Positions 1 through 64,000 of a DNA stretch of 64,000 nt are shown in pieces. The notes under the pieces are model-generated. The model saw nothing but the letters and a program-made list of their open reading frames with translations. It made no database searches and had not been told where the DNA came from. Each line of letters starts with the position of its first letter. The stretch's first letter is position 1. The DNA is taken from contig MU006107.1 of the NCBI GenBank assembly GCA_010093705.1, forward strand, positions 108,031-172,030, in the 5' to 3' direction. The DNA comes from Patellaria atrata CBS 101060 (Eukaryota; Ascomycota; Dothideomycetes; Patellariales; Patellariaceae). The position numbers and the translations under genes were made by a program.

Positions 1-40
1 GAGGGGGCCGGGGGATGACTCTGGCAGTGTTCGTATTGGG

Positions 41-70
41 TGACTTGACTTGACTTGACTTGACTTGAGG
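41..70. repeat. TGACT pentanucleotide repeat
   Basis: Five perfect tandem TGACT units followed by a degenerate TGAGG unit. A simple microsatellite in gene-free sequence downstream of the DNMT5 gene. Confidence 0.9.
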
Positions 71-815
71 TTGACTTGCGGAAGATCGACAGTGAGAGTT
101 TACGTATGGGCTTCCAGGATTTGGGAAGACGACTGGAACTATATCTCTCCCATCGTGACTGGGCTGGACTGGACTTGCGTCGATAGAGTCCTTTCAGTCT
201 CATTTATACACAACGGAGAGAGGTGTACCGCTTTTATTTATTCATATCCTTCAAACCATCCGTCATACCCTCCCCTCCCAATATCTCCTGTAAGGCTGTT
301 TGCGCCCAGTGGCGTGGCTTACCCTAAATTTATTATTTTTTTTGGGGCAAACTGGGCTTGTATCACCAGTCTCGCTGTCAAGCAAACAAGGTTTAGATAG
401 TGAGGCAGACGCAATCGATAAGTATTCTACCTAATGGCGGGTATAGAACTCCTAATACAGAACTTGCCGCCTACAGATGGAGACATCTGTATGATACCTT
501 GCTGGATGAAGTGGGTTACAGAGAGAATTTTACGCGATGATTCAGATCTAGACAAGTCATACCTACCCAATGTGTCAGAGCCAGATATGTCCTACCCAAT
601 GATCCAGACGAGTGACAGTCCAACATTTGGACATCCAATCAGGAGTGCACACACTCCAAGAACAACGTCATTACTCGGTCAAGCTCGACCACGAAAAAAC
701 ATTTTAAAACTCCAAGAATACCGTCGCTGATGCAATTACTGCTCATTCCATCGACATCACAGTTGATACCTAACATATAGCGTATGAATCCCAGAAAACA
801 CCATTCCCCATGCTA
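71..815. other. Gene-free stretch, 3' side of DNMT5-type gene
   Basis: Open frames here are short, overlap on both strands and have no recognisable domain or codon pattern. Part of it is presumably the 3' UTR and terminator of the minus-strand methyltransferase gene that ends at 816. I see no RNA gene or transposon. Confidence 0.5.
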
Positions 816-3800
816 TTACTCACTCAGATCCATAGGGTCAACGAGAGCCGTCTCGGTATAATGCTGAGAAAACGACATCAATGATGAAAACGTCCTCAAC
901 TCATCCACGCTCTCCACGCCGAACTTGGCGAGATGATCCGACTTTTCGAGATAAGATCGAGGAACGAGACCATACCGGCCCTTCTTATCTTGGACAAGGC
1001 GTACTTTCTCTGCTTTTGGTCCCTTTTCAGCGGACTCGTCCTCGATGTCTGCTTTGGCTGTCGACTCAAAGTCACTCCTTTTATGCTGCCAGAGAGCGTT
1101 GCGTCGTCTCTCCCTCTGCTCTAGGATGTCGACTTCGACCGTGTTCAAGGTTGCTAATCGGTAGATATAGACCGTCTTTTCCTGACCGTAACGTCGAGCG
1201 CGACCGATCGCTTGCGTCATCGAAGCGTCGTACTTTTGCTGTGTTGTTGCCAACAGCGGGGAGAAGAAGATGACGTGGTTCGCCTTGTAAAGGTTACTGA
1301 ATACGATTAGCAAGGTGGTCGTCACGAATCCATGTTTGGTTAACTTACTGTCCAGCAGCGGAGACATCAGCCATATTTAGAACGATGACTTTCTTCCGTT
1401 TCTTCTTATCCTCGTTCTCTTGAAAATCTTTGACAAGTGTTGAACTCTTCGAGTCGTCGTAAATTGCGTGATACTTTATTTCGCGAGAGTCTAGTGACCT
1501 CTCGATAATCCTCATGATCTCGTAGTTCTGGACGAATAATATAATCTGATCGTTCTCCGGCGTGCTTGAGATCAGCTCTAGAACTTTATCGATCTTCTTG
1601 CCCTGGCTCGTATCGCTTTCCTTCATGTCTGCCGTCAAAAGTAGATCAGCGGAGACGAAGTGATGGTCCTCAATTCCTCGGTTGCATTCTGATACAACAC
1701 ACTTTGTGTCGGTTGTGCGCTTGTAGAAGCAAAAGCGGCATACAATATGGCCACAGGGTGAGAGTACACCAATCTCGCTAGCCTTGAACTTTCCTTTCGA
1801 ACATACCTCTGAATCACATGTCATTGACTGCGTATTCCCGGTTGTTGCGAACAAATTTCTAAATTTCAGAATCGAATCGATGTATCTAAGAGACCTTGTA
1901 CCTTTGGCAAACTCTTGTGACATTGGTCGAAGCTTTTCACTAACAAGACTTCGTAACTGTTGCGCGGCCTTCTTAGCATCGAGTTTTACAATACCTCTTT
2001 CCCTGGTCGCATCTTTCTGGCACATCTTAATCAAAGAATGCATCGTTCTGTGGGCCGAATCGTCTCCAAGAAGTTTATGAGCGACAACACTTTGCTTCCA
2101 TTCCTGATAGTGAGTGTCAAGTGCTTTGCAGATTACCTTCAGCTTTTCTGCTTCTAGGATTCGCCGGCGTAATTCCACTTGCAAACCGTTCAGCTCCTCT
2201 TTGCGTTTTGTTTGTATCGCTTCACAGGAGGAGCTATTGGAATTAGATGCTCTAATAAGAGCGTCTTCTGGAGTAATTGCATTGACGAGGTGTCGTACGA
2301 TTCCTCTCGAGCGATCAAGGCGGTTCTCCTCTCTCTTCTCGAATTTCATGTCGGCTGGGTTTAAATAGTGATAGAGTTCCGTATATGTTGCCAATTGACC
2401 AAGGGTTAGATTAACGGGCAAGAACGACTCTACGCACTTGATATTCCGAGTCTCCGCCAAATTTTGGCGAACAAACATCTCCAGAAACCTCAACGCAAGC
2501 GCATGTCGCTGTTCATGCCATGAAGAGGACTTCTTTTCCGCATAAGACAAGAATTTCTCAGCATTTGTCAGTTGTCTTTGAATAGCTCTGACATTAGACT
2601 TGCTGAGGTACTCCAAAGAATCGTTATCGTTCCCCAGATCAACACCTATCAGAGCAGCCGTACGCCTTATATCGGCAAAATCACCCAACTCTGGTGTTCC
2701 TGATAGAACCCATCGTTTCTCGGCTTTCAGGGACTGTATGGTGTCGGAGTGGTTCCTGTCGAGGTAAGTATACTCATCCACTACTAGTCTGTTAAAGTGG
2801 AAACAATGAAGAGGTGGGAATGCTAAATCCTTCCAGCCGTCTTTTGCAGTCAGATTTATTCCTTTCGTCGTCCCACATATGTTGCTACGAGGTTTTGAAA
2901 CTGTCGAAAGCCCTGACTTTCGCCGGTCCTCTTCATACTTTTTCCCACGAAGTCTTTGTAACGTGGGGACCTTACTATGAAATTCGCTGTTCTGGATGTT
3001 TTTAGTATACTTGTCTAACATTCTTGACTTGAATTTCTGGACACCACTTTCTTGGAGCAGTTCAAGATGGGCGGGAAATGTCTTCAAGCAGTAATCCAAC
3101 CAAGTCGAAAAGGGTCTGCCTTTAGTGGTCGAGGGATCTGGTATTGCCCCAAGTTGAGAGAGCTGAGAGATATATGCTTCCGAGGTGAGTACATTCCAAG
3201 AGGCAACCACTATCCTCGCCTGCAAGAAATCGTTGATGCTTAATTTCTTCAAATCCGCAGTTGTCCTTATAACCAACACTTCAGGAGATGAGTATCCCAG
3301 AAACTTAGATATTTCGCCCGGCCACTGGTTGACCATGTCGGGAGGACACACAATTAGAGTAGCCGGAAGATGGATCAGCCCGGTATCTAATCGCAGCTGT
3401 CGAGATGAGTCCCGGATACTTGATGCTGACCGCTCATCGTTCTCTGCTTGCATCAATGCCAGGATGGTCACGGTCTTCCCATACGAAACTTCATCCGCAA
3501 GGACACCACCTTTGACATGTATCGTTGCTTGGGCGCGAGCTTCAGCTCTCCATCCTAATTGAGGGAGTACTGCTTCTTCGACTGCCTCAACAAGAAATGC
3601 GTCATTTCCACTTTCCCGCTGTCTCATCCACGTGAGGGAGCGCATTTGAGACTGTCGTAAAGGCAACTTCATAGAAAGATGGCCATCATACGGCATGTCC
3701 TTAGTGTTACTAGCTAGCCGAAATGGTTGTAACTGTGGCATATCTACAGCGCTGTATTTACTGGACAGCCGCCATGATAATCGAATATCATTGACAGTTT

Positions 3801-6800
3801 TTAACTTAGAGGTAGCTCTATGTACGAGAGACCATACATTCACACCAACGCGAATTGATGCAACATTATTGTGATCGACACTTGTATCGACTTTAAACAC
3901 GTCGGGGCGGCTTTTTAGTGCTAATTCAAAAGCTACAGCTTCTTTGGCGTCCTCGTACGGATAAAGATTCTTTGTATTACCGGAGCCTTCTTTGATTTCC
4001 CATTTGATGTGTGGCGTCTGTGGTGCACACATCCTACATTTCGATTGATTATCGCTTCCGAAAGTGTGCCATACATCTAAACCAGGGATTTTAGGGATAC
4101 GGTTGACGGCCCAACCGAAAATACGCTGGTAATCAGGGCTGACTAGGGTCGGATTTAGAAGCGGCGAATGCAGAGGAATTGTATCTTCAGGGACGCTAAA
4201 CCGACATTCGAAAATCGGTTTTGCTGAGAGGCAATCACTGTCTAAGAATGAAAACCTCGACTCTTGACACATTCGGGAAAAGATTGGTACATCAGCCGAC
4301 ACCAGTCGCGTTTGCTGTGGTACATCACTTGTCCACATCCAGTCTAGTCCGACTTGTGTCTTCCGTTCGCTGACATGCTCAGGGAGCCAGTTTGGGCTCA
4401 AGCGACCCAGGATTTCGCTGTTGGGTCTATCTACATCACGTTCGCAGGTCGTGGTGAAGATAAAAGAGTCCTTTTCTGGATTTCCAATGGGATCTGGATC
4501 GTGACGTAGATACACAGGGAGGATATCTAAATTTTCCCGGTCATGAGGCTCCCTTCGATACAAGCTCGCCCGCGACGTCCCACAATCTGGTAAGTAATTG
4601 TACTTTCCGGCCATCTTCTCGAAATACGGAAATGTTTTTTCTGTGAATTTTACCGTCAGGATTGAATGAACAGTTTGCTCTTTGAAGTGTAATAAACCCA
4701 ACCGGTTTTGCCACGAAGGACTCTTCTGACCGGACCCTAAGATGGAAATTGCTTCTTGTATCTGGGAGGGGACCCTCCATTCCCAACGGCCCGATAAAAG
4801 TCCCTGTTTGATTGGAGACTTTCCTATATGAAACCGCTCCAAAGAATTTCTCAAGAAAGATTCCCCTGGAAGGTCAGGCGGTGGTATAAGGAAGAACCTC
4901 CATTCAGGCATGTTCGACAAGAGCAACTCCAGCTTCGCAAAGTCTGATTCGTACATAATTGACCATGTTCTTCCTCTCTTGAAACGTGCTAAAGTGAAAT
5001 ATTGTTTCATAGCAGTAGTATAGATACCTTTGAAGGTCTCCCACATGTCGGAGCCAGCCTTCGATTCAGACTTTGATTTGAGACTGTCTAATCCTGCTAC
5101 GTCTTGAAATTCGAGACGCGAAGGGAAAAGGAATTTCCACCGATCTTCGAATTCTGATGGCTTGATACGGCGATCAAAGCAGGCAGACGCCAGTCGATAG
5201 TTATGAACCGGGTTACCTGCACACTTCAAACAGCTGGTATGACCACAATCATGACATATCCGGATATTGTCTACCACTCCGTTCAGTCCTTCGCAATCAC
5301 AGTATTGCTGACTACGGCGTGCATCATTAAGAAGATCTTCTATGTTGATGCCCCGTTTGTCTTGCATAATAGTGGATTCTTTCATTTTCAGATCCTTTAA
5401 AAGACGAACCTGTACCCTTGATTGCTCCATGATACTAGAAACGACTTGTCTTTCATGCTTCGACAGGCCTTGGTAAGCAACAATAAGCCCTGATAGAATT
5501 GCAGACCCAACGACCGTCGAAGACATTGCATTGCCGGCAAGATCGCGTATGTCTTCATCCGACTCCTTTGTGAATGTGATTCTATCAACCGGAATGCCTT
5601 GTAACCGTAAGGTCTCGTATCCGGTCAACGGCCGAGCCCTATCCGAGCAGTATGCCGATCCCCTAGGAGTAATACACCCTGCGATCCCAAAATGGCCGCT
5701 ATCAATAAATAAGTCAATGTTCTGGGTAGTATCCCAGATTCGAGTTTTGTATTGGGTGTCGTAACCGATGCCAGTCTCAGGCCCGGCCTTCCGTAGATGG
5801 GCTATCTCAATGAAGTCGTGAACCCGATGCGTCTGTTTTCGTAACCACGTTTTATCGGCATACTCTAGCGGCCTTAATGAACCATTGTCAGTCCAATTAG
5901 TAATGGGTCGGCCGAATCCAAGACGATTCTTGACCCTGAAACGTTCATGTCTGCCTCGACACGTCTCCCAATTTGATTCTTTCTTGAGAATGCTATCATC
6001 ATTCCGGTTTGCCGAATTTTTCTTCGCAAGTTGGATTCTTGGATCATTTTCTGGGAGAATAAACGACGTCACTGGGCTGCTCGCTTGTCTCTGGAAGCTT
6101 TCGAAAACAGTGAACCATGACTGTCCCAGCTTCGAGAGTCTATTGATCATCTGTCGCCTATCAACACATACCATATAGCCACGCTCTCGAGTTTGTGGGA
6201 GGTAAAAGTTCTTCGTGTCCACTTTCGCGGCTTGACTCTCGTATTCGATCTCATCGAAAAGTTCTTGAAACTGAGGCCAAGGCGCTTTAGAAACATTCTC
6301 AACAATTATGATCGTAGGTCTGCGGATCCGTGCATAGTTCAAAACACCATGAAAGGTATCCCGAGACTCACCCAATTGATCAATCGTTTTGCGTTTCCCA
6401 TTTAGCGCGGAATAGTCTACGCATGAGGGGCCGACAACTAATAGATCACAGGATGGCACTTCGATCAATGATCCGTAGGCAGTAGTAGCTTCGAATTTCT
6501 TCTTCTTGCTACCTAGGGGATCAACATCCTGCAAAGTAACACTCGAAAACTCTCGAATATCACGAAATAGTCTTTCCGGATGAAAGTTTCGTTCGATGTA
6601 TGCTTGCTTGAACTCCACGAGTTCTGCACTGAACACGTGCTCAACGTGGAAATTATCGATTCCTGTTCTCTTTAAACTATCTTGGACCATCTGTAGAGCT
6701 AGAAGAGGACTTTCTGTCCCGGAACACATTGTAGCAACTTTTAACGGGTTACCGTCCAGGTGTTTAATCACGTTACGAAGACCATGATCAAGAGCATTCT

Positions 6801-7626
6801 TCGTTATGCTATCAAACATCTTGCTTATATCGAAAAGAGGTGGCAGAGTGGTATCAATCTCTTTCGCGTTCTTGTGTCGAGCTAGGAAACGCGGTTTCTT
6901 GAAACGGTTTGAAAAAGTAGCAGGTTCGCTCTGCTGCCTTATCTCATCACCCATTTTCATAGATTGTATAGCCGGCTTTCTTTGATTCTTCGGTAGAGTG
7001 TCAACATCCTCTTCCGTAACCTCACTTTCACTACTTGAATATACTTCCGAGGGTGATGACACTTCATCCTCAACATCTTCCACCTGCTCATATTGTGATG
7101 AAACGGAAGAATCATCAGAGACGTCGCTCTCATCAGAGGGAGTTATGGGTGAAAGTATGTAGGATTTCCGCGCTGACCTTTGTGGGCGTGAACGTTTGGT
7201 AGTAGTAGAATCATATTCATTGTCTTTACGATTGGATATAAGCTCAATAGCTGGATCCGTCATTAGCTTAGGTATACTATTTAGATGGTGTGAGGAGGGT
7301 TTTGTAAGCGCATCTATCAGTGTTGTACTAAATGGTCGACGTTTAACAACTATATCTAAGTCAGTCACATCATCATAGGGGAAAAAAAGCGTTACTGCTG
7401 TAAGTCAGCGGAGGACAAGATCCATACTCTCAACATGGGACAAAATGCGCCTCTTTCGAGCTGGCATTTCCTGTGAGGATCCATTGGGGAGTAAACATCT
7501 GGTTTTCAAAGGAGAACGGTTGCTCGCAATGGTAAATATTCGAGAGGCTGGTTTGACTGCAATTATATTGCATTCGCTGTCCGAGTTCTCTGGTGAGTGA
7601 TAGGATGCCGCCCGTTTTCGAACCAT
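816..7626 (-). CDS. DNMT5-type cytosine DNA methyltransferase / SNF2 ATPase
   Basis: Predicted product about 2,228 residues: exons 7626-7428, 7355-1349 and 1296-816. The last intron (1297-1348; GTAAGT, GCTAAT branch, CAG) is clear. The first (about 7356-7427, or acceptor at 7350) is tentative; both choices keep frame and remove an in-frame stop near 7405. Counting from about 7368, the protein has an acidic low-complexity N-terminus, then a C5-cytosine methyltransferase domain (motif I MCSGTESP ~211, catalytic GPSCVDYS ~312, VENV ~357, QTRER ~393, motifs IX-X ~580-615), a Cys-rich finger ~693-720, and a Rad5-like SNF2 ATPase (ADEVSYGKT ~1288, DEYT ~1526, LSGTP ~1556) with a RING finger (~1851-1894) inserted before the helicase-C lobe, which ends QAIGRARRYGQ. 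This order matches DNMT5, known in Cryptococcus as an ATP-dependent maintenance methyltransferase. No chromodomain is visible. Nuclear role in CpG methylation is inferred from the family. Confidence 0.9.
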
Positions 7627-8494
7627 CGTGGCGGCGGAGAGAACTCCGAAAGCCCTTTAGAGGCGTTCGAATTAATACTGCTACTGCCTGAGACTGATCA
7701 AATATTGAGTAAAAGAGATCGTATAATGCTGGTATTTGTAGACAGCAACAAATATGTTTCGCAGCCTTTGACCGGGAAGACGCGTAGCGCGTCTTGTTGC
7801 TTGGCAGTCTAGATACGCTAAAAATGAACGTGATATTAGATCAGACCTTGGTCCATCATTTGATAGAGAGTATCATGCAGTCTCCTTCTAGGACATGATT
7901 GAATACCATGCTGACACGATCTGATCTATCCCGTGAGAAAACTGACTTGATAATCGGATTAACGTCGAAGCCAAGTTCCAATGCACAATGGTTGAGCATT
8001 TGTGTATAGTACCGTGCCTCTTGTGATACAAGTAGGTAAGAAATGAGCGAGTGAGGAAGAACAGAATATCAGACAGTAAGATCATATAAAAAAGCCAGTA
8101 GCGACATGGCCTTTGATTAGTTCTATGAGTCAAGTAGAGAAACATTTTTGTTCAATTCCTCCTCACTTCCAAGGTTGAAGTGGTTGAGACGAAACGGACA
8201 CCTTATCAAACGAAGTGTGGCGGTTTCACGTGATGAGTTGTGGCTCCGCTCGGACCCCTCGCCTTGGAAGGCGTAGCCCCAACGGGCATGACGCCGAAGA
8301 AAGGATCACGTCAAAGGTTACGAGTTTGCGAGGCTCAGCTTGCGTACTGCACAGTATCACAATAACACCTGAAGTGCTGCTGTTTAGGCATCAGGAATTC
8401 TTATCCAGTCGCTGCGGCGACTTTTTATCTATAAGATTATCTGTACGAAACTTACATTCAGTGCATCCTCAGGTTCCAGCTCAGTGACCCCGCT
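7627..8494. promoter_or_regulatory. Divergent intergenic region between DNMT5-type gene and fimbrin
   Basis: 868 bp separate two divergently transcribed genes, so it should hold both promoters. No convincing open frame or repeat. No individual regulatory site can be assigned. Confidence 0.5.
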
Positions 8495-10610
8495 ATGAAT
8501 GTAATCAAGCTACAGAGGTCGGTCTTCATACTAATAAAGCTTCAGACGTCAGTGCAAGTTTGCTTACGATTATTAGGAAATATCCTCAGTTCCAGCAACA
8601 AGAGATCTTCGGCCTTCAAGATGCATTTCGCAAGTTAGACCTTGATGATAAAGGCTATCTTGACGAGGCAACGGTAATCAAGGCCACCCAGAATTCAGAA
8701 AGGCAGCCCTACGATGTGGTGCGACAAGCTTTGAAAGAAGTAGAGTTGGATAGTTCTCGGCGTGTCGAACTGGAAGATTATGTCGATGTACGTGTCGCCT
8801 CAGGGTATAAAGGAGAACGAAGGCTGACTTCTGCGTACTTTAGCTCATCGCTAAACTCCGGGAATCTTCGCCGGCCCAGCAACGTATGTCTACGGGACCT
8901 TCACGTCCAAGAGGGTTGAGTGGTGCTGCTCCGGCACCTTCATCTCCTGGTCATGCTTCGAAGAGCAGTCACGGTGGAGGAAGAATTCATGTTCAGGGCT
9001 CTTCCGCAAATGTCACTCATACGATCAACGAGGATGAGCGCACTGAGTTTACGAGACACATCAACGCCGTACTAGCGGGAGATCTTGACATCGGTGACCG
9101 TCTACCGTTCCCTACGGATACATTCGAGATGTTCGATGAATGCAAGGACGGATTGGTTTTGGCCAAGTTGATCAATGACAGTGTGCCAGATACTATCGAT
9201 GAGCGTGTTATGAATAGACCAGGGAAGAAAATCAAGACACTAAACGCTTTCCACATGACTGAGAACAACAACATTGTTATCGAGTCTGCCAAAGGTATTG
9301 GTTGCTCTGTTGTCAATATTGGTAGTGGAGACATCATTGAAGCCCGGGAACATCTTATCCTAGGATTGATCTGGCAAATTATTCGTCGGGGTCTCTTAGG
9401 CAAGATTGATATTAAGCTACATCCTGAATTGTACCGCCTGCTAGAGGAAGATGAAACACTAGAGCAATTCCTTAGACTCCCTCCCGAGCAAATTCTAATA
9501 CGATGGTTCAATTATCACCTGAAGAATGCTAAATGGCATCGCACGTAAGCAAATCCATCCCCCATACGGAATCGAATTGACACATCTACCAGTGTAACGA
9601 ACTTTTCTACCGATGTCAAGGATGGAGAGAACTATACGGTGCTATTGAATCAACTAAAGCCCGAGATATGCTCGAGAGCACCGCTTCAAACTCGAGATCT
9701 CCTTCAGCGAGCTGAACAGGTCCTAGATAATGCGGACAAACTGGAATGCCGTAAATTCTTGACTCCTACATCCTTGGTCGCCGGAAACCCCAAACTCAAC
9801 CTTGCTTTCGTTGCTAACCTTTTCAATACTCATCCTGGTCTTGATCCCATCACCGAGGAGGAGAAGGCCGACATCGAAGATTTTGATGCGGAAGGCGAAC
9901 GAGAAGCTCGCGTTTTCACACTATGGCTCAATTCGTTGGATGTCAAACCGGTGGTGCAATCATTTTTCGATGATTTACGTGACGGAACCGTCATATTGCA
10001 AGCTTATGATAAAGTCATTCCTGGAAGTGTAAACTTCCGCCATGTCAACAAGCCTCCTCCATCTGGTGGCGAGATGATGCGTTTCAAGGCGGTCGAAAAC
10101 ACCAATTATGCAGTGGAGATTGGGAAGCAAAATCACTTTTCTCTAGTTGGTATCCAGGGCGCAGATATCACAGATGGCCAAAGAACCCTAACTCTAGGAT
10201 TGGTTTGGCAGCTCATGCGTAGAGACATTGTCTCTACGCTCTCTGCGTTAGCCCAGCGTCTCGGCAAACGAGAAATTACGGATGCTGACATGGTCAAATG
10301 GGCGAACGACATGTCTCGGAAGGGTGGCAAGTCTTCAGCGATCCGTAGTTTCAAGGACCAGTCGTTAGGTAATGGCATATTCTTATTAGACGTGCTAAAT
10401 GGGATGAAGAGCTCGTACGTCGACTACGACCTTGTTGCTCCAGGGAGGACGCAAGAGGAAGGCTACATGAACGCCAAGTTAGCCATCAGTATCGCCCGAA
10501 AGATGGGTGCTACAATATGGCTTGTGCCAGAAGATATCACTGCTTTGAGAAGTCGGCTGATCACAACCTTTATTGGCAGTTTGATGGCAACAGCCGAGAA
10601 AATGGGCTGA
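8495..10610 (+). CDS. SAC6: Fimbrin (plastin), actin-bundling protein
   Basis: Exons 8495-8517, 8577-8787, 8844-9544 and 9593-10610 give 650 residues, the usual fimbrin length. The start is a tiny first exon (MNVIKLQ) spliced to RKYPQFQQQEIF, as in other fungal fimbrins; the first donor is the weak GTCGGT. Domains: an N-terminal EF-hand pair (~10-85), a Ser/Gly/Pro linker, then four calponin-homology domains in two actin-binding modules (~140-385 and ~405-640), recognisable by the repeated DGLVLAKLIN / DGTVILQAYD and LTLGLVWQLMRR signatures. Fimbrin cross-links F-actin in cortical patches and in the subapical endocytic collar of hyphae. The EF loops are poor calcium binders: the first has Lys at position 5 and Thr at position 12 in place of acidic ligands, suggesting weak calcium control. 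Confidence 0.96.
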
Positions 10611-12775
10611 AAATTCTTTTGTTAATGGCTGTGGCATGGCTGCCATATGGGTGACGGCTGTCAAAATTTTATCTGTTCTACCTTTATAGTCTGTTCGTGT
10701 ATCCGATCCGACTGTTAAGCGATCATGTTCTACTCCAAAATGGCTTTCTGAAACTCAGTATAAGGTAGAGTCTTACCTTACATCCAATGAGAAGATATAT
10801 CCTGCGTACTTGTGCTACTTCTTAAGAGCACTAATCCGGATATAGCCAATGTTTCTCGTCCTTAATGAATGAGTTCACCGGAGAATTAACGTATTTACCT
10901 TGCCCTGTACCACGTGGTGAAAATGATTGCCTTTGATGAAAATGTTGTGTACGGTACTTAGTCCATAAGAAGTCTAAATTTGTATGAGAAGGATATAGCA
11001 GTTACATCCTTGGTGGTGATTATGTGCTACACGGGGCGTTTGCTCGAACCCATAGTTCCCGTCTAGTTATTAAAAGACGAACGTTGTACCCGAACGGTAG
11101 CATGGCCTTAGCAAAAACGGCACAGCACCAAGGACCACCAGGACTCCAGGAGTTTCTGACTGCACGTCTTCATACTTGGCGATTGGCTAGTACTCCCGCC
11201 TATGCATGAATATGTTTGTCGATTAAACGTCTTTATTAGGTTCATTCTATGAGAATTGGGAATGTGGAGTCTTCAGCTCTGAGTTTACCTTTCAAAGAAA
11301 AGCGAAGTAACCACAATATCGGGTTTCTCTCTGTCTATTGCCCCGGGGGCCTTGTAAGTCCAAGCAATCATTCAGCCAAACCCACAAGGAAAGATGGAAA
11401 TAACGAGTGAACAGGATTGGATAAGTCAGTGTGGCGTCTACCATCCCGCTTCTGCACTCGTTTGCGCACAACATGGTGGGCTGTCCTTATGGACTGATAG
11501 GCCTTTCCATCTTACGAGATGCATGTTCAAGGTTCAATCACGCTGTTCCAATGTACAAACTGGGCCGAAATCCCCATCATGTCCGTATCTTTTTACGATC
11601 CTACTAAGACTCGTCAATAATTCTTTATGGCTAATATAGATTAAGAAGCGTTGAAACCAACTTCGCGGCGGGAAGATCACCGAGATCGATCGTCATTTTC
11701 CCGTTTGGCGTCGCTAGAGCGTAGGACCAAGAGGACGCTTGTTGCGCCTCAACATGTCCCAGTATCAACTTCATCCCGTGCCACGGAAGTTGTTGGATAT
11801 ATCAGGTTCTCCTTGAGCAATTTTGTCCAGTACCGTATTCATACAGTGGTGGAGTACATGTCCAGCTCTCTCATCAGTGGCGGTATGGTGTCCCATGTCA
11901 TTTACGGCTACAGTATTGTTGCGTTGTACAACATATACTGTACACATCCACAACCGGATGGTACGGCCCAGCCTTGGGTTCCTAATGAGACATCCAATCT
12001 TCTTACAGTAAACCAGGTGTGTTTGTTCAAACGAAGTTCAAGTATGGGCCGTAGGTCATTATCTCTTCTCTGCTTCTAGTTCGTTAGTCCTAAACGCAAC
12101 ACAATTGGACAAGTTAGAGAGGACGCACGTAAAAGCCGCACATTACTGATATTCCTTGTAGCGATCTATCAGACATTAGAAGCTATGAGAGGTTTATCAG
12201 GAAGGAGGCTTGTTTTCGATATCGACTTCCTCGGCAGCCGCAAATCAACACTATGTGTGGGAAACCATCCAAGAATTCACAGGGGAGCCATGTTTTATCG
12301 GTTCTGCAGCAATTGACAGTCTCTGCATCTCTGCCATAAGTTTCTGTACGTGTCTTATTTTAGATGTTGACTACGGCCAAAGCTATTGCGTTCTGTCAAA
12401 GCTTTACTGCGAACTACTCTCCTAGCTGGTTCATTATTCCCCATTGGCACTATCTGGCATTGAATTATGGCGCTCTGGATGCATCTAAGCTTCATTATAG
12501 TCTGTACTGCACTGACTAAGTTCTTCAACTAGCCGTATTCTTGGTAAGAGGCTGCAAAACTGTAGCACAATTTCGACGCGACAAGATCTTGTGAGATGGG
12601 GTGGACCCACAGCTTTGAGTCGATAGCTGTAAGGCTTTGTAGTAGCTTACATTTATTCATTCATCTCGTCCCTATGGCATTGATATAGGCATTCACAGTA
12701 CCTTCGCTTACTCTTCACGAGTAACAATCTCGAGCAGTTTGTGAACTGCTATCCATTCGTTTTGGAGGCTCTATA
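10611..12775. other. Gene-free stretch between fimbrin and the WSC protein
   Basis: About 2.2 kb. Open frames on either strand (for example plus 11651-12079) show no recognisable family and have many competing frames. One copy of the recurrent TACTGTAC motif lies at 11936-11943. The last few hundred bases should contain the promoter of the WSC protein gene. Nothing else is supported. Confidence 0.5.
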
Positions 12776-15700
12776 ATGCCATCCATACACCCTATCTTAT
12801 TGCCCTCTGTGGCCTTTACTTTCTTTGTATCATTTTTCACTATTGTTAGCTATGTCACTGCGCTCGGAGCCACGGATACGATCACCTGGGGTGGTGACAA
12901 CTCTCGCTCGGGATATCAAGAGTGAGTCTTCCTCGAACGTGCTTTCAGGGTCGGATCCCCTTACATATATTAACACTATCTAGTAATCATAATTTAGATC
13001 CGTCCATTGTTGGAAGTGCCAACTTCGGCCAAATATTTAGGACCCCACTACCAGGGAACTACAAGGGGATTGGACCAGAACAAGTCTTCTCTCAGCCCCT
13101 TGTCTTTACCGGTGGTGATGGAATTCAGCACGTGTATATTGCTACAACACAGAATAACATCTATAAGCTAGATGTAAAGACTGGAGAGATCCTACTTCAA
13201 CGTAACCTTCATGTTCCGTTCCTAACAGCCGACTTAGATGGTAAGTTCTATTCCGAACAGATCTCTACTATCATGCTTTAGCAACATACAATATCAGATT
13301 GCTTACAGTTTCACACATCAGGCTGCGTCGACATCAACCCTGCTGTGGGTGTTACTGCTACTGGCGTCATCGATCCGGCGACAGGTATTTGGTATGTCCT
13401 AGCGAAGACTTACTCGGAGGCGTATCAGAATAATGTTCTAAATCCTGCCCAACCCCCCGGACGCTTGAAGGGACGGTATTACTTCCATGCTATCCATACG
13501 GAAACCTTAGCTGAGGTTCAGGGGTTCCCAATCAACCTTGAGGGTCTACTCTTCAGAAACAATAAGAATCGTATGTTTCTAGGTGGAAATCAGCATGCTC
13601 GTCCCGGGTTTCTTCAAATGGGCGACTTCATATATACTGGGTTTGCTTCGCATTGTGTCCAGTATAATTTTACCGGAGCGATCATCGGATTCAATAAGAA
13701 CACCGGAGCTATTGTCGAAGCGTTCGCAACACAAGGGGGTATTGAGCCTAATAGCATTCCAGGTGGCGGTGTATGGATGAGCGGTGGTGGTATAGCATCC
13801 GACGGTCAGGGCAGTATGTTCTTCAGTACTGGCAATGGATATGCATCCCAGCTCAAAGAAGATGGTGCACCTGTTCCGGGAAGGCAACCTCCTACAGCAC
13901 TGGAAGAAGCCGCTGTCAATGCCAAAGTCAATGACGATGGCACTATCACCATAGTGGATTTCTTCATGCCTTGGGAAAAGGTTCAATTGGACGGTGCGGA
14001 TAAGGATTTAGGCACCACACCTCTGCAACTTCTTCCCAGTCAATTTGCTTGTCCGAACGTGCGCCGTATGGGCGTTGTCACAGGGAAGTCAGGAAAGACG
14101 TACTGGCTAGACATCAACAATCTTGGCGGTTATCAAATGGGACCGAATAAACAGGATGCTGTTCCGCAGGTTTACCAAAACGAAAACTCGGTATATGCTG
14201 GCGCAGGTATCTACCCCCTTGATGGAGGTTATGTCTATGTCAATGTTATTCAGTTCCAGACTCATGTCTTCAAGTTCAGTTGTAATAGTCAGGGCAACCC
14301 GCAGTTTTCCTTGGTCGCGAATACACCAGAGAAGAACGCTTATGTCCTTGGTACCGGTCACGGCACGACCACATCCCTCAATGGTCAGCCGGGAACTGGG
14401 TTGTTATGGGTCTCAGATGTTGAGGGAATCAACCTTCGCATCTATAAAGCAGTTCCGGATGGAGGTTCTATGACACTCATTAAAGGGTTCGACATACCTG
14501 GTGTAGTCAAGTTCACCCGTCCAGTGTTTGGTGATGGGAGAGTCTATATCGGTAAGCATCTATAGTTCCTTCGCTATACTTCTCGCCGCTGAAATCAACC
14601 CAGGTACTCAAGGTTATGTCTATGGGTTTGGATCACCCGTAAACCTTCCTCTCAATTGCTCTTCCCCTTACGATTTCGGTACGACGCCTGTCGATGGCGC
14701 ATCTACACCCCGTACAATTCGATGTATTGCAAACATCGCGACGCAAGTTATTGGCATCGGTTTAACGAGCGGCAGGGATTTCGTGCTTTCCGGTCTTCCA
14801 ACGGTACCGTTTCAGTTAGCTCAAGGAGCTGCCTTGACTTTCCAAGCTGCATTCACCCCTAAATCGGTGGGTCCTCTGGCTGGTCAGGTACTGGTCAACA
14901 CAACAAATCCAATTGCGGGATATTCAATATTTACACCTATAACGCTAAAGGGTACTGCGAACTCCCCAAGACCTGTTCTTTCTATCAGTCCAAAACAGGT
15001 CAATTTCACTACCATCGTTGGTGAGAATCCAAATGGAGTTGTGGGTTCTACGATATTCTCCAATTTAGGTGACTCTCCTCTAACAATCAATAACATTACA
15101 TACTCTCTAGTTAGTGAAAGAGGACCATGGGTTACCCCTGTCGTCACCGGTGGCGGTGTCCAAGTTGGACCATTCACGTTTAGTGATCTTCCAACGACTA
15201 TATCTGGCGGTTCATCTGTTACTGTCGAGATTAATTACAATCCAAAGACCGCGGGGAACAATGTAGTCTACGCTCAAATCAACACCGATGGAGGTAGCGC
15301 ATTCCTCGACGTATTCGGAACCGCCAGCACCTATCCTGGTGCTCTTGTCGAATTTGAAAACGCGGACGGTTCTGGGTGGACCAGGTATCAGGAAGGCGTA
15401 CCATTCTCGTTTGGCAGCGTATTGAGGAGTCAAACCAAAACATTGAGACTACGAGTGACAAACAGTGGTACAGCCAGTGCGGCTCCTCTTTCGATCACTG
15501 TGTCCAAACCTCCTTTCGGCGTGGGTGGCATCATTGGAGCTGTCAACAACATCGATTTAGCAGAAGGTGCTAGTATTCCGGCCGGACAAAGTGCCACAGC
15601 TAGTCTTTTCTGCTCCGTTCCCGGTTCGCAGGTTAATCTACCAAGCTACGGGGGTTCGGCTTCATGGACAATGAATACAGGTGATCCTAACCTTGGGAAA

Positions 15701-18700
15701 CTTTTCATGAGTTTCACATGTACCGCTGTGACGGAGCAACTTGGTCCTCGTCTCCAAAACGGAACTGCTCAATATGGCTACGTTGGATGCTTCAAAGAGA
15801 ACAATCCCGAGCGTCAACTTGCAATTATGGCATATGGAGATCAAGGGAACGAGAACGGCCGCTGTATAAACGCATGCTTTAGTCTCAACTACAGATTTGC
15901 CGCCACCCAGTATCAGTCAGAATGTTGGTGTGGTAACGCCATCCCCAATGATCTAGACCCCGAAGAAGACTGCAATTACCTATGCAGTGGTAACAGAACT
16001 CAAACTTGCGGCGGCGACGGCTACTTCCATAACCAAGCACATATGTCTCTCTTTGCTGATAAGCTGAGGTTTGATGGGAATACTACTGCGGAACCCATTC
16101 ATATCGTCCAGTCAGTCGGGCGCTATAATTATCTTGGATGCTATTCCGAGAACAATGGCAAGGCATTCAACCAGAAGGTCACAGCTACAGATGCCATGAC
16201 AACCCAATTCTGTGCTGACTTCTGTGGTGCTTATGATTACTTTGGGCTGGAGTACGCGAGTGAGTGTTACTGTGGAACAACACTAAATGCAGCTGTGGCG
16301 ACCAAAGTCACCGATGGCCAATGCAATATGGCATGTAAAGGTACTAACAGCGAATACTGCGGAGCTGGAAGCAGGATGCAGGTATACAAAGCAAATGGCA
16401 CCGCACCGACAACCTCTACAAGCGTTACATCCGCACCCACGTCTAATCCCACAGGAGTCGGCCCTCTTGCAAACTACACCTATATGGGCTGCTACAGTGA
16501 AACCTCAGATAGGAGGGCATTACTTAGTCCTAAGGGCTTGGGCGGTGGTCCTACGAACACCCGTGAATCTTGTGCCCAGTTTTGTCTTGGATACAATTAC
16601 TTCGGTGTTGAGTATGGCTCCGAGTGCTACTGTGGAAACGAGATCTACTCAAAATCAGCGAAGCAACAAAATGAAGATGGATGCAATGTTCCCTGCGCTG
16701 GTAACCCAAATCAAATGTGCGGAGGAGGAAATTTCTTGAACATCTTCTTCATCAATGCCACTGGAACGAGCCCCTCATCGACAAGTGCTGGACCAACCCC
16801 TACTGAGACTGGACCTGCTACTGTCCCGTCAGCTGGCGTCTTCAGGTCCCTTGGATGTTACAATGAGATCCCTGGACGCGCTCTGACTGGACCGAGCTTC
16901 TCTAACAGCTCCAACTCCATCCAGTTCTGTGCCTCGTTCTGTACCAGCTACCAATTCTTTGGAGTCGAGTATGGCTCAGAGTGCTACTGCGGTAATTCTC
17001 TGGGATCTGGATCTTTGCCAGCTACCGGTTGTACAGTCACTTGTGCGGCCAATCCTCTCCAGTATTGTGGTGGAGGAGATCGCCTCAATTTGTATATAAA
17101 GAACTCTACCACAGTCGGTGGAACTTTCTCAAGCTCTTCTGCTGCCACCGCCTCTCCAATCCCGACAGGCCCAAGTGTAGTTCCGCGAGCTGGCAACTAT
17201 GTGTCCATGGGTTGCTACAATGAGAAGCCTAATGGCCGTTCGTTGGGAGTACTATATCCCGATGACCAGATGACGATACAACTATGTGCCTCTCAAGCTA
17301 CTTCAGGCAAATGGAACTATTTCGGTGTCGAATTCGGTCGAGAATGTTGGATGGGCAATACAACGGACCCTTTGAGCCTGCTGAAACCCCAGAACAACTG
17401 CAACATGGTCTGTCCAGGAAACTCTTCACAATGGTGTGGAGCTGGAAATTATCTTCAAATGTACAATCTTACTACAGCAACAGTACTTCCACTTGCGGCT
17501 ACTATACCTTCCTCTCCTTCACCTACGGTTACGCCAACTCGATCTTCAAGTGTGAGCTCAACATCGGGACTGATGAGTGCCAGTGCCTCTTTAGCAGCAA
17601 GCAGTTCCTTGACAAGTCTTCCAGTAAGTAGTCGGTCAACTAGCTCCAGGAGTTCCACGATCTCTTCGACCGTCCCATCAACCAGCTCTAGAAGTACTAC
17701 GGTCTCTTCGAGCAGTCGCTCAGGAAGCTCAAGTTCAAGCACAATTCCCTCAAGCAGTCCGACTACAAGCAGTATCCTTTCAAGCAATCATCTAAGTAGC
17801 TTAAGTACCAGCTCCATCCCGCTGATTTTACGAGAATCCTCTACTAGTAGCACCAGTCCTTCCAGCTCAGCTCTCCGTCCTACTACCAGTAGTCTTCCCC
17901 CAAGCTCCAGTCTCCGCTTAACCACCACCAGCGTTCCCTCAAGCTCAAGTGTACGCACAACAGCCAGCAGTGCACCCGGCACAACATCCTCTTCTACGCG
18001 TCCTGCTTCAATCCGCTCTACAACTTCATCTACACCCCTCACATCATCCCGCCCAACAACCTCATCCACGCCCCTAACCTCCGCTCGTACAGCATCCACC
18101 TCTACATCATCAGCTCGCCCAGTCGCTTTAGCCACAGTCTCTTCCTATACCCACCAAGGCTGCTACACCGAAGGAACGTCCGGTCGTGCTCTTCCCGCTC
18201 TCAGTTATACGAACACCACCGCAATGAGTCCCACATCCTGTGCCTCCTTCTGCACACAATACGCCTGGTTTGGGGTCGAAAACGGAAAGGAGTGCTACTG
18301 TGGACCTTATGTCAAAAACGGAGCTCAGAACCTCACCATGGCACGACAGGGAGAGTGCTCGTATCCCTGCTCCGGGAACAAGGGCTTCCTTTGTGGTGGG
18401 AACAGTAGGATCAACATGTACTACTCGAGTAGTAGCAGTAAGGTAGACACAGATCCGGTGACGGTGCAAAGAGAGGGAAGATACACATTCTACTCCTGCG
18501 TTACTGATAGCAGGGATCGTAGGGCGCTGACAACGAGGGTGCTGGGCGATGATATGACGGTACAGAAGTGTATGGGTATCGCGGAGAGGGGGGATTATTC
18601 GTGGGCCGGCGTGGAGGTGGGGAGAGAGTGTTGGATGGGAAATATTCTCGATGCGGGAAGTAGGAATGTTACGAAAAGTTCTACTGAGAGTGGGTGTAGT

Positions 18701-18772
18701 ACTGGTTGTAGGGGAGATCCGAGGCAAGCGTGTGGTGGTGGGGATAGGATTAGTCTTTATAAGAGGGTTTAG
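12776..18772 (+). CDS. Secreted PQQ-like propeller / Ig-like / seven-WSC-domain protein
   Basis: Exons 12776-12921, 12984-13240, 13322-14551 and 14604-18772 give 1,933 residues. A hydrophobic N-terminus (~1-30, ending VTALGA) is a signal peptide. Residues ~35-560 resemble a PQQ-type beta-propeller (VYIATTQNNIYKLDVKTGE, GVTATGVIDPATG, and a late TGLLWVSDVEGINLRIY blade). Residues ~590-920 look like tandem Ig-like ASH/HYDIN-type modules (PYDFGTTPV, FTPKSVGPLAGQV). Seven WSC domains follow at ~930-1030, 1050-1140, 1169-1262, 1290-1377, 1407-1500, 1725-1820 and 1835-1933, with a ~210-residue Ser/Thr-rich linker between the fifth and sixth. WSC domains bind wall glucans. No transmembrane segment or GPI signal is seen, so an extracellular or wall-associated protein is inferred. 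A catalytic role of the propeller is unproven. The fifth and seventh WSC domains each lack the same pair of cysteines. Confidence 0.88.
17490..18130 (+). repeat. Low-complexity Ser/Thr-rich coding repeat in the WSC protein
   Basis: Runs of TCA/AGC/ACA/ACT codons encode about 210 residues that are mostly Ser and Thr, interrupted by short motifs of the SSxRPTTSS type. Such mucin-like linkers are usually heavily O-mannosylated and extended. The degenerate internal repeats make length variation between strains likely. Long open frames in the antisense direction here are shadows of this composition. Confidence 0.85.
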
Positions 18773-21700
18773 GGGTCATAGGGTGTTAAAGAGATGGGTT
18801 TGGGTAATTTGAGAGTGCCGGAAGACGGTCATTGACTTGGTTCCCTAAAGGGGGTGTTTGGTCTCATTTTCACTTTCACTTCATCGTTACCGTCTCCTTT
18901 TTCATCTTCTTCTTTCTTGCATATAATATCACTCCTTTGACGCATATTGATACGAGGATTTTGCTTCCTGAGGCGTAGACAGAATTCAATGGCCTTAGTA
19001 TATAGTCTTTGAGATTTAACATTATATGCCTATGATGCCATTGTGATATCCATTCCTAGATTTGAGTTTTAGACTTTGTCCTGGATATTTTCACGGACCT
19101 GGTCAAATCCGTTATTTAGCTAGTGCCCTCTGAGGATACGGGAGAGAATAGGAGAAGGAGTGCAGTGTACACTGTACCGTACAACTTACCTGAGCTATCC
19201 CGTGCCATGATTATATATACACACAATGAGATATGCTGGCCAAATGTACCTAGGTTTCAAAGTAGCAAACGATTTTGCACTCATTTATATACTGATGGAG
19301 CATGGAAAGCTTCGTTCATCTAGATGACATAGCAGTATATTATATTAGTTCAATGATCATCCCTTACTAGTTGGTGAACAATCACCCCCTACACTTAGAT
19401 CTAGTGAATTGCCAGTAGAATTTCACTATTCAAAATCCGGGTACCTTCCTTACAACGCGCGTTCAGCGTACTGATTTCTTTCTTCCCAGCGCGCCTTCCT
19501 TTCTCACGATGAAGTTGTACTGCCCATTTTTGGACCTTCCTTCAGGTTCCTTCCTCCTTCCTTCCTTTTCTGATATCAACGGACAACGCGGGCCGTATCT
19601 AAGATTTAACCTGAACTCCAACCTTAATTGCACATTTGCCTTCTAACCTTAATTCAACCTTTGTCTTTTAACCTTAACCCAACCTTCGTCTTCGTACTAT
19701 ATTGCATACCTGATAGGTGCAACACCTTTATCACAACCTACCTCAACTTCCTTTGAGCTCTATCGATGGGTTTTAAATATGGGTATTCTCTATACATATA
19801 GGTAGTACTGTGCTTGTAAAGGGGTAAGGAATTTAGCTTGGATAGGAGAATGTAGGAGGGGTTTTGGTGGTGATTGAGACAGATGGGCGGAGTGATGTGT
19901 GGAGAAGTGTGAGTTTAAAGAGTGTTTTGAATGGATTTTTGTTAGCTTCTTGGATATGATAGCACCCATTCGAAATATACTTAAGTTTCCATAATGAGAT
20001 AGATAGAACTGATGGTTTGGTTCATAGACTGAAGACTCTATATCATCGTCTGGTTGTACAGTACAGTACGCCAGTATACAAGAGTAAGTGAAATATATCT
20101 TTTAGATATAAGAGCTCTATAGCGTTGATCCTTAACTCACTTTTGCGGATCATTTGGCTTTTACATAGGGATTCTTAGACATAGAGGAGAATATGAGAGA
20201 ATGGATTGGAATTTAAACTAATTGAAGCTCGATATCGTTCCCACAACCGTACAAGTGAGATGTATCACAACGCAAAGTACAGTGCATGTAAAAGTATAAC
20301 ACCTACCATAACTTTTAAAGACTCGGAGACCAAGTTTAGATTATGTCCATAAGGTCCTATACAAGTATTTCTGCCCTGGCAGCACTAGAGACCCCATGTA
20401 ACATCATCCTACAGCGCTCAATCAAGGATTTATCAAAGACCTATAAAAATTGACTTTCCAAGTTGCCGATATCTCATCATCTAACATGAACTGGAACACA
20501 CCTACCTCACACCACCACCACCATACCATGAGTAGAATGTAGTCGGTAGTCAAAAATACACTGATGGTTCCCCCCGGGCCCGGCATCGAGGCCCGATCAA
20601 CCTGATTGCCCGCTATCCCCGACCCACAAAAGCTCGAAAGTGAAGAAAGTTCAAAAAGACTCAGGGTGTCACACCGTTCGAGGATCGTGCGCTCCCCGGG
20701 TTCCCCCAAAATATCTTTAAAAGCAGATCATGACATGTTGAACTACCGAGGCTGCCGGTTCGCGAGCTTTCGGCGCCGTGAGACATGAGGACATAGTGGT
20801 CGCTGCGAGAGCACCTTTAGGAGCAGCGTGGGTGCTTGTTTCACCATATATTGAGTGCTGGAATCGGGATCCCTTTGGGATCTCGAGAATATTGTGTTGG
20901 GAGAAGAATTGTGTGGTGAGGTTTTTGACGGATGTCCGATAAGGCCGTGGGGTCGAAAGAACTTCCTATCCTTCCACGTCTTCCCGAGGACCTCTGGTCT
21001 GGGAAGATGTTTTCTTGTTGCCTTTCATTGTACAAGTGCCGGAACTGTGGTGTATTAGGAAGGAGCTCGGAGTCGGCGAGGATGAAGGGGAAACGAAAAC
21101 GATACTCAGCCTTTTGCCACACCCTGGGCAGAAGAGACGGGCCGAAAGGTGTTTCTATCACTTGAATCGAAGGTGACATTTAGCAGACCTTTCGTCGTCT
21201 GATTAGATATCCGGATGAAGTAGATACAAGCGAGTATTGCCATTATCATGATAAGAGTTCACGAAGTTGTTGTTATTCTATACCTTTGGCTGGAAAGTCG
21301 ACGCTGAGACCATGACTCTATACTTCTGACGATTACCTATAAGCTGTAAACAAGAATAGGTCATTGCTCATCTACTTCCACAAGTAGACCTCTCTTAAAC
21401 TCATTATTGCCATTCTGTACAAGACCGTCTGGCAGACGCAAAGCTCTGACACTTGCAGATTGACAGCTTACAGTTCGATGCAAGATGCTGTATGCACACA
21501 GCGGGAGGGCGAATGCGGGCACTGCTTGACTGTAATCTACAATATAGCGGTTTGCAGCGCCAACCTTACCGGCGACCAGGCGAGTAGAGGAGAGAGACAG
21601 ACGGTCGACAGTGCCGTTGACGCGTCGTGTCGATTTCCCTCGCAGAGATGCGCGAGTCCGTTGGGTAAGGTAGATCTGGGAAGAGGGATAGCTGCATATC

Positions 21701-24700
21701 TACAATGTGCATCGCGGGAGGTGCTACATAACGCTTGACGCATGTACATATGTCGTACATAGAAGCCTATGCAAGTTCTAGCAAAGCGGGGAAAAGTAAG
21801 TCTCTGACTCTGTCGTCAGGCGAGGTGGTTTAGGTTCACGATGTCTCAAAGGCATATTACTCTGTCTCGAAGGCTCGTGAGCATTCGGAATGTGTACGGG
21901 CTTTTGAAGTTTAGTAGTCAGATTACTGCTGTGGTCCGTGGGAAGGGGTTATTATTGGGTTGGGTGTTGAGGGGGATGGTGCTCTGATGGGAGTGGAGTC
22001 AAGGTTATGTTATCGGCGGGGTAAGTGCTGTGTGGCATGGATCCATGTTTGACAAAGGTCAGAGTGTCATTTTGACTTTTATATGGAACCTTTTCATCAC
22101 CAGATATCGGGATAGAAGTAGTAGGAATTGAACTGGCGGTGAGTCCAAAGTAGAGATACTCTGGTGCGGTAGATACGGTGGAAAGGATCCGTTTGGCGGT
22201 TGATGAGATAGGAAAAACGGGACGATCGATATGATTGCGAGTAGGTATGGTAAATCGGGGGAATAATAGCTATAGGGGATTATTAGGGATGTTGTTGATT
22301 GACCATTTCGCGCTAGAGAATCGAGTGAGGAAAGATGTCGCACCAACAACCATCCATGAGGTGAGATGGACAGAAAGTCAAAGCAGGAAGAAAAGTCTCC
22401 AGTGGTCCATACTCCATAACTTTCAACTCACCTAGAACTAGCCTCTTCTAGCCCCCTCCCTTGTGGCCTCCCTTGGCTCAAGAGCACGGCGCAGACATCT
22501 GGCAACCTGTTCCCAGCCATGTCGTGCATTTTAGCCAATGATGAAGCAATTATGGTAGAGTAGCGCTGGCCCCACTACTGCTTTTCTTGTAAACTTTTGT
22601 CCCATCTGGTCAATGATGTCCATCACGCCCACGAACCTCAGGGTTAGGCGAAAAAGCTGCAAGGGAGATGGTCTGTGTCGCCTTACAGCATCCAAAAGCG
22701 GTTATCCCGGCTGGATATGCCCACCGATAACGGCTCTCTTTTGGTGTCTTCAGACGTGGCTGACAATGATTGGAAGAACAGTTCGCTCTCTATCCTCCGC
22801 TCGTAATCGACGACCACCTACTTTGAGAACTTCGTCACAGTCCTGTCTTAAATCAATCTTTGATACGATCACGGTGCGACTTGTTCAAACATGCGGCGAC
22901 CTCATAGACGTTACGCATGCTGAATGGAAATTGGCAAAACCCAAATTGAGTACCTTGCCTTGCCTGTATCTGTTCTGCGGCAAAGGCTGTATGTACTGTA
23001 GGTTCTAAGGTAACTGCAAAAGCTGTTCGGGGAGAAGCCGCCCCAGCCTGTTCAGTCAACATCCACCAATGATCCAATCCACCTCAACGCTCACGGTCCT
23101 CCCTGTCCGGCGGCATTGTCCGTCGAAACAAGGATCTTGCAGAAACATCACATGCATCATGCAAGTGCGGGAGGAAGACAAATGAACCTATCCAATAGGT
23201 ACCAAAGCCAGATTCAACGCGGAGCTGCAGGAACGATGTGCCGGCGTTCGATGCGTGGAGGAGGAATTTGGGGGAATCCTCTTTCAGCCTTCTCGAACAA
23301 CTTCATCCTCACTTTCTTAGAATCCTGATGTGCTGATCTCTGTATCTTGCAGCGTTTTTTGCCTCCCGGCTTCACGCCGAACGATTTCGCCGTCCCGAAG
23401 CGAGATGATGCACAGTTGTGACGGCCTGTACAGTACGTTTCCCCCATTTTTGAACGGTTGTTTTAACCAGTATGAGATAGTCTCCAGACTTTCGTTTATT
23501 TTTGACATGTTCGTACTTGTACGGAACGTATCGATCAGCTACCGGAATATAAACTGATCGTCTACCGGTATCCGTCTTGCTTGTATCGTAAGCGCTGAGG
23601 CAATCAACTATGCCTCTGCTGGTTAATTGAGATTGTTTGAGGTTTTTTGTTCCGTCCGACTGAAGTGAATACCTGCTGTACCAAAAAGCCAAAGATATCT
23701 GTGAGGCCAATGCGTCGCTGCTGCACTGCACGTTTATTTTCTCTTTGCATGCCGTCCATGTACATGATCCACGCGAATGTTGTATTACTTGCCCTTGCCT
23801 TGTTCAAGACTCTCGCTTGTCCAGCGTTGAAGGACACGGTTGAGCGCCACAGTCTTACAATACTGACTGAAACTTTGAAAGACGAAACATTTGCGGAACT
23901 GTAAACTGCAGTTGTTGGGGACATTCCAAGCATGATTTCTGTCATCCCGTTGTACAGCTTCTCGACCTGGTAAAGACACGCAGTGATCGGGTGGCTTTTG
24001 AGCCACACGTCTCAAGTCAAAAGCCCCGTGCACACTGATCGCTCCGGAGGGGACGAAGACTCATGTGGTGGCTGACATGCGGCGGTCTGATTGACTGATT
24101 CGAGCTTTTCGAGTTCCTCAAGATCGTCAAATATAAAAGAGGAACGCGCGGTAACCTTTCTCTCCATCGGACGAGCTGGATGTGTGATAATTGCTGACAG
24201 TTGTGACAGGCTCCTGATTTGACCCGTAGACGTTCGTTAGCTGACAACATTTTCAAATTTAGAAAGGAAAATCGCTAAGCGGCGCTTGAAAGTCAAAAAT
24301 AGCCGCCGACTCGGCGTGAGATTGGTCAAGGCGTCTTTAGAGACCCCGTTATGGAATCACAGTACGGAGGTACGTACAGTACGAGCACCGGGTAATTGAC
24401 AGGATGCCTATTAACGGCGAGGTAGAGTTCGTATGATAACACGGAATGTATACAGTCAATGCTCGATATCTGAATCTCGCACATTTTTGACATCTATCCA
24501 AGGTACTGGAAGTCGGACAGCATCTGAAGCTTAGCGTTTCATAGAAATCCAGTCGTGCCAGTCTTGCCAGTCTTGTCAGTATCATTGAAAAAGGCTCGTT
24601 TGTCATCAGTAGGTAGGCATGTCCAGTTGAAGGTGGAACGCAGTTGGACCACAATCCGCCAACGCATAACTTTCGCACACCGCAACATAGACCTATCAGA

Positions 24701-26400
24701 AGTCATTCCACTACGCCCTCAGAATCCAAGTTTGTGAAACGGGGATATAAGTCCAAGAGAGACCAAGACAGCTTTTGCAGATCGTTGTTACGAAAATCCG
24801 AAGAGAATTCCCGAGACTGTGGACAGCCGACAGAACTTCGTTAAATGGTCTATTTCGGCAACTGTTGAAGTTTCCTCTTCTCTCTTGTGGGTCGTAGTTA
24901 TCGGGTCTTTGTAATCGTATCTCTATTGTACCTCTCTATGTTCTTCGCAGCACCAACTGTCTAGAAGGATTAGCAATTAGCAAAGGTTGATGTACCCAGG
25001 ATTTAGCTTAGGAACTGAACAATAATGCTATCTTACTTTTCCTCGTTGCGCACGCGCACTTGTGAATCATCATTTTTTAGTACTTAGAATATCTACTACG
25101 GGGAAAGAAAAGAGATTGCTGGTTGTAACAATAATGGTGATCAGTGCTTTGAGGTGATGGGTCCTTACGCTCTGGCCCGCAGTCCAATCAGTTCGACTCC
25201 CATCAGTGCGAAGCCTCAAGGCAATCCTGGACCAACCGTCTTTGCCCCATGCTTCTAAAGTATACTTCCATGTTGGCCAATTGTTGTATACTTTGAAGCC
25301 AGTTGACCGATTGTAACTTTGTAGTTTAGCCTGAGCAAGCAAATCAATATAGAGAAACCATATTGACGAATCTCCCGTTTTCCCATCCGATATCACGGCG
25401 CCTAAGCTGTGGTCCTGGGATCTGAAGTCGCCATTTCTGCTAAACAGTGCTATCGCTTCCCTGGCAGATAAGTGTGAGATACTAGATACGGTAGAACAAG
25501 TTTCGTCTATGGATCTCCCAGACTCCCGCCGTTGCTAGCGGATCGTCGTCTTGCTTTTTTTACATCGTGACTCGCAGCAGGGGACTAGTTGAAATACGCA
25601 ATCAGCAAGATCATTATTGCCGAATTTCAGTGGTATCGGTCTGCCAGCTGTGTAGACAAACGGCGGCCGTGCCAACCTTTTGCTTGTCCCGACCATGTTG
25701 AGCAGATACACGCCGTACTAACAGGGGAAGACGTGTCGGACATCTAACAAACTGTCCGAGTTCTCTCTAGGGCCCCTTCGGAGAAGTTGACCCACAGTTA
25801 GCCCTCTCCGCATCCTTCGTTCCAGCTTAATAAGGGAAAGGTTGAGGTCGAGGGTGAAAAGAAAAAGCCTCGCTATCAAGTCTCGCTAGCCATGCTCTCC
25901 GGCGACTACAAAGGGCTGGGGGGTTAGGATTCACCCGTGATGTTTTTCCTCAGATCCCAGCCTGTGGTCCTGTGCGCACTTTTATTAAAAGTGTGCAATC
26001 CAAACACTCGGTCCGGGCATCAAGCGTGGAAAACGTAAGGTAGGGCGTCTTCTGAAGCCTGTTCCTCGCAAGCTGATATATCGTTATTCCAAAGCCATAC
26101 TGGGTTAATGTGTTCGAACCGGCAGTGGCTTATGGGGGTAGCAGGTTCAGTGGGGTTAGAGGACAGTACAGTAGTCTGATCGTCTTATATTTCTCAGTTC
26201 GTCAGAGCAACAACGGGAGAGGTAAGAGGGCCGGGAGTGGTAGAGAGCCGTCAGCTTCAAACCTTTGTGTCTCTTCCGTAGAACTACACAGGAAAGCAAA
26301 TCCAGCAGAGACAGGCATGCAAAAGCTTCCCGTTCGTGGGGTTGACCATGTCCTGATTGACCAAGCGAGCGCTCTGGGGCTAGGTTCTGCTGCCCTCAGG
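18773..26400. other. Long gene-free region upstream of stuA
   Basis: About 7.6 kb without a convincing gene. Frames are short and overlapping on both strands. It contains a CTTCC-rich pyrimidine stretch (about 19447-19575), three degenerate copies of a roughly 26-bp ACCTTAAYYCAACCTTYG-type unit (about 19612-19700), a short triplicated CAGTCTTGC-like unit near 24550, and at least six copies of the TACTGTAC/GTACAGTA motif (20056, 20061, 23428, 24374, 26166 and partial copies). No transposase, reverse transcriptase or RNA gene is visible. It may be an extended promoter of stuA, old decayed repeats, or house non-coding transcripts; the sequence alone does not decide. Confidence 0.45.
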
Positions 26401-28192
26401 AAGGCTAGGATGCCATCCCATCAATGAACTTTTTTTTCCCTTGCTCCACACCAGGCCCATTTGAATTAGATTGAGCATCGGGCGGCTTGTTGGCTTGGTT
26501 GGATAACGCTTTGACTTGATCTCCAATTCTCCACCGAGCTTGCCTGCACTCCTCCCGAGCGAGAAAGCTCTACTACTGTAGTAATTATTTGTGAGTTACA
26601 GCAGCAGCAGCAGGAGCAGCAGCAGTACGGTGCGGTCCTTTTTTGGTTCCTCCAGACTGAGAAAATCCCTGAATCCTTGAATGGAAGTTTGATTTGTTGT
26701 AGGCGGGTGTACAGTCAGCACAGAGCCAGAGCGAATAGACAAAGACAATACTGTTCTAGCCTTCTAGCCTTTTCTTGCCTCGCTCTGTTCCTGTTGCTGC
26801 AGACAATCGTTCTCTGCAGAAAACGATCTCCGCCAAAAGAAAAAGAGGAAAAGAGAGAGAAAGGAAACGAGAAGAGAGAGACCAGTGGTTCTTGTTGAAT
26901 TTCTTCAAGTTGCTTTCGCGGTGTCTCCCCAGGACGACTGCTGATCGATCCATTATTGTTTCGCCGTTCCGTGACCAACCAACCATCCAACATCCCGTCT
27001 TTGGTGTTATTGTCGTTGTTCAACATCCCGCACATCATCGACGCTCTCGACCTCAAGGAACGTTTCAATTAACTCTCCAAAAGGTATTTTCTCTTTTCTT
27101 CTCTCTTCTTGCCGGGCCCTCTTGCAAAAAGTTGTTACTACTTTCCCGCCTTCGCCTATCTTTGGGCTGGTTTGTTCAATAGCGCCAGCCCGTCACATCC
27201 CAGCCTCCGCTTCTAAACCGCCGTCCATCCCCACTGCTTTCTACCAACCACTCTCTTTTTTTACACCTTTTGTTTTCTTACTGAACGTTGACTCTGTATG
27301 TTCCGCAGACGCCTCCTCCTCAATTATCCTTACCCTTACCATATGACGATCTTGTTGACCTTGTTCCACTGACCTCCTGCGCTACAGTTGTTTATCGACC
27401 TTTCGGAAGATACTCCAACGAGCCATCCTCCTAGATACAACAAAACTTCGAGCCGAAAGGACAAGGCATTGAGCTTTACCCTCAAGTCACCGACTCATCT
27501 CCTCTGTCAAACATTGCGGTCTCTCATCCCTTCCGCCCATCCATCAACAAATCGATTGGACTTGTCAAAGAGCGAAGAAACATTTCCTTGCGAGCATTGA
27601 GACGAAGATTTTAAGAGTAGTTTATGACGACCCGAGACGACTTTACGACGTGATTTCTTGTGCTTCAGCATTGTAGCGTTCCTGTTTTCTCTGCTCGAAT
27701 TCCCTGAGGCACTGCGCCGCATTCTTTGGACCTCCCTCTGGACTGGACGGATTCCTCGGCGCTGTAGCACTCCCATTCGTACAACACTAGGACCTTCGCC
27801 AAGTCACAGGTTCCGCTCCATAGGTCACGAAGAGTACATCCGATAATCGCGCTTCAAACGAGTAGTCCGAATACCGTGGTCGCTTGTTTGCGCCTGGCAA
27901 AAGTCAGCCGCTACTTTTGGCTTCAAACATTATTACACCTGCATTCCTGAGCAAACTTTGACTACTCAAAGTATTTTTTCGGTTAGACTGTTCTTCGGTC
28001 GCCATCATCAAAGTGTCATCGCTTCTGGATTCACCGGTTACGTGCGTTAATCCTACCGCAAAGAAGAGCGTATCTCTGCCCTTTCGGATTCAGTAATTGG
28101 TGATTTGGACTTGGAAGATCTTCTCACTTGCAAAGGTGAATTGATCTTGAGTCGAAGTCGAGGAAGGCGGATCACTCACCCTTCCGTGACTC
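26400..28192 (+). promoter_or_regulatory. Probable long 5' leader and proximal promoter of stuA
   Basis: The 1.8 kb before stuA changes character: CAG-rich microsatellite, long C/T-rich tracts, and several short upstream open frames (for example plus 26677-26898, 27122-27346 and 27388-27600). In Aspergillus nidulans stuA is transcribed with long leaders from two start sites and carries upstream open frames that control translation. The same arrangement is inferred here from position and composition; transcript starts and any leader intron cannot be fixed by eye. Confidence 0.45.
26598..26627. repeat. Interrupted CAG trinucleotide microsatellite
   Basis: Runs of CAG units with one GAG interruption, not in a supported coding frame; part of the presumed stuA leader or promoter. 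Confidence 0.85.
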
Positions 28193-30721
28193 GTGAAAAC
28201 CGGAAAGCTGGAGCTGCCACCGCTCAATAACGAATTTCCCCCCCGAGGCCCCAACGATCCATCTTATACTTCGAGTTACGGACCACGTTCTTCTGCGCAC
28301 GGTGAGAGGTTACCAAATCTCACTCATATCCGAGCGCAACCAAGCACGTCTTCGAACTCATCTTCGCCTCGGGGTGGTTCATTCAGCGCTTCATCTGTCG
28401 CAAATTCCACGGCAAGCTCTAACACCTCCTATTCTTCATCCGTAAACGGTGTTCAGGCAGGGTATAAAACGCCCTCTCCGGAACAGACTCCGCAATCACT
28501 TGGTAGAAACGGCCAAGGTTTGAATGTGCAATCGCAACAAGAATCTCCATACGGTACTCAGCATAGTGTTCAAGGTTACGGCTACAGCGCAGATTCGTAC
28601 GGCAGCATGAACCACATGCAGCCCTATCAAGATGTGCATCAGAACCACATTTCTGCAGCCCCAACGCATGCAGCCTCATCTGGGCCCCCAACAGGCATGA
28701 CTCATTATCCGCCGTATCAACAACCATCTGTACTTCAATCTGCTCCACCGAACTATTCATCTGCGCCGAGTACTTATAGTCAGTATGCTTATGGTGGCGG
28801 TATGCCGCCTGTATCTGCAGCTCATGCTGTATCATCATCTATGTCGAATGCCCTTGTCCCCGGAGCTTTGCCGTTACCTGGTGAGTTGATCCAGATCCTT
28901 GCAATTCTCTTTAACTAACGCCTGCAGCAATGACCGCTGGAGCACCTGGAGCTGGTTCCCTTTCAGGATCCCAGAATTACCCACATACGTTCGATACCAC
29001 TGGCCAAGTCGCTCCGCCAGGGATGAAACCTAGGGTCACAGCTACATTATGGGAAGACGAAGGCAGTCTATGTTTCCAAGTTGAAGCAAAAGGGGTTTGC
29101 GTTGCTCGTAGAGAAGGTCAGAATTATGTATGTCATTTTATGAATTTTTACTAACCCCAACAGACAATCATATGATCAACGGTACGAAGCTGCTCAATGT
29201 TGCAGGGATGACCAGAGGAAGACGTGACGGTATCTTAAAGAGCGAGAAAACGAGACATGTAGTAAAAATTGGACCGATGCACCTCAAAGGCGTCTGGTAG
29301 GTCTCAAAAAGCAGAAGTTTTGCTTTTCAGCTAACCTTTGTAGGATTCCCTTTGATCGCGCACTTGATTTCGCCAATAAGGAGAAAATTACGGAACAACT
29401 ATATCCCTTGTTCGTCCATGATATAGGTGCACTTCTTTACCATCCTTCGAACAGCCAGACACGTGCTGGTATTGGAGGTATGGCGGCAGTTGCGGATCGT
29501 CGTCGACAAGATCAACGATATATTGGGACCACCCAGCCGCCCCAACCCCCATCCTTACACCATCACCATTCGATGAGCAATCCTGTGGGCACCCATATGA
29601 ACCAGCAACAGCCTCATTCGATAGCTCCCCATCCATCTGCTGGACGTCCCGGTTTAGATCGAGCCCACACTTTCCCAACTCCGCCAACGAGTGCTTCTAG
29701 TATCATTGGAATGGGCAACCAGGGCAGTTCTTATGAGTGGAACGGCGCCGCAGTCTCAAATTTGCAAAGTAACCAGCCATTGTCCATTGATACTGGATTG
29801 AGCAATGCTCGATCAGTTCCTACTACTCCGGCCACGACTCCACCTGGTGCAATGCAAAACATGCAGTATCAGACAAGTCAAGCTTATGATAGTCAGCGTC
29901 AAATGTATACTGCGCCGCCTACACAACAACAACCGAGCCAATACGGCTCCCAGACTAATAATATGGTACGCTACGGTCAACCTTTACAACCTAGTCCCTA
30001 TCAAAAGAACGAAATGGCACCTCCAGCAAGAACCGCGGAAGGCGACCAGCAATCTGAAGTAAAGCCCCATGATCCGCTAATGAACCAACAGCCAGAACAG
30101 CCAGGTCACGCTCAAGATGAGAATGAAGCTGATCATGAGCACGAGCCTGACTACACGCACTCTGCTGCACCATACACTGCGAATCGGTCATATACATACC
30201 CAAATGCGACAGCCACCTCGCTTCATGCCGAGCATCCCCATCTTTCTCCAGAAATGACGGGCTCACCGCATCAGAATGGCTCGGGCCGAGCTACTCCTCG
30301 AACGACGGTGACAGCAGGTGGTCAATGGTCTACAGGTTATAGCACTCCTCAGCGTGGTCAACAACCGCCATCCAGCAATCTCTATAGCGTCATGAGCGAT
30401 AACCGAGGCGCTACCACAAATGGAAATGCGGCACCGGATAGTTATTCGGCACCACCTGTTCAAAGCGCATACCCAAGCCAAGCATACCCTACGCCTAACG
30501 GATTACCACCCTCGAACAAGAGAGTTCGCGAGCTTGACGACGATGAAGACCCATATGGACGCAGTGGTGGTCGAGGACCGGCTGGTGAAGATATCGAAGG
30601 TCTAAAGCGCCGAAAGACTATCCGCGAGGGTAGCGTAGGAGGCGCTGTGGGTGTTAACTCCTTCAATAACGACCAATCTCTGCAAAGGGCGAAGTCGACA
30701 ATCTCGCAGCGACGCAGATAG
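28193..30721 (+). CDS. stuA: APSES transcription factor StuA
   Basis: Exons (28193 or 28607)-28880, 28928-29116, 29164-29297 and 29344-30721, with introns of 46-47 bp. The APSES DNA-binding domain is spread over exons 2-4: [20 protein letters not shown], then [35 protein letters not shown] and [17 protein letters not shown] basic nuclear-localisation region ([10 protein letters not shown]) lies near the C-terminus, and the rest is Gln/Pro/Ser-rich. StuA-type factors control conidiophore development, hyphal growth and often secondary metabolism. The familiar N-terminus of this family matches [11 protein letters not shown], whose ATG is at 28607. The same frame is open a further 138 codons upstream to a stop just before 28193, with protein-like composition but no ATG, so a longer form would need an upstream coding exon. 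The listed start marks the open-frame limit, not a proven start. Confidence 0.93.
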
Positions 30722-31912
30722 CCAAGATCTATTTCTTCTGGTGACTTTGATGGGTGTGAAATCCTGATTCGGATATTGCAAACATAGACGGTTGGGTGCA
30801 AGATTTGCGGTTTCAGACATTTTACTTACAGGCGCTATCGTCCGATCCCTAAATCAGGACACGAATTCGATTTGGCTCCTTCTAATGACATTTAACACGA
30901 CTACCTCTCTTCGGACAAGAAATTCCTTTTCCATATGTCAACAACTCTACATCACCCTTACGATTGTGTCTCTATATCACTAAAATCTTCCCCTCACTAC
31001 AGATTTCCTTACGGCTTTCAATCTCCTTTGTTCGGGCACTGACGACCGATTACGACTTTCTTCTTGCCTTGTTTTGATTACTTCATGACCACGCATTCTA
31101 AGTGGGTGGACGAATATCCCAAACCGGGTGACGACTTGTATTCTGCCCCGGACGGTATTACCGACCTCACGCTGACACGAGAAAAACGGACGACAACACA
31201 TAAAACTATCCATACACCTACCTCCTAGGCTCACATCAAGGACAACAATGCTCACATACCGATCCGGGTCCCCCCCCCCTTTTTTTTTTTTTAATTTCTA
31301 TTATTACAACTTTCGATTCACACCGATTCTGAGAGCAGCGTAGAACCTGAAAACGGCCGACATACACAACTACACAACACACAGCAGCTGAACATTCTTA
31401 TCTCGAGAGACGAATACATGTGATGGCTTAACCTTCCCCAAACTTACCGGGCGGAAAATGAGAGACGGGCTTCATGTGGATATGAATGTGATGATGCGTG
31501 GTTAACTTTTCTTCTAGATTGGTAACTTCTTTGTTCGCTGGGAATTACCTGTTTGTGAATTTGGTGGGATGATTCTTCTTATTTTGACTGACTGATTGAT
31601 TGATTGATGGATTGATGGATGGATTGATTGATTGATTGAAAGTGACACGACTTGTGTGTGGAGGGAAACTTTATCCTTTTTCTGAGAATTCGATTCTTTT
31701 GTGGTGGAACCGGGCCTTTTTTTTATGTAACCTGGGGTTGGGGTTGATTTACGATAATGAGGAATCTAAAAGCTTGTTCTCATATCTAATATCGTCCGCT
31801 TATGCTTTGACTTGATATATTTCCAATGTGTGAACATGACCCATATAAATCACCTCAGAATTACGTCTAAAGTCAAGGTATAGCTGGAAAGCTCCTTCTA
31901 GATCCCCTCCCC
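30722..31912. other. Convergent intergenic region between stuA and MED4
   Basis: Holds the 3' ends of two convergent genes. It contains a C10/T13 homopolymer junction at about 31270-31292 and a GATT/GATG microsatellite at 31586-31639. No gene is supported. Confidence 0.6.
31586..31639. repeat. GATT/GATG tetranucleotide microsatellite
   Basis: About a dozen tandem four-base units alternating GATT with GATG, in the non-coding stretch after stuA. Confidence 0.9.
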
Positions 31913-33000
31913 TTAAATGTCCAAGTCGTCCAATAAATCACTCCCCCTAAATACCTTCGGCGCATCCCGTGTTCCCCCAAACGCCGCAACCCCCATCCTC
32001 TGCCGTTCCTCCTCCTCCTCCCTTTCCGTCTTCCGTCTCTCCAACTCTTCCTCCTCCCTCTTCCTCTCCGCCTCCTGCTCCTCCTTGCTCAAGACCGACG
32101 AAGGATCCCGCCCGCCCTCGAGCATGATTTGGATGTCCGCGAGAGCTCCCTCGCGCATTTGACTGTCGGAAGGCCACGGCACGAAGGGAGCTCGGGAGAC
32201 GGAGTCGAGCCATTCGCGCTCCTGCGGGGTCAGGGAGTGCAGGGCGCGGTTTAGGTCATCCTCACCTCCTTCCTTGCCCTCGGCTGGTGTTCCCTCTACC
32301 GCCCCCGATGGGGACGGCGCAGCTGTCCCGTTTGCCTGCTGTGTGGAAGGGTCTCCTGAGGGGTGAGGGGGCGCAACTTTGAAACCGGGCGGGGCGGTAA
32401 AGCGTGATATACGGTTTGCGTAGCTCAGGAGCTCTTGGAGGCGGATGGGGCGGGCGGATGATGGAAGGGTGGTCGTGGGGCGAGAGGTGAGGTCACGTCG
32501 GGTGCTGGCGAGGACGGAGAGGTGGGATTTCAGTTGTGCGTCGAGCGTGAGGGCGTGTGAGCGGAGGGCGAGGATGGTATGGTGATTGGTTTGGTGCGTG
32601 GAGACTGGGAAGGGGTTAGTGATGAGCTTAGTCTCATAGGAGATTGTAAGAAATGTAGGACTATGGGGGAGGAAACTGTAGGCTATTGGGTAACAATGTG
32701 CTCGGTAAGGAATGGAATTGAGTAGCTTTGCTGAGGATAAAGCGGCTGAGGGGATAAGAGAGGGATGAGATGAGGGTTTCAGCCCTATGCGCTTCTGAAC
32801 AGCTTCATAGCTCTCGGTGATGTTGATTTGGAATGATATTGGGGGGCCTCACGCTTCTCCAAACCCTTGCTCAGCTCATCGTCCGCGCTCACGAGATCCA
32901 GTGCCGCACTCGGGGAGGGATTGTAGGACGAGATCGATTCGATAAGCGTGTCCAGTGCTGTTTCGACGCGGTGGAATTGTTCGTTCAGGACGATGTCCAT
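31913..33000 (-). CDS. MED4: Mediator complex subunit 4
   Basis: Exons 33000-32853 and 32604-31913 give 279 residues. The 248-bp intron (GTGAGG...CCCAG, 32605-32852) is longer than its neighbours but joins GLEK directly to L-STHQTNHHTIL, as expected for the family. The conserved Med4 core is the N-terminal coiled region (NEQFHRVETALDTLIESIS, ALDLVSADDELSKGLEKL, LKSHLSVLASTRRDL), followed by the Med4 signature around LQELLSYANRISRFTAPPGF. The C-terminus has a charged coiled stretch (KEEQEAERKREEEELERRK) and an acidic tail LDDLDI. MED4 belongs to the Mediator middle module, which links activators to RNA polymerase II. The ATG at 33000 is chosen because upstream in-frame codons contain no other ATG. 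Confidence 0.92.
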
Positions 33001-33819
33001 GATGTACAATTGCGGAGTGGATTGTAGAATGTGGAAGCTCTTTACTCCGTATAGAGGTGACGTTTGGAGCTAGCGGTTGGGCACGTGTGGAGAGCTTCGT
33101 ATGGCTAGATAGAATACTGTACGCGAAGCGTCAAAATGTCAAAGGCGATGATTGTTTTGAAATCTTGAACAGCGTCATACTTCAGCCGCACGTACTATTC
33201 AGAATATAGAAATGTTTTCCCTTGGATCCATGAAAGCCTCTGTCTAGGATGGGACGAATATCAGTAAGACCAACATACATAAGGTGTCAAATTATAATCG
33301 CGAGCCACCAAAAGGCCATGGGATAAGAGCCGGAACGACCGGGCGTCATTACGATTGACGATTCAATTTCTCGGATTACTTTCTAATCATCAAAAGCTTT
33401 CTCAGCAGAGCCAAAATTGGGAATATGTCATTGAACATTGGACCATCATCATCTTCACTTGCTTGTTCATCATTGGTTGGACCCATCATTTGAACAAAAA
33501 CATACCACAAGTGTTGAAGTCTCTTTGTCAGCATACTAGCATTAATGCAGTGGAGAAACCGGAATCTCCTACTCGTATTGCCTTCTATAACATGTCTGAT
33601 CTTCAAACTAACCAGGAATAAGGAAGTAGGGCGCTTGAGATATCTAGATTCCGGCAAAGTAGGTCGGGATACAGTCCAACGCACATAGAAGATAGGTAAG
33701 ATATTCACCTCTGTGAAACGAACTCTTTGGAAGTTATGGAGTGTATCGTTTCCTTAATTCTTAGTCTTCCCAGGGGTCTCCTATTGGAGTAGGTGTATAC
33801 GTTCTTATATTGATTAGCT
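33001..33819. promoter_or_regulatory. Divergent intergenic region, MED4 / Zn2Cys6 factor
   Basis: About 0.8 kb between divergent genes, so both promoters should be here. A TACTGTAC motif lies at 33115-33122. Plus frame 33355-33621 and minus frame 33376-33708 overlap each other and resemble no known family; neither is called as a gene. Confidence 0.5.
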
Positions 33820-36416
33820 ATGCCGGCTTCTAGTCCTCTATTTTCCAAATTTGAAGTTACTGTCAATCCTAGATCAGGAGGAAGTCATTCCCCCACAAAT
33901 TCAGCAAGAATTCGACATATCAACTCTTGTCTAAATTGTCGACGCCGGAAAGTACGCTGTGATCACAAGAAACCCACCTGTTCTTCCTGTCAACGGGGAA
34001 ATCACACGTGCTCCTATGCAACGAGTACTGCTGAAAGTTCGTCATCCAGTATCCAAGCCACCGCGAGTGATAGGACTAGCAGTCGCCCCTCAGACATCAA
34101 AAGGAGACTCCAGCGTCTCGAAAATCTCGTTCAAGATGTTGTTAAAGGACATGCTTCTGTTGTTTTACAGAAAAGTCCTGATAACACAGCTACCTGCAGA
34201 CCTCGCAGAGTTGGAGATATCTCCCCTGTAACAGAACGACATGAATTCGATATAGAACATATACTCTCGGAACAGACCCAAGTTAATCATACTTCTTCTA
34301 CTAAAGATGAGACGTTGAGCATTGAAGATGGAGAATTTCGCTTCAACTCATCTTTATATAGGGATTTTCTCACTAATGAGGTACGTTCTACCATTGATAT
34401 CCTCTCCTAGCGTTTAGCTCAGTGTCTATAGGAAGGCACTCTCCGATACGAGATTTTGACTGTAGACTGATGACTCCAGACTTCCAATACCAGAAGGTCA
34501 TTTGGTCACCTACGAAGTGAGGAGAGAGATACATCGTCATTTTTCAACCAGAACCTTAGAACAAATAGTTCTTTTACCGACAGCCAACCAGGCTGTGCCA
34601 ATTATCCCATGGACCTTTTCAGATCGAGCTGTGAGATAGGGGATCTCTCATCGTACTATCCAAAGGACAGAGAAGAGTGCTACATGCTCTTTGACGTATT
34701 TCTAAATACTGTAGAGCCCGAAATAAAGATTCTTCATCTACCAACATTCCGCAAATCCTTCGATTTTTACGTTTCTTATATCAAACCAACTCCTTATGAA
34801 ACTACTAGACCTGATGCACCCCAGGCGATCGAGGATGAGCAGTTTATCCGTCACCTTGAACCTTTGGCATTTTCAGTCTTCTTCTGTGCTGCATCGTTTA
34901 TGAAGTCAAGCACGATATACGACTACGTCAGTATTGGGAAGGCTTCTTATGTTGCTAAGTATGAGCGGGGAACGCAGTTAGCAATGACAAGAGCAGACTT
35001 AATGAAGACCCGACATATAGAAGTTTTGCAAGCATTCCTATTGTATATGGTCTGATAACTCTCCTCCTTTACGCTATCTCCTCTACTAACACGTGTTTTT
35101 GGATAGAGCTGTTGCTATCGAGCAAACGACATGGAATATGTATGGTCCCTTGTGGGGTTAGCACACAGAATAGCTCTTTCACAAGGGCTACATAAAGATC
35201 CCTCCACTCTCCCCATGGCTACTATCGATGATGTAACCGCAGAGGTCCGCCGTAGGATGTGGGCCCATCTTTGCTATCTTGATATTATCTCAGCAGAAAC
35301 ACAAGGACAAGAACCTACAATATGGTTCGGATCATCCACTACAACGCCACCGCACAATATCGACGACGAAACACTCTGCGAAGGTGTAATCACGCCTGGT
35401 GGCGTGGAAGATGTACCAACCTTTACCGACATGACTTTACCGTGTATACGAGTTAGCGGAAATATATGTCTCCGCAGGATCGTGCAATATACCTCGCGGG
35501 TCGAGCAAAGCGTAAACGGCATGGATCGACGAGCACAGCTTGTGACCGTGCAGGAGCTATATCTTCATGTATGGTCACTGATACAGGAAACAGTGAAACA
35601 TAACACCATGCAATATACCAGGTTCTGCGACCCTTCGGTCCCCGCACAGAAAGCTGCTCTCCAAGTTCAGACGTTGCTGGAGTCGAAAGCGTGGGTTACA
35701 TTCTGGTCATGCCTCCCTCGACCCCTAAGGGAGGAGTTGCTCCCAAGGGAAGTACGATTCAAGTATGTGAGCCACCGCCGTTCCACATCGAGCGAAGCAC
35801 TAACGCGTCAGCAGCATCTTGGAGCGAGCAATTCATCTGATCGAAGTCTCGAATTCCCTGTCTCCAGATGTGCAACGCGAAGACTCGACCTGGCACCCAC
35901 ACAGGTTCTCGGCAATTCAAGCAATCACCCACGTCCTTTCCGAGATGCGCTTACCCGCTTTCCAAGGGCTGGGAGCAGCTGCCTTCAAACTACGCGCGTT
36001 AAAGGCGATTTGGGATTGTGACCACATCCACTCCGACAGCCAGTTCGAGACCATAGAAGTGACAGAACCCCCATCGAACTCACACTTCCGACCCCAAGAT
36101 CCTCTATTCGATTCGAGCAGTCTGCCGCACTCGGGCTACAGAATGGCGCAGACCATGTCCGCAAGCGCCGAGCAGATCCACTACAGCTCGCAGGACATAC
36201 CGCCCGATTACGTCTCTACGCGCGACTATCAACCAATCACGGATGACCTTGTGCATCTCAACTGGGTAAGCTTCCCCATTTTCGATATAAACCTTCTCTC
36301 ACATGACTGGCACTCCTTTTCCCTGCCAGCTTTAGACGATGATAGAAGACTAACGAGGATTACAGGATACATGGGGCGGAAATGGTAATGGTAATCTGTT
36401 TTCCTCGAATGCGTGA
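33820..36416 (+). CDS. Zn2Cys6 transcription factor with fungal-specific regulatory domain
   Basis: Exons 33820-34380, 34480-35049, 35107-35762, 35812-36265 and 36366-36416 give 763 residues. The binuclear zinc cluster is at residues 37-64 (C-x2-C-x6-C-x6-C-x2-C-x6-C: CLNCRRRKVRC then CSSCQRGNHTC), followed by a Ser-rich linker and a short coiled coil (IKRRLQRLENLVQDVV). The middle homology region (Fungal_trans) runs from about CYMLFDVFLNTVEPEIKILH through VWSLVGLAHRIALSQGLHKD and EVRRRMWAHLCYLDIISAE. The C-terminus is variable and acidic. The last exon is only 17 codons and rests on a GTAAGC/TTACAG intron. Targets cannot be inferred; there is no metabolic cluster beside it. Confidence 0.88.
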
Positions 36417-36999
36417 GGGTATGTAAGACGCTGGTGATAGCAGTGGGGGAAGGGAGGTGGGTGCACATAATAGTACTGCGTGAGAAGCTGCACAGGATCG
36501 ATGGTTGCGATGCGGTGTGCAGGTGGAGCGCGTGGAGGAGCATACGGGGGACGGGATCGGACTCTGTGATAGCTGCTGGAGAGACCCAGAAACCCCTCGA
36601 AGATGTTTGGGGACGCCTCTGTCTCGGAAGCTCCCAGATACTGTTTCACAAAACACGACAAGCAACCCCATAGCGTATGATACCCCAAGATTGTCTGTAA
36701 TATTCAAACACATATACATAAACATACAACCGCTAACAATTCAAACCGCCGCGCCCCTTTCTTACTAAGATGGTAGATCCGACAAACGCTTTTCCCACAC
36801 CTATTTTCGACGCCGAGGGGAACGTTTATGCAGAAGGTGAAAATAAAGCATGACAGAACGGCTTGTGAATGGCTATCCCTATACCGCAATGCCGATATGT
36901 TATGCGCTACACTGGGACTATGAAAGTGTGAATGATCTCGCCGTTCTACATTGTCTTTCCCGGTCCTTTGCGCTAATCAACCTTCCACCTCCCGTCCCT
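36417..36999. other. Convergent 3' region, Zn2Cys6 factor / TM9 protein
   Basis: Short spacer between convergent genes. Overlapping antisense frames are present but none has a recognisable signature. No repeat or RNA gene seen. Confidence 0.55.
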
Positions 37000-39051
37000 T
37001 TAATCTACCTTGATGGAGCCATAGATCTTTAGGACGAACAACCACGAGGCGAAGAACCCAATCGTACCTGTTACAATGTTAGCGGGTCCCCTTCATTTAG
37101 ACCTCCTTTCTCGAGGGGATATCACTAACCAGTCAAAACACCCACCAAGCCCGCCACTAGCGCCGAATACCCCAGATAAAGCACGGCGCCCGTGACACCG
37201 GCGAACCTAATCCCCTGTGCCCATCCCAGCAAACAATACGCAAAGACGTAGACGCCGGACATGGCAGCGGTGGCAAAAGCGCGCCACTGCCAGTGGTAGT
37301 TTTCGGAGCAGAGGAGGAAGTAGATCATGAGGACTGTGACAGCGGCGGCGGTCATGATCATGAGGCCGTAGCAGACGAAGAGGAAGCCGAACATATAATA
37401 GATCTTGGAGTGCCAGATGGAGCGCATGACGAAGTAGAGCTCGACGAAGATGGCGCCGAAGGGGAGCACGCCGACGAGGAGCATGCTCGGGAGCGGTCGG
37501 AGGTACCCGCTCGCGGGCGGTATCTGGCGCGGGATCTGGTTCGTCCTCACTGGCTCCTCGACTGCTTTCGCCTTGAACCCGAGCCATGACCCGGCCACGC
37601 TCAGCGGAACGCTTATGAGGAACCATATACATACCAGCACGAGCATGGTGGTGAAGGGCACGGCGCCTGACGCTTGTCGGGCCCAGACGAAAAAGTTCAA
37701 CAGGAAGAAGACGGCGAAGACGGTGCCGGGAATAGCGAGGGGGGTTAGGACGATGTTTTGTTTCCATTTTTCGCCGTGGAAGAATTTATAGACGCGAGCG
37801 GAGACGTAGCCGCCGATGAAGGAGAGGAAGGTGTAGAGGAGGACGACTGCAGTACCTAGAGAACCACGAGAGGAAGGGGAGAGGAAACCGAGGAGGGCAA
37901 AAGCTGTGAGGGATGTTAGTAAAGTTGTTGCGAAAGGGATAGGGGTTAGTACCGATAGTGAAGCCAGTCATCATGAACAGCTGTGCACCGTTTCCTAGGA
38001 GCACGCTGAGAAGGAGAGGGTTCTTAGGTGGTCTGAAGACGTCGCCGTGGACGAGTTTCCAGCCTGAGTCTTCCTGAACACCGTCCTCGACTGCACTGGT
38101 GCCGGACAGATCATCCAGGGCCAGTTGATCGAGACGGTTGTACCTTGCGATATCTTTCCTCAGTGTCCGTAGCAGAATAGTCGAAACCATTGTGATCAGC
38201 ACAACGACAATAACAGCCGAGTTGATCAGTGAAAACCAATGGATCCGCGGGTCATAGACGTGCAAGTACTTGTCCCACCTCGTCGCGAACGGTGTCTTCG
38301 ACGGCCTCCAATAAGTGCTATACGTATACACCACCTTCGTCTTCTCTTTCTCCGACAGATGAAGCGGGTTCGAAGTGTCACCACATTCACCTTTCCCCTT
38401 TTCCAAGAATTTGGAATCCCTCATCGAAGATGGCTCGACTAATATCCCGACCACCCTGAACTGATCCTTGCTCGCCTGGTGGTAATCAATGATAATATCA
38501 TAATGGTTATTCAGCACAACTTTATCGTCTTTGATATCTCCAAGTGGAAATCCAGGGAGGTAAAATTCGCTATTTGTATTCGCATCGAACCGCAATGACC
38601 CAGCCGGTAACCCGTCAACCAACCAATTCAAATTGTAGTTCTGCCATATCCTCCTATTGACCCACTTCGCGTCTCTCGCGTCTAGTTCTTGTGCCTCACA
38701 TACCGCTTTACAAGTCTCATTGATACCCATCTTTAACTCATAAGGACTCGTCTGTATTCGATCCCCAAATAGTATGCTCCCCAACGACTCAGAGATATAT
38801 TTCGCGCCGCCCTCCGGGGCGCAGAAGTGGAACGAATGGTGATAGTAATCGAACGAAAATACAGATCGGACTTCCTGATCCTGCTGTGATTCGGCAGGTG
38901 TGAGGTGATTGACATTTAAAGGGACCAGGTCCCCCTTTTTGTATGATGTAGGCGCAACGCCTGGAAGGTAAAACGCGGATGTCGAGGAGGCTAGTAGAAG
39001 AAGGGATGATAAAGCAGCGGCTCCATGGTTGCGATGAGTATGTAGTCGCAT
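37000..39051 (-). CDS. Transmembrane 9 superfamily (EMP70/nonaspanin) protein
   Basis: Exons 39051-37953, 37903-37130 and 37067-37000 give 646 residues, typical for the family. A signal peptide (SSLLLLASSTSAF) is followed by the large lumenal domain with conserved PLNVN, SFDYYHHSFHFC and FGDRIQTSPYEL segments, a first membrane span near SLINSAVIVVVLITMVSTILL, and eight further spans starting around LLLSVLLGNGAQLFMMTGF. The C-terminus is GSIKVD; the final K-x-D signal is the known Golgi-retention and COPI-binding motif of TM9 proteins. These proteins act in Golgi/endosome sorting, cell adhesion and copper or amino-acid homeostasis in yeast. It could be the TMN1, TMN2 or TMN3 type; I cannot separate these by eye. 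Confidence 0.94.
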
Positions 39052-39828
39052 GATGAAGAGTTAAGGTATTCGTGTCAGCATCAAAGAGGAAGAGTAGGCT
39101 CAAGGAGAGAGTGTATAGAGCTCGTAGTTATGCCCCTCGGGGGCCCGGAAGGATTTTGGTGCAACTCGGTGGATGAAGTTTGCTAATCTGTGGGTTCTAC
39201 TTTCAAGAATGGTCTGAGTTTGAGGTCGTAGGTGATAACTAGGTGGGTAGGAGTGGTTCAAGGAAAAAAAAGTTCGTAGTACGTGGTTTCAAAGAAAGCT
39301 CACCAAATTCGGCTCTCAGCAGCTGCGCCATCACAGGATCGCGTGTGGCGTCCAAGACAAACACCTTATGCATCCATCCAGGGGCCTCCTGAGTTGAGCA
39401 TCGTTTCGAGATATTAACGATGACGAACCCATTTTATACTCATTCGAACCATCAGTTGGACTACCAGTAGCATATTGTCAATACCCTCAATTCTACTATA
39501 TATAATCGCCGGATAGTACAAAGAATCCGCGACTTATTCTATACTGTACGAGACGCTTTGAGAGGACAGACGTGGCAGTCCATCAATACTTCAAATGTTG
39601 GAATTACACCTCAGTATGTACATCGGACGTACGTCAACCCAAGGATCATTGAACACTTCAACGACAGAGATAATCATAATATCTTTGATTTGAATTTGCT
39701 ACTCAGAACCCCTAGAACGACCATGATGCTCATTGAAGACGGCCTGTGATATCAGAACGCAAGGAAAGCCCAAGGAGAGAGACCAAGATCAGAACCAGCA
39801 CGAGTACTAGCACACCAAATCTGTGCTA
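39052..39828. promoter_or_regulatory. Promoter region of the TM9 gene
   Basis: Lies between the TM9 start and the end of NCS1, both on the minus strand. One TACTGTAC copy at 39542-39549. The plus frame 39558-39749 has no recognisable content. Confidence 0.5.
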
Positions 39829-41065
39829 TCAAACAAGGCCATCGTAGAGAGATAGGGCAGACACGATCGTTTCATCCCTCTTGGAGCCCTCCTTGAACTC
39901 GGCCATATCCAAGCTACCATTCTCGTCCTTGTCCATCATGCGGAAGATCTTGCGGACACGCTTCTCTGGCGTATCCTCATCTTCGGGGAGCTTGACCATC
40001 GAACCGACCTAGAGTTAAACTTTCAGTATCTAATATTCCTATAACCGTCTGAAACTCGGACAACGCACCATTTTGTATATTGCCTCGACGATCGCTAACA
40101 TCTCCTCGTAGCTAATTTTGCCGTCTCCGTCGATATCGTACAGCTGAAATGCCCAGTCCAATTTGTCCTCCATCTTCCCTCTGCTGGTGACGCTTAGAGC
40201 GCAGATGAATTCCTTGAAATCGATTGTTCCTGATTTGTCCGCATCGAATACATTGAAGACGTAATCCGCAAAGGAGGAAGGATCGCCGAAGGGGAAGAAT
40301 TGCTTGTATATCTTCTGGAACTCTTCTTTTGTGAGCATGCCCGATGGGCAGTCCTTCAAGAAGCCTATTGGCGCAGGTGGTCAGATTATCGAGACACTCT
40401 GGGACCGTTACCATGTTAGATGTACGTACCCTTATACCATTGTTGCAATTCTTTCTTGTCAAAGTGCGTGGCTTTCTGAAGGTCGGCCAATTCTTGTTGC
40501 GACAGTTTGCTCTGGCTATGTAAGTTCACAATCAGCTCTTCATTATTCTGAACTATGATATATTCAAAACAACTATGAGTGGCCATTTCGTGCTCCATGG
40601 TTCTCACGGCTGCGAAGAGTGCTTTATCTCGGTTTTTCTTATATTGCTCGTATCCATCTTCGTGAGGCTGAGGAACATGCTGATGATGAAGACGGGCAAA
40701 GTTGTTCGACTGATTCGGAGATGGATGCGCGAGTAGAGGAACCGACCTATCTGAAGCCATAGAGTTGCTCCGATCCGAGCGAGTATGCGGTTTCCCGTCG
40801 TCTTCCATTTCGGTTGTTGTACGAGCTGAGCGTTGTAGATTTGGTGTACGCCAGAAGGCGTCATAGCGGGGAGCATAATGTTTTTATGGCATAAACCTTC
40901 GTTTGTCCACGCGCCAACGCGCTTTCCATCCACGTAAAGTTCACCTCATATGATGAAGGCGCGCAATGTGGTGACGGAGAGAACGAGTTTCGGCGGGGTA
41001 TAAAGCGCGAGGATGATGCGCAACCAGGAGAGTATGAAAAGCATGTGTACTCACGACTTTCCCAT
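39829..41065 (-). CDS. NCS1: Neuronal calcium sensor 1 (frequenin) homologue
   Basis: Exons 41065-41055 (11 bases), 40515-40430, 40364-40069 and 40008-39829 give exactly 190 residues, the universal NCS1 length. The protein starts MGKSQSK, an N-myristoylation signal made by splicing the 11-base exon to the second exon across a 539-bp intron. It carries four EF-hands; the first is degenerate (CPSG in the loop), the other three show canonical loops [24 protein letters not shown] and [12 protein letters not shown]. Family role: calcium-dependent activation of phosphatidylinositol 4-kinase at membranes, calcium tolerance and membrane sterol response in fungi. The long first intron contains an open frame that runs in phase into exon 2 and could be an alternative first exon. 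Confidence 0.96.
40516..40808 (-). other. Possible alternative first exon of NCS1
   Basis: Inside NCS1 intron 1, an ATG at 40808 in good context opens a frame of 98 codons that continues, without any splice, through the exon 2 acceptor and in phase into [13 protein letters not shown]. Its composition is protein-like ([51 protein letters not shown]) rather than intron-like. If used, the product would have a ~97-residue N-terminus in place of MGKS and so lose myristoylation. It could also be a chance open frame or part of an unrecognised nested gene. Confidence 0.35.
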
Positions 41066-41995
41066 CTTGTCTCACAGTCTGCGCTAACACTTTCAAACTA
41101 TTTGTACACGGTAGAGAGGTTTGTATTAATTTTTTGAGGTGTAGGAACCCAAGTCGTGGAGGGCCTCGAGTAGGTTACTGCGGGAGGGGAGTAAGGTATG
41201 GAGGCAGCTTGTGGCTGAAGAGGGGCGAGAGGTTCGAGGCGGTGCAATTCGTTGATTAAGAGGTACTGTACGGCGATCAATAAGGTACTGTAATGTGACA
41301 GTGTCGATTACAGAGTAGTCGGCTTTCCGTTTGGTGGGCTGCTGTGAAGGGGTTCTGAGGTATGTGGTGTGAGAAAGAGTCAAGGTCTGAATCGTAGTAG
41401 TAGGAAAGAATACCTACCTTATTAGCTATACATGTTCACAGGGCTAATTTTAGGGCTCATAAACTTAATAAGGTACCCAAAAGCAAAGAAAAGCTCCAGG
41501 CTACCACAAATTAATGGGCGCTTCTACCCGCGGGAACAGAAGTTCGCTCACCACATCCCTAGAAACTCCATACCAACAAGCCTTTTGGTCAAGCTCGTGC
41601 AGCAATTTGGCATACAGTGATTCGAGAGAGTATGAAGGCAAACACTTTATCGCACCTCATTTGTCAGGCACAGTTCTCGCTTCCATTGCAGCCTGCATGC
41701 ATGTCGCAGTATTTACCGCAGCTGGTTTTCACACCATTAGTTGCATACCAAAATTGATGATCTCTTTAGCAGATTAGAGCCATTTCGAACTACTATCTCG
41801 CTGCTGAGAATCGCATGTTAAGAGTTTATTGTCTTGCTTTATGATCTACTACCATCATGAAGTCCTCCTATCTAATTTACAAACGCAAGGCATAACTACT
41901 TCATCGAAAAATCCCCATAAGATGAGGAAATTCGTCTGAGATCAAAGAACTATGGTCCATGGACGTTCGACCACTTCAACATGTCCCCGGAGTTC
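41066..41995. promoter_or_regulatory. Promoter region of NCS1 and 3' side of hexokinase
   Basis: 0.9 kb between two minus-strand genes. TACTGTAC at 41264-41271 and a related GGTACTGTA copy near 41284. Small frames on both strands have no recognisable content. Confidence 0.5.
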
Positions 41996-43724
41996 TCACT
42001 CATCAACCTGATCCGTCTCGGCCTTCTGCGCTGCCGTACCCTCAATCAACGCCTTCACGTCCCTAATACCAGCCGTATTTCCCTCCTGAATTCTCTTCAA
42101 CGTCAGCGCCGCAATCAGCGCCGCCCCAACACCGCTACCATCTTCAGCCGGGTTGATCACAATCGGATCCTTCATCCCCTTCTTCCATTCGAAGATCTCG
42201 CGTAAAGCTTGTGCACCGCGAGCCTTAAAATGCGGGTATTTATTGAAGACGGTACCGTCGGCGCCGACATGACACTCGGTCCATCCCTTCTTCTTGCAAA
42301 TAGCGGCGACGCCGCAGGCAGAGAGTCGGGCGGCGCGAGTGCCAATGAGCTCGGCGAGTCGACGACAGAGCTCGAGCTCAGGCTTCGTGGCTGTTATGGA
42401 AAGATGTTTTTGAAAGAGGTCTTCGGTCTCGGACAAGTTCTCGAATGGGTCTCTGTAGATAGGGGTCAGTATGCTGCTTGAAGTTCGGAATAGAAGAAAT
42501 AGAGGCTTGGGGACGACTTACTCCTCAATAGCGGACAGAAATGAAGAGTCGAGGGAATACGGCTTTTGGAGCTTGCCAATGTCTTGGCCTTCGAATATGA
42601 GGCACTCCTGAGTCTGATGAAGGTCTACGAGGACTAGACGAAAGATCTCTCCGAGATAGAGACCTGCGACCATCTTTTCGAACGTCTGTTGACCTGGACG
42701 GGGTGAATCCTTATCGATGAGGATGTCGTATTGAGTCCTGGGGAGAACCTTGTGCTGATTGTCGAAAGCACCCCATTCGCAATTGATAGCCATTGGCGTA
42801 TCAGGATCCAACTTCATATGCGCAAGCTTGGGGATGCTACCGCAATTTTCCATATATGCTGCATTGCAACCAGTTCCGAAGATGCATCCAATCTTTGTCT
42901 TTTCGTCCGTATACGCGGATGCGATTAAAGTTCCGGTCGTGTCGTTGATAAGAGCAGCAAGCTTGATCGGTAGACCCTAATCACCCCAAATTAGCAAAGT
43001 ATTCCGTACCTTCGGGACAACAATCATACTCTCTCTTGTAGCGCCGCCTCGAAAGGAGGAACGACATCCGTACCCTCAACGCCTTTGATATCAAAACCCT
43101 TGGTCCACCTCTGGAGAACACCGTGGTCGATGTACTCCTGCGTTGCCGGATACGAAAACGTAAATCCTAGAGGAAGTGTCTCCAGGTCCTGCTCGTCCTC
43201 ATGATGATACTCCACGAACTGGTGGATACAATCCGCGATGTACCCCCATAGTTCTTCGCCAGTGCCGGTCTTGAGATCCTCCGGCATGCGGTATTTGGAT
43301 TGAATGATTTGGAACTCCCCCTTTTCCTCGGGCAACGAAACTTCGCATACTCGAAGGTTGGTTCCGCCCATGTCTAAAGCAAGGTATGTCCCCTTTTCGT
43401 AGCCTGTAGGAAATCCCATGCACCAAGTAGGGTTCATAGGCTTGAATGGTTAGTGTGAAATTATATAGATGTCGTACACTAGAAGACTCACGATGTCTCC
43501 ACCCTCGACAGTCAGACCTTTGGTGAGTTCTCCAACGAAATGGTCTGTGATTTCCTTCAGTTTGTCTGTCTTCACCATGAAGATTTCTTCTAGTCGCTCA
43601 ATTTGTTTAAGAAGGTCCTTTGGGACATCGGATAAAGATCCTAAATTATTTAGTATTCTGCGCTTTTTGTGTGGGAATCGTAGAACTAACCCCTGCGGGA
43701 TGGTGGTTTCTTTCCAAACGGCAT
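41996..43724 (-). CDS. Hexokinase
   Basis: Exons 43724-43691, 43640-43492, 43440-43030, 42976-42522 and 42452-41996 give 501 residues. It phosphorylates glucose and other hexoses with ATP, the first step of glycolysis. Visible: phosphate loop LDMGGTNLRVCEV (~83-95), sugar-binding LGFTFSYPATQ (~160), catalytic Asp210 in LINDTTGTL, adenosine-side GTGCNAAYMENCG, and the late GVAAICKKKG and DGSGVGAALIAAL segments. The N-terminus MPFGKKPPSRRGSLSD keeps the basophilic Ser of yeast Hxk2, where phosphorylation controls dimerisation and nuclear glucose signalling; the RRGS motif is assembled across intron 1. LDMGGTNLRV and this N-terminus favour hexokinase over glucokinase. A pyrimidine-rich TACAG just upstream may be the acceptor of a 5' UTR intron. 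Confidence 0.95.
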
Positions 43725-45579
43725 AGTTTGAGTTAACTTATGATCCGCGTAGCTAATATCTGTCTGAGTTGCCTTGTCTACTTTCGACTCTTCCTCTTCT
43801 CTTTGTTGCCTGTAGCAAGAGTATAAGTTTTGGAAGAGGGTTGGGATACAAGGCGATGTCAGCCTTTAAGGTCCTTGTGAGTTTCTCGGAAGACCGTGAA
43901 ATATCGTGCTTCTCCGGAAAGTTCGTCAGATGGTAGGCAGGCCTTGCCGCCGCTGATGGACCAAGCGCGAATTGAGATATTTCAGTGTCAATTGAAAGTC
44001 AGGGGTATCGAAATGTCGCGGAGGAGTTCAGCGCTAGGCGACGTGTTTGAAGTAGAAGTTCTTTTAGTGGATGACAACAGATTACCAAAGCTGTTGGCGT
44101 AATCCGTTGATCGTTGAAGCTTCCTTTCCCCACACCGGAAGAAACAAAAATAGTTGAGTCAAGATCTCTGAGATTATTGGGAGCAATTGATATATTTTAA
44201 CTATGCAGTGTACTGTATAGGGTGGGTGGACGTGAGTCCAGATGGGTATAGAGCGAACTTACCTTTCGAGTGGATCTAAGCGGTCGTGAAGTACCCACAT
44301 CACCATATTTGGATCCATTTCTGCTGGAGCTGTTCTTGCTATTCAATCGGAACTTTTTGGTTGTTGAGATGGTTCGGAGATGCCCCGCGCGTCCACATAA
44401 TAAGGTAATCCCCCACCACCCCACACTTGCCGGATCAACAAATCTCCGAGAGTTAAGTAAAGCTTCACCCCCGGCGCCCCGCCAAACCGTCTCCCTTACC
44501 TTAATTCACTTCCTTATTCTCCACTACTCAAGACAGTTATCTCGGTTCTACATTCATGCTTACCTTAATGCTACATATTGTTTTGAAGCAGCCCGGGAGC
44601 TAGATCGACAAGGATTCGGCACGTGTAGTAGTTATAGTCCTACCTATAGATACCAGAAGTTTACCTTTTAGTGCAAGACCGTATGTACTTCACGTCTCCA
44701 TTAACTAACAGATGCTTTCATGCCATATTGAGCATGTAGGACGAAGGTTTCGCCTAAATTCGTCCGAGATGTTCTGTGAACAAAATCATAAGGAGAATTC
44801 TTATATATACACCCTGGTGTATCCTCGGCGTAAGCCTAATTTAACGGCCCTTCAAATCCTATTTCTAGCTTTCTTGATGGGATCTCTAGAAGTGATAGGA
44901 ACCCCTTACACGGGAATAATATGCCTCTAATAATGGCACACGAGCACGGTTTTATGTCTTCAATTGACATCAACCCATTCATAAAGAAAAGGTGCTTCAG
45001 TCTATCGGCTAGCAGCTTGATATCAACCTTTTGACGGGTACCGTGTACAGTCTCATCACGTGCTCGGTAACAATGAGTCAAGTCGGTCAACTGAATTCCG
45101 TACAGAGCGAGCAAGGAAGTGGAGCTGATGCCGTATATGCTCCATCACTCTCGTCTTGTACTGTACTTGTAATGAACCAGTTCTGCGGGTTTCCGAGGTA
45201 GAACTAGCTTAAGCCCCGCCGTCTACGACATGCAGAGTAATAAGTACCTAGCATGCGAATTGTAAGAGCGACTATTACATTTTCTAACTTTGTAGGTTGT
45301 TATTCTACATCGGGTCTCCTCTCGGGTTAGCTGGCGTCGGCGGTTCGCAGATGCCGACGTTGATCTCGTAACTTGTTTCGTGAATTACCATCTATGGCAT
45401 CCCGGATATTGATTAAGATCGGACATTCAGGTACAAAAAGTAGTGAAGTTGTAGTGAGTGCGGATATAAATACTGTAGATTCGGCCATGACACACATACG
45501 TCAATCATTCTGTAAAATTCTTGAAATTTTGTTTCCTCCCTAAACAGTTCCCCTGATTCAAACTTGTAATATCGCAAAT
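43725..45579. promoter_or_regulatory. Divergent intergenic region, hexokinase / YGH1-like hydrolase
   Basis: 1.85 kb between divergent genes. Contains TACTGTAC at 45159-45166 and several near-copies (44207, 45474). Frames such as plus 44270-44671 are unconserved in appearance and are not called. Confidence 0.5.
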
Positions 45580-47159
45580 ATGGCCGCTCCAAACGGTGAA
45601 TTCTTCATTCAAAAGAACATTAAGAAGACTGCTGCCCATCATGAGTCCTTCAAGCAGCTTTGGGAGACGAAGTGGAGAATGCCCGTAGGTGAATCGAGCA
45701 GAGTAATGGAAACTACTCCCTGATGCGTTCATAGGCCACAATGGGTGTTTACCCCTTCATGTTCGGTACAGCAAAGGATTTCGAACCTATTGTGGAAGAG
45801 ATGGAAAGGGTATAACTCCAATGAGACCCTCCAAGGCAGCACTTATTAGATCTAACTCAACCCATAGGTCGATATGCGAGAACCTTACGACTGGGATGCA
45901 TATGCTGAAATGTTCAGACCTCAGGCTCAAAAGCTAGCTCGAATTGCGGAGGAGGCAGAAGCAGCGGGTGAGACTGAGAAAGCGTCGGAATATTACGGGT
46001 AGGATACCTCGCGCTGGGTGAATCTACCTTTTCTGAGATTTGTTAGACGGTCGTCAGCCGTATGGAGGATCTCGCGTTTCCCAGCTCCAAGGTCACCAAA
46101 ACAGAAGCACGCATGGGAAATGAGCAAGAAATATTCCCTAAAGGGTCTGAGGTAGAGACACTCCCATGGAAACAGTTGGAATCCTGCTCATAGTTACTAC
46201 AGCCTAAGAGAATATCCAATACAGGAAATCCTGGTTCCTCACACACATAAGGAAGAGGGCGAGGGTGATGTAATCCCAATCTACTATCAACTCCCGTCCG
46301 AAGCCTCTAAGGAGAGCCCGGTCCCCGTTGTGATAATCTTCACTGGTCTTGACGGGTACAGAACTGAGCTGGCAGTGTGGCAGGAGGGATGGAGGAGAAA
46401 TAATGTCGGGACAGTTGTGGTAGAGATTCCCGGAACTGGAGACTCACCAGCTGCGGCAAACGACCCCCTGAGTCCAGATCGGTTATGGTCAAGTTTGTTG
46501 GATTGGTTAGATGCGCAGGAGGGCGTCGATAACAAGAAGTTGTGCGTCTGGGCCTTCTCAACAGGTGGATACTATGCCATAAGACTAGCACATACGCATC
46601 CAGACCGTCTAGCAGGTGTCGTAGCGTTAGGGGGTGGTACACACCATATGTTTGATCGGGCCTGGTTGGACGAAGTGAACCATCTTGAGTACCCATTTGA
46701 GTGAGTAGCTCTCTTGTTACGGACGATTGTATTAGTTTGCTAACTGTTCTTCCATTAGTCTTGCAAATACGCTGGCTTACAAATGGGGTTACGGTGACGA
46801 CGTGGAGAAGTTTAAGCAAGAGGCGTCGGACAAGTTCTCTCTACTCAAAGATGGAACGCTCGATAAGCATGTCTGCGCCAGACTTCTGCTCGTCAACGGT
46901 ACTGAGGACGAAATTTTCCCCATAGACGACTATTATCTTGCTCTACAACACGGCGCGCCGAAAGAAGCAAGGTAAGAATTAAGCGTGAATTCCTTGATCT
47001 AGATCATGTTAACACAGTTGCAGGTTCGTGCCTGGGATAAAACATATGGGAGAACCAGAATCGTTTTTCATTATCTTGAAGTGGATCTACAAACTCTTCG
47101 GTATCGAGGCCAATCCGGGAGCTCAGATGTCTACCATGCCGTTCAGACCCAAATACTAA
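45580..47159 (+). CDS. Ayg1/YGH1-like alpha/beta hydrolase (DHN-melanin type)
   Basis: Exons 45580-45684, 45735-45809, 45868-45998, 46047-46151, 46203-46700, 46759-46971 and 47024-47159 give 420 residues. The N-terminal helical region (FFIQKNIKKT, YPFMFGTAKDFEPIVEEMER) and the alpha/beta core (VVIIFTGLDGYRTEL, TVVVEIPGTGDSP) match the Ayg1 family. The inferred catalytic triad is Ser258 in AFSTGGYYA, Asp355 in NGTEDEIFP and His383 in IKHMG, nearly the same numbering as Aspergillus fumigatus Ayg1. These enzymes shorten or deacylate a polyketide precursor in DHN-melanin synthesis by C-C bond cleavage. No polyketide synthase or reductase gene is visible nearby, so the pathway genes, if present, lie elsewhere, as in Botrytis. 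Other family members act on different polyketides, so substrate is an inference. Confidence 0.9.
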
Positions 47160-47548
47160 GGTGCTACATTAGGAGACTGTATGAGTAACTACCGATAAGT
47201 TCGGCGAAAATGAGTATCACTGTTTGTTACGTAATCAGCATTAGGATATCTAGTGTATGACAATGAATCTTATAATGATATCAATATTTAAGGGAAGAAT
47301 CTCACTCTGTACTCCATCGAAGCTGTAGATAATGCTAGGGAATACTGATAGGAGATTTTTTATTGATGTCCATTTATTACCGAGCCTACCAAATATCCTA
47401 CAATAATCACTCCAGAATTAGAGCTTTCGGGGATTTTAGTCCTATATCTAGCACATGTCTTCCGGATATCATATATACAGGGCATAATTGCAATCGTTCA
47501 ACATAAGGTGTAGAGACTTGAAAAAAGAGTGTCCTTGCAACTGATGTC
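47160..47548. other. Spacer between YGH1-like gene and transposon
   Basis: AT-rich 3' flanking sequence of the hydrolase gene up to the left end of the Tc1/mariner element. No gene seen. Confidence 0.6.
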
Positions 47549-47550
47549 TA

Positions 47551-47582
47551 CTGTGGTAGCCGGCATAAGTTTCGATAGTACG
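47551..47582 (+). repeat. Left terminal inverted repeat of Tc1/mariner element
   Basis: Starts CTGTGGTAGCCGGCATAAGT and matches the reverse complement of the right end over 32 bases without a mismatch. Confidence 0.96.
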
Positions 47583-47724
47583 ATGCCACCAAGCTTTTGT
47601 ACATACTAACCATATTCATAGAATTATTTCTTACTCAGCGTCTTATTTAGTATCCTATTCACTCCTCGCGTCCGCGTGTTATTACCTTAGTGTTGTATAT
47701 CTATCTATATCTGAAGTACTGAAT

Positions 47725-48762
47725 ATGCCTCCCTCAACGCCTCCACGACGCCATCATCTTACTCGCGATCAACGAATCCAAGTCCAAACATTACGAGGAA
47801 TTGGCCTTACATATGAAGCAATTGTCAAGCATCTTGGATTCTCATACCAGCAAGATCAGCGAGCAGGTCAAGCCGAGCAAGTCACACCAAAGAAGCGTAG
47901 CGGGCGCCCACCACAGTTATCACAAGAGCAGGTTGAAGAATTGATTGCGTATATACGTCAATCACGAGAGACACGTCGTATGAGCTATCAGAGACTCGCA
48001 ACTGAGATATTTGCACACTGGGGTGTTGGTGAATATGCAATCCGATCCTCATTACGTCGCGCTGGATATCGAAGGTACGTTGCCTTAGCCAAATCTCCAT
48101 TAACTGAGGCTAATCGTTTGAAGAGATTAGCCTGGGCAGAGGAGCATGTGGAGTGGACATACAACCAGTGGTGCACAATACTTTGGAGTGACGAGACCTG
48201 GGTCAATGGTACAAGGCATCGAAAGACTTGGGTTACAAGACAACAAGGTGAAGAGCTAGAAGATACATGTCTGGTTACAAAGAGACGTTGTAACCGTGGC
48301 TGGATGTTTCGGGCATCATTCAACGGTACAACAAAAGGGCCATGTCTCTTTTGCGAGAAGGAATGGGGCAGTATCAATCAAGATACATACTGCAATCGTA
48401 TCGTACCGATTGTACATGGGTGGATAATGATGAATTCAGGTTTAATCTTTATACAAGATAATGCTCCTGGGCATGCAGCGGTAGCGACGATTCAAGAGCT
48501 ACAAGAACGTGGTATCAACACCATGACATGGCCTCCATTCTCACCAGATCTCAATCCTATTGAGACAGTATGGAACTGGATGAAGGACTACATACAGCAT
48601 AAGTATGGGGCTCTTGACAATCCAACATACGATACATTACGTACTATCGTGAAGGAAGCATGGGAGGTAATTACAACTGAGCAGCTTCATGAACTGATTG
48701 AGAATATACAACAACGCTGTAAGGGCGTCGTTACAGCAGAAGGCAGATTCACAAAGTGGTAG
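47725..48762 (+). CDS. Tc1/mariner transposase (DD34E)
   Basis: 345 residues, single exon. An N-terminal paired helix-turn-helix DNA-binding region (LTRDQRIQVQTLRGIGLTYE, then GRPPQLSQEQVEEL and YQRLATEIFAHWGV) precedes the DDE domain. The catalytic residues are Asp in LWSDETWVNG, Asp in IQDNAPGHAA and Glu in SPDLNPIETVWNWMK, with 34 residues between the last two (DD34E, Tc1 type). The length and all motifs look complete, so the protein is plausibly active. The ATG lies 142 bases inside the left inverted repeat. Confidence 0.97.
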   Translation: MPPSTPPRRHHLTRDQRIQVQTLRGIGLTYEAIVKHLGFSYQQDQRAGQAEQVTPKKRSGRPPQLSQEQVEELIAYIRQSRETRRMSYQRLATEIFAHWGVGEYAIRSSLRRAGYRRYVALAKSPLTEANRLKRLAWAEEHVEWTYNQWCTILWSDETWVNGTRHRKTWVTRQQGEELEDTCLVTKRRCNRGWMFRASFNGTTKGPCLFCEKEWGSINQDTYCNRIVPIVHGWIMMNSGLIFIQDNAPGHAAVATIQELQERGINTMTWPPFSPDLNPIETVWNWMKDYIQHKYGALDNPTYDTLRTIVKEAWEVITTEQLHELIENIQQRCKGVVTAEGRFTKW

Positions 48763-48818
48763 GATTAGATAATCAAAAATATATTTACATTACAACCTTA
48801 TTTTGTGGCTTGGCGGCG

Positions 48819-48850
48819 CGTACTATCGAAACTTATGCCGGCTACCACAG
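48819..48850 (-). repeat. Right terminal inverted repeat of Tc1/mariner element
   Basis: Perfect 32-base inverted copy of the left end, immediately followed by the TA duplication. Confidence 0.96.
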
Positions 48851-48852
48851 TA

Positions 48853-49241
48853 GGTTTCCCCTTTCTCGCTTACAGTATCGCATCGGTACCTGTGACGTCG
48901 GTTGTAGCTGCCTCGTGGGTAATCGGGGATAAACGCGACGTGATAAGAGTTCAATTCTTAGATCTTCCAACACTTATTGGCATCCATATTTCGTATACAT
49001 TGTTGGACTGCTCTTTCTGTCCTCAGTCGTCCTGTAAACATCCCTAAGCGTTGATAGTCAGCTTCAACTGGGATCTTCCAGGTTGTCTATATCGTGTCCT
49101 ACAGCAGTGTTCTGTTACGAGTGTTTTTTTTTGTCACAGCAGCAGGTTTCACGGATTATACAAAAGAACAGGCGTCGAATCCGTGACGTTTTACCGACGA
49201 GGAAATGAATAACCTTATCTTCTACGCAGTTCACAAATCCT
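48853..49241. other. Spacer after the transposon
   Basis: Non-coding flank between the right transposon end and the 3' end of the minus-strand conserved gene. Nothing recognisable. Confidence 0.6.
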
Positions 49242-50492
49242 CTACTTCCAAAACATCTTCTCTATCGCTCCAGGCGCACGATCATCCACGTCAGACCTTT
49301 TATCTGTACCTTCACGGATAGGGCCGTCCGATGTACTTCTCAGTTCGCTAATCAGGGGCCCGAGAGGAGTGCTTCCGATCCCAAAGGAGAATCCGAAGTT
49401 AAAGCCAGAGTCAATCCCTGGGAGAACCGGCATCTCTAATACGGACTCAAGGGTCGTTGACTTTGTCTCTCTCTTCTCACTCCTGCTTTCACCAGCGATG
49501 ACATCCCGTAATCCGGGGGGGATAAACGGAGCCAGACCGGCGAGAATGTCACCTTCTGATTTGTCTTTTCCTTTCGTTTCCGCTTTGGTCTCCGTTGATG
49601 TAAGGTCGACATCTTCCATCTCAATGTCTTCTCCTTCAGGCTCTTCAATTACCGGATGCACAGCCAATGGGCTCGTAACTTTCACACTCTTCCTCCTACT
49701 TGCACTTGCCAAGAATCCAGTCCAGAATTTCTCTTTCTCTTCCACTTTCTCTTCCACTTTCTCTTCCACTTTCTCTTCCACTTTCTCTTCCACTTTCTCT
49801 TCCACTTTCTCTTCGATCCTTTTGCCTTTCACTTTCTCTTCTACTTTGTTCTCGCCTAGGATACCCACAAATGTCGTCTGCGGTCGTGATTCTTCCTTCT
49901 TATGTTCCCTTTTCGCATCAGATTTCGTTGATGTCTGTACTCCATACTGCGATCCCCAACGACACTCACTGGGATAGTCACACCGACCCCAGCAGTCCTT
50001 TCCTTTAGCAAACCTCGTGTCGAATACTTCAGCCCTTGATGCACCCTTTCTCACCATGGAGACGGAAGACTGGTATTCAAGTTCCTCTCTACGCCAGTCA
50101 CCCCAAGCTTTCCAACCAGCATAGTCGAACTCGCTAGCACATGCTTTATGCTTCTTCGTTCGACGTCGTTTACTTTTTCGCCAAGACTTAACCGTAGTCT
50201 GACCTGCGCAGAAATAGTGGCCATCGTCTAGACAGCGTCGGGTGACCCCAAGGCTGTACGAGGAATGGCACTGGTGGCATTGCCAAAGCCAGCGGAGTGG
50301 TATAGCCGGAGGCGGATTACCAGAAGCGGAGAGAGGAGAGAAGGTGGACTCTTTACGACTAAAGATTGACTTTGTTTTACGTGCCGGGGGCGAAGGAGAC
50401 GGTGTGAGTGGGTATCGTGGTGAAAATGGAGAGGGAGGGATCGAAAGGTGGGACGGTTTGAAGGGAGTAACGGGTATTGTGAGTGAAACCAT
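49242..50492 (-). CDS. Conserved-looking fungal protein of unknown function, zinc-ribbon-like
   Basis: 416 residues in one exon; I do not recognise a named family. A Pro/Ser-rich N-terminus (SPFSPRYPLTPSPSPP) precedes a Cys/His cluster at about 68-95 (WQCHQCHSSYS, RRCLDDGHYFC) that resembles a small zinc-binding fold, followed by a strongly basic segment (KSWRKSKRRRTKKHK) and a second cysteine group (KDCWGRCDYPSECRW). Then come an EEKV tandem repeat (about 222-255), an acidic stretch and a Gly/Phe-rich tail (GFNFGFSFGIGS). The basic region could be a nuclear signal. No membrane segment. Start chosen at the first ATG of a long clean frame. Confidence 0.75.
   Translation of the reverse strand: MVSLTIPVTPFKPSHLSIPPSPFSPRYPLTPSPSPPARKTKSIFSRKESTFSPLSASGNPPPAIPLRWLWQCHQCHSSYSLGVTRRCLDDGHYFCAGQTTVKSWRKSKRRRTKKHKACASEFDYAGWKAWGDWRREELEYQSSVSMVRKGASRAEVFDTRFAKGKDCWGRCDYPSECRWGSQYGVQTSTKSDAKREHKKEESRPQTTFVGILGENKVEEKVKGKRIEEKVEEKVEEKVEEKVEEKVEEKVEEKEKFWTGFLASASRRKSVKVTSPLAVHPVIEEPEGEDIEMEDVDLTSTETKAETKGKDKSEGDILAGLAPFIPPGLRDVIAGESRSEKRETKSTTLESVLEMPVLPGIDSGFNFGFSFGIGSTPLGPLISELRSTSDGPIREGTDKRSDVDDRAPGAIEKMFWK
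49735..49815. repeat. 12-bp coding minisatellite (EEKV units)
   Basis: Six to seven near-identical tandem 12-base units (plus strand CACTTTCTCTTC) encoding Glu-Glu-Lys-Val on the minus strand. The unit length is a multiple of three, so copy-number changes keep the frame. The identity between units at synonymous sites indicates recent expansion or homogenisation. Confidence 0.92.
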
Positions 50493-52572
50493 TGTGATAT
50501 GTCTTGCAGAATTTACATTGGTAGGAGAGTCGAAATCGGGTAATTGAGAAGACTAGCTTCAGTAAGTTCACATTGACTCTGACAAGATTGACTTTCTTGG
50601 GTTGAGTAGGGAGCGATCTTCCTCCATGTAAATGTTGGAGTATTTGGTTGCTAGTTTGTCTCATTCAAGATTGTTTATAATCCATGTTTGTAGGACAAAG
50701 ACTTTTCCTCCACATTTCATTTCGCACGTGGTACTATTTTCATTTCAGTTTTTTGTTCCTTATCCAAGTGCTTTGTCGTCTCCACGCCTCATCTCTAAAT
50801 CCGTCTGCATTGTATTTGTAATTCATATTCTTACACCATTTGTGCTTCCCCTGATTTTCATAGAGATAATCTCCATTATTCATCAATAAACCTTGGTGAC
50901 TAATATTATACAAGAGTCCTCTAGATCTCTAAATAGCTGATAACTTTAAGATCCCATATGGCCTTCTTTCTTACTCAATTTGATATGAGAATGGCATATA
51001 GAAAAAGGAGGAATCAGTGCAATAAACGTCGATCAACAACTGCTCCAGTGGTATTAACACGGCTGCGTTGAGAAAACAAAGATTGGAATTATCATAAAGA
51101 TCGACAATTGAGAAGAGACCTTCATTGATAAACAAAGCTAACTCTAACTCTTTGACCTCAAGCTCAGGAAGATGAAGCGAAAATCACATTCGATATCTTG
51201 GGACTATTCATGCACACTCCACCAATGACGTCCGAGACACTGCCCTGGAATCTGCACGCGGTTTCCTGCAGGATAAAACCACAAACCCATATCCACCCGT
51301 AAAACCCCCTACCGAAACAAAGGGATCACGGGATTTCGTGTCAAAGAACTTTAAGTACTGTATGCAAGTAGAAGCTATGACAACCCTGCCTTACAGTAAC
51401 CCTTCTCAGTTCCTCCACCCACGCCCAACCGCCCATAGAGCAGATCTCCCTCACATGCCAGCCGTTCCCTCCGCGGCCCCTCCCAGCGAGCGTATAATAG
51501 CCTCTAACGCTATCGTCACGATCGTCGACCCTCGCTTCCTTCACTTCCTGCCTGTGATTCCTTAATAAGGAGTGGACCAATTGTATGCGTTAGATGAACT
51601 GCTTCTTATCAAACCCTACAAGTCTGCCCCATCTGGAATTACGATTCTAGATTTCAATGGTCGAAGTATCAGAGTGTCGGATTGTCGATCGCAGTTGCAG
51701 GTATTGACATCACGATCTCCCCCAGTATGTAGTAGTTATCTGAGTACATACAGGTATCTACCGTTTTAAGTGCGCACCCCTTCGCCCTATCAATTGATCG
51801 CCATCATCCAAGATGTTGAAGCTGACAATCACTTACAATTTTCATAAGCACGACAAGTAATCCTTCCAATACCCACTATAATATGTATGTCTTCAAAGTG
51901 GGAACTACAAAGTAACTACAAATGGACTCATCGACGCCATCTCAGCCTTGGCAGATAAGAAGCAACAGAAACGCTAGAGTTCGCCCGCGTTAGCAGGGTC
52001 TTGGCAAGATGGGGTGGCAGGTGTGGAGATTTGGAGTATTTTTATCACGATGTGGAGATTGCCGTATTGGATGAGAATTGGGGCAGGTGGCCGTGCCACT
52101 TTTTTGCTGGGTGGAAAGGGGTAGGCTTTTAGGAGGAGAGGTCTGAGTTTGCATGGTGAGATTGCTGGGAAAAACGTATGTCTTGGTTCATTATAAACTC
52201 TCGACGTGGATTAAAATGGTTCTGCGGGGCACGGTGTACTGTACAGACGTATCTCGAATAAGGAAAAAGAGGGTGGTAATGTCGCGTGAGGGCGTTCAAC
52301 CGTCGGACATGTCAATGGGGGCAAATAGTTATCGCTTCAAATGCTCATCAAACGTATTTGCAGTAAAAGGAGACAACGAGAGTGAGAATGATGGGAAAAA
52401 ATGGTAGTTTATACACAAAGATATTGCAATTTGCAAAAGCCCGGGATGAAGAATTGTGGTATCGAGAGAAAGAATTACAAAAGGCTCGCTAAGAAAGCAC
52501 TCCCTCACAGACAAACAAAAAAACGATTAATTCGCCGTAATGGGAATCCAAAGCTGCCCCCCTTTTATAAAC
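50493..52572. other. Gene-free stretch before the ammonium transporter
   Basis: About 2.1 kb between the start of the EEKV-repeat protein and the end of the ammonium transporter, both on the minus strand. TACTGTAC at 52237-52244 and a near-copy at 51353. Frames are short and unconvincing. The left part should include the promoter of the EEKV-repeat protein. Confidence 0.5.
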
Positions 52573-53818
52573 CTATTGATGATCGACCTTCTCCGCCGCG
52601 ACACCGTGACGGTCGCCGCCGACACCGGTGTGCTCGTGGCCGCTGTCTTCGCTGGGCTCCTTGCCCTCGAGCATCTGGCTGTGTTGGGGGATGCCGTGGC
52701 GCTCGCCCTGGGGAACGTTGTGTTCGGTTGATGAGGGCTCGGCCTTGGCGGGTGTCCAGGCGAGGTAGTCGCGACGGACCTCGACGTAGTCGTATGCGAA
52801 TTCGCCAAGTTGATCATCGTCAGTACCGAGGAGCTCGGCCTCTTCAGAAACGCGGAGGTGAAGGCCTGGAATCTTGTCGATGGCGAAGGCGATGAGGGCG
52901 GAGACGACGAATGCGTAGGCGGTGGCGGCGATGATATAGGCAAATTGTATGTAGAGTTGCTTCCAGTTGTGCTGGATCCAGCCACCGGAGTAAAGACCGG
53001 TATTGACACCGTCAAGACCGATGATGTAGTCGGCGGTGAAGATACCGTTGAACAGAAGACCAACCATTCCAGCGACACCGTGCTCAGCGAACACGTCCAT
53101 GGAGTCATCAATTCTGATCCAGAACTTGACTGTAGAAAAGTTAGCAGATCATCGCGTAATGATGAGTGCGGTTGAAAACGTACTCTTGGTTGCAAAATTG
53201 GCAACAACACCAGTGGTGATACCGAGAATAACACTACCCCAGGGAGTAAGGTAACCGGAAGCGGGAGTAGCAGCAACAAGTCCGGAGATGGTACCAGAGC
53301 ACCAACCGACCATGGACCACTTTCTTGCGAGCCTCCAATCGAGAACAACCCAAGTCATCGCTGCGAACATAGCAGTCAAGTTGGAATTCCAGCAAGCCAT
53401 AACAGCGCGGAGATTGGCGCCGAAGGAGGATCCACCATTGAAGCCCAACCAGCCGAACCAGAGGAAAACGGTTCCAAGAGTGATAAGGGAGACATTGTGA
53501 GGACGGAAGTTGAGCATCATCTTCTCCTGACGTCTTCCAAGCACCATTGAGTAGGCAAGAGCGCTCAAACCGGAACCGATCTCGACAGGCCCACCACCAG
53601 CATAGTCGAGGACACCCCAGGTATAACCCCAACCATTGACATTCCAGGGCCAGCAAGCAAGTGGACAGTAGACAATTGTAGCCCAAATGAAGATGAAGAT
53701 CATTGCTGGAATCACACGGCCGCGCTCAGCGACGGCTCCCATAATGATAGCAGCTGTGACGGCGCAGAATTGCATCTGTAAGGTATTTTAGATCAAAATC
53801 TGGGTAATACTTCATTTT

Positions 53819-53849
<31 letters not shown>

Positions 53850-54431
53850 GATAATTCTTACCTGGTAGAAGGCATATAGAAGGTCAGGAATGAGAGGACT
53901 ACCCGGGCTTGGCGCACCGAGAGTCTTCATGAGACCAAACTTCTGAAGATCACCGATAAAACCGTTCGTAGCATACTGGCTGAAAGCCAATGAATAACCC
54001 CAGAAATACCATTGGAACGTAATTACAGAGTAGGACATCAAGCAAGCCCAGATCATCGTAAGCGCGGACTTTCTGCGGGCAAGACCAGAGTAGAGGAATC
54101 CTAGACCGGGTACCATGACCAACACCATGGCTGATGCCACAATGATGTAGGCCTGATCTCCAGATTGGAACCATTGATTCAAGTTTTCGGCATCTGAGAG
54201 GAAATGTCAGTAATTCATGGTTCACGGGGTTCATGCTTTGACTGTGAGAAGCTATTTCCTGTTGCTGTTGTTTGCTGCTACTCGCCGCTTTCGGGAATTT
54301 GGCGGAAGAAAGACAGCAGAGCAGACAGTATGATAAAGCTCTAGAGAGGACAAATACTTACTGGAATCACCACCAAGGTCCGCATCGGTACCATTGAAGG
54401 CGGTGGGAGGTCCAACCCAAGAGTAGGACAT
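52573..54431 (-). CDS. Ammonium transporter, Mep1/Mep3 type
   Basis: Exons 54431-54362, 54193-53862, 53775-53184 and 53129-52573 give 516 residues. Eleven membrane spans of the Amt/Mep fold are recognisable, starting AYIIVASAMVLVMVPGLGFL and the signature RRKSALTMIWACL. At the first twin-His position there is Glu199 (GGPVEIGSGLSAL), while the second, His348 (FAEHGVAGMVG), is kept. A Glu at the first site is known for the Mep1/Mep3 branch, as opposed to Mep2. The C-terminal cytosolic tail keeps EEAELLGTDDDQLGEFAYD and ends in a His/Glu-rich stretch. It takes up ammonium across the plasma membrane. A GATAAG site lies about 320 bases upstream (near 54750), consistent with nitrogen control by GATA factors but weak evidence alone. 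The second intron carries a T14/G22 homopolymer. Confidence 0.95.
53815..53850. repeat. T14-G22 homopolymer block in transporter intron 2
   Basis: Fourteen T followed by twenty-two G on the plus strand, inside the 86-bp intron 53776-53861; on the transcribed RNA it reads as a C-run followed by an A-run. Such tracts are prone to slippage and assembly error, so the exact length is doubtful. Confidence 0.9.
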
Positions 54432-57400
54432 ATTGAAGAATTACTCGTCGGCACGAGCTGTTTAGTAAGTGCTCGTGTGTATTAAACAAAAAGCTAAGGT
54501 AAAGGGAAGAAATGGTCCGCCTGGGAGTGGAATGCTGTATTCAAAGGAGTGGGCGAGAGAGGGGCACCACCAATTCAAATATAAACTGGTGAGCAAAAAA
54601 AGGTGCGATAATCTCTCGATGATCACTCTCTTCAGAAATACGCAGGTAGGGGTACGGGGATGGGATTTTTAAAGGCTCTTTTGGCTCTTTGCTTTCCACG
54701 GCTTCCACGACGTCAAGGCCAGACCCCAAACAACCTCCGAGCATAAACTCTGCTTATCTCCCCCTGCTCGACAAATGATCCAGCCAGTCGGGGCAAAATA
54801 GACGAGTCGGCCAGGTCAACTCGTTCCATCAAAGTCGTGGGGTCGCGGCGTGGCGCATCAGACTTTCAAACCCATCGTAACTGTACAGTGCGGTACCAAC
54901 AGTCGAGCACCAGTTTGGGTAGAGTTGGTGCGCCTTGCTTTTTTGGGCACATCCAACCTCGTTACTGTACAGTAACTTCCAATCTCTTCTCGAATGATCG
55001 TACGCTCTCTGCTCTGTTACACTTGTATCATGCAGCCAAACCCGGTGCTTGGTATTTTCCGTCATTTCAATCATCCAATTCGATGAGAGTTCAGTCCACT
55101 TTTTCCCTTATCAGACCCTTGAAGAAAACGAGCCGGAATACTGAAAGGAGATAAACGAAGCACATATATGCACTACAAATACCGTCACTCTCCATGACGA
55201 TGCGGTATCTGTGCTACACCCTTCCTTCGTTCCACAATAATAAAGGTACTGCGAATAGTACATCTTAAGAAACTGTATAATACGGTATTATGGCTAAAGT
55301 TGATGTTATTTTCGCAGTAGGAGTTTGATATGCTCCTTTGGATGAGACGCGCTATAGTAGCACTTGGCACGGGATGCCGTTGGCCGTCGTTTTCCTTATC
55401 TTTCGCCTTTTTCTCTTTGTTCACGTCCTTACGCAAAACACTCCCGCAACCCATTAGTCTCGGATCCGCTTATTGGTCGGATCCCAATAGTCCTCCTTTT
55501 CAGCCGAATCTCGCATCCTTCCATCTCGACTCCTAGCAAAGCGAGCGGCAAACTGTATAAATTCAATTACTTTGGATCGCATGCCAAGCGAGAGCTTGTA
55601 GATGAACTGTTAGTATCAAGCCCCTTATTGGCCATATCGGGATGTCAAAAGATAAGGGCTTAAAGTCTCTTTGTTGTTACTCTTGGCTGACAAGTTCCTT
55701 CGTGAAGATGGAATGAACAATCTCGCTTTCCTACACGAATCACATCCCCGAGTTCTAAAAGAGAGAGATGGTTCAAGATCTGGCAAGGAAGCTTGTACAG
55801 CTTCCATTATGCTTTGTTTCGACCGATTCTCCACACTCTGTGAAACTCTTCCGAAGCGTTTAGAAATATGGTGACAAGAACCTCTGTGTCCGCATGTGCT
55901 GCTGTTCTATATTCGGTAGAGTATGCTTTCCCTTAAAGAGCTCCACGTTGTCTCCCGTGTTACGGCGCGGAGGCTGAAATTTTTGGTGGGAAATCCATGA
56001 GGTCGGTTGAAGGTTGAGATATTTTCTCAGCCCACCATACCGGCCCGTCTTTTTCAGGGACAAACATGATGGAGCTCGTGAACAAGTACAGTACTGTAGA
56101 TAAACAAGCCACTCACCAGTCACACCACCTGTCAGCCCTGAATTCTCGCATTCTTTAAAGAAATAGGGATACGAATTCGAAGCCTCCCTTCGTGGGGTTC
56201 AGGTCGCCCACCAAAATATTCAAACGCCCTCTGCTGCAAGTAATCCTCCCGTCGGATCCCCCAGATTTGGATTCCCTGAGGCCTGAATGGTTGCGTAACT
56301 TTAAGAGAGATCTCCCGTACCGAGAAATGGGAGTGGGATCCCGCTGGGTGAGCTGTTAAATCACGTCGAATCTTGGAATGTTCCACGCGCTCCTTCAGCA
56401 CGTCCGAATCAGGTTCGCGTTTGTGCTGTGGGAGAACAGAGCGTCGGGCTCCTCTATTTTCTCACCTCCACGACGACCCTGAATTTTTGAGCGGGGGTCT
56501 GCCGGATTACGGCCTTCTTCTGTGAAGATGTTTTTCATAAAGAGTGGGATTCTTAAATCTCACAAAGGTCAAATAGTCAAATAGTCAAATTAGGGCTCCC
56601 GTCCTTATGTGGTGGTTTGGGTGGATTGTGTGGTTTCAGCCCTTTTCAGCAGCAGCCATCCACGCTCAAGGCTCATCTTCTTCCACACGGCTTTCCCACC
56701 CCCGCCGGAACGTCCACGATTTCAACTCTCCGATATTCGGGAGCGGCGGGAGCTCTGACTAAGCCTCGGAAACTGCCCTATCTTGAAGGAAAGTCTCGAC
56801 TTCTTCTTTAATCGCATCACGGCACCCTTAAAGAGGAACAGAAAGCGAGACTCGACCGAATGTCATGTAGTTCCATCGAACAGCTCCTGACTTTTCAAGT
56901 CCGTAAGACCTCCAATCACTCCGAACTATTCCTACATTTTCCGAGATAGAACGCTACGAATGAAAACCGTTGAGTTACCTGTCTGGCTCCGACTTTACAG
57001 TAGAAGCCGGTTCCGCCGAGCCGGGCTCGAGAAATAATTACTGTAAAGGCATACAGTAGCGAGCGGGTAGATATCAGTTAGCAGTCAAACTATTTCAAAT
57101 CCCCAAGTCACCACTCACTAGAAATATTCCGCGGATGCACTAATACAAAGTTAGCTTGGACCCTTGCATATGCGTAAAGCTCTCGAGAACGTCACCTGCA
57201 AGGAGCGGTATTCAAATTTTCAACCTCAGAAGAGCTAACAAGTTTGCTTGCACCGTTTGATGATTATAGATCGATCCATTGAGATCTGAGAAACACCGGC
57301 CGGTTTGAGTACCTTACAGAAACACTGCACAACTTAGAGAGAAAGACAAAATACCGCCTCCGATATGTGCAATGGGGAACTCATCAAGACACATGCTGCA

Positions 57401-59667
57401 CTGTTCCTACATATGTCTCAAGCGTACAGCATCGAGTTTACGTTTTGGTACGACAAGGAACCGGTATACAACTCATCTATCCAAAGTCGTACCTCGAATC
57501 CCTTTCACCGACTTCCACAGCCGCATGCACCTTTACCCTTACGATTGCGCTGTGTAACTTTCACTATGTCTCGCGATAAATGAAACGTAAACTGTTTTCT
57601 AGGTTTCACCCTATCGAAGCGCGAAGTGTTATACCTACTTTGCTGAGAGCAAGAGCGGTCAGTAAGGAAATTCGATATCGCTTTCACGTCAATTTACCAG
57701 TGGAAACGCATCCTACCACAGTAAGGTCTGATAATAAAATTAAGCCCAACTGGAAAAGTTGCGAGGAGCTAGGGGTCGTAAGCCGTTATCAATACTTGGT
57801 TCTAATAATCAAGGAGAGTAGTCCTCCTGTAAGTGCTTATGTCAATGGCGAGCACCACAACTTTTGTCACTGAATACCATCTGCAAACAGATCATGCTCT
57901 AGTTTCGTCTACACCGTCACAAATGAAAATCTGATCTTCAATGTTAAATTGTCACAACTTTCATACCGACTTCCCAATCAGCTACTGTATTTGATGACTA
58001 CTCGTGTCATTACTTTATTTTCTCGTTGCCATCCATGGTTCCGCTCTCTGCAAATGTCTATCTCTCTGATGGTTGAGAATCCTTCTTGCCTTTTGTCGAT
58101 TTTCTTTCCCTATTTACTTGACGTTTACGCCTAGTAAGAATGGGGTACCAGCTTCGGTTGTATTCGAATCTGTTAGGTCTTAGGGCTTAATTATAAATAA
58201 GATCGCAGACTATTCTGTATTTGATCCTGAGCCCGAGGATAGTGTAGGGTATTTATTGTAGCGTGGCTGTTTATGTGACCTTCAGTCTGCTTTCCATCCA
58301 TTCAAGCGTTGTGTTCATCGGGAGGAAAAAAAATGAGAATTGTTAATATCAGGGTCGACCACACTTTGCCCCCAAGTTGGGGCCATCACCGGACGTAACG
58401 TTACGATACAAACATCTCGAGTCTTTCCACATATCCAGCGCATCATCAGCGCGGATTCACCCCCCGATAGAGTGCAATTTCACCAAATTCTCAACAACCA
58501 TAGACGTTGAAGAGAGATGGAAGCGCGATTTACATAGTCTTAGCAGATATGAAGGCCTCGTGATCACATGTGGTCCCAAAGGGAAGCAAATACCGAAGTC
58601 AAATCGGTCTTGACTCACCATATCATTTCCAATTACTGTTGTCCAGCCTCGAGAGAGATTTCCGCTGCAAGTCTAGGCCTCGCATTCCCCTACGCCATCT
58701 TTAGAGGCACCACCGGTAAGGCTCTAGGGGATAGACATATGTACGATAATCCGGTAGCTACCTCGACAATACTTGACAATATCGGGATACTATAGGAACT
58801 TAAAGGCAACTTCTGATAATAGATTCCTTAATCAGCCCCTCGGTCTACATAGATTAGTAGCTTCGCTTTTGATTGCACGGAGTGGACATACCGGCGAGGC
58901 CGGTCAACGATCCTCTTCCGGTCAATATCAACACATGTTCAAATAATACCAGCGGTCAAGCGATGTTTATCGGTCAATATTTCTCAACTTTTACGGCTAA
59001 CCCTCCTAGGGTATCAAATTATTTCTATGCTGTACTGATTTGTAGTTTTACAATACATACAAGGCATACAAGTCCCGAATATCCACTCACCAGCTTAAGT
59101 TAGCATAGACCATGCATTCATACGAATGGGCGCTGCTTGTACAGTGGGGTCCGATTTCTGCTAAAAACCAACCGTTTGGAATACCACGAATGCCTAGGCA
59201 AGGGAGTGAATACATACCAGTGTTCATAATACCCAATATCTTGTTTCGATTATGTTTGTGCTGCAGGATAGCTACCGCAGTAGTCGATAGCTATCCTCGC
59301 TCATGCAGGCGTTTTTCCTATTTACATATACTCCGTAGCGTCTTTCTATTCGTCCTTATGCAACTGGCAGGGCAAGCTTTGGAAAAGTACCAATTTAAGG
59401 TGGGGGCGGGGAGGATATGCATGCTATGTCATTCTGCAAGAGGACGATGAAATGATTCCAACGCGACCCCCACAATTGACTCACATTCAATTCTTCATAA
59501 TTATCTTCTTTGCACATACAATTATAGCATTTCTAAGAATCTACGAAGGAGTCTTGTCTCATGATTTAAAACAACAAGCTTGTCCATCAGTTTGAGACCA
59601 TCTTGCGTCCGGCATCTTCCCTTTGGAAAATATCCACATATCTCGAGTTTTGAGAAGGCGATCGATT
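54432..59667. other. Long gene-free region between ammonium transporter and 5-oxoprolinase
   Basis: About 5.2 kb holding two divergent promoters. It has TACTGTAC-type palindromes at 54963-54974 and 56086-56097, and a small tandem GTCAAATA near 56570. Open frames are all short and compete with each other; none shows a domain. No tRNA, transposase or other element could be identified. Confidence 0.45.
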
Positions 59668-62600
59668 ATGGCTACCAGGAGTCAGCGTGGGATACGCATT
59701 GCGATTGATGTGAGTCAAAAGCACCCTTCTACTCCCTAATACTAAAAGGTATCACAGAGGGGTGGTACATTTACCGATTGTGTCGGGAACCCAGGTACAG
59801 GGAAAATGGAAGATGATGTTATTATAAAACTTCTTTCAGAGGATCCCTCGAACTATGAAGATGCGCCCCTCGAAGGGATTCGTCGGCTCCTTTCTAAATT
59901 TACGGGCAAGGAAATACCTCGCGGCGAAGCATTGGATACCTCCAAGATTGAAAGTATAAGGATGGGTACAACAGTCGCAACCAATGCCTTACTAGAAAGA
60001 AAAGGAGAAGAAATTGTAATGGTCGTCACCAAGGGATTTAAGGACTGCCTAGAGATAGGCAACCAATCTCGACCAAACATCTTCGACCTTGCGATCAAAA
60101 AGCCGGATGTTCTGTACGAAAAGGTTATCGAGGTAGACGAGCGCGTCACATTGGAGGATTATGCGGAAGATCCATACAGGAATGAAACGGAAGCAGAGTC
60201 TTATGAGTCAGCGGGACAAGATACAGAACTTGTAAGAGGCCTATCAGGAGAGACAGTTCGTATATTACGGAGACCTTCAGAAGATACCATCAGATCGCAA
60301 CTTAAGAAAGTCTATGATGAAGGCATCAGGAGCATTGCGGTATGTCTCATGCATGGTTATACCTATCCAGCACACGAAGCCCTGGTGGGCAAACTGGCCA
60401 AGGACATTGGATTCTCACATGTGAGCTTAAGCCATGAGTTGATGCCAATGATCAAACTGGTCCCAAGAGCAACCTCAGCATGTGCAGATGCTTATTTAAC
60501 CCCTGCTATAAAGAAGTACATCTCTGGTTTCGAAGCAGGTTTCGAAGGAGGACTAGGTTCGGAAAGTGTCAAGCGTCAAGGAGAAGAGAAAGGCGCAAGG
60601 TGCGAATTCATGCAATCCGACGGCGGTTTGGTGGATGTGGACAAGTTCTCCGGTCTTCGAGCTATCCTATCGGGACCTGCTGGTGGTGTCGTAGGATATG
60701 CGTTAACTTCGTACGATTCGGAAACCAAAATACCAGTCATTGGCTTCGATATGGGCGGTACCAGTACAGATGTCAGCAGATACGGATCCGGAAGATACGA
60801 CCATGTCTTCGAAACGACAACTGCTGGCGTCACAATTCAATCTCCCCAACTGGACATCAACACAGTCGCGGCTGGTGGTGGCTCACGTCTCTTCTTCAAG
60901 AACGGTTTATTTGTTGTTGGACCCGAATCTGCTGGTGCTCATCCTGGACCTACTTGTTACCGAAAAGGAGGACCCCTTGCTATCACCGATGCTAATCTAT
61001 TTCTCGGACGTCTACTACCAGACTTTTTCCCTAAAATATTCGGGAAGAACGAGGATCAAGGATTGGACGCCGAAGCAAGCGAAAAAATGTTTAAGGAGCT
61101 GACTGACCGCATCAACAAAGAAGTTGCCAGTGAGAAGAAAGATAGCGAGATGTCAATCGACGAGGTAGCTTATGGTTTTATCAAAATTGCGAATGAAACT
61201 ATGACAAGGCCGATTAGATCACTAACCGAAGCAAGAGGTCATGATACTTCGAAGCATCGGCTTGCTACTTTTGGAGGAGCGGGTGGACAACATGCAGTAG
61301 CTATCGCACAAGCTCTTGGTATATCGCAAGTTCTAATTCATAGATACTCATCCGTTCTGTCGGCATACGGTATGGCCTTAGCTGATGTCGTTGATGAGAA
61401 GCAAGAGCCGGACTCAAAAGTTTGGAACGACGATGATGATGAAGTTAAGAAGTATCTGAGGGGTAAAATGGAAGACCTGAAGGCTAAATCAACTGCAACT
61501 CTCAAGGATCAAGGATTTAATGATGAACAAATTCACTTCGAGGAGTACCTAAACTTGCGTTATCGTGGTACTGAAACTGGCTTGATGGTTGTAAAGCCAT
61601 CCAAGGAAGAAGCCGATAAAGACTATAATGGTGATCAGTGGAACTTTGGTAAAGCATTTGTGAAGCAGCACGAGCAAGAGTTCGGTTTCACTCTACCAGA
61701 TAGAGATATTATCGTGGACGACGTTCGTGCTCGCGGTATCGGAAAGACATTCGAGGGCCTTGAACAGACCGTAGATCAACAACTGAAGGAACTCAAACCA
61801 AAAGATCTCGGTGGGGAGGAGAAACGATACGCTACACGACAAGTTTACTTCGAAGGCGGCCGTCACGAGACCCCGATATATAAACTTGAAGACCTTGATG
61901 TTGGTGACCGCATAAAAGGCCCTGCAGTTCTAGCGGACGGGACACAGACTATTGTGGTAACCCCTGAGACAACCGCTCTCATTATCAAGACGCACGTGGT
62001 TATCAATATTGGCGAGAACGGGGGACAAGACAATAAGAAAGTGGATACTAGCACTGTTGATCCCATTATGTTGAGTATATTCGCCCACAGATTCATGGCA
62101 ATCGCAGAGCAGATGGGAAGAGCTTTGCAAAAGACTAGTGTTAGCACGAATGTGAAGGAGAGGCTTGACTATTCTTGCGCGCTCTTTGATGCGGATGGTG
62201 GTCTTGTTGCGAACGGTAATTAAGCTCCCCTATGCTGCTACTGAACCTTACTAACAATATTTACAATAGCTCCTCATTTACCTGTCCATCTCGGCAGCAT
62301 GTCGACATGTGTCAGGAAACAGGCAGAAATCTGGAAAGGAAAATTGAAGAAAGGAGACGTCCTCGTCTCTAATCATCCTATGTTTGGTGGGACGCATCTG
62401 CCCGACATTACCGTTATCACACCCGCTTTCAGTGGTGATAAAATCGTGTTCTATGTAGCCTCAAGAGCACACCACGCTGATATAGGGGGTATCCTTCCAG
62501 GATCAATGCCACCCAATTCTCGAGAGCTATTCCAGGAGGGCGCCGCAATCAAATCGGAAAAGCTTGTCTCCGAGGGCAAATTCAATGAGAAACGGATGAT

Positions 62601-63992
62601 CGAGCTGTTGCTTCACGAACCCGCGCAATGGCCCGGGTGTAGCGGTACCAGATGTCTAGCAGACAATATCAACGATCTGAAAGCACAGATCGCGGCGAAC
62701 CAGAAAGGCATAAACCTGATCAGTACACTCATAGAGGATTATGGGGAAGATGTTGTTCAATTTTATATGCATAATATCCAGGACAATGCTGAGTTAAGCG
62801 TAAGGAATTTACTAAAGGACGTCAGTAAACGATTTGGAAGCGACAATCTGTCGGCGATCGATTATATGGACGATGGTAGTCCGATTAAGTTGAAGATTAC
62901 CATCGACGCCGAGAAAGGAGAAGCTGATTTCGACTTCACTGGGACAGGAGCTGAAGTATATGGTATGATAAGTTATCATTACCTCGATAGATTATGGTCT
63001 AACCGTGACAACTAGGAAATATCAACGCACCCGAAGCAGTTTCTTACTCTGCGATCATCTACTGTTTACGGTGCTTGATATCACAAGACATTCCTCTGAA
63101 TCAGGGTTGTCTGAAACCAATTAACGTCAAAATACCGAAAAGATCTTTCCTTTCTCCTTCAGATAAGGCTGCTGTCGTTGGTGGTAATGTTCTTACGGTG
63201 AGTCTTATCTGGGTTATGATCAGTCCACCCAGTTAATTAGATACTAATATACCCTAGAGCCAACGTGTTACCGATGTAGTACTGAAAGCTTTTCGAGCAT
63301 GCGCTGCTTCGCAAGGCGACTGTAACAATCTGACATTTGGATTCGGAGGGAATCAATCAGGCGAGGAAGAAGTGAAAGGTTTCGGATATTATGAAACCAT
63401 TGCCGGAGGTAGCGGGGCAGGTCCTACATGGGACGGCACTTCTGGTGTGCACGTACACATGACGAACACTCGCATTACAGATTCAGAGATATTCGAGCGA
63501 AGATACCCGGTGATTCTAAGGGAGTTCAGTCTACGTGCTGGTAGCGCTGGGAAGGGGCAACATCCGGGCGGAGACGGAGTGATTCGAGATATAGAATTCC
63601 GAATCCCGGTACAGGTCTCCATACTTAGTGAGCGGCGGGTATACCACCCTTACGGTTTAGAAGGAGGTGAAGACGCAGAATGCGGGATAAATTATTGGGT
63701 GCGGAAGGTCGAGGATCTGGATCCGAACGCTGATAGCGCAGCGCCGGACGAAGGTGATCAAAAGGTAATGAAGACTGGAGCAAAGGCACCGGATGTCGAG
63801 TATGTCAACTTAGGAGGGAAGAATACGGCTAGCATGCGGCCCGGAGAGCGGATCATAGTTATGACCCCGGGTGGAGGTGGATGGGGTAAGGTTGGGGAAA
63901 AGAGTCAGGCTGTGAAAGGCAAAGAGCCAACGCATGCCTGGAGAAAGGGTAGCATAGCGGAACGCCAGGCGATGGCCGAAGCTTCGGCTTGA
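59668..63992 (+). CDS. OXP1: 5-oxoprolinase (ATP-hydrolysing)
   Basis: Exons 59668-59709, 59758-62215, 62270-62962, 63016-63197 and 63258-63992 give 1,369 residues, slightly longer than the roughly 1,290 of yeast Oxp1. The 14-codon first exon is needed to complete the N-terminal nucleotide-binding motif (IRIAID joined to RGGTFTDC). Domains: HyuA N-terminal (~1-240, with [13 protein letters not shown]), HyuA core ([42 protein letters not shown]) and HyuB ([56 protein letters not shown]). It opens 5-oxo-L-proline to glutamate with ATP in glutathione turnover; cytosolic. The stop codon is eight bases from the window end, so the gene is complete. Confidence 0.96.
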
Positions 63993-64000
63993 GTATGCCT

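Follow-up and report, generated by a model that had tools for sequence, protein, structure and literature searches.

In the 64,000-nucleotide window of Patellaria atrata DNA analyzed here, the plus strand from 12776 to 18772 holds one gene of four exons that encodes a protein of 1933 amino acids. The three introns are 62, 81, and 52 nt long, and all are of the GT–AG type. The protein consists of a hydrophobic N-terminus, a propeller, an Ig-like region (residues ~556–930), five WSC domains, a linker, and two further WSC domains, with the following features.

12776..12921 (+), exon 1: hydrophobic N-terminus resembling a signal peptide, then the beginning of the propeller
12776–12862 (+), N-terminal residues 1–29: signal-peptide-like by hydropathy
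12872..14635 (+), quinoprotein-type β-propeller: residues ~33–555, exons 1–4
12984..13240 (+), exon 2: first blade region of the propeller
13322..14551 (+), exon 3: bulk of the propeller
Residues in exon 3 (+): Cys136 (13324), Val247 (13657), Trp286 (13774), Asn306 (13834), Asp361–Asp363 (13999–14007), Lys390 (14086)
14604..18772 (+), exon 4: end of the propeller, Ig-like region, seven WSC domains, and stop codon
14663..14905 (+), choice-of-anchor D/HYDIN-like Ig module 1: choice_anch_D profile
14939..15286 (+), choice-of-anchor D/HYDIN-like Ig module 2: choice_anch_D profile
15323..15760 (+), probable third Ig-like module: residues ~785–930, weak matches below cutoff only
15779..16015 (+), WSC 1: PF01822 match
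16130..16366 (+), WSC 2: PF01822 match
16481..16726 (+), WSC 3: PF01822 match
16850..17074 (+), WSC 4: PF01822 match
17207..17443 (+), WSC 5, six-cysteine form: PF01822 match
17498..18145 (+), Ser/Thr-rich mucin-like linker: residues 1510–1725 (216 residues, 60% Ser + Thr)
18155..18400 (+), WSC 6: PF01822 match
18491..18739 (+), WSC 7, six-cysteine form: PF01822 match, beside the C-terminus

The gene model is supported by an orthologue (orthologue D, locus L022), in which intron 1 lies at the identical codon and the coding sequence runs uninterrupted across the sites of introns 2 and 3. The original prediction had placed a propeller, Ig-like modules, and seven WSC domains in one protein, and the four-exon gene model and the domain searches agree with this arrangement. 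It had also named two separate genes as the finding that would speak against it. That two adjoining genes, for a propeller–Ig protein and a WSC lectin, were misread as one is very improbable. One paralogue (copy C) is indeed a propeller alone, but exon 4 is a single open frame from the propeller through WSC7, and the identical fusion is present in a second paralogue (copy B) and in orthologue D.

Copy B (L009), located in the same genome, has 1380 residues and is composed of the propeller, the Ig-like region, two WSC domains, a linker, and one WSC domain. Copy C (L021, 1501–3616, contig C2 of the genome) has 553 residues and ends immediately after the propeller; no Ig or WSC match was found downstream of it within a 7-kb region. 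Copy C has probably lost the Ig and WSC parts, because copy B, the 12776–18772 gene, and orthologue D all carry them. Orthologue D (record NYXK01000007.1, 53647–67370) is filed under a deltaproteobacterial MAG and was the one locus found among 84,980 bacterial and archaeal species by a pattern-based scan, which reaches close relatives. It encodes 1728 residues with five WSC domains, and its three GT–AG introns point to fungal DNA within a bacterial bin. A search of 51 other genomes from its phylum group gave one weak match and nothing in the remaining 50. The contig is evidently fungal DNA binned with bacteria in the GTDB collection, a case of fungal DNA within a reference bacterial MAG. A DEAD-box helicase frame was also seen on it by eye.

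In a small, unrooted tree of 15 propeller sequences, one branch (100/100) sets the four fungal propellers apart from all the others. Among them, the 1933-residue protein and orthologue D (99/99) are separated from copies B and C (100/100), which indicates that the duplication predates the split of both fungi. The nearest other sequence in this tree is L034 (91/93).

The propeller was suspected to have bacterial relatives, and such relatives exist. A tblastn search of 72,556 plasmid records gave relatives on 25 of them (best E value, 7e-26), 18 of which cover at least 80% of the propeller query. The homology spans ~93% of the propeller, with 25 to 29% identity among the 20 best of the 25. By organism name, they belong to Caballeronia (11), Paraburkholderia (9), and Pseudomonas (2), with one each in Acidisarcina, Bradyrhizobium, and Kitasatospora. 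Seven further propeller relatives were found in scans of viral contigs. The bacterial proteins, named “PQQ-binding-like beta-propeller repeat protein” in Caballeronia, Paraburkholderia, Acidisarcina, and Bradyrhizobium, are homologous to the fungal propeller and have common motifs with it. The four whole bacterial relatives are stand-alone propellers of 494 to 584 residues lacking WSC domains, whereas the propeller of the 1933-residue protein is fused to them. In one of the viral-contig relatives (L033), the propeller is followed by repeats that are IPT/TIG-like by eye, suggesting that the propeller gained Ig-like neighbors elsewhere too. Transfer of the propeller from bacteria is plausible.

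The Pfam PQQ_2 cutoff was passed by three of the four bacterial relatives scanned but not by the 1933-residue protein itself, and whole-genome searches with PF13360 and PF01011 did not find the 12776–18772 gene. A nine-row family profile matched the quinohemoprotein alcohol dehydrogenase 1kv9 with a whole-sequence E value of 4.8e-6, which is the sum of weak pieces, none significant alone (best single stretch, 13.3 bits; i-Evalue, 0.23). Through the bacterial relatives and the 1kv9 profile match, the propeller belongs to the PQQ-like/quinoprotein propeller superfamily. In a one-sequence search, a 15-member profile matched PQQ glucose dehydrogenase, located beside the Caballeronia relative, with an E value of 2.8e-8.

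In these two alignments, Trp286, Asn306, Asp361/Asp363, and Lys390 align with cofactor-site residues. In that with glucose dehydrogenase, Trp286, Asn306, the Asp-x-Asp motif, and Lys390 fall on the W, N, WDMD, and K motifs. Both alignments agree on Trp286, Asn306, and Lys390, and the register of the catalytic Asp is ambiguous by two residues (Asp363 with 1kv9 versus Asp361 with glucose dehydrogenase). These positions are strongly conserved in the 15 members: Trp286, Asn306, and Asp363 are each kept in 14 of the 14 that have a residue there, Asp361 is kept in 13 of 13, and Lys390 is kept in 14 of 15, the remaining one having Arg. By alignment, therefore, the Trp, Asn, Asp, and Lys/Arg residues of PQQ-dependent dehydrogenases are present. 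Among the cofactor-site residues of known enzymes, Trp243 stacks on PQQ. The metal ligands of MxaF are Glu177, Asn261, and Asp303, and Arg331 belongs to the second shell; XoxF has an additional second Asp two residues further (PMC8028316). The column of Val247 would correspond to Glu177 of MxaF as judged from the alignment. It holds Asp or Glu in 12 of 14 members, and copies B and C retain the acidic residue, whereas the 1933-residue protein and orthologue D have Val. The presumed acidic metal ligand is thus replaced in the protein studied here. A vicinal disulfide is also missing, as residues 1–560 contain no Cys–Cys pair. The vicinal disulfide is absent from some quinoproteins as well. Tc323, a eukaryotic protein lately reported to be PQQ-dependent, likewise lacks the pair (PMC13384848). 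1kv9 and the membrane glucose dehydrogenase resemble the 1933-residue protein in the profile match and the aligned site residues, but differ in that the latter has no Cys–Cys pair and has lost the acidic ligand.

The HYDIN/ASH-like type proposed for the Ig-like modules held for two of them. The whole region passes the bacterial choice_anch_D model NF012200 in two stretches (48.4 bits; cutoff, 45), and the single modules in the genome search remain below the cutoff (28.2 and 25.0 bits). With these two modules, the gene is the sole match to this model in the genome. The Ig-like region of copy B scores 29.8 bits, also below the cutoff. For the third module, all matches are below the cutoff: NPCBM_assoc in the present protein, Cep192_D4/NPCBM_assoc in orthologue D, and DUF1573 in copy B. 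A tblastn search of the plasmid records with the Ig-like region gave no relative at E values up to 1, so a bacterial source for this part is not supported by the search.

PF01822 matches the protein in seven stretches (380.4 bits; curated cutoff, 27.8), and all seven WSC domains pass the cutoff singly. The genome (28.29 Mb in 46 contigs) has 14 PF01822 matches in all; this gene accounts for seven and copy B for three, and the remaining four lie at other places on three contigs. Eight conserved cysteines are found in five of the seven domains. The other two, WSC5 and WSC7, are each the last domain of a run and have six cysteines; the two that are missing are the same in both and presumably form one disulfide in the eight-cysteine domains. 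WSC1 is nearest to the WSC1 domains of copy B (44%) and orthologue D (44%), and its remaining matches have 24 to 33% identity. From this pairing, the first WSC domain looks ancestral, and the others appear to have turned over.

Hydropathy peaks at 2.08 near residues 7–25, and after residue 60, no 19-residue window exceeds 1.24, leaving no transmembrane-like segment there. The C-terminus directly adjoins WSC7. Based on these two features, the protein is probably secreted and held noncovalently. Here, we propose, with somewhat better than even confidence and from sequence comparisons, that it is a modular protein attached to the fungal wall or its outer glucan matrix, with the WSC domains as anchors, an Ig-like stalk, and a quinoprotein-fold head. 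Each WSC domain would bind wall polysaccharide weakly, and together they would bind firmly; the seven copies and the rigidifying linker suggest anchoring by avidity. The Ig modules and the glycosylated linker may serve as stalk and spacer, and the propeller may be the working head. The last assignment fits the degree of conservation, which is highest in the propeller (67.8% identity to orthologue D) and lower in the Ig-like region (49.3%) and among the WSC domains (24–53%).

The original description as a “glucan-anchored multivalent enzyme or adhesin” fits published WSC lectins, and the soluble matrix of Serendipita indica is enriched in WSC proteins (PMC9252488). WSC-bearing AA5 oxidase constructs with one WSC domain each bound none of six polysaccharides (PMC13094651), which counts against wall anchoring. 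Like the WSC lectin SiWSC3 and the sensor Wsc1, the protein has WSC domains and a Ser/Thr-rich stretch, but these are fused to a propeller–Ig head. It also differs from Wsc1, which has a transmembrane segment, and the transmembrane segment and cytoplasmic tail of Wsc-type membrane sensors are not found.

The same general plan is known from the WSC-AA5_1 copper radical oxidases. In FgrAldOx and VdaAA5_1, a propeller is combined with three to five WSC domains and an Ig-like part (PMC13094651 and PMC13390370). Secreted proteins with a propeller, an Ig-like part, and several WSC domains are therefore a kind already known. The rarity argument that the original prediction drew from the WSC copy number was too strong. 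Despite the shared plan, there is hardly any chance that the protein is itself an AA5 oxidase with WSC domains, as in Fusarium, Colletotrichum, and Verticillium. AA5 enzymes have a seven-bladed propeller that belongs to a different family, and the domain order is reversed: the WSC domains are N-terminal in AA5_1 and C-terminal to the propeller here. No AA5 Pfam match was found in residues 1–934 at E values up to 1, and the sole PF07250 match in the genome is on contig C7, where the WSC search gives nothing. In the open-licence papers searched, the fusion of a quinoprotein-type propeller with choice-of-anchor D modules and WSC domains does not occur; it may well be present in fungal protein databases under a WSC-domain label.

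For the head of the proposed tethered protein, the single most likely specific role would be a cofactor-linked chemistry that goes back to a PQQ dehydrogenase, and the main alternative is a cofactor-free “empty” binding propeller. An active PQQ-dependent dehydrogenase would take up bacteria-made PQQ and a metal ion and, at the wall, oxidize an alcohol or a sugar with electron transfer to an outside acceptor. The conserved Trp, Asn, Asp-x-Asp, and Lys at the cofactor-site positions argue for this role. The AA12 enzymes show that PQQ use is possible in fungi (PMC6881810), and PF22807, the model of this PQQ enzyme family, matches above the cutoff at four places in the genome (C2, C3, C5, and C11), so use of outside PQQ by P. 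atrata is conceivable on sequence grounds. Against it are the lack of the vicinal Cys pair, a set of Pfam matches without any heme or electron-transfer domain, and, above all, the Val at the presumed metal-site acid, because of which we regard PQQ-dependent oxidation by this protein as rather unlikely. If the fold is instead a binding surface without cofactor, the whole protein would be an adhesin or matrix cross-linker. This is a real possibility, though one we hold at somewhat less than even. Val247 in both the protein and orthologue D is consistent with it, as are the nearest folds by VIA-align, which include non-enzymes such as BamB, and a weak touch of the “acido-empty-quinoprotein” model TIGR04528 in one of the four bacterial relatives (E value, 0.077). 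It is opposed by the other presumed site residues, which are strongly conserved even between distant relatives. The more elaborate proposal that a bacterial-type eight-bladed quinoprotein was anciently passed to fungi, fused to lectin domains, and now works at the wall as a tethered PQQ dehydrogenase of a non-AA12 class appears improbable. In that reading, the Asp-x-Asp motif could even form a lanthanide-using site as in XoxF, but mGDH has the same motif. The protein has in common with the fungal AA12 dehydrogenases the idea of a secreted fungal quinoprotein, but these are six-bladed and sGDH-like (PMC6881810), and PF22807 is absent both from the matches of residues 1–934 and from this locus in the genome search.

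If the head binds PQQ, the protein would be a second kind of fungal PQQ enzyme besides AA12, placed at the wall by lectin domains, and could oxidize wall or host sugars using a bacteria-derived vitamin. If it does not, the protein would clearly exemplify the reuse of an enzyme fold as a binding head on a tether. A direct test would be possible with the set of the 1933-residue protein, the orthologue, paralogue B, which bears the Asp, and paralogue C, which is a propeller only.

Other frames were noted in the window. On the minus strand, 1345–7263 is a frame of 1972 residues with C-5 cytosine DNA methylase and SNF2 domains, which we take to resemble DNMT5-type maintenance methylases. On the plus strand, 47725–48762 is an uninterrupted frame of 345 residues for a Tc1/mariner-like transposase (DDE_3 and HTH_Tnp_Tc3_2), and 59806–63015 contains ordinary 5-oxoprolinase-type hydantoinase A/B frames.
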